Made by a program: the position numbers and the translations under genes. This document shows, piece by piece, positions 1-64,000 of a stretch of DNA of 64,000 bases; within the stretch, counting starts at the first letter, position 1, and every line of letters begins with the position of its first letter. Below the pieces are notes generated by a model, which saw only the letters and a list, made by a program, of their open reading frames with translations, had not been told where the DNA came from and did not search any database. Origin of the DNA: Enorma phocaeensis (GTDB lineage Bacteria; Actinomycetota; Coriobacteriia; Coriobacteriales; Coriobacteriaceae); assembly GCF_016901575.1 (NCBI RefSeq), contig NZ_JACJKQ010000001.1, positions 248,001 through 312,000 of the forward strand. The letters are read 5' to 3'.

Positions 1-47
1 ACCTCTTGACTGCCAGTCAAGCGCTCTCCCAGCTGAGCTACGCCCCC
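1..47 (-). tRNA. tRNA-Ala (GGC), partial
   Basis: Read on the minus strand, the acceptor arm begins GGGGGCG at 47, followed by TA, a D arm (GCTC...GAGC) and an anticodon arm CTTGA-CTGGCAG-TCAAG. The loop gives anticodon GGC, reading the alanine codon GCC. The variable loop, T arm and 3' acceptor strand lie beyond the window edge. A promoter is visible upstream at 62-90. Confidence 0.93.
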
Positions 48-61
48 AAGCAACGAGGGAT

Positions 62-90
62 ACTATACGGAACTTCTGCGTTTGTCGCAA
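62..90 (-). promoter_or_regulatory. Promoter of tRNA-Ala
   Basis: On the minus strand, TTGCGA (85-90) and TATAGT (62-67) are separated by exactly 17 bp and point at the tRNA-Ala gene. A block AAAAAAGTTC lies directly upstream of the -35 hexamer. The same block precedes the other tRNA promoters in this window. Confidence 0.7.
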
Positions 91-153
91 GAACTTTTTT
101 GAAAAACTTCGACGGGCATCATAACTGCTGCAAAAATGTTTCTCAAAAAGTTG

Positions 154-182
154 TTGGCATCGATCATGGTCCATGGTAAGAT
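154..182 (+). promoter_or_regulatory. Promoter of tRNA-Val
   Basis: TTGGCA (154-159) and TAAGAT (177-182) are separated by 17 bp, 21 bp before the mature tRNA start. AAAAAGTTG lies immediately upstream of the -35 hexamer, nearly the same as at tRNA-Ala and tRNA-Pro. Confidence 0.65.
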
Positions 183-203
183 ACTCCTTGCTGAAAAGCA
201 CAA

Positions 204-278
204 GGGCGTTTGGCTCAGGGGTAGAGCACATCCTTCACACGGATGGGGTCACAAGTTCAAATCTTGTAACGCCCACCA
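204..278 (+). tRNA. tRNA-Val (CAC)
   Basis: A complete cloverleaf can be read. Acceptor strand GGGCGTT (204-210) pairs with AACGCCC (268-274). The anticodon arm is CATCC-TTCACAC-GGATG with anticodon CAC, and the T loop is GTTCAAATC. The discriminator base is A and the CCA end is encoded (276-278). It has its own promoter and terminator. Confidence 0.95.
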
Positions 279-288
279 GAAAACAGCA

Positions 289-319
289 GGTCGGAGGCTT
301 AATGCTTCCGACCTTTTTC
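289..319 (+). terminator. Terminator of tRNA-Val
   Basis: A 10-bp stem (GGTCGGAGGC with GCTTCCGACC, one G-U pair) and a 5-nt loop are followed by TTTTTCTT. It lies 10 bp after the tRNA. Confidence 0.85.
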
Positions 320-415
320 TTGCGCCATCGAATACGCCATCAAAGCGCCGTCAAATATGAGCTCATGGACATTTGGCTGCTGATCTTTTATTGCAGTTTG
401 GCCGCACAAGACGAA

Positions 416-481
416 CTTCTTATGCAGAATGGCCGCTAAGGGCCCGAAAACTCGGTCTTAACGGCCATTCTGCAACATAAG
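416..481. repeat. Long near-perfect inverted repeat, function unknown
   Basis: The left arm at 423-440 (TGCAGAATGGCCGCTAAG) matches the reverse complement of 457-474 at 17 of 18 positions. Pairing continues inward through CCGA/TCGG around an AAAC loop. It continues outward imperfectly, with CTTCTTA against CATAAG. No T-run follows, so it is not a standard terminator. It may be a palindromic REP/MITE-like element or a structured RNA. Confidence 0.7.
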
Positions 482-825
482 TCCTCGAGAGGCGTCCATT
501 TTGCAAGAGAAGTCAACGTGGACAAGCTGAGGAGCGGTGCGCAGGACGAGATGCGATGCGGGACCCAAGCACAAAACGGGGGTGCAGGACTGCCCGTACC
601 GTCTACGACGCGAACCGCCAGAAGTGCAGCCCAGCTCCCGTAAGTAGAGTCTCTGCTCCCATTAGCGAGCTTCTGCTCCCGTACGCAGAATATGGGGCAT
701 CGGAGCGACGGTTGAGGAAGCCAGACGCCTCGGTTAAGCTATATCGCAGCGTCGTTTGTATGCTTGTAGTTTTGGTTTCTCGCAGCCCGGCTTGACCGGG
801 TTTCTTTCTACCGTAGGTGTTATCG
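482..825 (+). other. Gene-free leader before the ABC-F gene
   Basis: No convincing protein gene lies here. Three imperfect copies of a GCTCCC(G/A)T unit begin at 634, 655 and 675, about 20 bp apart. The next feature is a hairpin just before the ABC-F start. This may be a long 5' leader, but I could not place a convincing promoter. Confidence 0.4.
784..809 (+). terminator. Putative attenuator hairpin before the ABC-F gene
   Basis: The stem CCCGG (786-790)/CCGGG (796-800) can be extended by two weak pairs. It is followed by TTTCTTTCT and ends about 16 bp before the ABC-F start codon. The placement fits attenuation, which is known for some ABC-F genes. The short stem makes this tentative. Confidence 0.4.
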
Positions 826-2847
826 ATGATTCTCTCTGTTGACAAGATCGAAAAGAGTTTTGGTGCCCGCACGCTGTTCAGCGGAGCTTCGTTTCAGGTC
901 AATCCTGGCGATCGCTTTGCGCTCGTTGGCCCCAACGGTGCCGGCAAGACCACGCTGCTTAAAATCATCATGGGCATCGATGCGCCTGATTCCGGCTCTA
1001 TCACCTTTGCAAAAGACGTCAACGTCGGGTACCTCGAACAGGAGACCAAGCTCGCGAGCGACCGCGCGGTCATCGACGAGGTGACCGCTTCTGCGGTCGA
1101 AATCAAAGCCCTGGGTGAGCGCGCAGAGGAGCTTCAGCTTCAAATCGCCGAGGCGGGGGAGCGCGGCGAGGTCCCTGAATCGCTCATGAAGGAGTATGGA
1201 CACGTCCAGGACCGATTTGAACGCCTGGGCGGCTATGAGCTCGACAGCAACGCTCGCCAGATTCTTGCCGGACTTGGATTTCCGGTAAGCGAATTCAACA
1301 AGCCGTGCCGTGAGTTCTCCGGCGGATGGCAGATGCGCATCGCGCTGGCAAAGCTCTTTCTGCGCCACCCCGACCTTCTGCTCCTCGACGAGCCAACCAA
1401 CCACCTCGACCTTGAGAGTGTCCAATGGCTCCGCGGCTTCATTGCTGGCTACGAGGGCGCCGTGCTCATCGTTTCACACGACCGAGCCTTTATGGATGCC
1501 TGCGTCGACCACGTCGCCGCCATTGAAAACCGACGGGTGACCACCTATACCGGAAACTACAGCTCCTATCTCAAGCAGCGCGAGGACAACCTTGAGCAGA
1601 TGCGCGCCAAGCGTGCCGCCCAAGAGCGCGAGATCGCCCATATGCAGGTGTTTGTCGACAAGTTTCGCTACAAGCCGACCAAGGCGGCGCAAGCCCAGGA
1701 ACGCATGCGCCGCATCGAGCAGATCAAGAGCGAGCTCGTGATCTTGCCCGAGGGTCACAAGCATGTCGACTTCAAGTTTCCAGACCCTCCGCGCTCCGGC
1801 GACATGGTCGTCAAGCTCGAGGAGGTCTCAAAGTCCTACGGAGAGCACCACATCTACAGCGACATAGACCTTACGCTCTACCGAGGCGACCACGTCGCTC
1901 TAGTCGGTCCTAACGGAGCCGGCAAGTCGACCCTCATGAAGATGATTGCAGGAATCGAGCCCCCCACGTCCGGCTCTCGCGACCTTGGCGTGAACGTGGG
2001 CGTCGCCTATTATGCGCAGCACCAGCTCGAGGGGCTCAACGAGTCGAACACCGTGCTACAGGAGATCGATTCGGTCGCACCCAGCTGGACCACGCCCCAG
2101 CAGAGGAGCCTGCTCGGCGCCTTCCTGTTCTCTGGTGAGGACGTCGACAAGCGCGTCGGTGTACTTTCGGGAGGAGAGCGAGCGCGTCTCGCCTTGGCAA
2201 AGATGCTCGTTTCGCCCGAGGCGCTGCTCTGTCTCGACGAGCCGACAAACCATCTCGATATCGATTCGGTCGACATGCTTGAGAACGCCCTTAAGCGCTT
2301 CCCGGGAACGATCGTGCTCATCAGCCATGACGAACACCTGGTGCGAGCGGTCGCCAACCGCGTGGTAGACATTCGTGACGGCAAGATGACCGTCATCGAT
2401 GGGGACTATGACTACTATCTCTTCAAGCGTGACGACCTCGCTGCCCGCGCCGCGGCAGATTCCGCGGCGTCGCAGAGCCCCAGACGATCCCCGTCGAACC
2501 CCGGCCCACGAACGGCGTCTGCTGCTCAGGTCCCTTCCCAACGTGAAGGGAAGAAGACAAAGGAGCAGCGTCGAGCTGAGGCGGAGGCGCGGGCAGAGCT
2601 CAACCGCAGGCTCAAAAAGACTCGCGACGCCCTTAAGAAGGTGGAAGCGAAGCTCGAGACGGCACGCAAGCGATACGACGAGCTCATGGAACTCATGGCT
2701 TCGGAAGAGCTCTATGCCGACCAAGACAGATTTGCCGAGGCGCTCGCCGAATATAACGAGCTCAAGAAGGGCATCCCGGTCCTCGAAGACGAATGGCTGG
2801 AGCTTTCCACCACGATTGAAGAGGAGACCGAGCGTGGACGCGCGTAG
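826..2847 (+). CDS. ABC-F family ATPase
   Basis: The 673-residue soluble protein has two ABC ATPase domains and no membrane segment. ABC-F proteins act on ribosomes, in translation quality control or antibiotic protection. Walker A GPNGAGKT is near residues 35-42, a signature FSGGWQ follows, and Walker B ends in DEPTNHLD. The second domain has [20 protein letters not shown] and DEPTNHLD. A charged linker follows both domains, and the C-terminal ~110 residues form a Lys/Glu-rich coiled coil, as in Uup-like members. ATG 826 is chosen over GTG 817 because AGG lies 8 nt upstream. The overall form suggests a housekeeping type, not a dedicated resistance protein, but the subfamily is uncertain. Confidence 0.93.
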
Positions 2848-3130
2848 GGCCCTTGCCGTCACCCTCACCCTACTATCCTTTGCGCTTCGCATCCTGGCGA
2901 TTCTCATGTGTGCGCTCGTCGTGGTGCTCTGCTTTTCCGGCATGAGCGCACGCCTGGGCATCGTCGGGCTTGTAACCGAGCTGTCCCGCGCCATGCCGAG
3001 CGTGATCGCCGGCTACGGCGTCATCTCATCTCCGTTTGGCGGCGTCTTCCGCCTCGATTTCACCATCGTCGCGGTTTGTCTCTTTTTGCTTGACTACCTG
3101 TGTGCAAAGCTCGCACACAGCCTTCGCTAG
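2834..3130 (+). CDS. Small two-helix membrane protein, unknown
   Basis: This 98-residue protein is not a family I recognise. It starts at GTG 2834, inside the 3' end of the ABC-F gene, with GAGGAG 7 nt upstream, so the two are probably translationally coupled. Hydrophobic segments at about residues 7-34 and 75-93 predict two transmembrane helices. The loop between them is rich in Gly and Ser. The site-2 protease gene follows after 8 bp, so a link with the membrane protease is possible but only inferred from position. Confidence 0.7.
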
Positions 3131-3138
3131 GAGGCGTT

Positions 3139-3813
3139 GTGAACCAAATCCAGTATCTCATCATCAACGCGCTCGCCGTGGTGATCGGCATCGTCGTCCA
3201 TGAGAGCGCCCACGCGCTTGCAGCCTATGCCCTCGGCGATGCTACGGCGCGCAGGCGCGGTCGCGTCTCGCTCAACCCGCTCAATCACATCGACCCCTTC
3301 GGCACGGTCATATTGCCGCTTCTCATGATCCTTGCAGGAGGCCCGGTTTTTGCCTTTGCCAAGCCCGTTCCGGTCTACCTTGGCAACCTCAAGCATCCGA
3401 AGCGCGACGAGGTCCTGGTGGCGCTCGCCGGCCCCGCTTCAAACATCGTGCTGTCTGCAGCGTTTGCCCTGCTGCTCCATGCGCTCTCGCCAGCGGCTGC
3501 GTCAGGGGTTATAAGCCTCGCCGTTGCCAACCTGCTGGCATCGCTGTGCGTAACCTCGATCGTGGTTAATCTCTCCTTGGCATTTTTCAACCTCATTCCG
3601 CTTCCTCCTCTCGACGGCTCGTCCGTCCTCGTGCTGTTCTTGAAGGGGCAGGCGCTGCAGGGCTACTACCGGCTGCAGCAGTACGCGATGCCCATCCTCA
3701 TCATCGTGCTCTACCTCTTCCCCATGGTGCTGCGCATCGATCTGGTGGGCATGTACTTCGACGTCACGGTCTATCCGCTGGCCAACCTTCTCCTGGATTT
3801 CGCTTTGGCGTAG
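3139..3813 (+). CDS. Site-2 protease family (M50) membrane metalloprotease
   Basis: The 224-residue multi-pass protein is of the compact M50B type without a PDZ domain. The zinc motif HESAH is at residues 21-25 in the first helix. The second conserved motif, NLIPLPPLDG, is near residues 153-162 and its Asp is the third zinc ligand. Such proteases cut substrates within the membrane. Start GTG 3139 follows AGGAGG with a 4-nt spacer, while the in-frame upstream GTG 3100 lacks a ribosome site. M50 genes are commonly found next to scpA, as here. Confidence 0.9.
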   Translation: MNQIQYLIINALAVVIGIVVHESAHALAAYALGDATARRRGRVSLNPLNHIDPFGTVILPLLMILAGGPVFAFAKPVPVYLGNLKHPKRDEVLVALAGPASNIVLSAAFALLLHALSPAAASGVISLAVANLLASLCVTSIVVNLSLAFFNLIPLPPLDGSSVLVLFLKGQALQGYYRLQQYAMPILIIVLYLFPMVLRIDLVGMYFDVTVYPLANLLLDFALA

Positions 3814-3884
3814 GCTCCGTTGCGGGCACATACGCTAAACTGTACGGTTGCACGACGCGCACGATGCAGGGGAAGGAGGGCGCT

Positions 3885-4703
3885 ATGTCGTATCGGGTGA
3901 GCACCCAGGCCTATTCCGGCCCCTTCGACCTGCTGCTGCAGCTTGTGTCTCGACAGAAAGTCGACATCGGCGCCATCTCCATCTCCGAGGTCGCCGAGCA
4001 GTATCTTGCAGAGGTCGAGCGCATCGAAGCGCTCTACCTTGACGTGGCAAGCGACTTTCTGCTCGTCGCCGCGACCCTGCTCGATATCAAGGCGGCATCT
4101 TTGGTGCCTGCCGATACCGACAGCCCTCGCGATGTCGACGACGATGAACTCGATGAGTTCGCCAACCTTGACGGTGACGCCATGCGCGAGGTGCTCATCC
4201 AGCGCCTGATCGCTTATAAACAGTTCAAAGGGGCGGCTGCAGCACTTGGCGCTCGCATGGAGGCGGAGAGCCGCATGCATCCCCGCGTTGCCGGACCTGA
4301 TCCGGAGTATTTGAACCTCATGCCCGACTACCTTGCAGGAATCACCCTGCGAGGCCTCGCGGTCATCTGTGCCGACCTTGATAGCAGGCGCGAGACGTTT
4401 CTGCTGGAAGCTGAGCACGTGGCCCCTCACCGCGTCCCGCTCGAGCTGACGGTCGCCTCCGTGGATCGCCTCACGATTGTCCGGCCGCATCTTACGTTCC
4501 GCGACCTTCTCGACGAGGGCTCTGACATCAGCCAGGTGGTCGTCACCTTTTTAGCCATGCTTGAACTTGCAAAACGCGGCTCGGTCACCCTGAAGCAAGA
4601 CGAGCTGTTTGGAACCATCGAGATCGCTCGCGTTGAGGGAGCCCCAGAGTATCGTCCGGGCGACGCGCTGTTTACGGAGGAGGATTCCGATGCAAGATCT
4701 TGA
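3885..4703 (+). CDS. scpA: Segregation and condensation protein A
   Basis: The kleisin subunit (272 aa) links the heads of the SMC dimer for chromosome condensation and segregation. The N-terminal GPFDLLLQLV motif is typical of bacterial ScpA. The middle is acidic and variable, and the C-terminal winged-helix region follows. ATG 3885 is chosen because AAGGAGG lies at 3873-3879; an upstream in-frame ATG at 3864 lacks one. The stop overlaps scpB by 14 bp, so the partners are co-translated. The smc gene is not in this window. Confidence 0.95.
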   Translation: MSYRVSTQAYSGPFDLLLQLVSRQKVDIGAISISEVAEQYLAEVERIEALYLDVASDFLLVAATLLDIKAASLVPADTDSPRDVDDDELDEFANLDGDAMREVLIQRLIAYKQFKGAAAALGARMEAESRMHPRVAGPDPEYLNLMPDYLAGITLRGLAVICADLDSRRETFLLEAEHVAPHRVPLELTVASVDRLTIVRPHLTFRDLLDEGSDISQVVVTFLAMLELAKRGSVTLKQDELFGTIEIARVEGAPEYRPGDALFTEEDSDARS

Positions 4704-5403
4704 TCGGCTCGACCCCGCATCGTTGAAGGGCGCCCTTGAGGCGCTGCTGCTTGTCTCGAGCGATCCGGTGAGCGCCAGCGCGCTTGGCCAGGCGCTTTCC
4801 ATAACGCCCGGTGAGGCCGCTTCGCTTCTTGCCGAGCTCTCGGTTGAGTACCGAGAGGCAAACCGCGGCTTCCAGCTACGCGAGGTGGCCGGCGGCTGGA
4901 GGCTGTTTACGCACCCGGCCTTTCACGACCAAGTTGAATCATACGTGCTTTCCTGGGATACCCAGAAGCTGTCTCAGGCGGCGCTCGAGACCCTTGCGGT
5001 CATCGCATACCACCAACCGGTCACGCGCGAGATGGTCAAAGGCGTCCGCGGCGTCAATTCCGACGGCGTCATCTCTTCGCTCGTCGACAAGGGGCTCGTT
5101 CGAGAACTCGGCAGGGATGCCCAACATGGGCAAGCCATTCTCTATGGCACCACGAACGCCTTCCTCGAAAAGTTCGGGCTGCGCTCCACCCGCGACCTTC
5201 CCGACCTTGAGCAGTTTGCCCCCGACGAGCAGTCACGCCAATTCATCCGCGAACGGCTCTCAGGTCGCTCCATACAGTCGACACTCGAAGAGACTGACGA
5301 CGATCTTGAAGAGGAACGCGACCTTCTGGAAGATGACTACGATGCCGATGAAGACGACATCATGATCGTCGGCAATGCTACGGATGAAGACTATGACGAA
5401 TGA
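4690..5403 (+). CDS. scpB: Segregation and condensation protein B
   Basis: This 237-residue partner of ScpA has two winged-helix domains. The conserved stretch TLAVIAYHQPVTR and the ...VNSDGVISSLVDKGLV region are diagnostic. The last ~40 residues are strongly acidic (runs of Asp and Glu), longer than in many homologues. ATG 4690 lies within the end of scpA, preceded by GGAGGAGG. It works with SMC and ScpA on the nucleoid. Confidence 0.95.
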   Translation: MQDLDRLDPASLKGALEALLLVSSDPVSASALGQALSITPGEAASLLAELSVEYREANRGFQLREVAGGWRLFTHPAFHDQVESYVLSWDTQKLSQAALETLAVIAYHQPVTREMVKGVRGVNSDGVISSLVDKGLVRELGRDAQHGQAILYGTTNAFLEKFGLRSTRDLPDLEQFAPDEQSRQFIRERLSGRSIQSTLEETDDDLEEERDLLEDDYDADEDDIMIVGNATDEDYDE

Positions 5404-6331
5404 TGCCAGCCAAACATATCCCTATACCATGCGACTGCAACGGTTCCTTGCCCGATCGGGCGTGGCAAGCAGGCGCGGATCCGAAGACCTGATGACCGCT
5501 GGCCGCGTAACGGTAAACGGCGCCGTCGCGACCGAACTGGGAACGAAGGTGAATCCCGAGACCGACCGGGTCGAAGTGGACGGCGTGCCCGTCACATTCA
5601 ATGCCTCGGCGACCTACATCATGCTCAACAAGCCTGATGGCTTCCTGACCACCATGAGCGACCCTCAGGGAAGGCCGTGCGTGGCAAGCCTGGTTCCGGT
5701 GTCGGATTATCCCGGGCTATTTCCGGTGGGCAGGCTCGACAAGGACACGACGGGGCTCCTGCTCTTCACCACTGACGGCGACATCGCCAACCAGATGCTC
5801 CACCCCTCGGGCCACGTAGAGAAAACATACGTCGCCATTGTCGACGGAAAGCTCTCCGACCACGAGCTGGAACCGCTTCGCCAGGGAATCGTTCTCGACG
5901 ACGGACCGTGCCAACCTGCGCGCTGCAGGCTGCTCGGGACCTCGCAGGCACGCCGTATCTGGGGAGAAGAGCCTGCAGCTGCAACGAGCTGCGTCGAGAT
6001 CATCATCCGTGAAGGACGAAAGAACCAGGTCAAGCGCATGCTAGGGGCCATCCATCATCCTGTCTTGCGCCTGCATCGCCCTCGCTTCGGCCCCCTTGAG
6101 CTATCAGGCCTCCCCGTCGGGTCTTGGCGCATGCTCAATGAGGGCGAAGTGGGGCGCTTGAAGTCCGCAACGGCGCCGTCAGACGAACGTGTCGGAGGCG
6201 CACCCCCCGCTTCTCGCAGCGCCTCGGATGGTCGCGCAGGCCATGCCAGGTGCGCTCGCCCATGCAACGAACATCAGCAGCCTCGCACGCGCAGGCAAGA
6301 AAAGGAGGACCGACGTGATCGTCGCCATTGA
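5393..6331 (+). CDS. rluB: Pseudouridine synthase, RluB/RsuA family
   Basis: The enzyme isomerises uridine in rRNA; RluB acts on 23S rRNA. An S4 RNA-binding domain occupies residues ~10-60 (RLQRFLARSGVASRR). The catalytic domain carries the family motif GRLDKDTTGLLLFT with the catalytic Asp, and later EGRKNQVKRMLGAI. ATG 5393 overlaps the scpB stop; ATG 5375 and 5429 are alternatives. The scpA-scpB-rluB order is widely conserved. The reading frame continues ~60 residues beyond the usual end as a low-complexity Arg/Ala-rich tail and overlaps cmk by 17 bp. Confidence 0.9.
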   Translation: MTNDASQTYPYTMRLQRFLARSGVASRRGSEDLMTAGRVTVNGAVATELGTKVNPETDRVEVDGVPVTFNASATYIMLNKPDGFLTTMSDPQGRPCVASLVPVSDYPGLFPVGRLDKDTTGLLLFTTDGDIANQMLHPSGHVEKTYVAIVDGKLSDHELEPLRQGIVLDDGPCQPARCRLLGTSQARRIWGEEPAAATSCVEIIIREGRKNQVKRMLGAIHHPVLRLHRPRFGPLELSGLPVGSWRMLNEGEVGRLKSATAPSDERVGGAPPASRSASDGRAGHARCARPCNEHQQPRTRRQEKEDRRDRRH

Positions 6332-6998
6332 TGGACCGGCAGGATCGGGAAAGTCGACTATCGCCCGAGAGATTGCTCGTCGACACGGGTTTGAAAAGCT
6401 CGACACCGGAGCCATGTACCGTGCGGTGACATTTGCCGCACTGAGCCGCGGCATCGACCTTGACGACGCTGCCGCCGTTTCAAATCTTGCGCAGACAGTC
6501 CATATTGCCTTCCTCCCCAGGCAAGGGTCCCCGACGCTCGTCATGGTCGACAGCGATGACGTCACGTCCGAGATCCGAACGCCCGAAGTCGATGCAGGGG
6601 TATCCAAGGTGTCGGCATATCCCCAGGTCCGAGAGGCAATGCTTTCTCCCCAGCGCGCCGTCGCGCGCGAGCATGACGTCGTCGCCGAAGGAAGGGATAT
6701 CGGCACGGTCGTCTTTCCCGACGCGGACGTAAAGGTGTTTCTCACCGCCGACCCGCTCGAGCGCGCCCGGCGTCGCGTGCTTCAGCGCCATGATGGGGAG
6801 GAGCTCGACGAGGAGGCCTACGCCCAAGAGGTGACCGATACCCTCAACTCGCTCGTTCGTCGAGACAGGCTCGATTCATCTCGCGACGTTGCCCCCCTGC
6901 GGGCAGCAGACGATGCCGTTACGATCGATTCCACGTCGCATTCCATCGACGAGGTGGTCGACATGATCTCCTCCCTTATTGAATCTAGGAGGCCGTAA
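6315..6998 (+). CDS. cmk: Cytidylate kinase
   Basis: The 227-residue P-loop kinase phosphorylates CMP and dCMP. Its Walker A motif GPAGSGKST is near residues 7-15. KLDTGAMYRAVT and AEGRDIGTVVFPDADVK are diagnostic of the family. GTG 6315 is chosen since AAGGAGG lies 6 nt before it and the length then fits the family. The frame is open upstream to 6189 but that part shows no homology-like features. It is followed directly by plsC and is close to der, an order common in Gram-positive bacteria. Confidence 0.94.
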   Translation: MIVAIDGPAGSGKSTIAREIARRHGFEKLDTGAMYRAVTFAALSRGIDLDDAAAVSNLAQTVHIAFLPRQGSPTLVMVDSDDVTSEIRTPEVDAGVSKVSAYPQVREAMLSPQRAVAREHDVVAEGRDIGTVVFPDADVKVFLTADPLERARRRVLQRHDGEELDEEAYAQEVTDTLNSLVRRDRLDSSRDVAPLRAADDAVTIDSTSHSIDEVVDMISSLIESRRP

Positions 6999-7723
6999 TG
7001 CGACTGTTCCGCTCAACGGAAGATGACTACTACGAGAATGCCATGCGCGACTATCCGTTGCCGCTGCGCATCTTTTACGGCACGATCATCGTGATCCTGT
7101 TCGCGTTTTCCAAGGTCATGTGGCGCTGGCGCGTCGATAATCCCGCCGAGCTCGTCTCATCGGACGGAACCGGCTCCGTGATCATATGCAATCACACCTC
7201 CATGGCCGAGGTCGTTGCGATCGTCACTCATATCTGGATGACCGGGCGCCGCGCGCGCCCCATCATGAAGTCCGAGTTCAACGACGTGCGCATCGTCGAG
7301 TGGCTCTTTGCACGCGTGGGCGCCATTCCCGTCGAGCGAGGCACCGCAGACATGAAGTCCCTTCGTCGGGCGCAGCACGCCCTGCAGCGGGGTGAAGACG
7401 TCCTCATCTTCCCCGAAGGCACTCGCATCCGCACCGATGACCAGCCGGTGGAGGTCCACGGAGGCTTCGCCCTCATGGCGCAGATGTCCAAAGCGGATAT
7501 CGCCCCCATGGCGGTATGTGGCTTTCGCGACATCACGCCTGTCGGCTCCCACATCATGAGGCCAAAGAAGACCTGGATACGATGTGCCTCGCGCGTATCG
7601 CTTTCCGACGCCCCCAAAGAACTCAAACGACGCGAGCGGCTCGCATGGTTTGAAGAGGAATCCATTCGCCGCATGTACGCCGTGCGCGACGAGCTGCGTG
7701 CAGAGCATCCGGGGAGGCGATGA
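6998..7723 (+). CDS. plsC: 1-acyl-sn-glycerol-3-phosphate acyltransferase
   Basis: PlsC adds the second acyl chain to lysophosphatidate at the inner membrane face (241 aa). One hydrophobic segment lies near residues 25-45. Family blocks are ICNHTSMAE, VGAIPVERG, and FPEGTRIRTD. The catalytic block is H-X4-E here instead of the usual H-X4-D. The start codon overlaps the cmk stop, with AGGAGG upstream. PlsY and GpsA, which supply its substrate, are encoded ~4 kb downstream in the same gene string. Confidence 0.9.
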   Translation: MRLFRSTEDDYYENAMRDYPLPLRIFYGTIIVILFAFSKVMWRWRVDNPAELVSSDGTGSVIICNHTSMAEVVAIVTHIWMTGRRARPIMKSEFNDVRIVEWLFARVGAIPVERGTADMKSLRRAQHALQRGEDVLIFPEGTRIRTDDQPVEVHGGFALMAQMSKADIAPMAVCGFRDITPVGSHIMRPKKTWIRCASRVSLSDAPKELKRRERLAWFEEESIRRMYAVRDELRAEHPGRR

Positions 7724-7725
7724 CG

Positions 7726-8574
7726 ATGGCCACCATTGAAGTCGCCCGCTACGCCGGCGCCTGCTATGGCGTCGAACGTGCACTCGACATGGCCTACACG
7801 GCTGCAAAAGACGCCTCGGGCCCCGTAAACACGCTGGGCCCGCTCATCCACAACCCGCTCGTGGTTCAAGACCTCGCGCGCGAAGGGGTCAGCGTCGTCG
7901 ACGATGTCGAGCAAGCGGATTCGGGCACCGTCATCGTGCGCACGCACGGGGTCGTGCCTTCCGTAGTCGACCGCGCACGAGAGCGCGGGCTGGCAGTCGT
8001 CGACGCCACCTGTCCCTACGTCAAAAAAGTCCACCATGCAGCGCGTCGCCTCGTCTCAGAGGGGTTCCAGCTCGTCATCGTCGGCGAGGCGGGACATCCT
8101 GAGGTCGAAGGAATTCTCGGCGCGGCCGGCGGATCGGCCCTCGTCGTCCAGGAGGCGTCGGAACTCGAGTCGGTCGAGCTCTCCCGCAGGGTCGGGGTCG
8201 TCGTCCAGACCACGCAGACCGCCTCCGCCTTGTCCCGCGTCGTTGCCGCGATCGCGCCGCGGGTGTCAGAGCTTCATGTCGTGAACACCATCTGTGAAGC
8301 CACGAGCGAGCGTCAGCAGGCGGCTCGCGAGCTCGCGAGCTCCTGTGACTGCATGATCGTCATCGGGGGCAAGAACTCTGCCAACACCTGTCGGCTCGCC
8401 CAAATCTGCACAGAGGCCTGCCGTAACACCCACCACATCGAAGATTCCGACGAGATGCTTTCGTCTTGGCTCGAAGGCGTCGAACACATTGGCGTCACCG
8501 CCGGAGCCTCCACGCCGTCATCCCATATCAAGCGCGCCTGCGAACGGCTCCAAATGCTCTTGGATGCACGATGA
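7726..8574 (+). CDS. ispH: 4-hydroxy-3-methylbut-2-enyl diphosphate reductase
   Basis: IspH catalyses the last step of the MEP isoprenoid pathway, giving IPP and DMAPP, using a [4Fe-4S] cluster. The three cluster cysteines are visible: C13 in AGACYG, one in DATCPYVKKVH, and one in TICEATSERQ. The GGKNSANT motif is also present. ATG 7726 is preferred over ATG 7720 because GGGGAGG lies 8 nt before it. The length of 282 residues is normal. It implies that the MEP route, not mevalonate, makes isoprenoids here. Confidence 0.94.
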   Translation: MATIEVARYAGACYGVERALDMAYTAAKDASGPVNTLGPLIHNPLVVQDLAREGVSVVDDVEQADSGTVIVRTHGVVPSVVDRARERGLAVVDATCPYVKKVHHAARRLVSEGFQLVIVGEAGHPEVEGILGAAGGSALVVQEASELESVELSRRVGVVVQTTQTASALSRVVAAIAPRVSELHVVNTICEATSERQQAARELASSCDCMIVIGGKNSANTCRLAQICTEACRNTHHIEDSDEMLSSWLEGVEHIGVTAGASTPSSHIKRACERLQMLLDAR

Positions 8575-9974
8575 GCAGCGACACGCCCTACGCGCGCACG
8601 GGCGCCGACTACGGACGAACAAAAGATCCTGACGACCAGCACGGAGCGCTCGTCGTCGCCGTCCGAGAGGATTCTCCCGCCTATGACGCTGGAATCGAGC
8701 CCGGCATGCGCGTTCTCACCGTCAACCGCCGCACGCTGACCGACATGACGGTCTGGCTCTGGGAGGCCGGAGACGAGACGGTAGAGATCGAGGTCTTCGA
8801 CCCGAGCGACGACACGGTCACCCCTTGTGAGCTCGAGCGGTTCCCCGGCGAGGACTGGGGCATCGAGTTTGACGGCGCCGTCTTTGATGGCATGCGCACC
8901 TGCGTAAACGCCTGCGTCTTCTGCTTTATGACGATGCTCCCGCGCCACATGCGGGGCACGCTCTATATCCGCGACGACGATTACCGCCTCAGCTTCCTGC
9001 AGGGCAACTTCGTGACGCTCACCAACATGAGCGACGCCGAGGTGGCTGACGTCATCGACCATCGCCTGAGCCCCATGAACGTCTCGCTCCACGCCGTCAC
9101 GCCCGAGGTCCGCCGGCGTCTCATGGGAAGGAACGCCGCCCGCGGCATGGAAGTCCTGCGCGCATTTATGGACGCCGGCATCGAGATCCACGCACAGGTC
9201 GTCCTCTGTCCCGGGCTCAACGACGGGGAAGAGCTGCTTCGGACCCTTACCTTTTGTGAGGAGCACCCTCAGATCACGAGCCTCGGCATCGTTCCTTTGG
9301 GCTACACCCGCTTTCAGGAGCGGTTCACGTCTTCCTTTTCGGATGATCCCCTGGCTGCACGAGCGGTCATCGACCAAGTCGCGCCGTTCCAGGAACGCAT
9401 GCGTGCGGCTCGCGGACGGACGGTGTTCCAGCTGGCCGACGAGTTTTATCTGGACGCGAAGGTGGAGCCGCCTGCCGCCGAGCTCTATGACGGATACCCC
9501 CAGTACTATGACGGCATCGGCATGGTTCGCTCCTATCTTGATGAGACAAAAGAGCTGGTCGAGCGAGAGGGCCACCGTCTTGCCGAGGCGGCAGAGAGGC
9601 TGTCGCGCCGGAAGAGGCTGCTTGTGGTGGTGTCCGGCATGGCCGCGCGCGACGTGGTCGCAGGCTTTGTCGAGAGGTCGCCGCTCCAGGGAGAAGTGCG
9701 CGGCATCGTCAATGATTACTTTGGCGGGAACGTCGACGTCACGGGCCTTATCTGCGGCGAGGACCTCTTGGCGCAGATAGGGGAGGACCTTCAAGGGGTT
9801 ATGCTCTTTGTGCCGGACGTCATGTTCAACGCCGACGCGCTCACGCTGGACGGTTATCATCAAATGCGGCTTGTCGCCGAGCTCAGCCGGCGCGGCGCCG
9901 AGTGCCATATCGCCTCAACGATGCCCTCCGATCTGCTGCGTTCTCTCGAGGATGCGCTGGAACGGGAGTGCTGA
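8571..9974 (+). CDS. PDZ / radical-SAM-like protein, DUF512 family
   Basis: The 467-residue protein has an N-terminal PDZ-like domain (~25-75), a CxxxCxxC cluster motif (C111, C115, C118), a radical-SAM-like barrel and a C-terminal DUF512 region. Text such as SLHAVTPEVRRRLMGRN and VVLCPGLNDGEEL matches this family. The biochemical role is unknown. The ATG overlaps the ispH stop (ATGA), and der follows after 21 bp. Adjacency to der is conserved in many Gram-positive genomes, suggesting a role near ribosome or tRNA maturation, but that is inference. Confidence 0.85.
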   Translation: MSSDTPYARTGADYGRTKDPDDQHGALVVAVREDSPAYDAGIEPGMRVLTVNRRTLTDMTVWLWEAGDETVEIEVFDPSDDTVTPCELERFPGEDWGIEFDGAVFDGMRTCVNACVFCFMTMLPRHMRGTLYIRDDDYRLSFLQGNFVTLTNMSDAEVADVIDHRLSPMNVSLHAVTPEVRRRLMGRNAARGMEVLRAFMDAGIEIHAQVVLCPGLNDGEELLRTLTFCEEHPQITSLGIVPLGYTRFQERFTSSFSDDPLAARAVIDQVAPFQERMRAARGRTVFQLADEFYLDAKVEPPAAELYDGYPQYYDGIGMVRSYLDETKELVEREGHRLAEAAERLSRRKRLLVVVSGMAARDVVAGFVERSPLQGEVRGIVNDYFGGNVDVTGLICGEDLLAQIGEDLQGVMLFVPDVMFNADALTLDGYHQMRLVAELSRRGAECHIASTMPSDLLRSLEDALEREC

Positions 9975-9995
9975 CATAGTTTCAAGGAGTGATGC

Positions 9996-11333
9996 ATGAA
10001 ACCCATCGTAGCCGTAGTCGGCCGACCCAACGTGGGCAAGTCGACCTTGGTGAATCGTATCGCCCAGACCTCTGACGCCATCGTCCATGAAAGTCGAGGC
10101 GTCACGCGCGACCGGTCTTATCACGACGCCGACTGGAATGGCCGTGAATTCACCCTCGTCGACACGGGCGGCATCGAACCGCTGAAAAGTGAAGACGTGT
10201 TCTCCGCGTCCATTCGCGACCAGGCGCTCGCCGCGGCCGAAGAGGCCGATGTCATCCTGTTCGTCGTTGACGGCCATACGGGCGTGACCGAGGAGGACGA
10301 AACCGTCGCACGTCTGCTCAAGCGCGTGCATAAACCGACGTTCCTGCTGGTGAACAAGCTCGACAATCCTGCTCGAGAGCAGGAGCGCCTGTGGGACTTC
10401 TACTCGCTCGGCGTTGGCGACCCCATGCCCATTTCTGCGCATCACGGCCATGGTACGGGCGACCTGCTCGACAAGGTCGTCGCGCTGCTGCCCGACGAGA
10501 CCGAGGAAGTCGACGAGTTTCCCGACGCGCTCGGCGTTGCGATCATCGGTCGCCCGAATGCTGGCAAGTCCTCGCTGTTCAACAAGGTCATCGGTTCGGA
10601 GCGCTCCATCGTCTCCGACGTCGCCGGTACGACGCGCGACGCCATCGACACCATCGTCGAGCGTGACGGGCGTCACTATCGCATGGTCGATACCGCGGGC
10701 ATTCGAAAGAAAAGCACCGTCTACGAGAACATCGAGTACTACTCGATGGTGCGCGGCCTGCGCGCCATCGATCGTGCCGACGTCGCCCTGCTCGTCGTCG
10801 ATTCGACCGTCGGCGTGACCGAGCAGGACCAGAAGGTTGCAAACCTCGCCATCGAACGCGGCTGCGCCCTCGTCGTCCTGCTCAACAAATGGGACCTCCT
10901 GAAGGAAGAACGCGAGCGCGAGCGCGTGCTTGAAACGGTCGACCGTCGCCTCACCTTTGCCACCTGGGCGCCGGTGCTTCGCATCTCCGCCCTCACGGGG
11001 CGCTCGGTCGAGAAGATCTGGTCCCTCATCGATGACGCCGCCGAAAAGCGCGCCTCGAAGGTCTCCACCTCGAAGCTCAACCAGTTCCTGACCGACCTTC
11101 GCGAGTTTGGACACACCATCGTCGACGGCAAGCGCCGCCTGCGCATGCACTATGTCACCCAAACCGGGACAAAGCCGCCAACCTTTACCTTCTTTGTGAA
11201 TCACCCCGACCTGCTCACCGATTCCTATCGCCGCTACGTTGAAAACCGCATGCGGGCAACGTTTGACTTCGCCGGCACTCCGGTGCGCCTCCGCTTCCGC
11301 TCCAAGGCGGCGAAGGAAGAGGGTGAACGATAG
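9996..11333 (+). CDS. der: Ribosome biogenesis GTPase Der
   Basis: Der (EngA, 445 aa) has two tandem GTPase domains and assists 50S subunit assembly. The first P-loop GRPNVGKST is at residues 8-16 and the second GRPNAGKSS is near 183. Each has a DTxG switch and an NKxD motif (NKLD, NKWD). The C-terminal KH-like domain ends with the usual basic tail. AAGGAG precedes ATG 9996. The last codons abut plsY. Confidence 0.97.
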   Translation: MKPIVAVVGRPNVGKSTLVNRIAQTSDAIVHESRGVTRDRSYHDADWNGREFTLVDTGGIEPLKSEDVFSASIRDQALAAAEEADVILFVVDGHTGVTEEDETVARLLKRVHKPTFLLVNKLDNPAREQERLWDFYSLGVGDPMPISAHHGHGTGDLLDKVVALLPDETEEVDEFPDALGVAIIGRPNAGKSSLFNKVIGSERSIVSDVAGTTRDAIDTIVERDGRHYRMVDTAGIRKKSTVYENIEYYSMVRGLRAIDRADVALLVVDSTVGVTEQDQKVANLAIERGCALVVLLNKWDLLKEERERERVLETVDRRLTFATWAPVLRISALTGRSVEKIWSLIDDAAEKRASKVSTSKLNQFLTDLREFGHTIVDGKRRLRMHYVTQTGTKPPTFTFFVNHPDLLTDSYRRYVENRMRATFDFAGTPVRLRFRSKAAKEEGER

Positions 11334-12029
11334 ATGACTCCAGACAATCCAGCATTCACCACCTTTGCGCTCGCAACGGCGGCATGCATGGCGGTGACGT
11401 TTCTTGTCTGCGGCATCCCCTTCGGCGTCATCATCGGCGAGCTCATGGGCAAGGGGGACATCCGCAAATCGGGTTCGGGCAACATCGGCACCACCAATGC
11501 CCTGCGTGTAGGCGGCAAGCTCGTCGGTGCGCTCACGCTGCTGTGCGACGTGCTCAAGGGACTCGTGTGCGTAGTCGCATCCTCCTGGGTGCTCAGCGGC
11601 CTCTGCGACCCCTCCGCACTCATGATCTTCCCCGGCAGGGGAGCGGACTGGGCACTTTCGCTCGTGTCGCTTTCCGGCCTCGCGGGACACATGTTCAGCC
11701 CCTACCTGCACTTTAAGGGCGGAAAAGGCATCGCTGTGGGCTTCGGCGTGTGCATGGGCTGGATTTGGCCGGTGGGGCTATCTCTATGGATTCCCTTCCT
11801 CGCCGGCGTCATTGCGACCCGCTACGTCTCGGTCGGCTCGATCGCCGCCGCGATATCGCTCCCGCTGTGGATCTTGCTGTACTACCCGGGCTCGTCATTT
11901 GCCATGAAGGCGGTCTTTGCCTTCATGGCCGCGCTTGTGGTGTGGGCCCACCGCTCGAACATCAAGAAGCTTATGCAGGGCAATGAGTCGAAGCTTTCGT
12001 TCTCGTCCAAGAAGGAGGATGCGCGATGA
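11334..12029 (+). CDS. plsY: Acyl-phosphate:glycerol-3-phosphate acyltransferase
   Basis: PlsY is an integral membrane enzyme (231 aa) that makes lysophosphatidate from acyl-phosphate. Motifs GSGNIGTTNALR and HMFSPYLHFKGGKGIAVGFG are characteristic, and several membrane helices can be seen. It starts immediately after the der stop and overlaps gpsA by 4 bp. PlsX, which makes the acyl-phosphate, is not in this window. Confidence 0.95.
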   Translation: MTPDNPAFTTFALATAACMAVTFLVCGIPFGVIIGELMGKGDIRKSGSGNIGTTNALRVGGKLVGALTLLCDVLKGLVCVVASSWVLSGLCDPSALMIFPGRGADWALSLVSLSGLAGHMFSPYLHFKGGKGIAVGFGVCMGWIWPVGLSLWIPFLAGVIATRYVSVGSIAAAISLPLWILLYYPGSSFAMKAVFAFMAALVVWAHRSNIKKLMQGNESKLSFSSKKEDAR

Positions 12030-13033
12030 ACATCACTGTTATCGGCGCGGGATCGTGGGGAACCGCCATCTCGGGCGTCGCTGCCGCCCGTGCCGACCGC
12101 GTATGCGTCTGGTCGTTTGACGAGGAGTCGACGAAGGGCATCAACGAGCACCATGTCAACCCGCTCTATCTTTCCGACTACACCCTCCCTGGCAACGTGT
12201 CCGCCTCCTCGTCGTATGAGGAGGCGCTGCGTGGCGCGGACGGCATCATCGTGGTCGTCCCCTCGCCGTTTTTGCGCGCCACCATCAAAGGCGCGGCACC
12301 CTATATCCCGCACGACGTGCCCGTCCTCTGCCTCACGAAGGGCATCGAGGAGGGCTCCGGCAAGCTGATGAGCGAAGTCGTCGCCGAGGAAATCGGCAAC
12401 CCGGGCCGCGTCGCCGCGCTTTCAGGCCCTAACCATGCCGAGGAAATCTGCAAGGGCAGCCTCTCCGCCGCCGTGATCGCAGCAGAGGATCATGATGTCG
12501 CGGAGTTCTTCCGGTCCCTGCTCATCTCGCCTGAGTTTCGCATCTATGTCACGAGCGACATGATCGGAATCGAGACCTGCGCGGCGGTAAAGAACGTCAT
12601 CGCGATCGTCTGCGGCGTCGCGGCAGGCGCCGGCTACGGGGACAATACGCTCGCCCTCATCATGACGAGGGGTCTCGCAGAAATCAGCCGCATCGTGCAT
12701 GCACGCGGGGGAGACCCGATGACCTGTATGGGCCTTGCCGGCATGGGCGACCTCGTCGCCACCTGCACCTCCCCGCATTCACGCAACCGCTCATTCGGCG
12801 TCGCCTTTGCCCACGGCGAGAGCCTTGAAGACTATCAGAGGCGCACGCACATGGTTGTCGAGGGCGCTGCGGCGGCACGCTCGACCGCCCAGCTTGCGCG
12901 TTCCCTTGGCGTCGACGCGCCCATCACGTTCGCCCTTGAGTCGTCGCTCTATCAGGGCGTCGAGCTCGAAGAGGCTTTGCGAACCCTGCTCGATCGCATC
13001 CCGACCGAAGAATTCTACGGGCTCGACCTATAA
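12026..13033 (+). CDS. gpsA: Glycerol-3-phosphate dehydrogenase [NAD(P)+]
   Basis: GpsA reduces dihydroxyacetone phosphate to sn-glycerol-3-phosphate for phospholipid synthesis. The N-terminal Rossmann motif GAGSWGTAIS is at residues ~6-15. The catalytic Lys lies in ETCAAVKNVIAI, and GMGDLVATC is conserved. At 335 residues it has full length. The ATG overlaps plsY, with AGGAGG upstream, so substrate supply and use are coupled. Confidence 0.96.
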   Translation: MNITVIGAGSWGTAISGVAAARADRVCVWSFDEESTKGINEHHVNPLYLSDYTLPGNVSASSSYEEALRGADGIIVVVPSPFLRATIKGAAPYIPHDVPVLCLTKGIEEGSGKLMSEVVAEEIGNPGRVAALSGPNHAEEICKGSLSAAVIAAEDHDVAEFFRSLLISPEFRIYVTSDMIGIETCAAVKNVIAIVCGVAAGAGYGDNTLALIMTRGLAEISRIVHARGGDPMTCMGLAGMGDLVATCTSPHSRNRSFGVAFAHGESLEDYQRRTHMVVEGAAAARSTAQLARSLGVDAPITFALESSLYQGVELEEALRTLLDRIPTEEFYGLDL

Positions 13034-13056
13034 TCCTTCCACAGAAAGGAACCGCC

Positions 13057-13740
13057 ATGAGTGCCCCCGTCGTTCGCGTCGCTCCATCCATCCTTTCCGC
13101 AGACCTGTTGAACCTCGGACGGGATCTTGAGGCGATTTCCGGTGCCGACTTCATCCATATCGATGTCATGGATGGCCATTTCACGCCTAACCTCACCTTC
13201 GGAGTCGACACCGTCAAGGCATGCAAGCGCGCCTCGACCGTGCCGCTCGACGTCCACATGATGGTCACCAATCCCGATGAGAGCGTCTCGTGGTATCTCG
13301 ACGCGGGAGCAGATATGGTGACGGTTCACCTCGAGGCGGCCCGCCATCCCCATCGCATCGTCTCCGAGATCCATGCCGCAGGTGCTCAGGCAGGCGTCGT
13401 TTTGAACCCCGGGACGCCAGCCTGCGCTCTCGACAGCATCCTTGAGGACGTCGATATGGTCTTGCTCATGAGCGTCGATCCGGGCTTTGGCGGCCAGTCC
13501 TTTATCGAGGGGACCATTCGTAAGATCTCCCAGGTGCGCTCCATGGCACGCGAGCGCGGGAAGGACCTGCTCATCGAGGTGGATGGCGGCGTGTCGACCG
13601 CCAACGTGGAGCGCGTCGTCGCCGCAGGAGCCGACGTCATCGTTGCGGGATCAGCCGTCTTTGGCTCTGCAGACCCCGCACGCGAGGTAGCTCGCCTTCG
13701 CGAGCTTGGAACCCCGGGGCTTGCAGCATGGAACGCCTAA
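13057..13740 (+). CDS. rpe: Ribulose-phosphate 3-epimerase
   Basis: This TIM-barrel enzyme (227 aa) interconverts ribulose-5-phosphate and xylulose-5-phosphate. Motifs PSILSADLLNL, HIDVMDGHFTPN, DVHMMV, VDPGFGGQSF and EVDGGV carry the metal-binding His and Asp residues. AAAGGA precedes ATG 13057. The stop overlaps the next gene by 13 bp. Confidence 0.96.
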   Translation: MSAPVVRVAPSILSADLLNLGRDLEAISGADFIHIDVMDGHFTPNLTFGVDTVKACKRASTVPLDVHMMVTNPDESVSWYLDAGADMVTVHLEAARHPHRIVSEIHAAGAQAGVVLNPGTPACALDSILEDVDMVLLMSVDPGFGGQSFIEGTIRKISQVRSMARERGKDLLIEVDGGVSTANVERVVAAGADVIVAGSAVFGSADPAREVARLRELGTPGLAAWNA

Positions 13741-14903
13741 CGACGGCTCCCCACCTGTGCAATCTCGATTACGCGGCCTCGACACCGATGAGGCCCGAAG
13801 CGATACGGGCGCAGCAGGAATATGATGCGTCGCCCATCGCGGGCGCCAACCCAAATTCGCTTCACACCCTCGGACGGGAAGCGGCGCGAGAGCTCGAGGG
13901 CGCCCGAAAGACGCTCGCAAGAACCTTGGGCAGTCACGTTCGTCCCAGCGAGGTCATCTTCACCGGCGGCGGCACCGAATCCGACCAGCTTGCCCTCTTG
14001 GGCATCGCGGAGGGCGCTCGAGCCAGAGATCGCCGGCGCTCGCGCGTCATCACGTCGGAAATCGAGCACGACGCGATCCTCGACAACCTTCCGTTGCTAA
14101 GAGAGGCGGGGTTCAGCGTCACCACGCTCAAGCCGACACGCGAAGGCGTCATAGAGCCCTCATCGCTCTCAGACGCGCTTGACCGCGACGTGGCCCTCGT
14201 CTCGATCATGCTCGCAAACAATGAGACCGGCGTGGTGCAGCCGACAGGCGAGCTTGCGCGTCGAGCCCATAGCGTGGGCGCCCTCTATCACACCGACGCC
14301 ATTCAGGGATATCTTCACATCCCCTTCGATGTCGCCGACCTTGGCGTCGATGCGCTCTCTGCCGCGGGACACAAGGTGGGCGGCCCGGTTGGTTCAGGCC
14401 TGCTCTATCTCAAGGGCAGGACGCCGCTGCGTCCACGAACCTTCGGAGGCGGGCAAGAAGCGGGAAGGCGCGCGGGAACCCAGGACCTGCGCTCCATCGT
14501 AGCCTTTGCCGCTGCGGCCCGCGCTGCGCACTCCCTGCTCTCATCTGAGCATTCCCGGCTCATGGGTCTCTCGGCATCGCTGTACAGGCGCCTCGCCGCG
14601 TCTCGACGCATCCACCCCACCGTTCCGGACATCTTAGACCGAGACCGCTTGCCCGGAATCGTCTCGATCTTCGTGGAAGGCTGGGAATCCGAGTCGCTCA
14701 TCCTCAAGCTCGACAGCCTTGGCTTCGAGGTCTCGGCTGGGTCTGCCTGCTCGAGCGGCAGCACCGCGGCAAGCCATGTCCTCACCGCCATGGGAATGGA
14801 CGGCTCCGATGCCTTGGGTTCTCTCCGGATATCGTTTGACGATCGTGTCCGCGAAGAGGACCTCGAAGCCTTTGCGACGGCGCTGCTCGACCTTGTGGGA
14901 TAG
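13728..14903 (+). CDS. Cysteine desulfurase (NifS/IscS family)
   Basis: The 391-residue PLP enzyme takes sulfur from cysteine for Fe-S clusters or tRNA thiolation. LDYAASTPMRPEA is the typical N-terminus, the PLP lysine is in SAGHKVGGP (~213), and the active cysteine is in GSACSSGS (~338). No iscU or other Fe-S gene is adjacent. Many enzymes in this window need Fe-S clusters (IspH, MiaB, RimO, MtaB, HemW), and methylthiolation also needs sulfur. Which acceptor it serves cannot be told from sequence. Confidence 0.92.
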   Translation: MERLTTAPHLCNLDYAASTPMRPEAIRAQQEYDASPIAGANPNSLHTLGREAARELEGARKTLARTLGSHVRPSEVIFTGGGTESDQLALLGIAEGARARDRRRSRVITSEIEHDAILDNLPLLREAGFSVTTLKPTREGVIEPSSLSDALDRDVALVSIMLANNETGVVQPTGELARRAHSVGALYHTDAIQGYLHIPFDVADLGVDALSAAGHKVGGPVGSGLLYLKGRTPLRPRTFGGGQEAGRRAGTQDLRSIVAFAAAARAAHSLLSSEHSRLMGLSASLYRRLAASRRIHPTVPDILDRDRLPGIVSIFVEGWESESLILKLDSLGFEVSAGSACSSGSTAASHVLTAMGMDGSDALGSLRISFDDRVREEDLEAFATALLDLVG

Positions 14904-14910
14904 GAGACCT

Positions 14911-15720
14911 ATGACTATCGAAGCGCTTCTTTCTTATCTACTTGATCGGTATCCCGTCGAGCAGGCTGAGTCGTGGGATCACGTGGGGCTTTCGGCAGGA
15001 GACCCGCATGCCGAGGTCACCGGAGTCCTTGTAGCGCTCGATGCGAGCGCCGAGGCCGTGAGACGAGCTGCCGATCTCGGGGCCAATGTCCTGGTAACGC
15101 ATCATCCTGTCTACATTTCGGCGCCCAAAAGCTTCACGCCCGCGCCCGACACCGAGCACAATGCCGCAGGCGCCGCCGTCTTTGAGGCGATTCGGCGCGG
15201 CGTTTCCATCATCTCGCTCCACACCAATCTTGACCGTGACCCCGAGGCGCGCAATCACCTGGCGTCGCTGCTGGGAGCGACGCCAGAAGGCTCGTTCGAG
15301 CATCCCGACGATGCCGCGCTTCCGGGCCTTGGCTCGGTGGGTGTCATCCCGACCACCACGCTCGGCGATGTGGCACGTCTCGCAGCGAACGCCTTTTCTA
15401 GCGATCCCAGGGTGTGGGGCCCGCCTGAGCGATCCGTTCGTCGCATCGCGGTTCTCGGAGGGTCCCTTGGGGACCTCGCAGAGCTCGCGCTGTCGTCACA
15501 TGTAGACGCAGTCATATGCGGAGAGGCGGGCTATCACGTCTGCCAAGACCTCTGGCTGAGGGGCTGTTCGGTAGTGCTTCTGGGGCATGACCGCTCAGAG
15601 CAGCCGTTTGTGGATATCCTTTCAAAGGCGGTGGCTTCGGCGGGCATCGACCCCTCGTCGATAGCTACAATGGAGTGCCCGCGTCAATGGTGGACAACAT
15701 ACGAAGGAGAACGCGCATGA
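14911..15720 (+). CDS. Nif3-like dinuclear metal-centre protein
   Basis: The 269-residue protein belongs to the Nif3/YbgI family (once named GTP cyclohydrolase I type 2). Metal-binding motifs are visible: THHPVYI, HTNLD, and the C-terminal GHDRSE. AGGAG lies 5 nt before ATG 14911. The true substrate is not settled for the family. It overlaps the zinc-ribbon gene by 4 bp, a neighbour pairing also common in other Gram-positive genomes. Confidence 0.88.
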   Translation: MTIEALLSYLLDRYPVEQAESWDHVGLSAGDPHAEVTGVLVALDASAEAVRRAADLGANVLVTHHPVYISAPKSFTPAPDTEHNAAGAAVFEAIRRGVSIISLHTNLDRDPEARNHLASLLGATPEGSFEHPDDAALPGLGSVGVIPTTTLGDVARLAANAFSSDPRVWGPPERSVRRIAVLGGSLGDLAELALSSHVDAVICGEAGYHVCQDLWLRGCSVVLLGHDRSEQPFVDILSKAVASAGIDPSSIATMECPRQWWTTYEGERA

Positions 15721-16430
15721 GCGTTGGAACCGACCTGCTCGACTTGCAGGAGCTTGACCTAGCCCTTGCCCGCAGCCGTGCGGAGCTTGCCGACATGCCT
15801 GAGATCAAAGCGCTCGCCCGCAAACGCAAGGCCTACCTCAAATTGAAGGACGAGGCCCTGCGCTTGATGGGCCGTCGCAAGGATCTCCAGACCGAGCTCG
15901 CCGATCTTGATCAGGACGAGCGAGACTGCCGCCAGGCGGTAGATGACGCGCAGCGCGGGTGCGTCGATCCTTCGGACTACGATGAGGTCCAGCGCCTCGA
16001 GCTGGAGCTCTCCGACCTCGCCAAAGAGCTCGACAAAATCGCCTTTGCGCGCGAGGAGCTGACCCGCCGGCTCGCCGAGGCGACCGAGCAAGAGGCTCAA
16101 GCTGCCGACTACCTTGAACGTTATGAGCGAGCCATCAAATCTGACGCCCAGGCCGCCAGGGACAAGGCGTCCAAGCTCCAGCAGGAGATCGACGACGCCG
16201 AACGTCGCCGTAGCGCGCTGTGCGCGAGGATTCCCGAAGACTTCCTAGCAGAGTATGAGCGCTGCCTGAAGAGCTTCAACGGCCTGGCCGTCGAGCGCCT
16301 TGACGGAGCGGTGCCGTCCCTGTGCCGCATGACCCTTACCGAATCCTCCCTGTCGGACCTTTCGCGTGAGGAAGGCATTACGCACTGCCCCTATTGCCAT
16401 CGCATGCTCATTCTCTCTGAGGAAGTCTAA
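15717..16430 (+). CDS. Coiled-coil protein with C-terminal zinc ribbon
   Basis: About 170 residues of charged coiled coil are followed by a C-terminal zinc ribbon, as in the C4-type family found next to Nif3 proteins (237 aa). The second knuckle CPYCHRML is intact. In the first knuckle the usual CxxC is PSLC, so the first cysteine is replaced by proline. It may bind metal with an altered ligand set or not at all. ATG 15717 overlaps the nif3 stop. Function is unknown; a scaffold or nucleic-acid role is a guess. Confidence 0.82.
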   Translation: MSVGTDLLDLQELDLALARSRAELADMPEIKALARKRKAYLKLKDEALRLMGRRKDLQTELADLDQDERDCRQAVDDAQRGCVDPSDYDEVQRLELELSDLAKELDKIAFAREELTRRLAEATEQEAQAADYLERYERAIKSDAQAARDKASKLQQEIDDAERRRSALCARIPEDFLAEYERCLKSFNGLAVERLDGAVPSLCRMTLTESSLSDLSREEGITHCPYCHRMLILSEEV

Positions 16431-16433
16431 GCC

Positions 16434-17636
16434 ATGGGCGCCCCATCCAAACAACCCTGTGTGCTCGTATGCGTGACGGGCTGCATCGCTGCCTATAAAG
16501 CATGCGAGGTCGTGCGGCTTCTTCAAAAACAGGGCTGTCGCGTGAAGGTGCTCATGACCGAGCATGCCACAAGGTTCGTGGGCCCCACCACGTTCCGGTC
16601 GCTGACGCACGAGAAGGTCGCCGTGGGTCTCTTCGATGATCCCGAGGACCCCATTCACCATATCTCGCTCGCGCAGGAGGCCGACGTCGTGCTCGTGGCA
16701 CCCGCGACGGCGAACGTCCTCGCCAAGATGGCTCACGGCATCGCCGACGACCTCATGTCCACCACGCTGCTCGCCACGACCGCGCCCGTCGTCGTGGCGC
16801 CGGCAATGAACGTTCACATGTGGGAGGCAGCCGCCACCCAAGAGAACCTGTCTTGTCTTCGTCGCCGCGGCGTCCGCGTCGTGGAGCCGGGAGATGGCTA
16901 CCTGGCATGCGGCGAGGTCGCCAAGGGCCGGCTCGCCGATCCAGGGACGATTGCCGACGCCGCCCTCGAGGCCCTGCGTCCCGACCCGGATGCTGGCCTG
17001 CTTGCGGGAGAGCGCGTGCTCATTACGGCCGGCCCCACCCATGAGCCGATTGACCCCGTCCGGTATATCGGCAACCGCTCCTCAGGAAAGATGGGCATCT
17101 CGCTAGCTCGAGCAGCGCACGAGCTTGGCGCCGAGGTCATGCTGGTGCTGGGGCCCACCTCGCTCGAACCTCCCGAGGGGGTGCGCTGCATCGCCGTCGA
17201 AACCGCGCAGGAGATGCACGATGCCGCCCTTGCGGCCTTTGATTCTGCCTCGGTCGCAATCTGCTCTGCCGCGGTTGCGGACTATACCCCGAGAAACCCG
17301 GCTGACCACAAGCTCAAAAAGGCCAACGAGCCTCTCGATCGGATCGAGCTCGTCCAAACCGCAGACATCCTCGCAGACCTTTCTCGCATAAAGGGCCGCC
17401 GTCGCGTCGTGGGCTTTGCGGCGGAAACGAATGACCTCTTGGCACATGCCCAGGCAAAGCTAGAGCGAAAGGGCTGCGATGCCATCGTGGCAAACGATGT
17501 CACGAGAAGCGACTCTGGATTTGGCTCAGATACCGACAAGGCCTGGTGGGTAACGAGCGCAGGCACCGAGGAGCTTCCGACGCTCACCAAAGACCGGCTG
17601 GCTCGCGAGATCCTTCGCCGAGTTCACGATTTCTGA
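16434..17636 (+). CDS. coaBC: CoaBC: phosphopantothenoylcysteine synthetase/decarboxylase
   Basis: This bifunctional enzyme (400 aa) performs two steps of coenzyme A synthesis. The CoaC flavoprotein half has HISLAQEADVVLVAPATANV, PAMNVHMW and the flap motif CGEVAKGRL. The CoaB half begins at ITAGPTHEPIDPVR and contains NRSSGKMG, AAVADY and KLKK. It lies 3 bp after the zinc-ribbon gene and is the last gene of the long plus-strand run before tRNA-Pro. Confidence 0.96.
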   Translation: MGAPSKQPCVLVCVTGCIAAYKACEVVRLLQKQGCRVKVLMTEHATRFVGPTTFRSLTHEKVAVGLFDDPEDPIHHISLAQEADVVLVAPATANVLAKMAHGIADDLMSTTLLATTAPVVVAPAMNVHMWEAAATQENLSCLRRRGVRVVEPGDGYLACGEVAKGRLADPGTIADAALEALRPDPDAGLLAGERVLITAGPTHEPIDPVRYIGNRSSGKMGISLARAAHELGAEVMLVLGPTSLEPPEGVRCIAVETAQEMHDAALAAFDSASVAICSAAVADYTPRNPADHKLKKANEPLDRIELVQTADILADLSRIKGRRRVVGFAAETNDLLAHAQAKLERKGCDAIVANDVTRSDSGFGSDTDKAWWVTSAGTEELPTLTKDRLAREILRRVHDF

Positions 17637-17655
17637 GATTCATCTAAAAAAGTTC

Positions 17656-17684
17656 TTGCATCGAGCGAGACTCTTGAGTAAAGT
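17656..17684 (+). promoter_or_regulatory. Promoter of tRNA-Pro
   Basis: TTGCAT (17656-17661) and TAAAGT (17679-17684) are 17 bp apart. AAAAAGTTC lies just upstream of the -35, matching the tRNA-Ala and tRNA-Val promoters. The mature tRNA begins 33 bp downstream. Confidence 0.65.
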
Positions 17685-17717
17685 ATCTTTTGCTGTTGAG
17701 GACAACAGCACCTGCTT

Positions 17718-17794
<77 letters not shown>

Positions 17795-17802
17795 GAAGCT
17801 TC

Positions 17803-17829
17803 AAGGGCACCGTTTATCGGTGCCCTTTT
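17803..17829 (+). terminator. Terminator of tRNA-Pro
   Basis: The perfect 8-bp stem GGGCACCG/CGGTGCCC with a 5-nt loop is followed by TTTTC, 10 bp after the tRNA. Confidence 0.9.
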
Positions 17830-17958
17830 CGTATCCAGGGGAATCGCCTCTATCCTCACATGGTGATCAGGCGTTAACCGGAGTGCTTTTCAGGATAGGG
17901 CTCCACGACTTGGGTATTATGCTTCTAGCACATACCGAGCAAACGGCAGGGGAGTGAC

Positions 17959-18675
17959 GTGGGCCTCAAGAAGAAGATCAAGCGGGAGTTGATCGGCACT
18001 TCCGACTATCCCTCTAACAAGATTTTCACCATCTCGAACTTCATCACCGCGATTCGCCTCGTGCTCACGGCGGTGTTCCTCTACCTGTTCGTAACGGACT
18101 TTAACCGCTACGTTGCGCTCGCGATCTATGCCGTTGCCGCCTCTACCGACTGGCTCGACGGCCAGATCGCACGCATGACCAAGACAGTAAGCTGGCTCGG
18201 CAAGATGATGGACCCCGTTGTTGACCGCGCCTTGCTCTTTACCGGCGTTGTGGGCCTTGTCGCTCGTGGCGAGCTGCCCATCTGGGTCTGCGTCCTCATC
18301 ATCGGCCGCGACGTCTATCTCGCATGCGGCAACCTGATCGTCCACCGCTTCCATAAGCGTCCCATCGACGTCGTGTACACCGGCAAGGCCGCTACGGCGC
18401 TGCTTATGACCGGTTTTTCGCTCATGCTGCTAGGGCTCCCCATGGTGAGCGGTTTCTCTTGGTTCCCTGATGCCTCCTATCTGCCCGGCCTGAACGGGCA
18501 GGAGGCCCCGCTCGGCATCTTCTTCGTGTACCTCGGCGTCATCTTCTCTATGCTCACCGCCGTTATCTATACCATCAAGGGCGCGCTTGCCATCAAACAT
18601 GCGCGCGAACACCCTGAAGACGAAGATGCTGACTTCCTGAACCCTGAAATCGTGGAGTCCGAAGAGACCTTGTGA
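17959..18675 (+). CDS. CDP-alcohol phosphatidyltransferase family protein
   Basis: The 238-residue multi-pass enzyme transfers a phosphatidyl group from CDP-diacylglycerol to an alcohol. The catalytic motif D-x2-DG-x2-AR-x8-G-x3-D-x3-D is complete (DWLDGQIAR ... GKMMDPVVD). It is one of two such enzymes in the window; the other (40868-41488) sits where pgsA normally is. This one may therefore use a different acceptor, for example phosphatidylglycerol or inositol phosphate, but sequence alone does not decide. The start is GTG 17959 with AGGGGAG upstream. Confidence 0.85.
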   Translation: MGLKKKIKRELIGTSDYPSNKIFTISNFITAIRLVLTAVFLYLFVTDFNRYVALAIYAVAASTDWLDGQIARMTKTVSWLGKMMDPVVDRALLFTGVVGLVARGELPIWVCVLIIGRDVYLACGNLIVHRFHKRPIDVVYTGKAATALLMTGFSLMLLGLPMVSGFSWFPDASYLPGLNGQEAPLGIFFVYLGVIFSMLTAVIYTIKGALAIKHAREHPEDEDADFLNPEIVESEETL

Positions 18676-18768
18676 GGCTGTTATCCGGGCCTGACGAGCT
18701 TTGGGGTAGAATGGTCCTTGTGAAGCTTTTCGCTCGGCGCCAGCCGAGTTCGTTCGATAGGGGTAGCA

Positions 18769-19173
18769 ATGTCCAACCAGACAGATTCCACGCGCGTCTT
18801 TCGCATGCCCATTGACGATGCCACCGCGCCCGACCTTATGAAGAGCGCTCGGATCACCAATCCGGTTCTCTCGATCATCAAGGGGCCTCAAACTGGCAAC
18901 ACCTTTGAGCTTGCGGACGTCGAAACCACGGTTGGACGCGATCCCGCAAACGCCATCTTCCTCAACGACATGACGGTCTCGCGCAGCCATGCGAAGATCA
19001 TTCGCACCGCTACCGGCGCGATCATCGAGGATCTGGGTTCTCTCAACGGCACCTGGGTAGACGGAGCCATCGTCAACTCGGCACCGCTGCATGACGGCTC
19101 ATCCGTGCAGATCGGCACCTTCACGCTGATTTACCATGAGAGCAAGCCGGAGCGTATCGAAACGGGTGAGTAA
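18769..19173 (+). CDS. FHA-domain protein, GarA/OdhI-like
   Basis: This small protein (134 aa) has one forkhead-associated domain (~43-110) that binds phosphothreonine. FHA landmarks GRD, SRSHAKI and LGSLNGTWV are present. A short N-terminal tail precedes the domain and contains threonines (for example STRVF), as in GarA/OdhI, but the exact ETTxxS-type phosphosite is not evident. In Actinobacteria garA/odhI is followed by a MerR gene, exactly as here (2-bp gap). In those species the protein regulates 2-oxoglutarate metabolism under Ser/Thr kinase control; this role is inferred from context. Confidence 0.85.
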   Translation: MSNQTDSTRVFRMPIDDATAPDLMKSARITNPVLSIIKGPQTGNTFELADVETTVGRDPANAIFLNDMTVSRSHAKIIRTATGAIIEDLGSLNGTWVDGAIVNSAPLHDGSSVQIGTFTLIYHESKPERIETGE

Positions 19174-19175
19174 GC

Positions 19176-20045
19176 TTGGCCGAACGCAATTTCTTCAGCA
19201 TCGGTCAGGTCGTCAACCTTTTGCGTGGCTCGTATCCAGACCTTTCGAACTCCAAGATTCGCTTCTTGGAAGATGAAGGGTTGATTACGCCGCATCGCAC
19301 CCCCAAGGGATACCGCCAGTATTCCAAAGAGGATATCGATCGGCTGGAAGTCATCCTTCATCTTCAAAAGACGCGCTACATGCCGCTGAACGTCATCAAG
19401 CAGCGTCTGGATAGCGCTACCGATTTGAGCACCCTTCAGTACGAGGTGGGACTCCTTTCCGATGTGCCGATCAAGGAACAGCCCAAAGAGACCAAGCAGA
19501 AGCTTCATCCCATCGAGGACATTCCGGACCTTCTGGGCGTGAGCATCTCCTTTGTCCGGTCGCTCGCCGAGAACGACCTCGTACGCATCGTGAAGAGCCC
19601 GAAGAACCGCGAGCTGATCGATGGCCGAGACTTCGAAATCATCCGCTATTGCTCAGAACTCTCGCGTTTTCACATCGAACCGCGAAACCTTCGTCAGTAC
19701 GTTCTCGCCGCCAACCGCGAGTCAACCATGTTCGAGCAGGTTCTTATTGGCATGCTGGGCATGGACACGAGCGACGAAGATCGCGACGCCAAGCTCGAGC
19801 GCGCCTTCAAGAAGCTCCACGACCTTACCGACGGGGTGCAGACCGCGTTGCTTAAAAACCGCGTCTTCGAATCTCTGCACGCTGTCGTGGAAGACGCCGA
19901 CGTGGACCAGATCGACGACGAGATCACCCGCTCTGAGGCTGCCCGCGATGCCGCACGGGAGGCTAAGGAAGTTTCGCCCGGCGGCATCGAGCCGCTCAGC
20001 GTCGCCCGGCAACGCACCCGCGCCCAATCTGGACGCACCCGATAG
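19176..20045 (+). CDS. MerR-family regulator, FtsR-like
   Basis: The 289-residue protein has an N-terminal MerR-type winged helix (FSIGQVVNLL, KIRFLEDEGLI, GYRQYSKEDIDRL). A second HTH-like region lies near residues 110-160, and the C-terminus is helical. Length and position after an FHA gene match actinobacterial FtsR, which activates ftsZ in Corynebacterium. Start TTG 19176 lies 2 bp after the FHA stop with GGTGAG upstream, implying co-translation. The target genes in this organism are unknown. Confidence 0.85.
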   Translation: MAERNFFSIGQVVNLLRGSYPDLSNSKIRFLEDEGLITPHRTPKGYRQYSKEDIDRLEVILHLQKTRYMPLNVIKQRLDSATDLSTLQYEVGLLSDVPIKEQPKETKQKLHPIEDIPDLLGVSISFVRSLAENDLVRIVKSPKNRELIDGRDFEIIRYCSELSRFHIEPRNLRQYVLAANRESTMFEQVLIGMLGMDTSDEDRDAKLERAFKKLHDLTDGVQTALLKNRVFESLHAVVEDADVDQIDDEITRSEAARDAAREAKEVSPGGIEPLSVARQRTRAQSGRTR

Positions 20046-20077
20046 ATAACTTTTTCAATCTGAGGAGTCTGAGCAGC

Positions 20078-20602
20078 ATGGTAGACATTGCTTCGCGCAT
20101 CATCGACATTCCGGATTATCCGGAGCCTGGCGTGGTTTTCAAAGACATCACTCCGCTCTTTGCCGACCCCGAGGCCCTTCGCGCCACCGTCGATGCGCTG
20201 GCAGACCATTTTCGTGCCTTGGGCGTGACGAAGGTCATCGGTCCCGAGGCTCGCGGCTTCATGGTCGGCGTTCCTGTTGCTCTTGAGCTCGGCGCCGGCT
20301 TTGTCCCGGCCCGCAAACCCGGCAAGCTGCCCCGCAAGACCATCTCCATGAGCTACGAGCTCGAGTATGGCACCGATACCCTTGAGATCCACGCCGACGC
20401 GCTCACGCCCGATGACCGCGTCGTGATCATCGATGACCTTATCGCCACGGGCGGAACCCTTGCAGCTGTTGGCAAACTTGTGGAGGAGACCGGCGCGGCC
20501 CTTCTTGGATATGGATGCATCCTCGAGCTTGCGTTCTTGAGCCCGCGCAAGGTGCTCGAAACCAAGGACCATGAGGTATTCAGCCTGGTCACGGTCGAGT
20601 AA
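20078..20602 (+). CDS. apt: Adenine phosphoribosyltransferase
   Basis: Apt salvages adenine to AMP using PRPP. The 174-residue protein has the PRPP-binding motif VVIIDDLIATGGT and the family sequence EARGFMVGVPVALELG. GAGGAG precedes ATG 20078. It lies 32 bp after the MerR gene and ends in its own terminator. Confidence 0.95.
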   Translation: MVDIASRIIDIPDYPEPGVVFKDITPLFADPEALRATVDALADHFRALGVTKVIGPEARGFMVGVPVALELGAGFVPARKPGKLPRKTISMSYELEYGTDTLEIHADALTPDDRVVIIDDLIATGGTLAAVGKLVEETGAALLGYGCILELAFLSPRKVLETKDHEVFSLVTVE

Positions 20603-20623
20603 CGCCCTCGTTTTAGCACCGTG

Positions 20624-20648
20624 CGCCCCGCATATGCGGGGCGTTTTG
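20624..20648 (+). terminator. Terminator after apt
   Basis: The perfect 8-bp stem CGCCCCGC/GCGGGGCG with an ATAT loop is followed by TTTTG. It closes the FHA-MerR-apt unit. Confidence 0.9.
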
Positions 20649-20726
20649 ATGCTTGGCGAGCCTCCCTTGCTTTATTGAGATGCCGTGGTGAGCATCTGGA
20701 GGTTTGGCCGTTTACCGAGGGTAGGG

Positions 20727-20756
20727 GTGACGGAAACCCTGCGTCACGTCTATAAT
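20727..20756 (+). promoter_or_regulatory. Promoter of the NlpC/P60 gene
   Basis: A consensus -10 TATAAT (20751-20756) is preceded, 18 bp away, by GTGACG (4 of 6 to TTGACA). The start codon lies 50 bp downstream, with GGAGGAA as ribosome site. Confidence 0.6.
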
Positions 20757-20806
20757 CTTCATCGTGCTCCAACGTAGCTCACCTAAACTATGGAGGAAGT
20801 GTTCAC

Positions 20807-22033
20807 ATGCAACGCAGACGACTTGGCGGTTCCACCGCCCGTCTCTCTCTGGTTCTCGCGCTTTCCGGCTCCCTTGTCCTCGCCGGTGCTCCTGTAGCAG
20901 CGTTCGCCGATCCAGCTTCTGATCTTGCCGCTGCTCGCGAGCAGCTTTCTCAGATCGGTTCCGAGTATCAATCGCTCCAGCAGGATCTTCGTGAAGTCAC
21001 CGCTCAAGTCGAGGAGACTCAGACGAAGATTCTCGAGACCACCGATCAGCTCGAGAGCGCGCAAAGCCTTCTCGCGAGCAACATCTCGTCTGACTACAAG
21101 TCTGGCGGCGCGAAGCTCGCCCAGGTAATTCTTGGCGCTACGAGCTTTGACGACCTCATCTCTCGCGTCTTCTACATGGACAAGGTGTCCACCGCTCAGG
21201 CTGACGCGATCGATGATGTGCGCACGCTCAAGTCGCAGCTCGAAGAGCAACAGTCCGAGCAGAAGCAGCGTCTTGCCGATGCCCAGGCAAAGGTAGACGA
21301 GCAGGCTGCCAACCAGCAAGCTGCTCAAGATCTTGTCAACTCACTCTCAGAAGAGGTTCGTCAGCAGCTTGAAACCGAGGCTGAGAGCGACGAGTCTCTC
21401 GCTTCGGGCATCAAGTCCGCCGAAGATGCCGAAACCGGCGTGAGCGATCGCCCCATCACCGGCAACGGTAACGCCGGCAATAGCAACGGATCGTCAGACT
21501 CGACCAACGATTCCAACAACTCGGGGAATACGGGAACTGATACCCCGTCCGGCGGAAATGACAACACGCCCACCACGCCTGACCCCGAGCCTCCTGCGTC
21601 CAATGACAACACCGATAATTCGGGCGGCAGCGGAAGCAACGGTTCCTCGGGTGGCGGCAGCAACGGCGGCTCGCCCAATTATTCCTCTCCCATCTCTTAC
21701 GCCCTCGCCATGGAGGGGCAGCCCTACGTCTGGGGCGGAGACAGCCTTGCTGACGGCGGTTTTGACTGCTCCGGTCTCGTCGTCTATGCCTATTCCTGCA
21801 TTGGCGTTTCCTTGCCGCATAACTCTGGGTCGCTTATGAACTACTGCAAGAACTATGGCTATTTCACGACTGACATCAGCCAGCTGCAGTACGGCGATCT
21901 GGTCTTTTGGTCTGGTCATGTCGCCTTCTACGTCGGCAACGGCATGGTTTTTGGAGCCACCACCTTTGGCCAGCCTGCCGGTTATGGCCAGATCAGCTGG
22001 TACGGCACCCCGCTTGGCGGAGGCCGACCCTAA
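20807..22033 (+). CDS. Secreted NlpC/P60 peptidoglycan hydrolase with coiled coil
   Basis: The precursor has 408 residues with a signal peptide (basic start, hydrophobic core, probable cut after AFA near residue 35). A coiled coil (~37-190) follows. A Gly/Ser/Asn/Pro linker (~205-290) leads to a C-terminal NlpC/P60 domain. The catalytic Cys is in FDCSGL (~320) and His in GHVAFY (~369). Such enzymes cut the D-Glu-diaminoacid bond in stem peptides. The coiled-coil plus NlpC layout is that of RipC/PcsB-like daughter-cell separation hydrolases. It has its own promoter and terminator. Confidence 0.93.
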   Translation: MQRRRLGGSTARLSLVLALSGSLVLAGAPVAAFADPASDLAAAREQLSQIGSEYQSLQQDLREVTAQVEETQTKILETTDQLESAQSLLASNISSDYKSGGAKLAQVILGATSFDDLISRVFYMDKVSTAQADAIDDVRTLKSQLEEQQSEQKQRLADAQAKVDEQAANQQAAQDLVNSLSEEVRQQLETEAESDESLASGIKSAEDAETGVSDRPITGNGNAGNSNGSSDSTNDSNNSGNTGTDTPSGGNDNTPTTPDPEPPASNDNTDNSGGSGSNGSSGGGSNGGSPNYSSPISYALAMEGQPYVWGGDSLADGGFDCSGLVVYAYSCIGVSLPHNSGSLMNYCKNYGYFTTDISQLQYGDLVFWSGHVAFYVGNGMVFGATTFGQPAGYGQISWYGTPLGGGRP

Positions 22034-22076
22034 GGCTTCGGCTTTGCGTGGGCCGACCCCACATCCTCTTGAACAG

Positions 22077-22103
22077 AAAGGCCCTCCGATCGGAGGGCCT
22101 TTT
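22077..22103. terminator. Palindromic terminator between convergent genes
   Basis: A perfect 26-bp palindrome (AAAGGCCCTCCGA and its complement) is followed by TTTTC on the plus strand. It ends the NlpC gene and may also serve the opposing DUF1836 gene. Confidence 0.88.
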
Positions 22104-22172
22104 CATGTATCGCGACCTGTCGGCTTCTCAATAGAGACAGCGTTGACTTCGCTCGAGGCTAAGCCAAACAAC

Positions 22173-22814
22173 TCATCGTGTTTTATCTGACGCTGCTTCG
22201 GCCTCTTCCTCATATCCGATAAACCGAAGATATCCAAGCAGATATAGCTTCGATACAAAAGCGGTGACCGCATTGCGAACCAAGAGCGACTCGCGCGTCA
22301 CCATCGAGGCGCTGTCAGGCGCTGCCTCTTCATCGAGTGTAAACGCAGCGTGCAGCGCATGGTCGAGCTCGGTTGATACGTAATTGTAGGCCACCTCGGT
22401 GAGGTAGGTCATCTTTTGAATACGGAAGAGCCTCGAAATATCCGAGATTGAAAGGACCTGCTTGAACAGACAGACCACAACGAGACGAGCGACCTGCTCG
22501 CGTCCATAGAGCCGCTTCTTGGGAGGCGCGACCAGCCCGAGCTTGACGTAGTTGTTCACCATGGACGGCGTGAGCCAATCACCCTCGATACAGGCGTCGA
22601 GAGGCCTGAAGACCTGCTCCACGAAGGCAATCACCTGATCGCGATACAGCTCGACCGACGGGAGCTCGTCATAGCGCGGCATGTGGAACACGCTGAAGCT
22701 GTGAGCGATCTCCGACGATAGATAATCGTCCGGAAGCACCGTGGGCGCCACGTCTTCGCGAGTTATGCGCTTTGAATCGTTTGCCATAGGTATGACGGAG
22801 GGCTTTGGTCTCAT
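22173..22814 (-). CDS. DUF1836 protein, MerR-like HTH
   Basis: The 213-residue protein matches the DUF1836 family, which looks like a MerR-type DNA binder. The middle contains LTPSMVNNYVKLGLVAPPKKRLYGREQVARL, read here in parts as a winged helix. The C-terminal half is helical. The start at 22814 is chosen since GGAGG lies 4 nt upstream; longer in-frame starts lack one. It is divergent from degV. No target is known, but repeats in the shared upstream region could be its operator. Confidence 0.78.
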   Translation of the reverse strand: MRPKPSVIPMANDSKRITREDVAPTVLPDDYLSSEIAHSFSVFHMPRYDELPSVELYRDQVIAFVEQVFRPLDACIEGDWLTPSMVNNYVKLGLVAPPKKRLYGREQVARLVVVCLFKQVLSISDISRLFRIQKMTYLTEVAYNYVSTELDHALHAAFTLDEEAAPDSASMVTRESLLVRNAVTAFVSKLYLLGYLRFIGYEEEAEAASDKTR

Positions 22815-22929
22815 GACGCCTCCAAGCATCGAAGATGGATATTCCCATGGTAGCGATTTACGTCCCAACCCCAGCATCATCTCTTTGAAACACAACACTT
22901 CCATCCATGGTATTGAGAACGTGGATTGC

Positions 22930-22978
22930 TGGTTTTACAAACCACGTAGGTGTACGTAGGGGTGGCAGCCTATATAAT
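22930..22978 (+). promoter_or_regulatory. degV promoter with operator-like repeats
   Basis: The -10 TATAAT is at 22973-22978. Upstream lies the inverted repeat TGGTTT-TAC-AAACCA (22930-22944). It overlaps the start of two tandem 10-mers, ACGTAGGTGT and ACGTAGGGGT (22944-22963). The -35 is poor, which suggests an activator. The divergent DUF1836 protein is a candidate. Confidence 0.5.
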
Positions 22979-23009
22979 GGAGGTACTGAATGCTGAGGAA
23001 AGGATTTCC

Positions 23010-23891
23010 ATGAGCTGGGCAATCATTGCAGATTCTAGTTGCAACCTGCGAGACTTTCATCCGACGGCGCCCGATGCCATCTATCGATTCGCGCCGCTGA
23101 AGATCAATATCGCCGGTACTGAATATGCGGACGATGAGCACCTTGACGTAGACGAGCTCAACCGCAAGGTTGCCGAAGAGTCCAGTGCATCCTCGAGCTC
23201 ATGTCCCAGCGTAGGGGAGTGGGCGGAGTTGTTCCGCTCCGCAGAGAACGTGATTGCCATCACCATCTCAGCAAATCTCTCAGGAAGCTTTGAAGCTGCC
23301 GTCATGGCTCAGTCCATGGTGCAAGACGAAGGCGGCCATAACATCTACGTCCTCAATTCCCGCGCCGCTGGAGCTAAGCTTGAGCTGCTGGTGGAGGAGC
23401 TCGATCGCTATCTGGCGGCACAGAATCCCACATTCAGCGAGGCGTGCGACTACATTACCAAGCTTGAACAGAACTCGACGGTGCTGTTCTCGCTCAGCAG
23501 CTACGAGAACCTCACGAAATCTGGCCGCATGCCCAAGATGGCAGGCATTCTGGCAAACAAGCTGAATATCCGCATGCTGGGCACCGCGAGCGATGAGGGC
23601 ACCATCAAGGTGATAGGCCCCACCCGCGGCCAGAAAAAGACCTTCGAGAAGATCGTCGCCGCTATGAAGAGCGACGGCTTCGCTGGAGGCATTGTTTATA
23701 TCGACCACGTCGCCAACGAATCGGGCGCGATGGCTCTTAAAGACCGCATCGTGGCCGAATGGCCCCAAGCGCCTGTCCGCGTCGTGCCGTGCGGAGGGCT
23801 TTGCTCGTACTATGCAGAGCGCGACGGGTTCATCATCGGATTTGGATGGCCCTCGACTCAAGACGGCAAGTATTTCACCATCGAGGAGTAA
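23010..23891 (+). CDS. DegV family fatty-acid-binding protein
   Basis: DegV/FakB proteins bind a fatty acid and present it to the kinase FakA. The 293-residue protein starts MSWAIIADSSCNL, with the family motifs SCPSVGEW and ITISANLSGSF and the conserved GR(M/L)PK region (KSGRMPKMAG). ATG 23010 follows GAGGAAAGGA. The promoter carries TATAAT with repeats upstream. No fakA gene is in the window. Confidence 0.92.
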   Translation: MSWAIIADSSCNLRDFHPTAPDAIYRFAPLKINIAGTEYADDEHLDVDELNRKVAEESSASSSSCPSVGEWAELFRSAENVIAITISANLSGSFEAAVMAQSMVQDEGGHNIYVLNSRAAGAKLELLVEELDRYLAAQNPTFSEACDYITKLEQNSTVLFSLSSYENLTKSGRMPKMAGILANKLNIRMLGTASDEGTIKVIGPTRGQKKTFEKIVAAMKSDGFAGGIVYIDHVANESGAMALKDRIVAEWPQAPVRVVPCGGLCSYYAERDGFIIGFGWPSTQDGKYFTIEE

Positions 23892-23923
23892 GACGGCAAT
23901 ACGGCGGCTTCAAAATAAAGATG

Positions 23924-23963
23924 TGGCCCTGAGCTAGCGATGAACGCGGCTCAGGGCCATTTT
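23924..23963 (+). terminator. Terminator of degV
   Basis: The 11-bp stem TGGCCCTGAGC/GCTCAGGGCCA with a 14-nt loop is followed by TTTTC. Confidence 0.9.
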
Positions 23964-24052
23964 CTTACCTAGGTTAAACCTATATGCACGAATACAGCTC
24001 CACACCGGTGAGCCGATCAATCCCAGCATGCAATAGTGGTAGTGATGTTACA

Positions 24053-24080
24053 ACTTAACATAAGATATATTATCAGTAAT
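24053..24080. other. dif: Putative dif site (XerC/XerD recombination site)
   Basis: The 28 bp divide into ACTTAACATAA, GATATA and TTATCAGTAAT. On the minus strand the XerD-type arm is TTATGTTAAGT, 10 of 11 identical to the E. coli arm TTATGTTAAAT. The other arm, ATTACTGATAA, keeps the inner ATAA, and the spacer is 6 bp as in dif. It lies in an AT-rich non-coding patch between convergent terminators of degV and trxB. It also lies where the window's gene direction switches from plus to minus, as expected at a replication terminus. Confidence 0.75.
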
Positions 24081-24096
24081 TGCTATATATTGGCGC

Positions 24097-24143
24097 AAAA
24101 AAGGAAGCGGACCCCTGATTCCTGCAGATCATCAAGGGTCCGC
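24097..24143 (-). terminator. Terminator of trxB
   Basis: On the minus strand a 13-bp stem (GCGGACCCTTGAT/ATCAGGGGTCCGC, one G-U pair) is followed by TTCC and six T. It lies 90 bp beyond the trxB stop and 16 bp from the dif-like site. Confidence 0.85.
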
Positions 24144-24233
24144 GACACGGTACACAACAATCGCGTCGTCATCAAAGGATGCAGCATCATCGACAAGATG
24201 TCCCGCACCCGTGACTGTCAGTATCTCTATAGG

Positions 24234-25181
24234 CTACTTACGGAACTCGCTGACGTACTGATACGCCGCAGTGCCTGCGATGGCTCCATCTGCAGCCGCG
24301 GTGATGACCTGTCTCAACTGCTTTGAGCGGACGTCCCCGGCGCAGAACAGGCCCGGGGTCTTGGTAGCCATATTCTCCTCTGTGATGACGCCACCGTCAC
24401 CACCCAGCTCGACCAACCCAGAGAAGAGCTCTGTCTGCGGAAGCGTGCCCGCGAAGACGAAGACGCCAAAAGATCCCTCGGGATATTCTTCGATATAGGT
24501 TTCTCCGCTCTCGTTGTTTTTGAAGGCAATCGAATGTAGGAAGGTTCCGCCTTCGACCTTGGTGACCGATGTCGAGTATTTCACCGAAATCTTGGGATTG
24601 GCAAGCATGCGATCGACCACGCCCTTGGGCGCACGGAACTGATCGCGCCTTACAACGACGACGACCTCGCTAGCGAAATTCGTCAGGAACATCGCTTCCT
24701 CACAGGCCGCGTTGCCACCCCCGATGACAAAGACCTTTTTGCCGCGATAGAACATGCCGTCACAGGTCGCGCAGTATGATATGCCACGTCCACGATAGGT
24801 GTCTTCGCCCTCAAAACCGACCGTCCGCGGCGTTGCGCCGGTTGCCATAATGAGTGAAGGAGCGCGAAGCTCGTCCTGGTCGGTGACGACGGTAAACGTC
24901 TGGTCTTCCTCATGGCGTACAGCGGTTACCATCGCGTAGACGGTTTTCGCCCCAAGCGCCTCGGCATGCTCCTGGAAGCGCTGCCCGAGCTCCGCACCAG
25001 AAATCTCCTGTATGGCCGGATAGTTCTCAACCTCATCGGTTGTGGCGATCTGCCCGCCAGGCATACCTTGTTCAACGACCAGCACCTGCAGGCTCGCTCT
25101 GGCGGCATAGACGGCAGCCGCATATCCTGCGGGCCCTCCGCCCACGATGATGACATCAGCATTCATTGTTGAATCCGTCAT
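24234..25181 (-). CDS. trxB: Thioredoxin-disulfide reductase
   Basis: This FAD/NADPH enzyme (315 aa) keeps thioredoxin reduced. The FAD-binding GGGPAGYAAA is near the N-terminus, the redox pair CATC (~137-140) is present, and VIGGGNAACEEA binds NADPH. The C-terminal FCAGDVR motif closes the FAD site. AAAGGA lies 7 nt before the start. It is monocistronic, with a terminator at 24097. Confidence 0.96.
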   Translation of the reverse strand: MTDSTMNADVIIVGGGPAGYAAAVYAARASLQVLVVEQGMPGGQIATTDEVENYPAIQEISGAELGQRFQEHAEALGAKTVYAMVTAVRHEEDQTFTVVTDQDELRAPSLIMATGATPRTVGFEGEDTYRGRGISYCATCDGMFYRGKKVFVIGGGNAACEEAMFLTNFASEVVVVVRRDQFRAPKGVVDRMLANPKISVKYSTSVTKVEGGTFLHSIAFKNNESGETYIEEYPEGSFGVFVFAGTLPQTELFSGLVELGGDGGVITEENMATKTPGLFCAGDVRSKQLRQVITAAADGAIAGTAAYQYVSEFRK

Positions 25182-25315
25182 GGCATGTCCTTTCGGAGAC
25201 TCGTGATACCACGTCGCGCTTGTTGGTTCTATCTGCTCCTACCCAAAAAGTCGAAAGCCGTTCACCTACTGTCGTAAAATACTACGAGGTTTGAGCGACG
25301 CAGAAAGGAGACCAG

Positions 25316-26626
25316 GTGACCGATCGCGACGATACCGCTCTCGCGCCTCCGACGCCCGACTCCCCTCTCGCTACTACTAAGGTACCTCATGATATGCAGC
25401 CTGCATCGCAGCCCCCTGTCATGTGCGTCATGCATGCATCGGTTGGATCGGGCCACAAGGCTGCCGCGAAGGCGGTCGCACAGGCTGTCGAGCACATGCG
25501 AGGCACCTTCGGCATTCCGGATAACGTCGTTGTCGACGTACTCGATGTTCTCGACTATGGACGCATACACTTCGACGGCAACAAGACGGCGGCGTCCTTT
25601 ACCGGGGCGACTCGCCCGCTCTACGACATCACCTGGCGATACACCCTCACCGGACGGCTCCTCTGGGGCGGAGGCTCAAGCTGGTCACGCATCATGTTTC
25701 CGAGCTTCAATGCCTACGTCGAGGCGAAACGTCCGCTCGCCATCATCGCCACGCACATCACTGCCGCAAACGTGGCAGTGGGAGCGCGCATGATCACCGG
25801 TATCGATTTTCCCATCGTCTGCGTCCCCACTGACTATGAGACTGAGGGTTGGTGGCCGCATCGAGAAGCGGACCTCTTCTGCGTCGGCACCGAGTCGATG
25901 GCAGAAACCCTTCGCGCGCGTCGCGTCGAAGAGTCGCGCATCGCCATTACCGGCATCCCCATTCGTTGGGGTTTTACCGAGATAAATGATGCGCGTCACA
26001 CTCGAGACCAGTACAACATACCTCAAGACAAAACCATGGTGCTCGTTATGGCAGGCGCCAGTCTCCCCCAGCCTTATGTGCGCTTCAGAGCGGCAATCGA
26101 GCAGACCATCCCCTATCTACGGGGCTTTGACGACATGCACTTCGTCTTTCTTCCTGGCAAAGACGCAGACTATGCCCGCCATCTTCGTTCGGTTTTTCAG
26201 GGCATGAAGCTCGAAAACGTGAGCGTCCTGGACTATGTCGACGATATGCCGGCGCTCATGCATGCGGCGGACCTCGCCATACTGAAATCTGGCGGCCTCA
26301 CGGTAACGGAATGTCTCTGCGCCCACCTGCCGATGATCCTTCTTGGAAAGTCCTATGGACAAGAGAAGGTCAATACCATCATGTTGACGTCATGGGGCGC
26401 AGGAATGCACGTCACCACGGCCCGTGAGCTCATAACGACCATGAAGCACCTGCATGACAACCCTGCATCACTCGAGGCGCTCGTCATCAACGGAGACGCT
26501 TTGAGACGCCCAAACGCCGCAGAGGCAATTGTGAGGCATACGATGGAACTCGTTGGACATGCCAAGCGCCGTCCCATTCATTTTGCCGAGTTCTACTGGG
26601 GAGACAAGCCCGCCCATACTCGCTAA
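25316..26626 (+). CDS. Diacylglycerol glycosyltransferase (MurG/MGDG-synthase type)
   Basis: The 436-residue GT-B enzyme has an N-terminal MGDG-synthase domain beginning MHASVGSGHKAAAKAVAQ. A C-terminal glycosyltransferase-28-like domain follows, with ILKSGGLTVTECLC and LGKSYGQEK. Relatives add glucose or galactose to diacylglycerol to make membrane glycolipids or lipoteichoic acid anchors. About 35 extra residues, rich in Pro/Thr, precede the domain. GTG 25316 follows AAAGGAG. A -10-like TAAAAT is at 25275. Sugar and acceptor specificity are unknown. Confidence 0.87.
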   Translation: MTDRDDTALAPPTPDSPLATTKVPHDMQPASQPPVMCVMHASVGSGHKAAAKAVAQAVEHMRGTFGIPDNVVVDVLDVLDYGRIHFDGNKTAASFTGATRPLYDITWRYTLTGRLLWGGGSSWSRIMFPSFNAYVEAKRPLAIIATHITAANVAVGARMITGIDFPIVCVPTDYETEGWWPHREADLFCVGTESMAETLRARRVEESRIAITGIPIRWGFTEINDARHTRDQYNIPQDKTMVLVMAGASLPQPYVRFRAAIEQTIPYLRGFDDMHFVFLPGKDADYARHLRSVFQGMKLENVSVLDYVDDMPALMHAADLAILKSGGLTVTECLCAHLPMILLGKSYGQEKVNTIMLTSWGAGMHVTTARELITTMKHLHDNPASLEALVINGDALRRPNAAEAIVRHTMELVGHAKRRPIHFAEFYWGDKPAHTR

Positions 26627-26683
26627 CCATATGCCACCCAAGTAACATCCTCTTGGCCAGCACCTGTGGGTAACGATGTACAC

Positions 26684-26723
26684 AGAAGGCCTCCGCTTCC
26701 GTAGATGGAAGCGGAGGCCTTCT
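26684..26723. terminator. Strong hairpin between convergent genes
   Basis: A perfect 17-bp stem (AGAAGGCCTCCGCTTCC and complement) has a 6-nt loop. It probably ends transcription in both directions, though neither side has a long T-run. Confidence 0.75.
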
Positions 26724-26749
26724 CAGATAATCCTTAAGCCAAGCGTCGC

Positions 26750-28063
26750 TTAGAGCAGCAGGAAGTACAGCAGGAAAGCAAGGGCGGCAACCCACATGAG
26801 CGGGCGGATCTCCTTGACTTTGCCGGTGACGATGGCGACGATCACATAGGTGATGAAGCCAAGGCCGATGCCGTTAGAAATCGAGTAGGTGAACGGGATG
26901 CCGGCGATAATCATGAACGTCGGGAATCCCTGAAGGACGTCCGTCCAGTCGATGTCGACGACGTCGCTCATCATGAGGAAGCCGACGAATACCAGCGCGC
27001 CGCAGGTGGCAGCAGAGGGAATGCAGCTGATGATCGGCGAGAAGAACGCAGCGAGGATGAACAGGATGCCCGCTACGATCGAGGTAAGACCGGAACGTCC
27101 ACCATCGGCGGCACCAGAGGCAGACTCGACGAACGTGGTGATCGAAGAGGCGCCGAAGAAGCCGCCCACGGCAGCGGCGATGGAGTCGACGATAAGAATC
27201 GGACGAATGTCCTCAACCTTGCCGTCCTTCGTGAGGAAGTCGCCCTGCTTTGCAACGGCCATGGCGGTGCCCATGGTGTCAAAGAAGTCGCTCATCATGA
27301 GAGAGAAGGCGAACAGGAGCAGCGCAGGCGTAGTGACGACCTCAACGATGCCCATAACGCCATCGGCGCTGTTCTGGAACGGGGCTGCGACCGTAGTGAA
27401 ATCAAGCGGAGCCACGACGGCGGTGGGGACAGGGGTGACTCCGAGCGGGATACCAATGATCGCGGCGATCAGAATGCCCCACAGCAGGGAGCCCTTGACG
27501 TTCATCGAGTACAGGATGACCGTCAAAACGATCGAGATGATGCCGACGATAAACGTCGCAGAGGTCACATCGCCGAGCGCGACCATGGTGGACTCGTTCG
27601 CAACGATGACGCCGCCGTCCTTGAGGCCGATCATGGCAATGAAGAGGCCGAGGCCGACCGAGATGCCATGACGCAGCGAGACCGGAATCGCATCCATGAT
27701 GGCTTCGCGAAGACCGCACAGAACAAGCAGCAAGATGGCGATGCCCTCGACGAAGATGACGGCCATAGCCGTGGGCCAGCCATAGCCCATGGCGCCACAG
27801 AGGGTGAACGCCACAATCGAGTTGATGCCCATGCCAGAAGCGCACGCAAGCGGGCGATTGGCAAAAAGGCCCATCGCGATGGTCATGATGCCGGCGCCCA
27901 GGCAGGTTGCGGTGACAGCGGCCGCCGCAGGAACGCCGCCAGCCGAAAGAATGCTCGGGTTGACCACGATGATGTATGCCATGGCCAAAAACGTGGTCAG
28001 GCCTGCACGCACCTCCGTGGTAGAACTCGAACCGCGTTCGGACAATTTGAAGAACGTATCCAT
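26750..28063 (-). CDS. NCS2 family purine permease (AzgA/PbuG type)
   Basis: The 437-residue protein has about 12-14 hydrophobic segments and begins with an amphipathic start and GLTTFLAMAYIIVVNPSIL, typical of AzgA/PbuG carriers. These import adenine, guanine or hypoxanthine with protons. The motif SMVAL... and the FFGASS segment also fit. GGGGAG precedes the start. It lies 54 bp after dut, probably in the nrdR-dut operon, linking nucleobase uptake with nucleotide metabolism. No purine riboswitch fits in the short gap. Confidence 0.9.
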   Translation of the reverse strand: MDTFFKLSERGSSSTTEVRAGLTTFLAMAYIIVVNPSILSAGGVPAAAAVTATCLGAGIMTIAMGLFANRPLACASGMGINSIVAFTLCGAMGYGWPTAMAVIFVEGIAILLLVLCGLREAIMDAIPVSLRHGISVGLGLFIAMIGLKDGGVIVANESTMVALGDVTSATFIVGIISIVLTVILYSMNVKGSLLWGILIAAIIGIPLGVTPVPTAVVAPLDFTTVAAPFQNSADGVMGIVEVVTTPALLLFAFSLMMSDFFDTMGTAMAVAKQGDFLTKDGKVEDIRPILIVDSIAAAVGGFFGASSITTFVESASGAADGGRSGLTSIVAGILFILAAFFSPIISCIPSAATCGALVFVGFLMMSDVVDIDWTDVLQGFPTFMIIAGIPFTYSISNGIGLGFITYVIVAIVTGKVKEIRPLMWVAALAFLLYFLLL

Positions 28064-28117
28064 CTACTCCCCTTTTCCTTCAGATGTTTACTCTTCTTCT
28101 ATGTGCTCGGATGCCCG

Positions 28118-28555
28118 TTAGGCACCGCTTGAGCCAAATCCTCCGCTCCCGCGTTCGGTTTCGTCCAGCTCATCTACCTCAACGAGATCGACGACGGGAA
28201 CCTCTTGGATGACGAGCTGGGCGATTCGCTCTCCCCGCTCGATGTGAATGGTCTCATGCGCATCGAGGTTGATTGCAATCACTTTGAGCTCGCCACGATA
28301 GCGAGCATCGATGAGACCCGGGGTGTTGACGATAGAAAGGCCGCGTTTGAGCGCCATGCCGCTCCGCGGCTGCACGAACCCGGCATAGCCGTCGGGCAGC
28401 GCGATAGCAAGGCCGGTAGGGATGAGCACGCGCTCATAAGGCGCGATGTCCAGCGTGGCTGCCGAACGTAGATCAAGTCCAGCATCACCAGGATAGGCAT
28501 AGGAAGGGAGCTCGACCTCGGGGTCGAGACGCTTGATGGGAACAGTGATGGTCAT
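28118..28555 (-). CDS. dut: dUTP diphosphatase
   Basis: Dut hydrolyses dUTP to dUMP, keeping uracil out of DNA (145 aa, trimeric family). All five motifs can be seen: PGDAGLDLRS, PRSGMALKRG, NTPGLIDARYRGEL, RGERIAQLVI and the C-terminal RGSGGFGSSG. ATG 28555 is preferred, with AAGGTG upstream. GTG 28564 overlapping the nrdR stop is an alternative. Confidence 0.95.
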   Translation of the reverse strand: MTITVPIKRLDPEVELPSYAYPGDAGLDLRSAATLDIAPYERVLIPTGLAIALPDGYAGFVQPRSGMALKRGLSIVNTPGLIDARYRGELKVIAINLDAHETIHIERGERIAQLVIQEVPVVDLVEVDELDETERGSGGFGSSGA

Positions 28556-28560
28556 AGGTG

Positions 28561-29004
28561 TCACCTTAGCTTGTCGAGCTCTTGGAGGAACTCATTGATG
28601 TCTTTGAAATCGCGATACACTGAAGCAAAACGGATGTAGGCAACCTTGTCGAGCTTCTCAAGACGCTTGAGCACCATGTCGCCAATCTCATGTGAGCTCA
28701 CGGCGGTAAGCGTGCGACCGCGCAGCTCGAGCTCGATATCATCGATGAGCGCGTTGAGCTGCGTAAGGTCGATGTCTCTCTTCGACGTGGCGCGCATGAG
28801 GCCGACAAGCAACTTGTTACGGTCAAACGGCTGCGTCGAGCCATCGCTTTTGATGACCTCGATGGGGTCTTCGCAGCGTTCGAACGTCGTAAAACGATAT
28901 CCGCATGAGCGGCACTCACGGCGACGCTTGATAGCATTCGTCGCATCTTGCATGCGCGAGTCGACGACCCGCGTGTCCTCACCACCGCATTTGGGGCAGC
29001 GCAT
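28561..29004 (-). CDS. nrdR: Transcriptional repressor NrdR
   Basis: NrdR represses ribonucleotide reductase genes according to dATP/ATP level. The zinc ribbon MRCPKCGG...CRSCGYRF is at the N-terminus, followed by the ATP-cone domain (VIKSDGSTQPFDRNKL). The length of 147 residues is standard. GAGGAGG precedes the ATG. It is the first gene of an nrdR-dut-permease unit; no nrd reductase gene is in the window. Confidence 0.96.
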   Translation of the reverse strand: MRCPKCGGEDTRVVDSRMQDATNAIKRRRECRSCGYRFTTFERCEDPIEVIKSDGSTQPFDRNKLLVGLMRATSKRDIDLTQLNALIDDIELELRGRTLTAVSSHEIGDMVLKRLEKLDKVAYIRFASVYRDFKDINEFLQELDKLR

Positions 29005-29085
29005 CCAACCTCCTCTGGATTAGGAACCGGTTCAGAATACCATAGTTTGAGTATGAAGGCGAAGCGCATACAAGATGTAGTGAAA

Positions 29086-29118
29086 TAGAAACCTCGGTGT
29101 GCCCGTGGCACACCGAGG
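29086..29118 (-). terminator. Terminator of the LysM gene
   Basis: On the minus strand the perfect 12-bp stem CCTCGGTGTGCC/GGCACACCGAGG with a 3-nt loop is followed by TTTCTATTTC. Confidence 0.88.
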
Positions 29119-29137
29119 CAAACAAGACGAGCAAGAA

Positions 29138-29566
29138 CTATGCCGCTGGAACGAGCAGCTCCATGCCGGGCTGAAGAACAGCATCGTCGAGGCTGTTCCA
29201 AGCAGCAATGAGGTCAGAGGTGTCCGAAGAGCTAAGCCCGTCGACGGGATATTCCTGAGCAAGAGACCAGAGGGAATCGCCAGGCTGAACGCGAATGGAT
29301 GTCTGCTCGGTGGTGGCGAGCGCCGTCTCAAAGGCTCGTTGCTGGTTTCCCGTAACCTGAAGTCCGAACACAGCGAAACATACAAGAACCGCAACGGCGA
29401 GGATGACCACTCCTGCCGCCTGGACGCCGTGGAGAGGCGCCGGCTGCGGCACCGAGGGCCTCTGGACACAACCGGGAACGACTGTGAAAGATGGCTGAGG
29501 CCGCCGCTGCTCCGGCGTTACATCAAGGGCTGCATTGCCATCCATATACATGCTGAAAGCGGACAT
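29138..29566 (-). CDS. LysM-domain membrane protein, SOS-controlled (YneA/ChiZ-like)
   Basis: The 142-residue protein has a ~50-residue N-terminal region, one transmembrane helix (~50-72) and a C-terminal LysM-like domain (IRVQPGDSLWSLAQEYP). The layout and the divergent position next to lexA match YneA of Bacillus and ChiZ/Rv2719c of mycobacteria. Those proteins delay division during DNA damage. The start at 29566 is chosen because GAGGAG lies 5 nt upstream. A LexA box sits between its -35 and -10, so SOS induction is very likely. The division-blocking role is inferred. Confidence 0.85.
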   Translation of the reverse strand: MSAFSMYMDGNAALDVTPEQRRPQPSFTVVPGCVQRPSVPQPAPLHGVQAAGVVILAVAVLVCFAVFGLQVTGNQQRAFETALATTEQTSIRVQPGDSLWSLAQEYPVDGLSSSDTSDLIAAWNSLDDAVLQPGMELLVPAA

Positions 29567-29626
29567 CTGAACTCCTCTCATCGTTCGGTGTCCAGAGTTA
29601 TATCGTTCCGTGCGGACAAAAAGTTC

Positions 29627-29655
29627 TGGCTCAAGAACGGATGTTCGTCTATTAT
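29627..29655 (+). promoter_or_regulatory. lexA promoter with LexA box 1 in the spacer
   Basis: A weak -35 TGGCTC (29627-29632) and -10 TATTAT (29650-29655) are 17 bp apart. AAAAAGTTC lies directly upstream, as at the tRNA promoters. LexA box GAAC-GGAT-GTTC (29635-29646) lies inside the spacer, allowing autoregulation. Confidence 0.6.
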
Positions 29656-29681
29656 TATGTTCGAACAGTTGTTCCTGTCAA
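29654..29681 (-). promoter_or_regulatory. LysM-gene promoter with LexA box 2 in the spacer
   Basis: On the minus strand, consensus -35 TTGACA (29676-29681) is 16 bp from CATAAT (29654-29659). LexA box GAAC-AGTT-GTTC (29663-29674) fills the spacer. The -10 overlaps that of lexA on the other strand, so the promoters face each other. Confidence 0.7.
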
Positions 29682-29690
29682 GAAGAAATC

Positions 29691-29702
29691 GAACAATTGT
29701 TT
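29691..29702 (+). promoter_or_regulatory. LexA box 3
   Basis: GAAC-AATT-GTTT differs by one base from the palindromic consensus. Its centre is exactly 28 bp from box 2, and box 2 is 28 bp from box 1. It lies in the lexA 5' leader and upstream of the LysM-gene -35. Confidence 0.75.
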
Positions 29703-29721
29703 GGTGGAGAAAGGGAACGCC

Positions 29722-30360
29722 ATGGCACGCAAGATTTCAAAGCGCCAGCAGCAGATCTACGATTTCATACGCTCGTATCAGCTTGAGAAGGGCTATCCGC
29801 CCAGCGTACGTGAAATGGCCGCAGCGGTTGGACTCTCCTCCCCCTCCACCGTCCATGCACACCTGAGCGTCCTCGAGGAACATGGCCTCATCAAGCGCGA
29901 TGCAACCAAGCCGCGCGCGCTTGAGGTCTTCAACGAAGACGGAACGTCGGCCACGCTTGCCGCCGTCAAGGAGTCTCCCGACCGTGGGACCATCACCCTT
30001 CCGCTCGTTGGCAGGGTCGCCGCAGGCCTTCCCATACTTGCCGAACAAAATGTTGAGGACAGTTTCACCGTGCCGACAGAGATTGCTACGGATTCAAGCT
30101 CCTTTGTGCTTGAGGTGCACGGCAACTCGATGGTCGAGGCAGGCATCTTCAACGGCGACTACATCATTGTGCGAGAGCAGAAGAACGCCATGAACGGCGA
30201 GATCGTCGTGGCACTCATCGATGGCGAGGCTACCGTCAAGACGTTCTATAAGGAACAGGGCAGGGTTCGCCTTCAGCCGGAAAACTCAACGATGGGGCCC
30301 ATCTACGTTGAAAACCCCACCATCTTGGGCAAGGTTGTAGCGCTTATGAGGCGCTTCTAG
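29722..30360 (+). CDS. lexA: SOS repressor LexA
   Basis: LexA (212 aa) represses DNA-damage genes and cleaves itself when RecA is activated. The winged HTH occupies residues 1-65 (RQQQIYDFI, PPSVREMA). The cleavage site is the Ala-Gly in GRVAAGLP (~102), the catalytic Ser is in HGNSMVEAG (~136) and Lys in TVKTF (~172). ATG 29722 follows GAGAAAGGG. Its promoter region holds three LexA boxes, and recA at 40 kb holds another. A DUF1624 gene follows after 2 bp. Confidence 0.97.
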   Translation: MARKISKRQQQIYDFIRSYQLEKGYPPSVREMAAAVGLSSPSTVHAHLSVLEEHGLIKRDATKPRALEVFNEDGTSATLAAVKESPDRGTITLPLVGRVAAGLPILAEQNVEDSFTVPTEIATDSSSFVLEVHGNSMVEAGIFNGDYIIVREQKNAMNGEIVVALIDGEATVKTFYKEQGRVRLQPENSTMGPIYVENPTILGKVVALMRRF

Positions 30361-30362
30361 CC

Positions 30363-31076
30363 ATGGAGCCCGCCAAGAAGGGGCGCGTTGCGCTCTTTGA
30401 CATCCTACGCGGCGTCACCATCATCTCGATGGTGCTCTTTCACGCCGCATACGATATCGCATACATCCACCAGATTCCGCTTCCCTGGTTTACCTCAGAA
30501 CCCTTTCAGGATGTCTGGCGCTGTTCGATTAGCTGGACATTTCTTGCCCTTGCAGGCTGGATGACGTTCTTTTCTCGCAACAACCTCAGGCGCGCAGGAG
30601 CGTATGGGGCCGCTGCCGTCGTCGTCTTCATTGCCACCACGGTGGCGTCGGTCGACACCGCGGTATCCTTTGGCATTCTATACTGTATGGCTGCTTCCAC
30701 GCTTGTCTATGTTGCCCTGCGCCCCCTCCTCGACCGTCTTCATCCGGCACTCGGCCTGGTGGCGGCGCTTGCCCTGTTTGCCCTAACCTATGCGATACCG
30801 CGTCAAGACTATGCCGTCGAGGGGCTTGCATGGCTAGGATTCCCCTCCCCGGCATTCACATCGGGTGACTACTATCCTCTCGTTCCCTATGTCTTCATGT
30901 ATCTTGCCGGCGCCTGCGCCCCTCGCCTGTTTGCAACCTATCATCCGGATGGCTATCCATCATGGATGTGTCGGGACTGGTGTCCGCCGCTGAGCTTTAT
31001 CGGTAGGCACAGCCTCATAATCTATCTCGCCCATCAGCCGCTGCTCATAGTCATATGTGCAGTTCTGTTCCCATAG
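30363..31076 (+). CDS. DUF1624 multi-pass membrane protein
   Basis: The 237-residue protein has about seven hydrophobic segments and begins ALFDILRGVTIISMVLFHAAYD, the signature of the DUF1624/HGSNAT-like membrane acyltransferases. The conserved His in LFHAAYD is the expected active-site residue of that group. Substrate is unknown; cell-surface glycan acetylation is a family-level guess. The gene starts 2 bp after the lexA stop, so it is probably in the SOS-regulated transcript, which is unusual. Confidence 0.8.
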   Translation: MEPAKKGRVALFDILRGVTIISMVLFHAAYDIAYIHQIPLPWFTSEPFQDVWRCSISWTFLALAGWMTFFSRNNLRRAGAYGAAAVVVFIATTVASVDTAVSFGILYCMAASTLVYVALRPLLDRLHPALGLVAALALFALTYAIPRQDYAVEGLAWLGFPSPAFTSGDYYPLVPYVFMYLAGACAPRLFATYHPDGYPSWMCRDWCPPLSFIGRHSLIIYLAHQPLLIVICAVLFP

Positions 31077-31124
31077 CAGTGATTCCAACTTCCCCCACGA
31101 CGAACCGGACAGCCGCGCCGAGAT

Positions 31125-31179
31125 GAGCCGCGTCAATCAATGTAGCCGACTGGACATCGGCACAGCTTTGACGCGTCTC
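31125..31179. other. Branched hairpin between convergent operons
   Basis: GAG-CC-GCGTCAA (31125-31136) can pair with TTGACGC-GT-CTC, and an inner CCGA/TCGG stem lies within the loop. There is no T-run. It may weakly terminate the lexA or hflX transcripts. Confidence 0.3.
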
Positions 31180-31193
31180 AGAATATCCAGGTC

Positions 31194-32525
31194 CTAACCT
31201 TCATTGGCAGCCGGCTCGGTCCCTGAATCGTCGTCACCAAATAAGCCAAGACGCTTGAGGCGACGGGCGATACGAACCGGGACCTTCGTGACGAGGTGAA
31301 CACCCGACTCCTCGTACTCTTCGACCAATATGGTGCCTTGGTCATGGATGGTCTTCAAAAGACGGGCATCGCGGTAGGGAACGGTTATGTCGATCAAGCG
31401 ATCGTTTGAGGCCGCCTCACGGGTAAGAGCGGCGACCAAGTGGTCCATGCCCTCGCCGGTACTTGCAGAAAACTGAACCGCATCGGGATAGAGCCTCCAA
31501 AGGTCACGCCGACCGATGTCGTCTACGCGGTCTATCTTATTGAGTATCAAAAGACACGGGACTTCGCCGGCACCGATCTCTTCAAGGACGGCATCGACCG
31601 CATTGATGTGACGACGAAATTCCTCATCGGAAGCGTCTACGACATTAAGGATGAGATCCGCTTCCCGAACCTCAGAGAGCGTCGACTTGAAGGCGTCGAC
31701 AAGGCCATGAGGGAGCTTTTGAATGAATCCCACCGTATCGGTGATGGTGACGGCGCGACCACCCGGCAGCCTCCATCCACGAGTCGTAGGGTCGAGCGTG
31801 GCAAAGAGCTTGTCCTCGGCCAGCACATCGGAACCCGTCAGCCGATTGAGCAAGGTTGATTTTCCGGCGTTGGTATAGCCTGCAAGGGCGATGCGATATG
31901 CAGAAGAAGAGATACGTTCTTTGGACTGGACGCCGCGACGCCGCTCAATGGTCGCCAATTCGTGGCGAAGCGTCGAGATCCGCCTGCGAATCAGACGACG
32001 GTCGACCTCGAGCTGGCTCTCACCCTGTCCAAAACGAGATCCGATGCCGCCACGCGTCTGCTCTTTGGCGAGATGGCTCCACATGCCTCGCAAACGTGGC
32101 AACAGATACTGCAGCTGCGCCAGCTGAACCTGGAGCCTACCCTCTCGCGTGCGAGCGTGAAGGCCAAAGATGTCGAGAATGAGGGCCGTACGGTCGATGA
32201 TCTTGACCGGCTCGCCCACGGCAACTTCGAGATTTGCCTGTTGGGAAGGCGTCAGATCATCGTCAAACACCACGACATCGGCATCGAGGCGCTTTACGAA
32301 GCCGCAGACCTCTTCAACTTTTCCCGAACCGATAAACGTTCGCGGATTGGGACGCTCGAGTCGCTGCGTGAGCCTGGCTACCGTGACCGCGCCGGCGGTC
32401 GACACGAGCCGTTCCAGCTCATCTAAGGAGTGATCCACAGGCCAGCCGCCATCGCGCCACTCGACGCCGACCAGGACCGCTCGTTCAGGAGTAGGCGTTG
32501 TAGGTACCAAGGGAAAACGCGGCAC
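31194..32525 (-). CDS. hflX: GTPase HflX
   Basis: HflX (443 aa) splits stalled or hibernating 70S ribosomes. The N-terminal HflX domain contains RPNPRTFIGSGKVEE. A coiled-coil region follows, and then the G domain with GYTNAGKSTLLN, DTVGFIQKLPH and NKID. Start GTG 32525 overlaps the miaA stop by one base, with GGTGAG upstream. The miaA-hflX order is conserved in many bacteria. It is the last gene of the long minus-strand run. Confidence 0.95.
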   Translation of the reverse strand: MPRFPLVPTTPTPERAVLVGVEWRDGGWPVDHSLDELERLVSTAGAVTVARLTQRLERPNPRTFIGSGKVEEVCGFVKRLDADVVVFDDDLTPSQQANLEVAVGEPVKIIDRTALILDIFGLHARTREGRLQVQLAQLQYLLPRLRGMWSHLAKEQTRGGIGSRFGQGESQLEVDRRLIRRRISTLRHELATIERRRGVQSKERISSSAYRIALAGYTNAGKSTLLNRLTGSDVLAEDKLFATLDPTTRGWRLPGGRAVTITDTVGFIQKLPHGLVDAFKSTLSEVREADLILNVVDASDEEFRRHINAVDAVLEEIGAGEVPCLLILNKIDRVDDIGRRDLWRLYPDAVQFSASTGEGMDHLVAALTREAASNDRLIDITVPYRDARLLKTIHDQGTILVEEYEESGVHLVTKVPVRIARRLKRLGLFGDDDSGTEPAANEG

Positions 32526-33445
32526 TAATTCTCACCGACCCTTTCCAGAATGGCCTCGACGGCGCCATCGACACCAAGCTTATCCATATCAAGCCATATG
32601 ACTCGATCGTCGCGTCGAAACCAGCTCAGCTGTCGCTTCGCATAACGACGAGATCGCATCTTGATGGTCTCGACAGCGTCATCAAGCGAGAAGGCGCCAT
32701 CGAGATACTCGAAGAGCTCTTTATATCCGATTGCCTGTCGAGAGGTAATGGCATCGGAGTACCCGGCGTCTCTCAACGCGCGAACCTCATCAAGAAGGCC
32801 AGCGGACATCATGCCGTCGACCCGCGCATTGATGCGACGATAGAGCCCCTCGCGATTGCGCGTCAATCCAATATAGAGGCAGTCGATGTAGGGAGGTATA
32901 TGCGAGAAACGCTCTTTACGCTGCGCATAGGACGCCCCCTCATCATGCATCTCGAGTGCTCGAATAACGCGCTTGACATTGTGAGGATGAATGCAGGCGG
33001 CGCTTTCGGGATCGACATCTGCGAGATGCTGATGCAGCGCAAGGGGGCCAATCTCTTCGAGAAGCTTCTCATAGGTCGAGCGTCGACCGTCGCCGACCTC
33101 GCCGGAGGGGAAGTCCATCGCATCGAGAGCTGCCCGCAGATAGAGGCCCGTGCCGCCGCAGAGCACAGGAAGCCTCCCCTCGCCTCGGAGGCGGTCGATT
33201 TCGCGTCGGGCATCACGCTGGTAGAGCGCAGCAGAATAGGCTACATCGGGATCGACCACATCGACCAACAAGAGCGGCGCGCGGCATTGGTCCGGCAACA
33301 TCTTTCCCGTTCCGATATCCATGCCACGATAGACCTGCATGGCGTCTGCAGAGATGACCGACGTACCCAAACGGGCAGCAAAGGCATCCGCGACATCGCT
33401 CTTTCCCACGGCGGTGGGACCGACGATAGCCACCGCTTCAGTCAT
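32525..33445 (-). CDS. miaA: tRNA dimethylallyltransferase
   Basis: MiaA adds a dimethylallyl group to A37 of tRNAs reading UNN codons (306 aa). The P-loop GPTAVGKSDVA is at the N-terminus, followed by ISADAMQVYRGMDIGT and GGTGLYLRA. The ATG overlaps the miaB stop (ATGA). Its lipid donor comes from the MEP pathway (ispH is in the window), and MiaB then thiomethylates the product. Confidence 0.96.
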   Translation of the reverse strand: MTEAVAIVGPTAVGKSDVADAFAARLGTSVISADAMQVYRGMDIGTGKMLPDQCRAPLLLVDVVDPDVAYSAALYQRDARREIDRLRGEGRLPVLCGGTGLYLRAALDAMDFPSGEVGDGRRSTYEKLLEEIGPLALHQHLADVDPESAACIHPHNVKRVIRALEMHDEGASYAQRKERFSHIPPYIDCLYIGLTRNREGLYRRINARVDGMMSAGLLDEVRALRDAGYSDAITSRQAIGYKELFEYLDGAFSLDDAVETIKMRSRRYAKRQLSWFRRDDRVIWLDMDKLGVDGAVEAILERVGEN

Positions 33446-34812
33446 CGCGGCTCGCCAGCAACTGTTCCGGAGAGATACCACGTGCGCGCCCGATCGGCCT
33501 CGACATCAACGATGTGACCGACAACGTCCTCGGGCGTCCAGCCTTCGGGAAGCGGAGCATGGACCGTCTGGTTCTTCGGACTCTTGCCTTGCAGCATGTG
33601 GGCATCTTTCTTCGAGAAACCTTCCACAAGGACCGGAATCGTCCTGCCCAGCGCCTGTTGGTTGAAGTCGTAGGCGGTGCCCTCGATAACCTTCACCAAG
33701 CGGTCGAAACGATTCTGGATGACCTCGCGAGGCGTGGGGTCCTCGATGCGCGCCGCAGGGGTGCCTTCACGACGGGAGTAGATAAAGGTAAACGCCTGGG
33801 CGTAGCCGACGGTCTGCGCAAGGGAAAGCGTCTCGAGGAAATCTTCTTCGGTCTCGCCAGGAAAGCCGACGATGATATCCGTGGAGAGGGCGATGCCGGG
33901 AATGCGGTCGCGGATCCGATCGATAAGGTCGAGGTATTGCTCGCGCGTATATCGACGATTCATCTCTTTCAAGATGCGGGTCGAGCCCGACTGCACCGCA
34001 AGGTGGAGCTGGGGCATGACCGATGGAACCTCAGCCATGGCATCGATCGTCTCGGGCAGCAGGTCTTTTGGATGCGAGGACGTGAAGCGGATTCGCTCAA
34101 TGCCCGTGTCGCCCACCTGTCGCAGCAACTCGGCAAAACGTGGGTGGCCATAGCGGTCCCGACCAAATGAGTTGACGTTTTGGCCGAGAAGCGTGACCTC
34201 GCGTACGCCGGCTCGCACCAAGCCGCCAACCTCATCGACCACCTCTTCGATGGTGCGGCTCTTCTCACGGCCGCGAACGTAGGGGACGATGCAGTAGCTG
34301 CAGAAGTTGTTGCATCCCGTCATGATAGGCACCCATGCGTGATACGAGACGGCGCGGTGCCACGGCAATGAGGTCGCCTCGTCCTGCACGTCTTCAGGAG
34401 TGAAGACCTGGCGCGAACCGTCCTCAAAAGACCGGGCGATAAGCTCGGCGACATGGCCGAGAGAATGGGTGCCGAAAATGACGTCGACGTTGTCGACGTT
34501 CGTGAGAAGCCCTTCGCCGTCACGCTGGGCTATGCAGCCGCCGACGGCAATCACCCTGTGACCTGATGGAGAGGGCGGCAGGCTCTTCATGGAGGAACAC
34601 TGGCCATAGAGACGCTGGTCCGCAGCTTCTCGGACGCAACACGTCATGAATACCACGATGTCGGCACCTTCTGGAGAGGCGGCCTCAAGACAGCCGAACG
34701 AGTCGAGCAGGCCGCTCACACGCTCGGAGTCATGCAGATTCATCTGGCAACCGAAGGTGCGAATATAGTACGTTTTACCGACCAATACGTCGCGAATACG
34801 ATTAGGTTCCAC
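33442..34812 (-). CDS. miaB: tRNA-2-methylthio-N6-dimethylallyladenosine synthase
   Basis: MiaB (456 aa) is a radical-SAM methylthiotransferase acting on i6A37 of tRNA. The UPF0004 domain has cysteines in TFGCQMN and MTCCVREAA. The radical-SAM cluster CNNFCSYC is near residue 170, and a C-terminal TRAM domain follows. It starts at GTG 34812 with AAGGGGAA upstream. Here miaB, miaA and hflX form one unit, with spoVS just upstream as in Bacillus. Confidence 0.95.
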   Translation of the reverse strand: MEPNRIRDVLVGKTYYIRTFGCQMNLHDSERVSGLLDSFGCLEAASPEGADIVVFMTCCVREAADQRLYGQCSSMKSLPPSPSGHRVIAVGGCIAQRDGEGLLTNVDNVDVIFGTHSLGHVAELIARSFEDGSRQVFTPEDVQDEATSLPWHRAVSYHAWVPIMTGCNNFCSYCIVPYVRGREKSRTIEEVVDEVGGLVRAGVREVTLLGQNVNSFGRDRYGHPRFAELLRQVGDTGIERIRFTSSHPKDLLPETIDAMAEVPSVMPQLHLAVQSGSTRILKEMNRRYTREQYLDLIDRIRDRIPGIALSTDIIVGFPGETEEDFLETLSLAQTVGYAQAFTFIYSRREGTPAARIEDPTPREVIQNRFDRLVKVIEGTAYDFNQQALGRTIPVLVEGFSKKDAHMLQGKSPKNQTVHAPLPEGWTPEDVVGHIVDVEADRARTWYLSGTVAGEPR

Positions 34813-34827
34813 AGGTTCCCCTTGGTG

Positions 34828-35136
34828 TTACAGAGTGTTGGAGCGATCGGGCATGTCACTGTTGAATGGCGAAAGCTGGTGAACATACACCGACAGGCGA
34901 ATCGCGGTACGGCTCTCGCCGTTAATGAGGATATCCGAGAATACCGGTGCACAGGAGATGTCAACGCCCGTAGGAATCAAAAAACCGCGAGCGATAGCGA
35001 TGGCCTTGATCGCCTGGTTGACGGCACCGGCACCTACGCACTGCAGGTTGACCTGCACGCCGTCCTTAACCATGCCGGCAATGGCGCCAGCGACCGAGGC
35101 GGGCGACGACTTACTGGATACTTTAAGACAGTCCAT
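34828..35136 (-). CDS. spoVS: Stage V sporulation protein S homologue
   Basis: The 102-residue Alba-like protein begins LKVSSKSSPASVAGAIAG and contains QCVGAGAVNQAIKAIAIARG, both characteristic of SpoVS. In Bacillus it affects septation and late sporulation. It also occurs in non-sporulating lineages, where its role is unclear. The C-terminal ~15 residues extend past the usual end. AGGAG lies 8 nt before the ATG, and a promoter is visible at 35181-35209. The order rny-x-spoVS-miaB is shared with Bacillus. Confidence 0.92.
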   Translation of the reverse strand: MDCLKVSSKSSPASVAGAIAGMVKDGVQVNLQCVGAGAVNQAIKAIAIARGFLIPTGVDISCAPVFSDILINGESRTAIRLSVYVHQLSPFNSDMPDRSNTL

Positions 35137-35180
35137 CTATGTTACTCCTGCGTGTATGGTACGAATTAAGCAGCCCTTTG

Positions 35181-35209
35181 ACTTTAACGTAAGAAAATAG
35201 CTGCGGCAA
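35181..35209 (-). promoter_or_regulatory. Putative promoter of spoVS
   Basis: On the minus strand, TTGCCG (35204-35209) and TAAAGT (35181-35186) are 17 bp apart. The -10 is identical to that of tRNA-Pro. It lies in the 78-bp gap between the GHKL ATPase gene and spoVS. Confidence 0.5.
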
Positions 35210-35214
35210 GCAGG

Positions 35215-36297
35215 TCATTCCTCCTTGCCCACCGGGAAGGTAACGGTGATCTTGTCTCCCGCGACCCTGATTCTCGGCTCGCCAGAAAGCGTGAGATAGT
35301 AATGGGAGGCAAGGTCGGCAAAGTCGCGCTCCAGAGCACGGGAAAACGCCTGCAGGTCATCTTTCGCGATCCTAAGGCCACGCCGGTCGCGCGCAAGATC
35401 GACCTTATGGGGGGGCTTTGCACCGCCCCTTGTACGGAGCAGGCGCTCAGAAACGCTCTTGAGCGGCGCAATCGATGAGGCGAGGATGCGATGGGCGGTT
35501 CGCTCAGAGATGTTGATTCCAAGCTCCGACGCGATCGCGATGAAGTCGGCGGCATCGCTCGCATATCCCAGTCGGTCGACGACGGGAAGCTCTTGTTGGG
35601 AGTCGATGAACAGCAGCCGAGAGGCGTCGAGTCGAGATACGGCCTGAGCATACATCGTCGCGGCTATTTCGGTAGGACTTCCGACATATACGCTGCAGCC
35701 TCGCCGCTCCTCCAAAGAAAACTCGCAGGCAGCCCGAATAATGTTGTGGGGACCCTTGCTGCAGACGAGCTCGCCCTCTTCGTTCTTCGAGACTTCGGGC
35801 CAGCTCGACTGGTCGGCACGCTCGGCCAGCACGCTCGTATCGACCACGATGCGAAACGCCGTGCCCAGAGAGGGCGCCGAGGCTACGACCCGAGCTTCCT
35901 GGGAGTTCTCGCGAATTGAAAACAATGCCATGCCGCGTCCGTGAACGCCCCATCGGTCCATCTTCATGGACTCGAGCTTTGAAGTGACACGGGCATCGAA
36001 AACCCGTTCTTGCATGTCGGCGGGGATGCCGCATCCATCGTCAAGAAAGAGGAGGGTGCGGACACCCTCCTCTTTCAGAGTTGCAAGATAGATATGCGAG
36101 GCGCCGGCATCGCGCGCGTTGCGCAGCATCTCGATGACGATGTCCTCGACATGTTGGATATCGTGCTTTGCTTGACGACGCTCGGCCTCGGAGACCCTCA
36201 GACGGACGTATCCCTCGCCGAGGTTTTCCTCGACGCGGAGGTTGCCCTCCCCAGACATGGAGGCGATGAAGGAAATGAGGTCATTCGCGTCGTTCAT
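35215..36297 (-). CDS. GHKL-fold ATPase of unknown function
   Basis: The 360-residue protein has a Bergerat ATP-binding fold like MutL, MORC or Hsp90. The N box E-x3-NA-x-DAGA is at residues 56-66, with E56, N60 and D63. The second motif DDGCGIP is at 86-92, and the third GVHGRG at 117-122. There is no kinase phospho-acceptor or sensor domain, so it is not an ordinary histidine kinase. Residues ~170-360 match nothing I recognise. It sits 9 bp after rny and before spoVS, in the place held by ymdB in Bacillus. AGGAA precedes the ATG. Function is unknown. Confidence 0.85.
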   Translation of the reverse strand: MNDANDLISFIASMSGEGNLRVEENLGEGYVRLRVSEAERRQAKHDIQHVEDIVIEMLRNARDAGASHIYLATLKEEGVRTLLFLDDGCGIPADMQERVFDARVTSKLESMKMDRWGVHGRGMALFSIRENSQEARVVASAPSLGTAFRIVVDTSVLAERADQSSWPEVSKNEEGELVCSKGPHNIIRAACEFSLEERRGCSVYVGSPTEIAATMYAQAVSRLDASRLLFIDSQQELPVVDRLGYASDAADFIAIASELGINISERTAHRILASSIAPLKSVSERLLRTRGGAKPPHKVDLARDRRGLRIAKDDLQAFSRALERDFADLASHYYLTLSGEPRIRVAGDKITVTFPVGKEE

Positions 36298-36306
36298 GGC
36301 ACGTTC

Positions 36307-37863
36307 CTATTTTGCGATATCGACGGCGCGGCTCTCGCGAATGACTACGACGCGAACCTGGCCAGGATACTCCATCTCCTCCTCGATCTGATGGGCGATG
36401 TCGTGCGCCAAGACGGTCGACTGGGCATCGGAGATCTTGTCAGGCTGGACCATGACGTGGACCTCGCGGCCGGCCTGCATGGCATACGTGCGCTCAACAC
36501 CGTCGTAGGAGTTAGCGATCTCCTCAAGCTTCTCAAGACGCTTGATGTAGTTCTCGGCAGATTCACGACGAGCACCAGGCCGCGATGCGGAAATGGCGTC
36601 ACCGGCCATAACGAGGACGGCGAGGACCGAAGAGGGATCGACGTCGCCATGATGCGCCTCGATCGCATGAACGATAGCGGGCTTCTCTCCATAACGACGG
36701 GCAAGGTCCGCACCGATGACGGCATGGGGGCCTTCGACTTCGTGGTCGATGGCTTTGCCAAGGTCATGCAAAAGGCCGGCGCGGCGCGCGATGACCGGAT
36801 CAAGGCCAAGCTCAGACGCCATGATGCCGCACAGCTCGGCGACCTCGATGGAATGCTGCAGCACGTTCTGGCCAAACGACGTGCGATAACGAAGGGCGCC
36901 AAGGGTTTTGACGAGCTCGGGATGAAGGTCATGGATGCCGGCATCAAAGGCAGCCTGCTCGCCCGCCTCGCGCACACGCTGCTGAACGAGATTCGAGGCC
37001 TTTTGATACATCTCTTCGATACGCGCGGGATGAATGCGCCCGTCTGCGATGAGGTTCTCGAGTGCCACGCGGGCGGTCTCGCGACGAACCGGATCGAAGC
37101 TCGAGAGCACGACCGTCTCAGGAGTGTCATCGATGACGAGATTGACGCCGGAGACCTGTTCGAAGGTGCGGATGTTGCGGCCCTCGCGACCGATGATGCG
37201 CCCCTTGAGGTCGTCCGAGGGGATGTGCACCGAGGTAACGGTGACCTCAGCGGTATGATCGGCGGCACAGCGCTGAATCGCGAGGGAGATGATCTTCTGG
37301 GCCGTCTTTTGGCACTCGTTCTTTACGCGCTGCTCGGACTCGCGAATGATGGTCGCCGCCTCGTGCGTGACGTCGCCACGGACCTTGTCGAGAAGCTCCT
37401 TGTGAGCGTCGTCGCGGGAGAGCTCGGCGATGCGCTCGAGCTCGGTCGTCTGCTTGGCATAGAGCGCCTCGAGCTCGCGACTGCGCTTTTCGACCTGTCC
37501 GGCTTGGCTGGAAAGCTGATGCTCGCGTTTGTCGAGGGCATCGTTGCGACGGTCGAGGGACTCTTCGCGCTGCATAACGCGATTCTCGAGAGCACGCAGC
37601 TCGCGCTTGCGCTGCTTCTCCTCTGCCTCGGCAGCCTGCTTGTTCTGAATGATCTCTTCTTTAGCCTCGAGCAAGGCCTCCTTCTTCATGGTCTCAGCTT
37701 GACGCTGAGCATCCTCGATGACCTGGCCCGCCTTTGCGCGCGCCGACTCAAGCTGGGAATCTGCTTCACGCAGGCTCCCCCGCTTTGCAGATCGCATAGC
37801 GATGACGGCTGCGACAGCGCCGATCACCAGGCCGAGGATTCCGATAGCAATCTCCATGGCCAC
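36307..37863 (-). CDS. rny: Ribonuclease Y
   Basis: RNase Y (518 aa) is a membrane-anchored endoribonuclease that starts mRNA decay. It has an N-terminal transmembrane helix ([17 protein letters not shown]), a long coiled coil to ~200, a KH domain with [12 protein letters not shown], and an HD domain with GLLHDLGKA and the following EAHHGDV. AAGGAG precedes the ATG. A promoter lies ~150 bp upstream. RNase J and PNPase, its usual co-workers in RNA decay, are encoded 10-14 kb away. Confidence 0.96.
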
Positions 37864-38011
37864 TCCTTGTCATTTCATCAGCATGTAGGGTGACGCCGCG
37901 GGGCGACGCCAGACATTTGCGTGGTATGGTCACACTCCTATGAAAATGAATACTACAAACCTATCAATCTCATCGTTGATGAGCGCATATCACAATACAA
38001 ATGACGCTTTC

Positions 38012-38040
38012 ATCCTACGTTGAAGCCGGGATACTGTCAA
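38012..38040 (-). promoter_or_regulatory. Promoter of the rny operon
   Basis: On the minus strand, consensus -35 TTGACA (38035-38040) and TAGGAT (38012-38017) are 17 bp apart. This gives a leader of about 140 nt before rny. Confidence 0.6.
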
Positions 38041-38279
38041 TTGAGACGACCTCCCGCTCAGGGAACGGTATGAATATCTCCGCAGGTTGCCTATAGGAAA
38101 AATGACCATGGCTGGTATGATGCGGGGACTTGGCCAAAAACCGTCGACAGCCAAGGCGCCATGTCACGACATCAGGGTTCAAACAGAACGGGCATCGAAG
38201 TCGCCGCCACTACAATGTATAGAGCTATAACCGAATGGCAGACAGCAGGAGCAGGCGCCCCCCCCCGCGGCAGCACACG
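38041..38279. other. Gene-free interval between recX and the rny promoter
   Basis: I see no gene or clear terminator. It contains a tract of nine C (38258-38266) 14 bp beyond the recX stop, and a short palindrome TATAG-AG-CTATA near 38220. Transcript ends of recX may lie here. Confidence 0.35.
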
Positions 38280-38957
38280 CTAGTCGCCATTCTGGGCAAG
38301 GCACTCTTTGACCGCGTCGCTCGCGACGCCGTAGCTGAAGCCCTTCGCCATCAGGTGCCTCACAAGCTTCTCGTACGCCTTGTCGTCGGGAATGCGCCTG
38401 CGGGCGAGGATGTCACGGGCACGGTCGCGTTCGCCATCCTCTGACATGAGCGAATCTGCAAGCTCAAGAAGGCCCTCGTCGCGCACGCCGCGCAATGCAA
38501 GCTCTCGCTCGATCTTACGTCTGCCCCAGCCGCGACGCATGCGCTCCTCCACGAACGCGGTTACGAAGCGACGCTCGTCCAAAAACCTCAGATCTTGGGC
38601 GCGCTCCACGGCGGCGTCGATGGAGGACTGCCGATAGCCGTATGAGGCAAGCTTGCGTTTGACCTCGGCCTCACCGTGCTCGCGGCGCGAGAGCATCTCG
38701 ACCAGATGGGCGAAGCAGGTCTTACGTTCGAGCGCGCGAAGCTGATCGATGCAGGCAGCGAGCTCTTGGGGAAGCTCGGGGACATCTTTAGCATAGAGCC
38801 TTCCGACGCGCGCGGGCACGCGGTATGAGGCTTCATGGCCTCGCTCGCATGAAAAGGTCACCGTCGCCTGGGGACGACGAGCTGCAGGGCCGGAGGCAAG
38901 CTGTGGGGCCCTGCGCTCGGGAAGCGTCACCGCGACATCTATGACAAGCTCGTCCAT
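38280..38957 (-). CDS. recX: Regulatory protein RecX
   Basis: RecX (225 aa) binds RecA filaments and limits RecA activity. The C-terminal ~150 residues hold the helical repeats, with REHGEAEVKRKL, FLDERRFVTAFVEERMRRGWG and IERELALRGV. An N-terminal region of ~75 residues is specific to this lineage. The start codon directly follows the recA stop, so expression is tied to recA and the SOS response. Confidence 0.93.
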   Translation of the reverse strand: MDELVIDVAVTLPERRAPQLASGPAARRPQATVTFSCERGHEASYRVPARVGRLYAKDVPELPQELAACIDQLRALERKTCFAHLVEMLSRREHGEAEVKRKLASYGYRQSSIDAAVERAQDLRFLDERRFVTAFVEERMRRGWGRRKIERELALRGVRDEGLLELADSLMSEDGERDRARDILARRRIPDDKAYEKLVRHLMAKGFSYGVASDAVKECLAQNGD

Positions 38958-40052
38958 CTACTCGCCGAGCGCATCCGGAAGAAGGTCAACGGCATCGCCG
39001 GTAGGTTCATCAGAAAGCTCAAGGCCGCAGGCGACGCGGACACGATGCTCGATCTCGTCTGAAAGATCGGGATGAAGGCGCAGGAAGTCCTTCGCGGCCT
39101 CTCGCCCCTGTCCAAGACGTTCGGACTCGTAGGTATACCATGCGCCCGATTTTGAGACGATGCCGTATTCGACGCCCATGTCCAAAATCGAGCCCTCTTT
39201 GGAGATGCCCGTGCCGTACATGATGTCGAACTCCGCCGTCTTAAAGGGTGCGGCGACCTTGTTCTTGACGACTTTGCAGCGGACGCGGCTGCCGACGATC
39301 TCTGACCCCTGCTTGATGCTGTCGATACGACGGATATCGATGCGCACCGTCGAGAAGAACTTCAGGGCGCGGCCGCCTGTCGTAGTCTCGGGGTTGCCAA
39401 ACATGACACCGATCTTCTCACGAAGCTGATTGATGAAGATGCACGTCGTGTTGGACTTGGAAAGCGAGCCCGCCAGCTTTCGAAGCGCCTGACTCATGAG
39501 ACGCGCCTGCAAACCGACCGTGGTCTCTCCGATCTCTCCCTCGATCTCGGCACGGGGAACCAGCGCGGCGACCGAGTCGATGACCACCGCGTCGATCGCG
39601 CCGGAGCGGACGAGCATGTCGCAGATCTCCAGGGCCTGCTCACCGGTATCAGGCTGCGAGATAAGCACCTCGTCGATGTCTACGCCGATGCGGGCGGCAT
39701 AGGCCGGGTCGAGCGCATGCTCGGCGTCGATAAACGCCACCACACCTCCTGCAGCCTGCGCCTCAGCGAGAATCTCGAGCGAAAGCGTGGTCTTGCCCGA
39801 AGACTCAGGGCCATAGATCTCGATAATGCGGCCACGTGGGACGCCGCCGATGCCGAGCGCAGCATCAAGCGCCAACGCACCGGTGGGAATCGCCTCGATC
39901 TCGAGCTCGGGGCCATCGTCTCCGAAACGCATGATGGAGCCCTTGCCGAACTTCTTCTCGATCTCCGCCGTTGTGGCCTCGATCATCTTGTCGCGAGCCT
40001 CACCGGTAGTGCGCTCATGAATTACGCGAGCCGGGCCTGAACTCTTAGCCAT
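38958..40052 (-). CDS. recA: Recombinase RecA
   Basis: RecA (364 aa) catalyses strand exchange and triggers LexA cleavage. The Walker [10 protein letters not shown] is near residue 80, Walker [10 protein letters not shown] is present, and the DNA-binding loops contain MSQALRKL and [20 protein letters not shown]. An N-terminal extension of ~20 residues precedes the core. AGGAGG precedes the ATG. A LexA box lies in the promoter spacer at 40090. Confidence 0.98.
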
Positions 40053-40080
40053 GCGAATCCTCCTCTAGTTGACCGAAATC

Positions 40081-40109
40081 ATGATAGGCGAACAGCTGTT
40101 CGCGGTCAA
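40081..40109 (-). promoter_or_regulatory. recA promoter with LexA box in the spacer
   Basis: On the minus strand, TTGACC (40104-40109) and TATCAT (40081-40086) are 17 bp apart. The spacer is almost entirely the perfect palindrome GCGAACAGCTGTTCGC (40088-40103), which includes GAAC-AGCT-GTTC. LexA binding would block RNA polymerase directly. Confidence 0.85.
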
Positions 40110-40349
40110 GGGACATTGACCTCATGATACGGACGGATGCTTGCCTGATGTTGTCGCCCTGCTGTTACAAACCTTCCCGCAACCTCTTCAATTTCTAACA
40201 GAGGCGGCCACCGACCTTGACGCAGCTTGCCAACGCAGGCTTTGCGCAGGTACATGGCGCAGAGAACATCGTCAAGGCCTTCGACAGAGCCAAGGGGATG
40301 CAAACATCCCGGCTACGACGCGAAGCCCCCGATCGTACAATCACAGACT

Positions 40350-40856
40350 CTACACAAGCGTGCCCAGCAACAGCTCGAGGGCTCGTGCGGTGGCAGCAAG
40401 GCGCACGCAGGCACGAGAGCCCTCGAAGTGCCGGCATTCAGAAGTCGTGCCTGATGCGGTTGAAAGCCCGAGATATACGGTTCCCACCGGATCGGCGGGC
40501 GTCCCGCCGCCGGGTCCCGCATAGCCTGTCACGCTGACCGCGGCATCTGAGCAAAAGAGCCGACGGGACCCATCGGCCATCTCGCGTGCAGTCTCATGAG
40601 ATACCGCCGTGCAACGAGCAAGGGTGTCTGGCGACACCCCGAGCACGCGCTCTTTGATCTCTTCCGTATACGTCGCCGCCCCGCCCATCAGCACCGAGGA
40701 AGCACCGGATATAGAGGCGATGCAGGAAGAGACCATGCCGGCAGTGCATGACTCGGCAGTGCTTACGGTACGGTTCAGCGCCGAAGCACGCGCCACGAGC
40801 TCTCCGGCGAGCTCGTGGCATCGACGGGAAAGATTCTCTTGCGGCTCTTCATCCAT
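40350..40856 (-). CDS. pncC: Nicotinamide-nucleotide amidase, stand-alone PncC/CinA C domain
   Basis: The 168-residue protein corresponds only to the C-terminal amidase domain of CinA. Motifs STAESCTAGMVSS, GGAATYTEEIKERVLGV and VTGYAGPGGG are diagnostic. It deamidates nicotinamide mononucleotide for NAD recycling. The N-terminal CinA (ADP-ribose pyrophosphatase) domain is absent, although the gene holds the usual cinA place between pgsA and recA. ATG 40856 follows AAGGCGG. The 240 bp downstream to recA contain no gene; a short GGGATG/CATCCC hairpin is at ~40296-40311. Confidence 0.92.
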   Translation of the reverse strand: MDEEPQENLSRRCHELAGELVARASALNRTVSTAESCTAGMVSSCIASISGASSVLMGGAATYTEEIKERVLGVSPDTLARCTAVSHETAREMADGSRRLFCSDAAVSVTGYAGPGGGTPADPVGTVYLGLSTASGTTSECRHFEGSRACVRLAATARALELLLGTLV

Positions 40857-40867
40857 CAGTTGCCGCC

Positions 40868-41488
40868 TTAGACCCGAAAGACTACCTTGCGAGCGTTCCA
40901 AAAATATTGGAGGCCCGATACGACCGTCAGCACCACGGCGGCGATCATCAAAGCCTGCGAGATGCCGAGAATCCATTCGGACAGGGTCGCCACGCCGAGC
41001 GAAGTCAAGCCGAACGAGACATAGAAGCCGCACAGCGACACCATGGTGACGGCGGTTTTCGCCTTGCCGAGCTTATCGGCCGCAATGACTTCGCCAGCGG
41101 CGCTTGCGACCATGCGCAAGGCGCTCACCAGGAACTCTCGGAACAAGATGATGAACACGAACCATACGTTGACGTAGCCGTCGGCAAGCAGCAGGAGAAG
41201 CGCCGAGAACACGAGAAGCTTGTCAGCGATGGGATCGAGGAACTTGCCGAAGTCGGTAATCTCATTTCGCTTGCGGGCAAGCGATCCGTCAAGCTTGTCG
41301 GTAAGGCTCAACAGGATGTACAGGATACAGGCGCCGATCGCAAGCGCAGGCTGCGTGAGGGCGCCTGCCACGTCGCGAGACTGAGTCGCCAACAGCATGA
41401 AGACGGGAATGAAGCAGATCCGGATACAGGTGATGACGTTCGCCGGCGTCCAGATGCTCGTCAACTCGCCTTGCGCGTTTCGCCCCAT
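40868..41488 (-). CDS. pgsA: CDP-diacylglycerol-glycerol-3-phosphate 3-phosphatidyltransferase
   Basis: PgsA (206 aa) makes phosphatidylglycerol phosphate. It starts with the typical TPANVITCIRI segment and carries the complete CDP-alcohol motif (DKLDGSLAR ... GKFLDPIAD). Several membrane helices follow. Its position between rimO and pncC-recA is that of pgsA in Firmicutes, which supports this specificity. A second family member is at 17959-18675. Confidence 0.93.
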   Translation of the reverse strand: MGRNAQGELTSIWTPANVITCIRICFIPVFMLLATQSRDVAGALTQPALAIGACILYILLSLTDKLDGSLARKRNEITDFGKFLDPIADKLLVFSALLLLLADGYVNVWFVFIILFREFLVSALRMVASAAGEVIAADKLGKAKTAVTMVSLCGFYVSFGLTSLGVATLSEWILGISQALMIAAVVLTVVSGLQYFWNARKVVFRV

Positions 41489-41497
41489 TGCTCTCCC

Positions 41498-42850
41498 CTA
41501 TCCAATCACATGCCCGACGAGCTCATAGCAGAAGCTGTCAGTGAACTCGACCTGCACTATATCACCAACGGCGGCCTCGACGGCATCGAGATGGACGGCG
41601 CCGTCGCAGTCGGGTGCCTGGAACCATGCATGGCCGACGAGCTCGTAGCCGTCATCGGTCTCTTCGACGCCGTCGATGATCACCTCGGCGGTCTCGCCAA
41701 CGTGCTCCGCGGTCGCAGCGAAGCCCAGCGCCTCCGCAAGATCCATAGCGGCCTGGGTGCGATCGAGCTTTTCGTCCTCGGGAATCTGGTCCTCCATGCG
41801 GGCGGCACGAGCCGGCTCTTCACGCGAGTACGGAAACACGCTGACGTAGTCAAAGCCGATTCGATCCATGAAGGCGAGCATGCGCTCGTGCTCCTCGACG
41901 GTCTCGCCCGGGAATCCCACTAGGTAGGTCGTACGGATGACCATGCCGGGGATCTCGCGGCGCAGCCGTGCAAAAAGATCTTCAAGCTCCTGCTCGGACC
42001 CAGAGCGGTTCATGCGGGCAAGAACATGCTCGCAGCAATGTTGTATGGGAATGTCGATATAGGCAAGGACCTCCGGCGTGTCGCGAATCGCAGAGATGAG
42101 CTCGTCAGTCATGCCCTCTGGCTGGAGGTACAGCACGCGCAGCCAAACGCCCTGGCCGCGAACCTCCTCGGCGAGGGAGACGAGGAGCTGGGCAAGGTTG
42201 TGGGGACCTGAGCCCTCCTGCGAGAGATCGCTTCCCCAGATGCCGGTATCCTGACCGATGAGCACGATCTCGCGCACGCCCTCAGACACAAGGTCGACAA
42301 CCTCTTCGCGAATCTCTCCGAAGGGGCGGCTATGATACCGGCCACGTATGAACGGAATGGCGCAGAAGCTGCAGAAGCGATCGCACCCGTCGGAGATCTT
42401 GACATAGGCGACAGCGCCTTCGACGGTGCGCTTGACCTCGGGGACCGCGGCAGGGGCGCTTCGGTCGATGCCAAGCAGGCCGTCGACGACCCCGACGATG
42501 CCGTCCTCCTCGTCGGTGCGCACAAAGGCCGCGACCTCCGGGAGCTCTTCGGGCAGCTCGTCGCCGTAACGAGAAGGGACGCAGCCGCACATGACGATGG
42601 GAACCTCCCGCACGCCGCCTGCGACCTCCTCGGCGAGCGAAAGGGTCGCCTCGATGCTCTCAGACGTCGCCGAGGCGAGGAAGGAACATGTGTTGACGAT
42701 GGCGAGGTCGGCCTCGGAGACATCGTAGGCCTCCTCATAGCCGGCAGAAAGGAGCAGGGAGCGCATGCGGTCGGTATCGACCTCATTCTTAGCGCATCCG
42801 AGCGTGATGTAGTAGATGGCACCGAATGCCTCGGTGAAAGCGTCAGACAT
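41498..42850 (-). CDS. rimO: Ribosomal protein S12 methylthiotransferase RimO
   Basis: RimO (450 aa) thiomethylates an Asp of ribosomal protein S12. The N-terminal UPF0004 domain begins YYITLGCAKNEVDTDRM, with a second cysteine in VNTCSF. The radical-SAM motif CDRFCSFC is followed by PFIRGRYHSRP, which distinguishes RimO from MiaB. A TRAM domain ends the protein. It lies 9 bp before pgsA in the same unit. Confidence 0.95.
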   Translation of the reverse strand: MSDAFTEAFGAIYYITLGCAKNEVDTDRMRSLLLSAGYEEAYDVSEADLAIVNTCSFLASATSESIEATLSLAEEVAGGVREVPIVMCGCVPSRYGDELPEELPEVAAFVRTDEEDGIVGVVDGLLGIDRSAPAAVPEVKRTVEGAVAYVKISDGCDRFCSFCAIPFIRGRYHSRPFGEIREEVVDLVSEGVREIVLIGQDTGIWGSDLSQEGSGPHNLAQLLVSLAEEVRGQGVWLRVLYLQPEGMTDELISAIRDTPEVLAYIDIPIQHCCEHVLARMNRSGSEQELEDLFARLRREIPGMVIRTTYLVGFPGETVEEHERMLAFMDRIGFDYVSVFPYSREEPARAARMEDQIPEDEKLDRTQAAMDLAEALGFAATAEHVGETAEVIIDGVEETDDGYELVGHAWFQAPDCDGAVHLDAVEAAVGDIVQVEFTDSFCYELVGHVIG

Positions 42851-42911
42851 GACGAGTAAACCTATCCGAATCGAAGTATACGAGAACAGCTTCTAGGCAG
42901 CCGGGGCCTGT

Positions 42912-43409
42912 TTAGCGATAGTTCGTGAACTGCAGGGGCTGGCCGTAGTCCTGGCTGCGGAGGAACTGGATGACCTCCTGGAGCGCGTCCTTGGAAGCAG
43001 ATGAGACGCGCAGCTTGTCGGACTCGATCGTGACCTTCACCTTGAGCTTGAGATCCTTGACGTCCTTGTTGATCTTTTTCGCCGTGGGCTGGTCGATTCC
43101 CTGCACCACGTGCCCGACGACGCGCACCGACCCACCGGAGGCGGCCTGGGGAGCATCCCATGAGAGCGCCTTGATATCCACGCCGCGCTTGATGAGCTTC
43201 GTGTTCAGCACGTCGGTGATCTGACGAGCGACGAAATCGGCGGGCGCCACAATGGTGAATACGCCGTCTGCCTTGGAAAGGTCGATGGTTGCGCCCGAAT
43301 CCTTGAGGTCATAGCGCTGGGTGATCTCACGGGCGGTCTGCTGATAGGCGTTGTCCACCTCCTGCATGTCTACCTGAGACACCACGTCGAAGCTCGAATC
43401 CTTTGCCAT
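42912..43409 (-). CDS. YajQ family nucleotide-binding protein
   Basis: The 165-residue protein has the UPF0234/YajQ form: SSFDVVSQVDMQEVDNA at the start, RYDLKDSGATI, and the C-terminal SKDALQEVIQFLR. Members bind nucleotides or RNA, and some bind cyclic di-GMP. Its role here is unknown. It sits between rodZ and rimO, with AAAGGGG before the start. Confidence 0.93.
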   Translation of the reverse strand: MAKDSSFDVVSQVDMQEVDNAYQQTAREITQRYDLKDSGATIDLSKADGVFTIVAPADFVARQITDVLNTKLIKRGVDIKALSWDAPQAASGGSVRVVGHVVQGIDQPTAKKINKDVKDLKLKVKVTIESDKLRVSSASKDALQEVIQFLRSQDYGQPLQFTNYR

Positions 43410-43439
43410 GTCTATTCCCCTTTCAAAGCGGACGAGGCG

Positions 43440-44726
43440 CTACTGGGCAGCCGCAGCCCCGTCATTGGTTCCATCAGTGGTTTCGGTGCCGTCGCCGGTT
43501 GTCGTCGCCGGTGTCTGCGGAGCGGTGATGCTCACGCGGGCGACGCCGGCGATGGAGGTATCCCAGCGGACATCCTCGCCATTTTGCGTCACGCGGACGT
43601 TTCCGGGCTCGCTCGCCGTGATCTCAATCGAAGAGGTCACGGTATATTCCTGGGTCAAAGGCCCGACGACGTTGTTCGCATAGATCGACTGGCCGTTTAA
43701 CTTGATCTCGAGCCACGACTGGGCCCCGTCCTCGACCGAAATGGCGATCACAAGCTGCTCCGGCTCAGACGTCGTTGCAGGAGAGGTCGCTGAGGTCTGG
43801 TCGGTGCTGGGCTCGCCTGTCGAAGCCTCGGTATCAGGTGTGGTCGCAGCTGTCGTCGAGGCAGGCGTGGTGGCGGCCTGGCTCACGGCAACCGTCGACG
43901 GGCTAGAGGTGTCATCGGCGCCCTGAGAAGAGCAGCTGCGCACCAGCAGGAACACGAGGGCGATGATGATGACGAGGGCCGTGACGAGCGCTCCTATGAG
44001 CAGGCGCGGATCGAGGCCGCCGTTGCTCGACGACCCTCCCCTGCCGCCCCTTCCCGAGCGCGGGGGCACCGATCCACGCGCGCCCTGTGGACCGCGCGGA
44101 GGGTTTCCGCCCCCGCGAGCAGCCATGCGGGCGCTTCCCGGACGAGGCGACGCTCCGTAAGGCGGAGCGGTTCGAACACGGGGCTGGACACGCGTGCGGT
44201 CGAGCTCGTCTCCGGGCAACGCACGCGTATTTTGGTAGCCGCGCGGCTGGCGCATGCCGGCGGCCGCCAGCGTCCTGTCAGGACGCCGCGTGTCGGTCAG
44301 CGCGACGGGCTCGTGCCCCGACGTGGCGTCGGAAACATATCCCGCCTGCGGGGGGCGCTGGGCATACCGCGAGCTGATGCGGGCGTTGTCGACGATCATG
44401 AAGCGTCCGGTGGCGCTGGCTGAGCGAGGACTCACCGAACCTGCAGCGTCCTGAAAGCGCCCGCCTGCATGCGCCGTCTGGCGCTCATATTCGTAGAGCT
44501 CGTCGAAATAGGCATTGACCACCTCGCGGGGGTTGAGGCCCAGATAGCGCGCATAGCTCGAAATCATGCCCTGGGCATAGCCGCGAGGCGGCATCGAGGC
44601 GAAATCCCCCATCTCGAAGTACTCGATGATCTGGGGGCGGATCTTGATGACGTTGGCGACCTGTTGAATGGACATGCCCATGTGACGACGCCTGTTCATG
44701 AGCATCTCACCGAACCGTGCAGCCAT
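43440..44726 (-). CDS. RodZ-like protein with HTH, membrane helix and low-complexity linker
   Basis: The 428-residue protein has an N-terminal helix-turn-helix (residues 1-80; [34 protein letters not shown]). A ~160-residue linker rich in Arg, Gly and Pro follows, then one transmembrane helix (~245-268). A Thr/Ser/Ala-rich outer linker leads to a RodZ C-terminal (DUF4115) domain. RodZ couples MreB to the cell-wall machinery. Whether this organism has MreB cannot be seen here. The ATG overlaps the ftsK stop. Confidence 0.85.
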
Positions 44727-47521
44727 CAGAAACCTCCCATTCCATCATCTTCAGCCATCCGAGACTCAAGGGACTCAAGCTCGGCCAGTCCCTCGGCATC
44801 GAGCAGCACCTCACGGGGCTTGGAGCCATCGGGAGGACCGACGACGCCCTTCTCCTCAAGCATATCCATGATGCGTCCGGCTCGCGCATACCCCACCTTG
44901 AGGCGGCGCTGCAGTCCCGACGTCGAACCGAGCTGGGATTCCACGACGATCCGGGCGGCTTCCCACAGCAGCGGGTCGTCGTCGGAGACATCATGCCCGC
45001 CCCCTCCGCCGCCGATGGCAGCAGGAGCCACGGCGGAGAGGATCTCGGTATGGTAGTCGGCAGGGCTCTGCTCCTTTACGAACCCGACGACGCTGAAGAT
45101 CTCCTCATCCGAAACGTAGCAGCCTTGGATGCGCTTCGGCTTTCCCCAGTCGACCCGCGAGAACAGCATGTCGCCCTGACCGATGAGCTTCTCTGCACCC
45201 GTCTGGTCCAGAATGACGCGGGAGTCGATGCCGGTTGCGACCGTAAGGCCGATACGGTTGGTGATGTTCGCCTTGATGAGACCCGTCACCACGTTCGAAC
45301 TCGGACGCTGCGTGGCGACGATCATATGGATGCCGGCGGCACGTCCCAGCTGGGCGATGCGCACGATGGACGCCTCGACGTCCTTTCCCGCAACCATCAT
45401 GAGGTCGGAGAGCTCGTCGATGACGATGACCAGGTAGGGCATCTTGGCGGGAGGGTTGTCGTATTTCTCGAACTCGCCGGCAGCCTGCTTCTCGTTGAAC
45501 GTCGAGATCTTGCGCACGCCGATGCGTTCAAACACCTTGAGGCGTCGCTCCATCTCGGAAACGGCCCACTGCAAGGCGCTCGCAGCCTGTTTGGGCTCGG
45601 TCACGACCGGCACGTAAAGGTGCGGCAAACCGTCGTAGGGAGCGAACTCGACGCGCTTGGGGTCGACCATGATGAGGCGGACATCCTCGGGGAAGGTGCG
45701 CATGAGAAGGCTCATGAGGATGGAGCTGATGACCACCGACTTACCGGAACCTGTCGTACCCGCGATGAGGAGATGGGGCATCTTGGCAAGATCGGCAACC
45801 ATGGGCTGCCCCTCGGCATCTCTGCCGAGCGCAAATTCGAGGGGCCCGCCCGTCACATAGGGCAGGATGTCGCCAAACGCAACCGTCTGGCGGGTGCGGT
45901 TGGGAATCTCGATGCCCACAAGAGAGGTGCCTGGGATGGGCGCGAAGATACGCACCGAATCCGTGGCAAGCGAAAGGGCGATGTCATCTTCGAGATTGGT
46001 GATGCGGCTCACGCGCTCGCCTTCGCCCGGCTGCACCTTGAAGGTCGTGACGGTCGGTCCGGCGATCCAGCCAACTACCCGCGAGTGCAGGCCAAACTCC
46101 TGAAGGGTTGACTGCAGCCCCTCTGCCGTCTGCTCGAGCTCCCGGTTCGACGAAGCGGAGCTCGCGGAGTTGGGGTTGTGGCGCAGCATCGACGCCGGAG
46201 GAAGCTTTCGATCCTCTTCCTCGGGGGTCGCGCCGTCGGCAGGCTTGACCGAAGGAGCCTTCGAACGAGGAGGCACGCTCGATGCCTCCTCGACAGGACG
46301 ATCAGACGGCGCGTCGTAGGACGAGCCGTCGATGACCGTTGTGGCAGCCGCGTCGGAAGCGGCGTGCCTCTTAGGATGCATGAGAAAGTCAGGGATCGCG
46401 GGGGCGCCAGGGTTCATGACGCGCGTGGCGCCCTCGAAGGGCGGCTCGTCTTCAAGGTCGCCCAGGCCGGTCGCCTTGTCGTCAAGCAGGACGGTGGGCG
46501 CGCTGTCGGCGGCGTCCCCGCCTCGAGATGACGACGCATCCTCGCGGACATCGCTGCGATCGCCCTTGTCTTTGCCGGACGCCTTCTTCTTTGAGCGCCC
46601 CTTGACCAGGCCTGAGAGCAGCGTGGTCTCCGCCTTCTCAGCGGCAAGCTGCTCGGAAAGATCGACGAAGGGGTCTTCATCCTCCTCGTCTGCCCCAAGC
46701 ACCGTGGTCTCTCGATTGCCCAAAAACGTTGTCTCGGCGGTCCCGTCGGCGTCGAAAAGGCTTGCCTGGACGGCACCGGCGCGAGGCGCTTTTGGAGTCA
46801 TGGCCGCATGCGGCGCCTCGTCGCCCCACGGCTTGTCGTTCACATCGACATGTCGACGCTCCGCAAGACGCTCCGCCCGCTCTGCCGCCGCGCGCACGAC
46901 GCCGCCGACGGAGAAGCCTATGAGCACAAGCCCCGAGACCAGGATACCAGAAAGCACGACCATGGCGATCACCTTGCCGAGGGCGCCGGCGAGCACCGAG
47001 GCGATGGCATAGCCGACATACCCGCCGCTCGCAGCAAGATCGGCCTCGCCGACCGTCAGGCCCCACACCATAGGGTCGCCCGTCAGCGCAAGCACCAGCA
47101 TGGAGATGACCGAAAGGAAGATGAGGCAGACGCCGGCAAGGGTGCGAACGTTGAACACCGAGCGGTCGCGCAGAAACAGCGTGGCAGAGAACACCAGAAG
47201 ACCGAGCGGCAAGACATATCCTCCCAGGCCGAAGCCAAGATGATAGAAGGATGCCAGGGCACGGGTCAGCGGCGCCGTCGCCGGAGAGAGCACCGCGATG
47301 AACGACGCGACGGCGAATACGGCGACGACCACGCCTGCGATATCGCGGGCGGCCGACGCTGTCATCAGGGGCTCAGACGGCTCTTCGATGGCGCGAGCGG
47401 CGGGACGGCTGCCATTGGCGCGCAGCTTGGCCTGAGCCTTGCCGCCCTTGGCAGCCGCCTTGGTCGCGGTCTTTTTGTTCTTCGTTCCGGCAGTTCCGGA
47501 AGATCCAGCGCGACGTGCCAC
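44726..47521 (-). CDS. ftsK: DNA translocase FtsK/SpoIIIE
   Basis: FtsK (931 aa) pumps chromosomal DNA at the septum and activates XerCD at dif. About four membrane segments lie at residues ~50-215, followed by an acidic low-complexity linker to ~440. The motor domain has Walker [11 protein letters not shown] (~587) and Walker [11 protein letters not shown]. The C-terminal gamma winged helix contains [21 protein letters not shown] in parts. The start GTG 47521 is preceded by GGAGG, 9 nt away. A probable dif site lies in this window. Confidence 0.95.
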
Positions 47522-47525
47522 TCCT

Positions 47526-49193
47526 TTAGACCTCCATGACGACCGGAATGATCATGGGCCTGGTGTGGGTGTGGTTCCAGATGAAATTGGAGACCGAGTC
47601 GCGAAGCGCCTTGCGAAGCGCGTCGGTGCCGCTCGTGGAGAAGTTGAACGAGCCCTTCTCCGCCATCTTCATGATCGATGCCGTCGCCTGCTCGGTGAAC
47701 TCATCATCGATCGTGAAGGAGACGCCGCGGCTCGAGAACTCGACCGCATCGATGCGCTTGCGCTTGAGCGAGACGATGGCCACGGCGGTGACCATGCCAT
47801 CGTTGGCAAGCTTCTGGCGGTCACGCAGCACGATGGGGTCGGTGTCGCCGATGCGCAGGCCGTCAACATAGACCACGCCGGACTCGACCGACGGGCCCAA
47901 GGTGACCTCTCCGCCGCGCATCTCGAGCGACTCGCCGTTATCGAGGATGAAGATATGGTCCTCGGGCATGCCCATCTTGCGCGCCAGGCCCGCATGTGCG
48001 CGAAGGTGCACCGCCTCGCCGTGAACGGGCATGAAGTAGGTGGGCTTTGCCATCGCGAGCATGAGCTTGAGCTCTTCTTGACTGCCGTGGCCAGAAACGT
48101 GCACCAGCGTGCGGCTCTTGTCGAAGACGTCGCAGCCCAGCTTGGCCAGGCTGTTGATGACCTGCTGGACGGCCTTCTCGTTGCCCGGAACGGGCGTCGC
48201 CGAGATGATCACCGTGTCGCCCTCGTGAATCGAAAGGGTCTTGTGCTCGCCGTTTGCCATGCGGGAGAGCGCGGAGAGCGGCTCGCCCTGAGACCCGGTG
48301 CACATGACGACGATCTGGTTCTCGGGAATGTTGTTGATCTCATAGGCGTCGATGAGGTCTTTCTCATCGATCTTGAGGTAGCCGAGCTCGCGGGCGACAC
48401 GCGTGTTGGTCAGCATGGATCGGCCGGTGACGACGATTTTGCGGTTGCAGGTGCGCGCGGCGTCGCAGATCTGCTGGAGGCGATGAATGTGGCTCGAGAA
48501 CGACGCGACGAAGACGCGGCCGGGCGCGTTCTTGATCGCATGCAGGATGGAAGGGCCGACCTCCGCCTCAGACTTGGTAAAGCCGGGGACCGTCGCGTTT
48601 GTGGAATCAGAAAGCAGCAGGTCGACGCCGGACTTGGCGAACTTGTTGATCGCGGCGTAGTCGGGCGTGACGCCGTCGATGGGCGTCTGGTCGAGCTTGA
48701 AGTCTCCGGTATGCATGACGGTGCCCTGCGGCGTGCGGATATAGACGCCGAGCGCTCCGGGAATGGAGTGCGTCATGGAGAAGAAGTCGATGGAGATGCA
48801 GCCAAGCTGGATGTGCGACCCGCCCTGCACCTCACGGAACTTCGGGGCGCGGATGCGGAACTCTCCGAGCTTTCCCTCGATAAAGCCCAAGGTGAGCTTG
48901 CTCGAGAAGATGGGCACCTTGTTGTTGAGGTCCTGCAGCAGGTAGGGCAACGCTCCGGTATGGTCCTCGTGACCGTGAGTCACGACGATGCCGCGCAGCT
49001 TGTCCTCGTTCTCGAGAACGTAGGTATAGTCCGGCAGCACCAGATCGATACCGGGCTGAGAATCGTCGGGGAACATGAGTCCCGCGTCGATGAGCACCAT
49101 GTCAGGGCCGCACTCGATAACGGTCATGTTCTTGCCGATGCCGTCAAGGCCACCCAGCGGAATGACGCGCAGGGGCGGTTTCTTTTTTGCCAT
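47526..49193 (-). CDS. rnj: Ribonuclease J
   Basis: RNase J (555 aa) is a metallo-beta-lactamase-fold exo/endoribonuclease. The zinc motif HGHEDHTGA, the later MTHSIPGA and the HTGDFKLD motif are present, as is the beta-CASP region. ATG 49193 is used rather than an upstream in-frame ATG since GAAAGGAA lies before it. ftsK follows after 4 bp. A -10-like TACAAT is seen on the minus strand at 49319-49324. Confidence 0.95.
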   Translation of the reverse strand: MAKKKPPLRVIPLGGLDGIGKNMTVIECGPDMVLIDAGLMFPDDSQPGIDLVLPDYTYVLENEDKLRGIVVTHGHEDHTGALPYLLQDLNNKVPIFSSKLTLGFIEGKLGEFRIRAPKFREVQGGSHIQLGCISIDFFSMTHSIPGALGVYIRTPQGTVMHTGDFKLDQTPIDGVTPDYAAINKFAKSGVDLLLSDSTNATVPGFTKSEAEVGPSILHAIKNAPGRVFVASFSSHIHRLQQICDAARTCNRKIVVTGRSMLTNTRVARELGYLKIDEKDLIDAYEINNIPENQIVVMCTGSQGEPLSALSRMANGEHKTLSIHEGDTVIISATPVPGNEKAVQQVINSLAKLGCDVFDKSRTLVHVSGHGSQEELKLMLAMAKPTYFMPVHGEAVHLRAHAGLARKMGMPEDHIFILDNGESLEMRGGEVTLGPSVESGVVYVDGLRIGDTDPIVLRDRQKLANDGMVTAVAIVSLKRKRIDAVEFSSRGVSFTIDDEFTEQATASIMKMAEKGSFNFSTSGTDALRKALRDSVSNFIWNHTHTRPMIIPVVMEV

Positions 49194-49432
49194 GTTGTAG
49201 ATGGTTCCTTTCTCGTGTATGGAATACGACACGCAGCGATGCCGCGAAAACGTGCAGGTCGCGCACGCGGAGGCCTTGGGAGCAGCAGCGACCGGCCGTC
49301 ATGCGCACAGGTTTAACTATTGTATACCGCGTCACTTATGCCCAACCCAAACGACGATGATTCCACCGATTGAGCGCGAATCGTGCGCCCTCACCCGCGC
49401 GAGGCGCAAGGCCTTGGGTCAGCAACACAAAC

Positions 49433-49463
49433 GGGGCGGGTCGCGTGATGAGCGACCCGCCCC
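49433..49463 (-). terminator. Terminator of pnp
   Basis: A perfect 12-bp GC-rich stem (GGGGCGGGTCGC/GCGACCCGCCCC) with a 7-nt loop is followed on the minus strand by GTTTGTGTT. It lies 27 bp past the pnp stop. Confidence 0.85.
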
Positions 49464-49490
49464 GGCTACAGGCTGAGATGCGCCATGAAC

Positions 49491-51743
49491 CTACTCGGCA
49501 TCATGATGGCGGCGCGGCTTGCGCCCGCCGTTGTCACCCGGACGACGCGGACGATCGTCACGCGTGCGCGGACGGCCGTGCCCGCGGTCGGAGCGGTCGC
49601 GCGACTCACGGCGCGGGCGGGACTCGCCCTCGCCCGCGGAGGATGCGGGCGCCTCGGGCTTGTCGAGGCGATCGAGCGAGATCTTGCCGCGGTCATCGAC
49701 CTCGATGACAACGACCTTCACCTCGTCGCCCACGTTGAGCACGTCTTCGACCTTCTCGACGCGGCCCTTGGCGACACGGCTGATGTGGAGCAGGCCGTCC
49801 TTGCCGGGAGTGAGCGAGATGAAGGCGCCGAAGGGCTGGATGGAGACGACGCGGCCGGTGTACTCCTCGCCCACCTCGGGCTCCTTGATGATGAGCTGGA
49901 TGCGCTCGATGGCCTGCTCGACAGACTCGCCGACGCCGCCGACGAAGACCGTGCCGTCTTCCTGGATGTCAACCGACGCGCCGGTCTCGTCCTGGATGCC
50001 GCGGATGGTCTCGCCGCCCTTTCCGATGATCTCGCGGATCTTCTCGGTCGGAACGGTGATGGACTTGATGCGCGGAGCGGTCGGGCGGGTCTCCTCACGG
50101 GGGCCGGAGATGACATCGAGCATCTTGCCGAGGATGAACGCGCGGCCTTCCTTCGCCTGCTGAAGCGCGGCGCGCAGGATATCGAACGTGAGGCCGGTGG
50201 CCTTGTTGTCCATCTGAAGGGCCGTGATGCCACGCTCGGTGCCGGTCACCTTGAAGTCCATGTCGCCGAGGAAGTCCTCGATGCCCTGGATGTCAGAGAG
50301 GACGACGGTTTTGCCCTCCTCCTGGATGAGGCCCATGGCGATGCCGGACACGGGGCGCTTGAGCGGCACGCCGCCGTCCATGAGCGCCAGGCAGCTCGCG
50401 CAGGTGGAAGCCATCGAAGAGGATCCGTTGGACTCCATCACCTCGGAAACCACGCGGATGGCGTAGGGGAACTCGTTCTCGTCGGGAAGAACGGGAAGCA
50501 GGGCGCGCTCCGCCAGGTTGCCGTGACCGATCTCGCGGCGCTTCGGAGAACCGATGCGCCCGACCTCGCCGGTGCAGAAGGGCGGGAAGTTGTACTGATG
50601 CATATAGCGCTTGCCCTCGACGGGCTCGATGGTGTCGAGACGCTGGCCCTCGTTGAGCATGCCGAGCGAAAGCACCGACAGCACCTGGGTCTGGCCGCGC
50701 TGGAAGAGGCCCGAGCCGTGCACGAGGGGTAGATAGCTGTCCTTCACCATGATGGGACGGATCTCGTCGGCGCGACGGCCGTCGACGCGCTCGCCGGTCT
50801 CGACGACCATGGTGCGCATGGCCTTCTTCTCAAGCTTCTTGAGGTTCACCGGAATCTCGCGCTCCCAAGCGAGCTGCTCCTCCTCGGTGAACTCGGCGCG
50901 GATCTCATCCTTCAGGGCCTCGACCTTAGCGATGCGGCTCTGCTTGTCGGCGTCGGAGAGGGCGGCGGCCATCTCGTCGTAGTGGGCAAAGACGCGCTCC
51001 TCGACCTCGGGAACGGGAACGTCGAGGGGGTACTCCTTGGCCTCGATCGGGCCGTTGACGCGCTCCCACTCCTCGACGAACGCAAGCTGGGCGTCGCAGA
51101 AGGCGCCGATGGCCTCCTGGCCAAACTGCATCGCTGCAAGCATGTCGTCCTCGGTGACCTCGTCGGCACCGGCTTCGACCATGGAGATGAAGTCGCGGGT
51201 ACCGGCAAGCTCAAGGTCCAGGTCGGAGTTCTCGCGCTCCTCATAGGTGGGGTTTACGATGAACTCGCCCGTCTCCTTGTTGCGACCGATGCGCACGCAG
51301 GCAAGCGGGCCCTCGAACGGCACGCCGCCAAGGGTGAGGGCGAGCGATGCGCCCATGGTGCAGATGACATCGATGGGGTTCACCTGGTCGGCGACGAGCG
51401 AGGTGGCGACGATCTGCACCTCGTTGCGGAAGCCGTCGGGGAAGCTCGGGCGGATGGGGCGGTCGATCATGCGGGCGGTCAGCGTGGCCTTTTCCGTAGG
51501 ACGGCCCTCACGCTTGAGGTAGCCCCCGGGGATGCGGCCCGCGGCGTAGAGCTTCTCGTTAAAGTCCACGGTCAGCGGGAAGAAGTCGTAGTTCTTCCGC
51601 TCCTTGGACACCACGACGGTGACGAGCGCCGTCGTGTCGCCCTGCTTGACCAGCACCGCGCCGGTCGCCTGCTTGGCGAGCTCGCCCGACTCGAGGACGT
51701 AGGTCTTGCCATACAGTTCGAAAGTCTTGGATACGAGTGACAT
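49491..51743 (-). CDS. pnp: Polyribonucleotide nucleotidyltransferase
   Basis: PNPase (750 aa) degrades RNA 3'-5' by phosphorolysis. Two RNase-PH domains are separated by a helical domain. A KH domain (IREIIGKGGETIRGIQ) and an S1 domain (EYTGRVVSIQPFGAFI) follow. The last ~50 residues are rich in Arg, Asp and Gly. GGAG precedes the start. The 5' leader has three stable hairpins. It follows rpsO as in most bacteria. Confidence 0.97.
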   Translation of the reverse strand: MSLVSKTFELYGKTYVLESGELAKQATGAVLVKQGDTTALVTVVVSKERKNYDFFPLTVDFNEKLYAAGRIPGGYLKREGRPTEKATLTARMIDRPIRPSFPDGFRNEVQIVATSLVADQVNPIDVICTMGASLALTLGGVPFEGPLACVRIGRNKETGEFIVNPTYEERENSDLDLELAGTRDFISMVEAGADEVTEDDMLAAMQFGQEAIGAFCDAQLAFVEEWERVNGPIEAKEYPLDVPVPEVEERVFAHYDEMAAALSDADKQSRIAKVEALKDEIRAEFTEEEQLAWEREIPVNLKKLEKKAMRTMVVETGERVDGRRADEIRPIMVKDSYLPLVHGSGLFQRGQTQVLSVLSLGMLNEGQRLDTIEPVEGKRYMHQYNFPPFCTGEVGRIGSPKRREIGHGNLAERALLPVLPDENEFPYAIRVVSEVMESNGSSSMASTCASCLALMDGGVPLKRPVSGIAMGLIQEEGKTVVLSDIQGIEDFLGDMDFKVTGTERGITALQMDNKATGLTFDILRAALQQAKEGRAFILGKMLDVISGPREETRPTAPRIKSITVPTEKIREIIGKGGETIRGIQDETGASVDIQEDGTVFVGGVGESVEQAIERIQLIIKEPEVGEEYTGRVVSIQPFGAFISLTPGKDGLLHISRVAKGRVEKVEDVLNVGDEVKVVVIEVDDRGKISLDRLDKPEAPASSAGEGESRPRRESRDRSDRGHGRPRTRDDRPRRPGDNGGRKPRRHHDAE

Positions 51744-51758
51744 CTTTCTCCTTCATCT

Positions 51759-51834
51759 CCGTGCGGCCCTTCCGCACGGGCTCCTCTAGGTCTGAATCGG
51801 ATGTTCAGACCGTGTAGGGCCGCGATTGCGGCCC
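51759..51834 (-). promoter_or_regulatory. Structured pnp leader
   Basis: Three perfect hairpins lie in a row: GGGCCGC/GCGGCCC (51817-51834), GGTCTGAA/TTCAGACC (51789-51811) and CCGTGCGG/CCGCACGG (51759-51779). In other bacteria such stems in the rpsO-pnp region are RNase III targets used for PNPase autoregulation. Confidence 0.6.
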
Positions 51835-51841
51835 CCACATG

Positions 51842-51865
51842 AAAAGGAGCCCCCGAAGAGGCTCC
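51842..51865 (-). terminator. Terminator after rpsO
   Basis: On the minus strand, GGAGCC/GGCTCC with a short purine-rich loop is followed by TTTTC. It lies 14 bp past the rpsO stop and may allow partial read-through into pnp. Confidence 0.7.
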
Positions 51866-51878
51866 CTTATGCGCAACG

Positions 51879-52157
51879 TTACTGGATGTTGTCGCGGATG
51901 CCGAGCTTCGCGATGAGCTCACGGTACTCGAGGATGTCGTTCTTCTTGATGTAGGAAAGAAGACGACGGCGACGACCGACGAGCATGAGCAGGCCGCGGC
52001 GCGTGTGGAAGTCCTTCTGGTGGGACTTCATGTGCTCGGTGAGCTCACGGATGCGCTCGGTCAGGATGGCGACCTGAACCTTGGGGTTGCCGGTGTCCTG
52101 GGGGGTGTTGCCGAACTCAGCGGTGAGCTCAGCCTTGCGCTCCTTGGAAACAGTCAT
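51879..52157 (-). CDS. rpsO: 30S ribosomal protein S15
   Basis: S15 (92 aa) binds 16S rRNA early in small-subunit assembly. The sequence includes [19 protein letters not shown] and the conserved [18 protein letters not shown] in parts. ATG 52157 follows AAAGGTG, and upstream in-frame starts would add a non-conserved tail. A TGG-TATCAT extended -10 is seen at 52262-52270. Confidence 0.98.
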
Positions 52158-52261
52158 GGTTTCACCTTTCTTCCGGGCAGGCCTGGCCTGCTCCATTCGC
52201 CCCAAACTGGGAAGCCGCCGGTGCAGCGAGCATCCAAGTGCGGGGTAACCAACAGGCACGA

Positions 52262-52270
52262 ATGATACCA
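52262..52270 (-). promoter_or_regulatory. Extended -10 element, possible rpsO promoter
   Basis: On the minus strand TGGTATCAT gives an extended -10 with no clear -35. It lies about 105 bp before rpsO. Confidence 0.4.
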
Positions 52271-52327
52271 CAGCTTGCCCGCTTCACCAGAACTGCATGC
52301 CAGGGCTCGCCCCAAACAAAAGAATCC

Positions 52328-53086
52328 TCAGCAGCCCAGCAGGAACTCGAAGGCGCGAAGGCGGCAGTCGAGGTGGGTGGCCGCCCACACGTGCGACAGC
52401 GCCAGCAAAAAGGTCGCAGTGCCGGCATCCACGGAGTCGGCTGCGAGCTCGTCGAATCGACGCGACATGAGCGCGCGAAGCCATAGGACCACGCTCGAGC
52501 CGACAGGCTCCGCCCCCGGGACCGAAGAGGCGCACGACGAGCACAGCAGGCCTCCGGAGGCGGCGGAGAAGTGGGACGTGGCCTCGTCGCCGCAGGCGAC
52601 GCATGAGGAAAGCTCGGGCCAATAGCCTTCGTGCGACAGGAGCTTGAACACATATGCCGCGACGATCAGGTCGAGATGGGCCCCGTCGAGCACGCCGCAC
52701 GCTCCGCCGAGCACGGCAAGCGCCCTCTCGGTGATGGGATAGACGAAGGCGTCTTGCGCGTCCTCGAAGCTGCACGAACGGGCCACTTCGACGACGACGG
52801 CGGCAGAGCTCAGAAGCTCGAAGGAAGGTGCCGGACCGAGCGGCGCCGCGACGAGGTTCGCCTCGGCTATGACATCGAGCGAGCGGCCGTGGGCGAGCAG
52901 CACGTCAACCGAGCAGCCGATCTCGCAACGGGCGGCGAGCCTGCTGCCAGGCTTGCGAGCACCCTTCCCCACCGCCCTGACCTGCCTTCCCGACCGGTCG
53001 AGAAGCGTGAAGATGAGGTCGGTCTCGCGAAGCTTCGTTTTCCCGAGCACCAGCGCCTGGGTGCGATAGGTCCTGCTTCCCGCCAC
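52328..53086 (-). CDS. recO: DNA repair protein RecO
   Basis: RecO (252 aa) loads RecA on SSB-covered DNA with RecR. The N-terminal OB fold begins YRTQALVLGKTKLRETDLI. The C-terminal zinc finger has CVACG and CSSCA. GTG 53086 gives the usual short N-terminus and has a G-rich site 5 nt upstream; ATG 53155 is an alternative. Its place after era is conserved in many bacteria. Confidence 0.92.
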   Translation of the reverse strand: MAGSRTYRTQALVLGKTKLRETDLIFTLLDRSGRQVRAVGKGARKPGSRLAARCEIGCSVDVLLAHGRSLDVIAEANLVAAPLGPAPSFELLSSAAVVVEVARSCSFEDAQDAFVYPITERALAVLGGACGVLDGAHLDLIVAAYVFKLLSHEGYWPELSSCVACGDEATSHFSAASGGLLCSSCASSVPGAEPVGSSVVLWLRALMSRRFDELAADSVDAGTATFLLALSHVWAATHLDCRLRAFEFLLGC

Positions 53087-53177
53087 GATACCCCCCCGCT
53101 TGTCGAAACACGCCCCGTGAGGCGCCGGCCCCCTGAAGGGCGACGCAGCCATCATGTCGAAGACGCGTCAGCCCGCC

Positions 53178-54188
53178 CTAGTCGTCCGCGGCGTAGCCCA
53201 TACGATGGATTTCGCGCACGTCGCTACGCCAACCCGGGCTCACCTTGACCTCAAGGTCCAAAAACACCTGGCGGCCGAACACCCGCTCGAGGTCGCGGCG
53301 GGCGTCGGTGCCGATATGCTTGACCATGCTGCCCCCGCGACCGATGATGATGCCTTTCTGACCATCCCTCTCGACCAAGATGGTCGCATGGATCGCCAGC
53401 ACGCGGCCGCCCTTCTTGGACTCGATGGAGTCGCATACCACGCCGACCGCATGGGGGACCTCCTGCTCGGTGCGCATGAGGACCTTCTCGCGGACAAATT
53501 CGGCGACGAGCATCTCGTCGCTCTCGTCGGTGGTCATCCCCTCCGGGAACCACCGCGGACCCTCCGGCAGATAGCTTGCAACAAGATCGCAGAAGCCGTC
53601 CACGTTGAAGCCGTCCGTCGAAGACACGACGATCTCGTCGTCGAAATCCATGAGGCGGCGCGCCTCCTCGAGCTGCCGCGAGACCGCGTCCGGACGGGCA
53701 AGGTCGAGCTTGGTGAGCACGAGGACCTTCTTTGCACGGCTCTTCTTCACGCGCTCTGCCACCCAGGCGTCTCCGCGTCCCACCGGCTTCGTCGCATCGA
53801 TGAGCATCGCGATGACATCGACGTCGTCGAGCTCCATGAGCGCGCTGCGGTTGAGCTCGCCCCCGAGGGAGTCTTGGGGCTTATGCAGGCCGGGCGTGTC
53901 GACAAACACGATCTGGCAGCCCTCCCGATTGAGCACGCCGCGCATGCGCCGGCGCGTGGTCTGGGCAACCGGGGAGGTGATGGCCACCTTTTCGCCGAGG
54001 CAGGCGTTGAGCAGGGTCGACTTGCCCGCATTGGGCCTTCCGACAAGCGCCACGAATCCGCTGCGGAAGCCCTCTGGCTCATTCCCCTTGAGAGGCGCCG
54101 CGCCCGCGCCGCCCTCCTCTGACTCGATGAAGGCGTCGAGCTCGTCGTCGGTCATGCCCTCAAAGGGGTCGAATGCTGTCATGTCCAT
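53178..54188 (-). CDS. era: GTPase Era
   Basis: Era (336 aa) checks 16S rRNA 3'-end maturation. GRPNAGKSTLLN, DTPGLHKP and TKLD form the G domain, and GRGGSMVKHIG lies in the C-terminal KH domain. About 40 acidic residues precede the G domain, an extension not present in most Era proteins. The start at 54188 follows AAAGGAG by 6 nt. YbeY, PhoH and RecO neighbours form the classic Era cluster. Confidence 0.95.
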   Translation of the reverse strand: MDMTAFDPFEGMTDDELDAFIESEEGGAGAAPLKGNEPEGFRSGFVALVGRPNAGKSTLLNACLGEKVAITSPVAQTTRRRMRGVLNREGCQIVFVDTPGLHKPQDSLGGELNRSALMELDDVDVIAMLIDATKPVGRGDAWVAERVKKSRAKKVLVLTKLDLARPDAVSRQLEEARRLMDFDDEIVVSSTDGFNVDGFCDLVASYLPEGPRWFPEGMTTDESDEMLVAEFVREKVLMRTEQEVPHAVGVVCDSIESKKGGRVLAIHATILVERDGQKGIIIGRGGSMVKHIGTDARRDLERVFGRQVFLDLEVKVSPGWRSDVREIHRMGYAADD

Positions 54189-54268
54189 TGAAAACTCCTT
54201 TGGCACAAACGGATAGGTTGAACCGCAGCAGACGGCTCATCGACGGGTTCGCGTCGGACGAGAGGCCG

Positions 54269-54646
54269 CTACACAAGGCCCAGCGCGCGTGCAAAGACGA
54301 TGATGCCGACGATGGCCGCCGTGATGGAGAGGGTATAGACGCTCGCCGCCGCAATGTCCTTCGCCCGCTTAGCCAAGGGCTGAAACTCCTGCGTGGCGAG
54401 GTCCACGACGGCCTCGATGGCGGTGTTCACAAGCTCTGCGAACAGCACCAAGCCGACGCAGAGCGCCACGAGGCACCAGCTGAGCAAGTCGATCTGCAGC
54501 GCGATGCCGCAGATGACGGCGCACACGCCCATCGCGAGCATGACCTTGATGTTGCGCTCGGTCTTGACGGCCGTCACGAATCCTTCGATCGCGTAGCCAA
54601 ACGAGCGGATGAAGGAGGGGTGGTCCTTGTTCGATCCGGGAATCAT
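54269..54646 (-). CDS. Diacylglycerol / undecaprenol kinase
   Basis: The 125-residue protein has three membrane helices and the DgkA motif ELVNTAIEAVVDL. In Gram-positive bacteria this family mostly phosphorylates undecaprenol to recycle the cell-wall lipid carrier. It lies between ybeY and era, the common arrangement. Confidence 0.92.
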   Translation of the reverse strand: MIPGSNKDHPSFIRSFGYAIEGFVTAVKTERNIKVMLAMGVCAVICGIALQIDLLSWCLVALCVGLVLFAELVNTAIEAVVDLATQEFQPLAKRAKDIAAASVYTLSITAAIVGIIVFARALGLV

Positions 54647-54658
54647 CGCTGTCTCCGA

Positions 54659-55168
54659 TCAGTCGGCGACGTGGCGCGTCGTAGGCCCGATGCGCACGGT
54701 GTCGGGATCGTCTCCGCGACGGATCGCGAGCTCGCGCAAAATCGCCTCTTCGCGGCCCTCCATGAGCACCGCCTCGTCTTCCGCGATATGGTCGTAGCCC
54801 AAAAGATGCAGCAGGCCGTGGACGAGCATGAGGCGGCACTCCTCGACCGGGGTCTGCCCGAACTCCGAAGCCTGGCCCGCAATGACATCCGGGGCAAGCA
54901 TGACGTCCCCGAGCTCCACCGTCTCGTCGGCCGGCAGCCCCTCGTCGAAGGGAGAGTCGCATTCGAACGAGAGCACGTCGGTGGGGGCGTCGATGTGACG
55001 CCACTCGGCATTGAGCGCGCGCATCTCATCGACGTCGACGAAGGAGACCGACACCTCGCACGGCCGCTCGACGCCTTCAAGCGCGAGCGTCACCTCGACG
55101 ACCTGCGCCACCTCGTCCTCTTGCAGCAGCGCGTCCACGCCGGCATCGTTACTGATGAGCACGCCCAC
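54659..55168 (-). CDS. ybeY: Endoribonuclease YbeY
   Basis: YbeY (169 aa) is a zinc enzyme for 16S rRNA 3'-end processing and ribosome quality control. The zinc motif HGLLHLLGYDH (H-x3-H-x5-H) is intact, and LSF and GDV(M/I)LAP segments fit the family. GTG 55168 follows AAAGGGG and overlaps phoH by 20 bp. Confidence 0.94.
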   Translation of the reverse strand: MGVLISNDAGVDALLQEDEVAQVVEVTLALEGVERPCEVSVSFVDVDEMRALNAEWRHIDAPTDVLSFECDSPFDEGLPADETVELGDVMLAPDVIAGQASEFGQTPVEECRLMLVHGLLHLLGYDHIAEDEAVLMEGREEAILRELAIRRGDDPDTVRIGPTTRHVAD

Positions 55169-56165
55169 CTGAGGCCCCCTTTCCTGCTTTCGGCCGGCGC
55201 CTGTCAGAGGCGCCGATACGCTCCTCAAAGGCATCATACGCCTCGACGATGCGCCCCACGAGCGCATGGCGCACCACATCGGTGCGGTCGAGGTGGATGA
55301 ACGCGACGTCCTCGACGCCGGCCAGAATCTCCTCGATATCGGTGAGGCCGCCCCGGCGCCCCATGAGGTCGCGCTGGGTGGTATCGCCCGTGACGATGAA
55401 TTTGGAATTGAAGCCCAGGCGCGTGAGGAACATCTTCATCTGCTCGGGCGTCGTGTTCTGCGCCTCGTCGAGCACCACGAAGGCGTCGTTCAAGGTGCGG
55501 CCGCGCATGTAGGCGAGCGGGGCGATCTCGATGATTCCCTGCTCGACGAGCTCCCCGCCGCGCTCCATATCGGTCATGTCGAAAAGCGCGTCGAACAGCG
55601 GGCGGACATACGGGTCGATCTTTTCCTGAAGGGTGCCTGGCAAAAATCCGAGGTTCTCGCCCGCCTCCACCACAGGGCGCGTCAGCACGATGCGGCCGAC
55701 CTCATGTCGCTTGAGGGCGGCCACGGCCATCGCCATGGCGAGATAGGTCTTACCGGTGCCCGCAGGCCCCATGCAGAACGTGACGGTATTCGAGCGAATG
55801 GCATCGATGTAGCGCTTCTGGCCCGCGGTCTTGGGGCGAATGGCCTTTCCGCGATACGTGAGCAGGATGTCGTCGCGAAACCCCGTGGAGCCCAAGGCCC
55901 CCTCTCGAAGCGAGGCCATCATGCGCACGACATCGTCTTCGGCGACATGGCGCCCGTGGGAGGCCTCGCGAATGACGTAGGAGAACAGCTTGGTAAGTAT
56001 CTCGACCTCGTCGGGAGTTCCCGTCAAGGTGATGGTGCCCCCGCGAACGACCACGTCGCCGGTGGTGCGCCGCTCGATTGCACGAAGCAGCGCGTCTCCC
56101 CCGCCGGTGATGCCCACGGGGTCGACGCCGTCGGGAATGCTCAGCCGAACCTTCGCCGTGTCCAT
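55149..56165 (-). CDS. phoH: PhoH-like ATPase (YbeZ)
   Basis: The 338-residue protein has an N-terminal KH-like region and a P-loop ATPase domain with GPAGTGKTYLA, VLTRPVVEAGE and VVLDEAQNTTPEQMKMFLTR. PhoH proteins are ATPases linked with RNA metabolism and functionally tied to YbeY. The start at 56165 follows AAGGAG. Confidence 0.94.
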   Translation of the reverse strand: MDTAKVRLSIPDGVDPVGITGGGDALLRAIERRTTGDVVVRGGTITLTGTPDEVEILTKLFSYVIREASHGRHVAEDDVVRMMASLREGALGSTGFRDDILLTYRGKAIRPKTAGQKRYIDAIRSNTVTFCMGPAGTGKTYLAMAMAVAALKRHEVGRIVLTRPVVEAGENLGFLPGTLQEKIDPYVRPLFDALFDMTDMERGGELVEQGIIEIAPLAYMRGRTLNDAFVVLDEAQNTTPEQMKMFLTRLGFNSKFIVTGDTTQRDLMGRRGGLTDIEEILAGVEDVAFIHLDRTDVVRHALVGRIVEAYDAFEERIGASDRRRPKAGKGASGGRAHQ

Positions 56166-56179
56166 CGATCTCCTTATCC

Positions 56180-57460
56180 TCAGCAGCCGCGATCGCGGGC
56201 CATTCGGCACACGAGCACGCCGGAATCGTCTATACCCATGATATCAGCCCACACGATCGCCGGGGCGGCGTCGAAGGGGGCGTCCGCCACCGCCGCTCGA
56301 TGGAATGACCCGGTGGTGCCCATGCGCCCGCTCTCGAGCACCACTCGCTCCCTGCGTCCGACGCGCAGGCGCTTGTCGGCGAGGGCGAGCCTCGAAGAGA
56401 GGTCGCGCATGATGCGGGACCGCTCCGCCATGACCTCGGGAGCGACCTGGTCGGGCATGGCCGCCGCCGGGGTGCCGGGGCGTGCGCTGTAGCGGAACAC
56501 ATGCATGCGTGAAAACCCGACGTTCTCGCACAGCGCCCGAGACGCCTCGAACTCCTCGTCGGTCTCGCCCGGAAAGCCTACGATCACGTCGCAGGAGAGC
56601 GACGCATGCGGCAGATAGTCGCGGATGCGCCTCGCAAGGCCGGAAAAGTCCTCCGCCGTATAGGGGCGCGCCATGCGCCTGAGCGTATCTGTGCAGCCGG
56701 ACTGAACGGGGAGATGCAAAAACGGTGCGACTCGATCGGCGTGCTCTGCCATCGTGGCAAGCAGCCGGTCGGAAACGTCCATGGGCTCGATCGACGAAAG
56801 GCGCACCTGGGGGATCGCCGTGGATGCCAGGACGATCTCGAGCAGCTCGTCGATCTCGACGTGCTCGTCCCCCGAACGCATGCCATCGTAGGCACCGAGG
56901 TTGACTCCGGTAAGCACCACCTCGGGAACGCCCGCCTCCTCTGCCGCCCGCACCTGGGCAAGCACGGCGTCGACGGGAACGGAACGCTCCGGCCCGCGGG
57001 CCTTCCACACGATGCAGTAGGTGCAGCGGTTGTTGCAGCCGTCCTGGACCTTCACGCCCAGGCGGGCATGCCCCAGCACCTCCCCGACATCGACGGGCTC
57101 GACGTCATCATCATGCTCATAGCCCAGAAGCGAGCAGACGCGCTCGACCACTCGGACCTTCGAGGGCTCGACAGAGACCCGGTCCGAAAGGTCGCGCAGC
57201 ATCTCGGGATGAAGGCTCGCAGCACAGCCCGTGGCGACCACATACGGCTCGCGCGGGCGCGCCAAGGCGTGCCGTACCGCCTTGCGGGTCTTTGCCTCCG
57301 CCTCGCCTGTGACGGCGCAGGTGTTGATAACGATGAGGTCCGCCTCGTCAGGGTCGACAAGGGTAAAACCAGCCTGGGTAAGTTCGCAGGTCAAGCGGTC
57401 AGACTCCACGCGATTCACGCGGCAGCCCAGATTGACCACAGAGACAAACGGATTTGCCAC
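56180..57460 (-). CDS. mtaB: tRNA t6A37 methylthiotransferase MtaB
   Basis: MtaB (426 aa) converts t6A37 to ms2t6A in tRNAs reading ANN codons. It starts VNLGCRVNRVESDRL, the cysteine-bearing MtaB N-terminus, then INTCAVT and the radical-SAM CNNRCTYC. Downstream, the usual PYARG segment is WKARGPERS. It is the third methylthiotransferase in the window. It lies 9 bp after dnaJ and 14 bp before phoH. Confidence 0.93.
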   Translation of the reverse strand: MANPFVSVVNLGCRVNRVESDRLTCELTQAGFTLVDPDEADLIVINTCAVTGEAEAKTRKAVRHALARPREPYVVATGCAASLHPEMLRDLSDRVSVEPSKVRVVERVCSLLGYEHDDDVEPVDVGEVLGHARLGVKVQDGCNNRCTYCIVWKARGPERSVPVDAVLAQVRAAEEAGVPEVVLTGVNLGAYDGMRSGDEHVEIDELLEIVLASTAIPQVRLSSIEPMDVSDRLLATMAEHADRVAPFLHLPVQSGCTDTLRRMARPYTAEDFSGLARRIRDYLPHASLSCDVIVGFPGETDEEFEASRALCENVGFSRMHVFRYSARPGTPAAAMPDQVAPEVMAERSRIMRDLSSRLALADKRLRVGRRERVVLESGRMGTTGSFHRAAVADAPFDAAPAIVWADIMGIDDSGVLVCRMARDRGC

Positions 57461-57469
57461 GTCGCCGTC

Positions 57470-58615
57470 CTAGTCCAAAATGTCATCGATGGCGTCGCGG
57501 ATGCGGTCGCCTACGGTCTTGCGCTCATGGGTATAGGCATCGCCCTGGACGTCTGCAAAACGCTCCAGAAGGTCGCGCGCCTCGCCGGAAAGCTTGGTCG
57601 GGATCGTGACGCGCACCTGGGCGACCGCACGCCCGCGCGCAGACGAGCCCGTGTGCGGCATGCCCATGCCCTCGACCGCGACCGTGTCGCCGAACTGGGT
57701 GCCGGAAGGAATGGCGAACGTGATGACTTCGTCCGGAAGGATGCCGTCGACCTCGACGGTGCAGCCGAGCGCCGCCTGCGCCATGGAGACCTCGACCTCG
57801 CAGTAGAGGTCGTCGCCCGAGCGGCGGAAGCGCTCGTGAGGAGCCACCTGGACGTTTACGATGAGGTCGCCCGACGGAGCCCCGCGATAGCCCGCCTCGC
57901 CATAGCCGGTGACGCGCAGCTGGCGGCCGGAAGAGATGCCGGCAGGGATCTTGATGTCGAGACGCTCGTGGTTGGGGGTGCGTCCCTGTCCGCCGCACAT
58001 GTCGCACGGATGGTCGATGACGGTGCCCTCCCCGTTGCAGTCCGGGCACGGAGAAGAGGACTGCACCTGGCCGAAGATGGAGCGCTGGACGGTCGTCACG
58101 AAGCCGGTGCCGTGGCAGCGGGGGCAGGGCTGCTCCTTCGCCCCATCGGGCATGCCGGTGCCGTGGCAGTCCTCGCAAGGCGCGAGGCGGTCGTAGCTGA
58201 TGGTCTTCGTGCAGCCCTGGGCGGCTTCTTCGAGCGAGATGGTCATGGAGATGGACATGTCGCGACCCTGGCGCCGCAGCTGGCGGCCTCGCGCTCCCGT
58301 GGCGGCACCGCCGCCGAAGAACGAGGAGAAGATGTCGTCGAAGCCCGATCCTCCGAAAATGTCGCTAAAGTCGACATAGCCCGAGCCCATCGGGCCGTCA
58401 GCGGTGCCGAAGCGGTCGTAGTTTGCCCGCTTCTGCTCGTCCGATAAGACGGAATATGCCTCGTTGAGCTCCTTGAACTTCTCCTCTGCATCGGGGTCGT
58501 CGGAGACATCCGGGTGCACCTGGCGCGCCTTCTTCAGAAATGCGCGCTTGATTGTACGCTGGTCGGCATCGTGGTCGACGCCCAGCACCTCGTAGTAGTC
58601 TCTCTTGTCCGACAC
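57470..58615 (-). CDS. dnaJ: Chaperone protein DnaJ
   Basis: DnaJ (381 aa) delivers substrates to DnaK. The J domain has HPD near residue 34, followed by a Gly/Phe-rich region. Four zinc-finger CxxCxGxG repeats come next (CEDCHGTG, CPRCHGTG, CPDCNGEG, CDMCGGQG), then two beta-barrel C-terminal domains. It starts at GTG 58615 with GGGGAAGG upstream. No CIRCE element is seen upstream. Confidence 0.96.
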   Translation of the reverse strand: MSDKRDYYEVLGVDHDADQRTIKRAFLKKARQVHPDVSDDPDAEEKFKELNEAYSVLSDEQKRANYDRFGTADGPMGSGYVDFSDIFGGSGFDDIFSSFFGGGAATGARGRQLRRQGRDMSISMTISLEEAAQGCTKTISYDRLAPCEDCHGTGMPDGAKEQPCPRCHGTGFVTTVQRSIFGQVQSSSPCPDCNGEGTVIDHPCDMCGGQGRTPNHERLDIKIPAGISSGRQLRVTGYGEAGYRGAPSGDLIVNVQVAPHERFRRSGDDLYCEVEVSMAQAALGCTVEVDGILPDEVITFAIPSGTQFGDTVAVEGMGMPHTGSSARGRAVAQVRVTIPTKLSGEARDLLERFADVQGDAYTHERKTVGDRIRDAIDDILD

Positions 58616-58791
58616 CGTTTTGACCTTCCCCTGTTTCTTTCAGATTGAGCGCCGGCAGAGAACCGGCAGATTGAATGGTACCCCGCTGCTCGCGACGATA
58701 ATCCTTGAGGCGGCAAGCGTGGCGACATTTCGCATGATAGCAATCAACCCTGGTGGGCGGCAGCAAGCCCTGGGCTAGAAGCGACCGCGCG

Positions 58792-59910
58792 CTATATCCA
58801 AAGATATGGTCGGTAGAACATGCCGCTCGAGCAGCTTACGAACCACACGGCGATAAGCGCGTAGAGCAAGGCGTTGCCCGCACCCGAAAGCATGCGCGAA
58901 ACCCCGCGCTTCCACCACAGGCCCGATCGATGGAGCACGTCGTCTTTCAGGACCAGGTAGAGCCCTGCCACAAACGGAACGAGGCACACGAGCGCAAAGA
59001 GCGAGACCACACCGCTTACCGCCGAGAGCAGCAGGAACGGGATCACGAAGCCCACGATGTAGAAGCCCTTATAGGCGCTCCCCTCGAGACGCTCTGCCGC
59101 CACATGGGCGCGGCCCACGAGGTCTCCTGAAGACGCGCCGTTGGTGCCGGCATGGCCCATGCCCTTGATGCGCACCGTCTCGCCGTCGTGAACACCAGCG
59201 GGGAACTCGATGACAGCCTCCGACATGACCTGCCGGCGCCCGGAGCCGCCGCAGTCGGGACAGGGGTCTGCCACGACCTTGCCGCTGCCGTTGCATTCGG
59301 GACACACCATCTGGAACATCCCGCCGCCGAAAAGGAACGACATGTCGACGCCGATGACGCCCGTACCGCCGCAGCTGGGGCATGTGTGGGCATGCTCGGA
59401 AGATACCGAGCCGGAGCCGCCGCAATGCGAGCAGGGCTCGTAACGACGGTATTTCACGCCCTTGCGTGCGCCCGCCTTGACCTGCTCGGGCGTGAGCTCG
59501 ACGTCAACCACCACGTCGGCGCCCGCCTCGGGATTATAGGCTGAGCCGCCCTGGCGGCCACGCTGCGCCCAGCTGCCGCCAAACGGAGAGCCTGCAAACG
59601 GCGAGCCACCGAACGGCGAGCCATAGCCTCCATAGCCGGCGGCTCCCCCGCCGCCATAGGCAGAGGCCCCTCCTCCGGCAAACGGCGAGCCCGAGCGCAT
59701 GGCGTCATAGCGCGCTCGCTTCTGCTCGTCGGACAGCACCGCGTACGCCTCCGAGACCTCTTTGAATTTTTCCTCGGCATCGGGGGCCTTGTTGACATCT
59801 GGATGGAGCTTGCGCGCCTTCTGCTGAAAGGCCTTCTGGATCTCCTTTTGAGACGCGTCTTTAGAAACGCCCAGAATGGCGTAGTAATCCTTCTCGTTCA
59901 TGGTGGCCAT
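58792..59910 (-). CDS. Membrane-anchored DnaJ-like protein
   Basis: The 372-residue protein has a J domain (4-68, HPD at 36-38) and a long Gly/Phe/Ser/Ala linker (72-125). A CTD-I part follows with four CxxCxGxG repeats at 160-225. CTD-I ends near 270 with GDLVGRAHV. The expected second C-terminal domain is missing. In its place are three hydrophobic segments (~283-299, 301-321, 346-363). It probably recruits DnaK to the membrane. Start 59910 follows GGAGG at 11 nt; 59901 is an alternative. It lies between hemW and dnaJ. Confidence 0.85.
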
Positions 59911-60060
59911 GGGCCTGGGAACCTCCATACGGCGGCGGAACATGAATATTTCGGTATTGTACCGAACGACGACCTTCTCATTCACCCCGCATGAAAGTTT
60001 AAGGTGAAGTACACGGTAAGCTAACGGTCACAGAGCCGGTGCCTGCCGACGTCGGGGCAG

Positions 60061-61299
60061 CTATTCCTCCGCAAGATCCCAAAAGAGCTCGAAGAGCTCG
60101 TTGCCCAGCAGCCATCCGCGCCTCGTCGGCACAAGGCGCCCCTCCGCCCACGTCGCCAGGCCTCGCCTACACACCAGCTCCACGGCGCCTTCGACGCGCC
60201 TTCTTCCCAACACGGCGCACGCCCGGTCGACGAGGCGGCTGTCCACGCCCGCCGTCATGCGCATGCCGAGCATGAGGTCCTCCGCCACCGCCTCGCGCTC
60301 AGTCAAGACCTCCGCCTCGAACAGCCGGCCCTCGTCGTCTCGCTGGACCAGGCGAACGCGGTCGCGTGCAGACACGCAGCCGCCTGCAAGCTCATCCCCA
60401 TCTGCGGTGACGACCCGCCCGAAGAGGCTCCTGAGCCGAAGGTAGTCCGCACCGGTCATCATGCCCGCGGCGGAGCGCCCGAGCCCCAGATAGCCGACGC
60501 CGGTCCAATAGGCGATGTTGTGTCGGCAGGCATGGCCGTCGGCGGCATAGCTCGCCACCTCGTAGGGCAGAAGGCCCTCCGCAACAAGACGTTCGCGGGC
60601 CCGCTGCATGCACCAGCCTTCGAAGTCCTCGTCGGGAAGGTCGATCGCACCGGCTGCGACCTTGCGAGAGAACGCCGTCCCCTCCTCGATCGTCAAGGGA
60701 TAGACCGAGACGTGTCGGACGCCGAGCGCCATCGCCTCGTCAAGCGAGCGGGACCATGACGCCTCCGTCTGGAGAGGGATGCCGCACATGAGGTCGATCG
60801 ACACCTCGAGGCCCGCCTCATGGGCGATGCGGACCGCATTTTGCGCCGCCTCGGCGGAATGCAGCCGCCCCAACGCCCGAAGCTCGGCATCGTCAAAGCT
60901 CTGAACGCCAAACGAGACGCGGGTCGCTCCCGCGTCTCGTATCGATTCGGCGAGGCCCGAAGAAAACGACTCGGGATTGGCTTCGCAGGTGAACTCGGCC
61001 ACATGAGGGGCCCCGCGCCGCACGGCCGCCACCAGTCCGGCCAAAAGCCCTCCGAGCACGCTCGGGGTGCCGCCGCCGATGTACGCCGTCTGGCAGCAAT
61101 CGAGGGCATGGGCGCCGGAGGCAGCCTCGATCTGTGCCTCCACCGCGCGAACATACGCCTCGAAGGCGGCGCGGTCGCGGCACGCGCGGGAGTCAAAGTC
61201 GCAGTAATAGCACTTGGATGCACAAAAGGGGACGTGCACATAGAGCGCCCGGATATCGCATGGGGCGCATTCGCCGCGCGCGACGCCATGCGCCTCCAT
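60061..61299 (-). CDS. hemW: HemW-type radical SAM heme chaperone
   Basis: HemW (412 aa) resembles oxygen-independent coproporphyrinogen oxidase but acts in heme trafficking. The motif HVPFCASKCYYC carries the three cluster cysteines with the FCxxKCxYC pattern of this group. GGGTPSVL and IDLMCGIPLQT are also typical. The start at ATG 61299 follows a GGGGGG run; TTG 61350 overlapping the dus stop is an alternative. It follows lepA and dusB, as lepA-hemW pairs are common. Confidence 0.92.
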   Translation of the reverse strand: MEAHGVARGECAPCDIRALYVHVPFCASKCYYCDFDSRACRDRAAFEAYVRAVEAQIEAASGAHALDCCQTAYIGGGTPSVLGGLLAGLVAAVRRGAPHVAEFTCEANPESFSSGLAESIRDAGATRVSFGVQSFDDAELRALGRLHSAEAAQNAVRIAHEAGLEVSIDLMCGIPLQTEASWSRSLDEAMALGVRHVSVYPLTIEEGTAFSRKVAAGAIDLPDEDFEGWCMQRARERLVAEGLLPYEVASYAADGHACRHNIAYWTGVGYLGLGRSAAGMMTGADYLRLRSLFGRVVTADGDELAGGCVSARDRVRLVQRDDEGRLFEAEVLTEREAVAEDLMLGMRMTAGVDSRLVDRACAVLGRRRVEGAVELVCRRGLATWAEGRLVPTRRGWLLGNELFELFWDLAEE

Positions 61300-61346
61300 C
61301 ACGCCGCCCCCCGCCTTGTTCTGACAAAACCGCCGGTCACGCGAGA

Positions 61347-62348
61347 TCAACCCTCACAGGTATCCACGTTTGCCAAGACGTCGGCTTCGATCTCGTCGAC
61401 GAGCGCCATGAATTCCTCGTAGGTCGTGCACCGCACCACGCGCCCGCGCCATGCGGCAGCATGAGGCATGCCCTTCAGATACCACGTGGCGAACGTGCGG
61501 GCGCGTGCCATGAGGGGAAGGTGCTCGTGGACGAGCGTCAGGTGCTCGCGAAGCGCGGCCAAGCGCTCCTCAGCCCCATGGACGGGGGGCTCGACGCCGT
61601 CGCGGGCAAGCGCGAGCGCATCTTTGAAGACCCATGGGTTGCCATAGCTTCCGCGTGCGACGAATACGGCGGAAGCGGCGGTCTCGCGAAGCATGCGCAC
61701 GGCATCAAAGGCGCAGAAAACGTCTCCGGAGCCGACCACGGGCACCGAGACGGCGCGGGCGACCTCGTCGATGACCGTCCAATCGGCCTTGCCCGTATAC
61801 AGCTGCTTGGCGGTTCGCCCGTGTACCGCCACGGCCGCCGCGCCCGCCGCTTCCAGACGTCGGGCAAACTCGGACGCGACGCGGTCGCCCGCATGAAACG
61901 CGGTGCGCATCTTGACCGTTACAGGAACCTTCGCATGCGACACGGCGGCCCGCACGATCCGCTCCGCCTGCTCAGGCGCCTCCATCAAGGCGCATCCCTC
62001 GCCTTTTGTGATCACTTTGCGCGCGGGACAAGCCATGTTGATATCGATGAGCGTCAGCCGCTCCCCGACTCGCTCCTGCACCGCCTCTACGGCGGAGGCG
62101 AACTGCTCGGGCTTGCTGCCAAAGAGCTGCACGCATATCTGCGGCTCATCAGCCGCCGCCTCCACGAGGCGCCAGGTCTTATCGTTTGCATAGGCAAGCC
62201 CCGCCACGCTCACCATTTCGGAGAACGCGAGCTTGGCGCCTCGCCGGCGGCACATGATGCGGTAGGCGGCGTCGGTTACGCCCGCCATCGGGGCGAGCAG
62301 GAACGGCTGCTCGGCATAGCGATCGAGAAGATCGTCGGAAAACGACAT
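61347..62348 (-). CDS. dusB: tRNA-dihydrouridine synthase
   Basis: The FMN enzyme (333 aa) reduces uridine in the tRNA D loop. LAPMAGVTDAAYR binds FMN, INMACPARKV has the catalytic Cys, and HGRTAKQLYTGKADW is conserved. The pattern is closest to DusB. The start at 62348 has GGGGGGAG upstream. A strong hairpin separates it from lepA. Confidence 0.93.
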   Translation of the reverse strand: MSFSDDLLDRYAEQPFLLAPMAGVTDAAYRIMCRRRGAKLAFSEMVSVAGLAYANDKTWRLVEAAADEPQICVQLFGSKPEQFASAVEAVQERVGERLTLIDINMACPARKVITKGEGCALMEAPEQAERIVRAAVSHAKVPVTVKMRTAFHAGDRVASEFARRLEAAGAAAVAVHGRTAKQLYTGKADWTVIDEVARAVSVPVVGSGDVFCAFDAVRMLRETAASAVFVARGSYGNPWVFKDALALARDGVEPPVHGAEERLAALREHLTLVHEHLPLMARARTFATWYLKGMPHAAAWRGRVVRCTTYEEFMALVDEIEADVLANVDTCEG

Positions 62349-62363
62349 CGAACTCCCCCCAGT

Positions 62364-62390
62364 GGGGCGCCCGGCAGACTCGGGCGCCCC
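62364..62390 (-). other. Strong hairpin between lepA and dusB
   Basis: The perfect 10-bp stem GGGGCGCCCG/CGGGCGCCCC has a 7-nt loop and no T-run. It ends 6 bp before the dusB ribosome site, so it may stabilise or attenuate the message. Confidence 0.55.
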
Positions 62391-62434
62391 GGCGTGAAAA
62401 TAGGTCAATAAACGGCGTCGCGCGTTGGCCGAAA

Positions 62435-64000
62435 CTAGTCCTCGACCTTGAGAATGGCCAAGAAGGCCTCTTGCGGCACCTCCACCGAGCCGATGGCCTT
62501 CATGCGCTTTTTGCCTTCCTTCTGCTTTTCGAGAAGCTTGCGCTTGCGCGAGATGTCGCCGCCATAGCACTTGGCAAGCACGTCTTTGCGACGCGCCTTC
62601 ACCGTGGAGCGCGCGATGATCTTGTTGCCGATAGCGCCCTGGATGGGCACCTCGAAGAGCTGGCGCGGGATGATCTCCTTCAACTTGTCGCACAGCCCTC
62701 GAGCAAGGGAGTAGGCCTTGTCCTTATGGACGATGAAGGAGAGCGCGTCCACCTCGTCGCCCGAAAGCAGGATGTCGAGTTTCACCAGGTCGGAAGGACG
62801 GTAGTCCGCAAACTCATAGTCAAGCGATGCATAGCCCTTCGTACGGCTCTTGAGCTGATCGAAGAAGTCGAGGATGAGCTCGGCGAGCGGCATGTCGAAA
62901 TGCATCTCCACCGATTTTTGCGACAGGTGAACCATGTCGCTCATGACCGCGCGGTGTTCGATGGCGAGCTGCATGACGGCGCCGGTGTACTCGGGAGGCA
63001 CGATGATCTTGGCGTTGAGATAGGGCTCCTCGATATGGTCGATGCGCGTGACGTCCGGGAGGTCCTGCGGGCTGCGCACGTCGATCATGGTCCCATCGGT
63101 CTTATACACGTGGTAGTCGACGCTGGGACTTGTCGCGATAAGGTCGAGGTCGAACTCGCGCTCGAGGCGCTCCTTGACGACCTCCATGTGCAGCAGGCCC
63201 AAAAAGCCCACGCGGAAGCCGAAGCCGAGCGCGACGGAGGTCTCGGGGCTCCAGGTAAGCGAGGGGTCGTTTACATGCAGCTTCTCGAGGGCGTCGCGCA
63301 GGTTCTCATAGTCCTTGTTATCGATGGGAAAGATACCGGTGTACACCATGGGCTTCGCCTCGCGATAGCCCGGAAGCGGCTCGGGGCACGAGCGGTCACG
63401 GTAGGTCAGGGTGTCGCCGACGCGAACTGCCTCGGGGTCCTTGAGGCCCGTGACGACAAAGCCGACCTCGCCGACCGTGAGGGCCTCCACCATGGTCTCG
63501 GCAGGACGTTTCACGCCCACGCCATCGACCAAAAAGTCAGCCCCCGCCTGCATCATGCGGAGCTGGTCGCCCTTGCGAATAGAGCCGTCGAAGACGCGTA
63601 CCGTCGCGACGACGCCTCGATACTCGTCAAAGTAGGAGTCGAGGATGAGGGCCTTCAGGGGCGCATTCGGGTCACCTTGCGGCGGAGAGATGAGAAAGAC
63701 GATGGCTTCAAGCAGGTCATGGATGCCCTCGCCGGTCTTGCCCGACACGCACACGGCATCGTCGGCGGGGACGGCGAGCTCGTCCTCGATCTCGACCTTG
63801 ACCTCTTCGGGATGCGCGCTCGGAAGGTCGATCTTGTTGATGACGGGAACGATGTCGAGATCCGCGTTCATCGCCAGCGAGGCGTTAGAGACCGTCTGCG
63901 CCTCGACTCCCTGCGTCGCGTCGACCACGAGCACCGCGCCCTCGCATGCGGCAAGCGAGCGCGACACCTCGTAGGTGAAGTCGACGTGCCCAGGTGTGTC
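62435..64000 (-). CDS. lepA: Elongation factor 4 (LepA), 5' part missing
   Basis: The window holds 521 C-terminal residues of this ~600-residue ribosome-associated GTPase. The switch motif DTPGHVDF lies at the very edge, NKIDLP follows, and the LepA-specific C-terminal domain ends with [21 protein letters not shown] in parts. The P-loop is outside the window. LepA acts in initiation or back-translocation of ribosomes. Confidence 0.97.

Follow-up and report, generated by a model that had tools for sequence, protein, structure and literature searches.

The 28-bp sequence at positions 24053-24080 of the window (the whole stretch of DNA that was analysed, 64,000 nucleotides, corresponding to bases 248001-312000 of the 383-kb contig C1) is almost certainly (probability about 0.96) the dif site of this chromosome and an ordinary example of such a site. 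The dif site is a 28-base spot near the end point of replication, at which the recombinases XerC and XerD separate joined chromosome copies. The parts of the site are as follows:

24053-24080, minus strand: dif site, 28 bp, with the minus-strand reading ATTACTGATAA-tatatc-TTATGTTAAGT
24053-24063, minus strand: predicted XerD-binding arm TTATGTTAAGT, identical to E. coli dif at 10 of 11 positions and near-invariant in the family
24064-24069, minus strand: dif central region TATATC, 6 bp, 5 of 6 positions invariant among 32 aligned family copies
24070-24080, minus strand: predicted XerC-binding arm ATTACTGATAA, with inner GATAA invariant and outer half variable in the family alignment

Identity and conservation of the dif site

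The site had been proposed from the letters of the window, and the forward-strand sequence ACTTAACATAA-GATATA-TTATCAGTAAT was found exactly at the positions given above. It has the layout of a dif site, namely two 11-bp arms with an inner dyad around a 6-bp centre. The resemblance of the minus-strand arm TTATGTTAAGT to the XerD arm of E. coli was also borne out (10/11), and this arm is identical at 9/11 positions to that of Bacillus subtilis and at 10/11 to that of Frankia alni, the identities over the whole site being 20/28, 20/28 and 18/28, respectively. A profile built solely from these three published sites (PMC3025954) gave a score of 30.2 at 24053-24080, against 14.3 at the next best non-overlapping place in the 383-kb contig and 19.8 as the best score over 20 random sequences of 383 kb. 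Moreover, a search of the 2.36-Mb genome gave a single copy of the 28-mer, even with 3 mismatches allowed, and no matches for the control; none are expected in shuffled sequence. No better dif match was thus found elsewhere, by the 28-mer in the genome or by the profile in its own contig.

Conservation in related genomes, on which the sequence-only reading had made its claim depend, is extensive: at up to 3 mismatches the 28-mer was found in 67/67 genomes of the family and 277/300 of the class, the remaining 23 of the 300 class genomes giving no match at 3 mismatches. The core pattern occurs once at up to 2 mismatches in each of the 67 family genomes, and the reversed control pattern had any match in just two of them. 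An extra match at 3 mismatches, GATAAGAAATCTTATATGAATT, was seen in eight family genomes and looks unrelated to dif. In the family alignment (32 copies, 31 of them distinct, and with the core belonging to the search pattern) the inner arms and five of the six central bases are invariant, and variation is seen at most flanking positions and in the outer half of the XerC arm. The information is accordingly about 2 bits along GATAA-tatat-TTATGT-A and falls outside it and in the outer half of the XerC arm; the conservation of the flanks is inflated because many close relatives are in the alignment. The same core is present in Sphingomonads, Acidobacteria and Omnitrophota, which is what an identity as dif predicts.

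In one genus of the class (g35, comprising G266, G304, G236 and genomes without a match) the site is weaker (GATAATCGTTGTTATGTAAAGT) or was not found at 3 mismatches, and dif may have diverged there. No description of dif for this gut-associated class was found in the open-licence literature searched.

The site lies in the small gap between two converging genes, each followed by a terminator:

22950-23891, plus strand: DegV-family protein gene (PF02645), left neighbour of dif, beside or near it in most Coriobacteriaceae
23925-23966, plus strand: terminator hairpin of the degV-like gene (-32.7 kcal/mol, z -6.3), upstream boundary of dif
24094-24144, minus strand: terminator hairpin of the trxB-like gene (-28.0 kcal/mol, z -3.3), downstream boundary of dif
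24234-25181, minus strand: thioredoxin-reductase-like (trxB-like) gene (PF07992), right neighbour of dif, adjoining it in Coriobacteriaceae and often in Atopobiaceae/Olsenella

The convergent terminators that had been noticed around the site are real, both being folded hairpins followed by a T run; they were found by folding and were missed by a simple scanner. Genes for LexA and an HflX-type protein (by Pfam) lie within about 8 kb of dif, as do the reading frames at 28118-28564 and 28561-29004, which on reading them we take to be dut and nrdR. The degV, trxB and DUF1836 neighbours travel with dif in most Coriobacteriaceae, and homologues of trxB, dut, nrdR and lexA are found near dif in many records of Atopobiaceae/Olsenella.

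Mobile elements do carry dif-like sites, and the 28-mer might be the attachment or resolution site of such an element (an IMEX phage, or a plasmid site of the cer/psi type) and not a chromosomal dif. Indeed, class relatives have second, weaker matches, one of which (G260, L261) shares its contig with a phage terminase gene and another of which (G272, L260) has a tyrosine integrase gene nearby. A mobile site would however be patchy in its distribution and vary in its neighbourhood, whereas the 28-mer is single copy in its own genome, is flanked by conserved genes of housekeeping type common to the relatives, and has a single strong match in each of the family genomes, opposite dnaA in relatives; this uniform presence and stable neighbourhood make a mobile origin very improbable. 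Phage records searched with 241 bp around dif gave no match, and none of the 15 exact matches of the core in viral contigs was accompanied by a match to the ten genes around dif. Being an imperfect palindrome between two genes, the 28-mer could also be an AT-rich palindrome arisen by chance or an operator of its neighbours. Nevertheless it is downstream of each gene and enclosed by their convergent terminators, a position in which no promoter operator is expected. No matches to it are expected by chance, the 28-bp format is kept across the class with the core present also in the three distant groups named above, and both a conservation independent of the neighbouring genes and a position opposite dnaA were seen, so that this explanation is scarcely to be entertained.

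Second dif-like sites with altered centres were observed in the class relatives at L261 (G260, contig C18), L260 (G272, contig C9), L259 (G220, contig C2) and L262 (G168, contig C15). It is possible that these belong to mobile elements which use Xer or are plasmid resolution sites.

The terminus region and the Xer and FtsK genes

The distance from dnaA to dif was taken from four relatives that have both on one near-complete contig, the genome studied here being in 108 contigs, and amounts to 45.2% (G008), 45.8% (G007), 45.6% (G032) and 47.9% (G025) of the circle of the main contig. A location opposite oriC/dnaA was thus found in these four relatives, and the genome studied here was assessed by skew and motif polarity only. 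In its own contig the change point of AT skew lies at 246 kb, 26 kb from dif at 272 kb, and the maximum of G+T excess at 235.6 kb, some 36-37 kb from dif; these offsets are 1.1-1.6% of the genome. In the single-contig relative G008 the cumulative GC skew, computed from sampled 20-kb stretches, has its maximum at about 600-680 kb, with dif at 707 kb, and its minimum at about 1.72-1.74 Mb, with dnaA at 1.75 Mb. The expectation of a skew extremum near the site therefore holds for AT skew, G+T excess and the GC skew of G008, but not for the raw GC skew of the own contig, whose extremum is blurred and whose best change point, at 128 kb, is away from dif. Raw GC skew of the window by itself was rejected as a guide to the terminus, being misleading: at fourfold-degenerate sites the coding strand prefers C, and for this reason the skew over the plus-strand genes of the left block is negative.

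The two gene blocks that had been said to point at each other do exist, but they do not make contact with dif, since strands alternate between 22 and 31 kb. About 65% of the coding DNA in the 383-kb contig is transcribed toward dif, and the pattern of all plus and all minus genes is thus the locally most pronounced form of a bias that is weaker overall. Of the claim for a replication terminus, the terminus region stands and the exact termination point at dif does not. Replication has been published as not strictly ending at dif (Kono et al. 2011, PMC3025954; a 2026 study, PMC13342612) and the terminus is therefore kept here as a region. The evidence supports dif as marking the site of dimer resolution inside that region.

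The proteins that would act on the site are encoded in the genome. XerD scores above its curated cut-off and is on contig C67. An XerC-like recombinase, about 35 kb to the left of dif on the same contig, scores 299.4, below the NCBIfam cut-off for XerC (335.15), and is above the cut-off for the general PRK00283 recombinase. The genome also encodes an FtsK with a gamma domain:

44726-47521, minus strand: ftsK, coding for a 931-aa DNA translocase with a gamma domain; the gene is about 20 kb from dif, toward which it is transcribed

In five genomes, which represent four families (G000, which is the genome studied here, G008, G173, G130 and G069), the end of ftsK encoding the gamma domain is at a distance of 19-27 kb from dif, and in 5/5 the gene is on the XerC-arm side of dif and transcribed toward it. 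Binding and cleavage of the 28-mer by XerC and XerD, with activation by FtsK, would be expected by analogy with the known XerCD/dif/FtsK system.

Some further features of the Xer genes were observed. The XerC-like gene is 35 kb from dif in this genome and 67 kb in G008 (L115, L117), in both with a similar gene upstream that by eye is TrmFO/GidA-like, and in L115 it is followed by an rpsB-like gene. A protein of 362 aa (L118, G000 contig C23) is the third XerC/D-like recombinase of this genome and is below the cut-offs for both XerC and XerD.

GGGGGAG as a candidate signpost for FtsK

KOPS are sequences that orient FtsK, and the words of other lineages are known to differ from the GGGNAGGG of E. 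coli. When all heptamers were ranked by their leading-strand excess in the own contig and G008 combined, GGGGGAG was first of 11,916, with 69:2 copies pointing toward dif in the own contig and 91:4 in G008. The E. coli word GGGNAGGG reaches 45:15 in the own contig; GGGGGAG does not fit it and is the more polarised of the two in 4/4 genomes compared. Copies in the window include:

1155-1161, plus strand: GGGGGAG, pointing to dif
12707-12713, plus strand: GGGGGAG, last plus-oriented copy before dif
26063-26069, minus strand: GGGGGAG, first copy past the polarity flip
29838-29844, minus strand: GGGGGAG, pointing to dif
37775-37781, minus strand: GGGGGAG, pointing to dif
56096-56102, minus strand: GGGGGAG, pointing to dif
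59643-59649, minus strand: GGGGGAG, pointing to dif
62353-62359, minus strand: GGGGGAG, pointing to dif

In this genome the sign of the polarity changes between -11.3 and +2.0 kb of dif; the corresponding intervals are -1.3 to +1.2 kb in G173 (one of two equal optima), -4.3 to +5.0 kb in G130 and -1.3 to +0.04 kb in G069, which places the flip no more than about 1-11 kb from dif across genomes of four families. GGGGGAG thus combines a leading-strand excess with a flip of polarity at dif, as KOPS do, and can be regarded as a candidate KOPS, its reading by FtsK being hypothetical.

The recognition helix of the FtsK gamma domain has one sequence in this genome, G008, G173 and G069 and another in G130. 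Compared with GYNRAARMIEAME of Pseudomonas aeruginosa FtsK, the Arg is kept and the first Glu is replaced by Asp. In E. coli FtsK, R1300 and E1303 are needed for KOPS recognition (PMC2680272), and the kept Arg and the Asp in place of Glu would align with these two residues if the numbering is taken from the R-x-x-E-x-x-E spacing. It may be that in Coriobacteriia a lineage-specific GGGGGAG is read by a gamma helix that differs from the proteobacterial form, with Asp for the Glu aligned to E1303, and steers FtsK from both arms of the chromosome to dif, a proposal that we hold at even odds.

The polarity of GGGGGAG could instead be all there is to it, the word being skewed by a G-rich leading strand or by the co-orientation of genes with replication and being no guide for FtsK. 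Further G-rich words are skewed too (GGGGAGG 54:15, GAGGGGG 45:14), the increase in density of GGGGGAG toward dif is a weak trend (Spearman -0.33, p 0.04, in one relative), and in G173 the polarity is weaker, at just 121:34. However, heptamers of equal composition that are well populated reach only about 3-4:1 and stay far below the ratios of GGGGGAG in the own contig and in G008. In addition, genes oriented head-on to replication keep its leading-strand excess (100:13 over four genomes), and transcription direction is therefore not its cause. Polarity without guidance is on these grounds rather unlikely.

The resolution of dimers would be expected to proceed as in the known system. Recombination would join two sister chromosomes into a dimer, and FtsK at the septum would pump DNA toward the terminus, possibly steered by G-rich words of the leading strand, most strongly GGGGGAG, whose orientation flips at dif. 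Once FtsK had brought the two dif sites side by side, XerD would be switched on by the gamma domain of FtsK and would cut at the TTATGTTAAGT arm; XerC would afterwards exchange strands at the ATTACTGATAA arm, giving two monomers.

A firm dif provides a landmark of the terminus region for a gut-associated bacterial class, and a class-wide set of such sites can anchor the orientation of assemblies and estimates of replication rate from sequencing depth, besides helping to recognise mobile elements that integrate via Xer. Moreover, GGGGGAG allows a direct test of the drift of FtsK recognition words between lineages.

Comparison with known systems

The site shares with E. coli dif (GGTGCGCATAATGTATATTATGTTAAAT, the target of XerCD; PMC3025954) the 11+6+11 layout, a single copy, a place in the terminus region, an XerD arm identical at 10/11 positions and the presence of FtsK and Xer genes in the genome, and differs from it in an overall identity of 20/28 and an XerC arm of 6/11. 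With the predicted actinobacterial dif of Frankia alni (CACGCCGATAATGCACATTATGTCAAGT; PMC3025954) it has in common the GATAAT...TTATGT core, the phylum and an XerD arm of 10/11, whereas the centre is identical at 2/6 positions and the whole site at 18/28. The signpost GGGGGAG, which may be a known motif in a form specific to the lineage, is perhaps the sole part that is new. Like E. coli KOPS (GGGNAGGG) and the SRS of B. subtilis SpoIIIE, it is a short G-rich word of the leading strand that flips at dif, in a genome encoding an FtsK gamma domain. Unlike in E. coli, the strongest word here is GGGGGAG, and the gamma helix differs from the GYNRAARMIEAME of P. aeruginosa.
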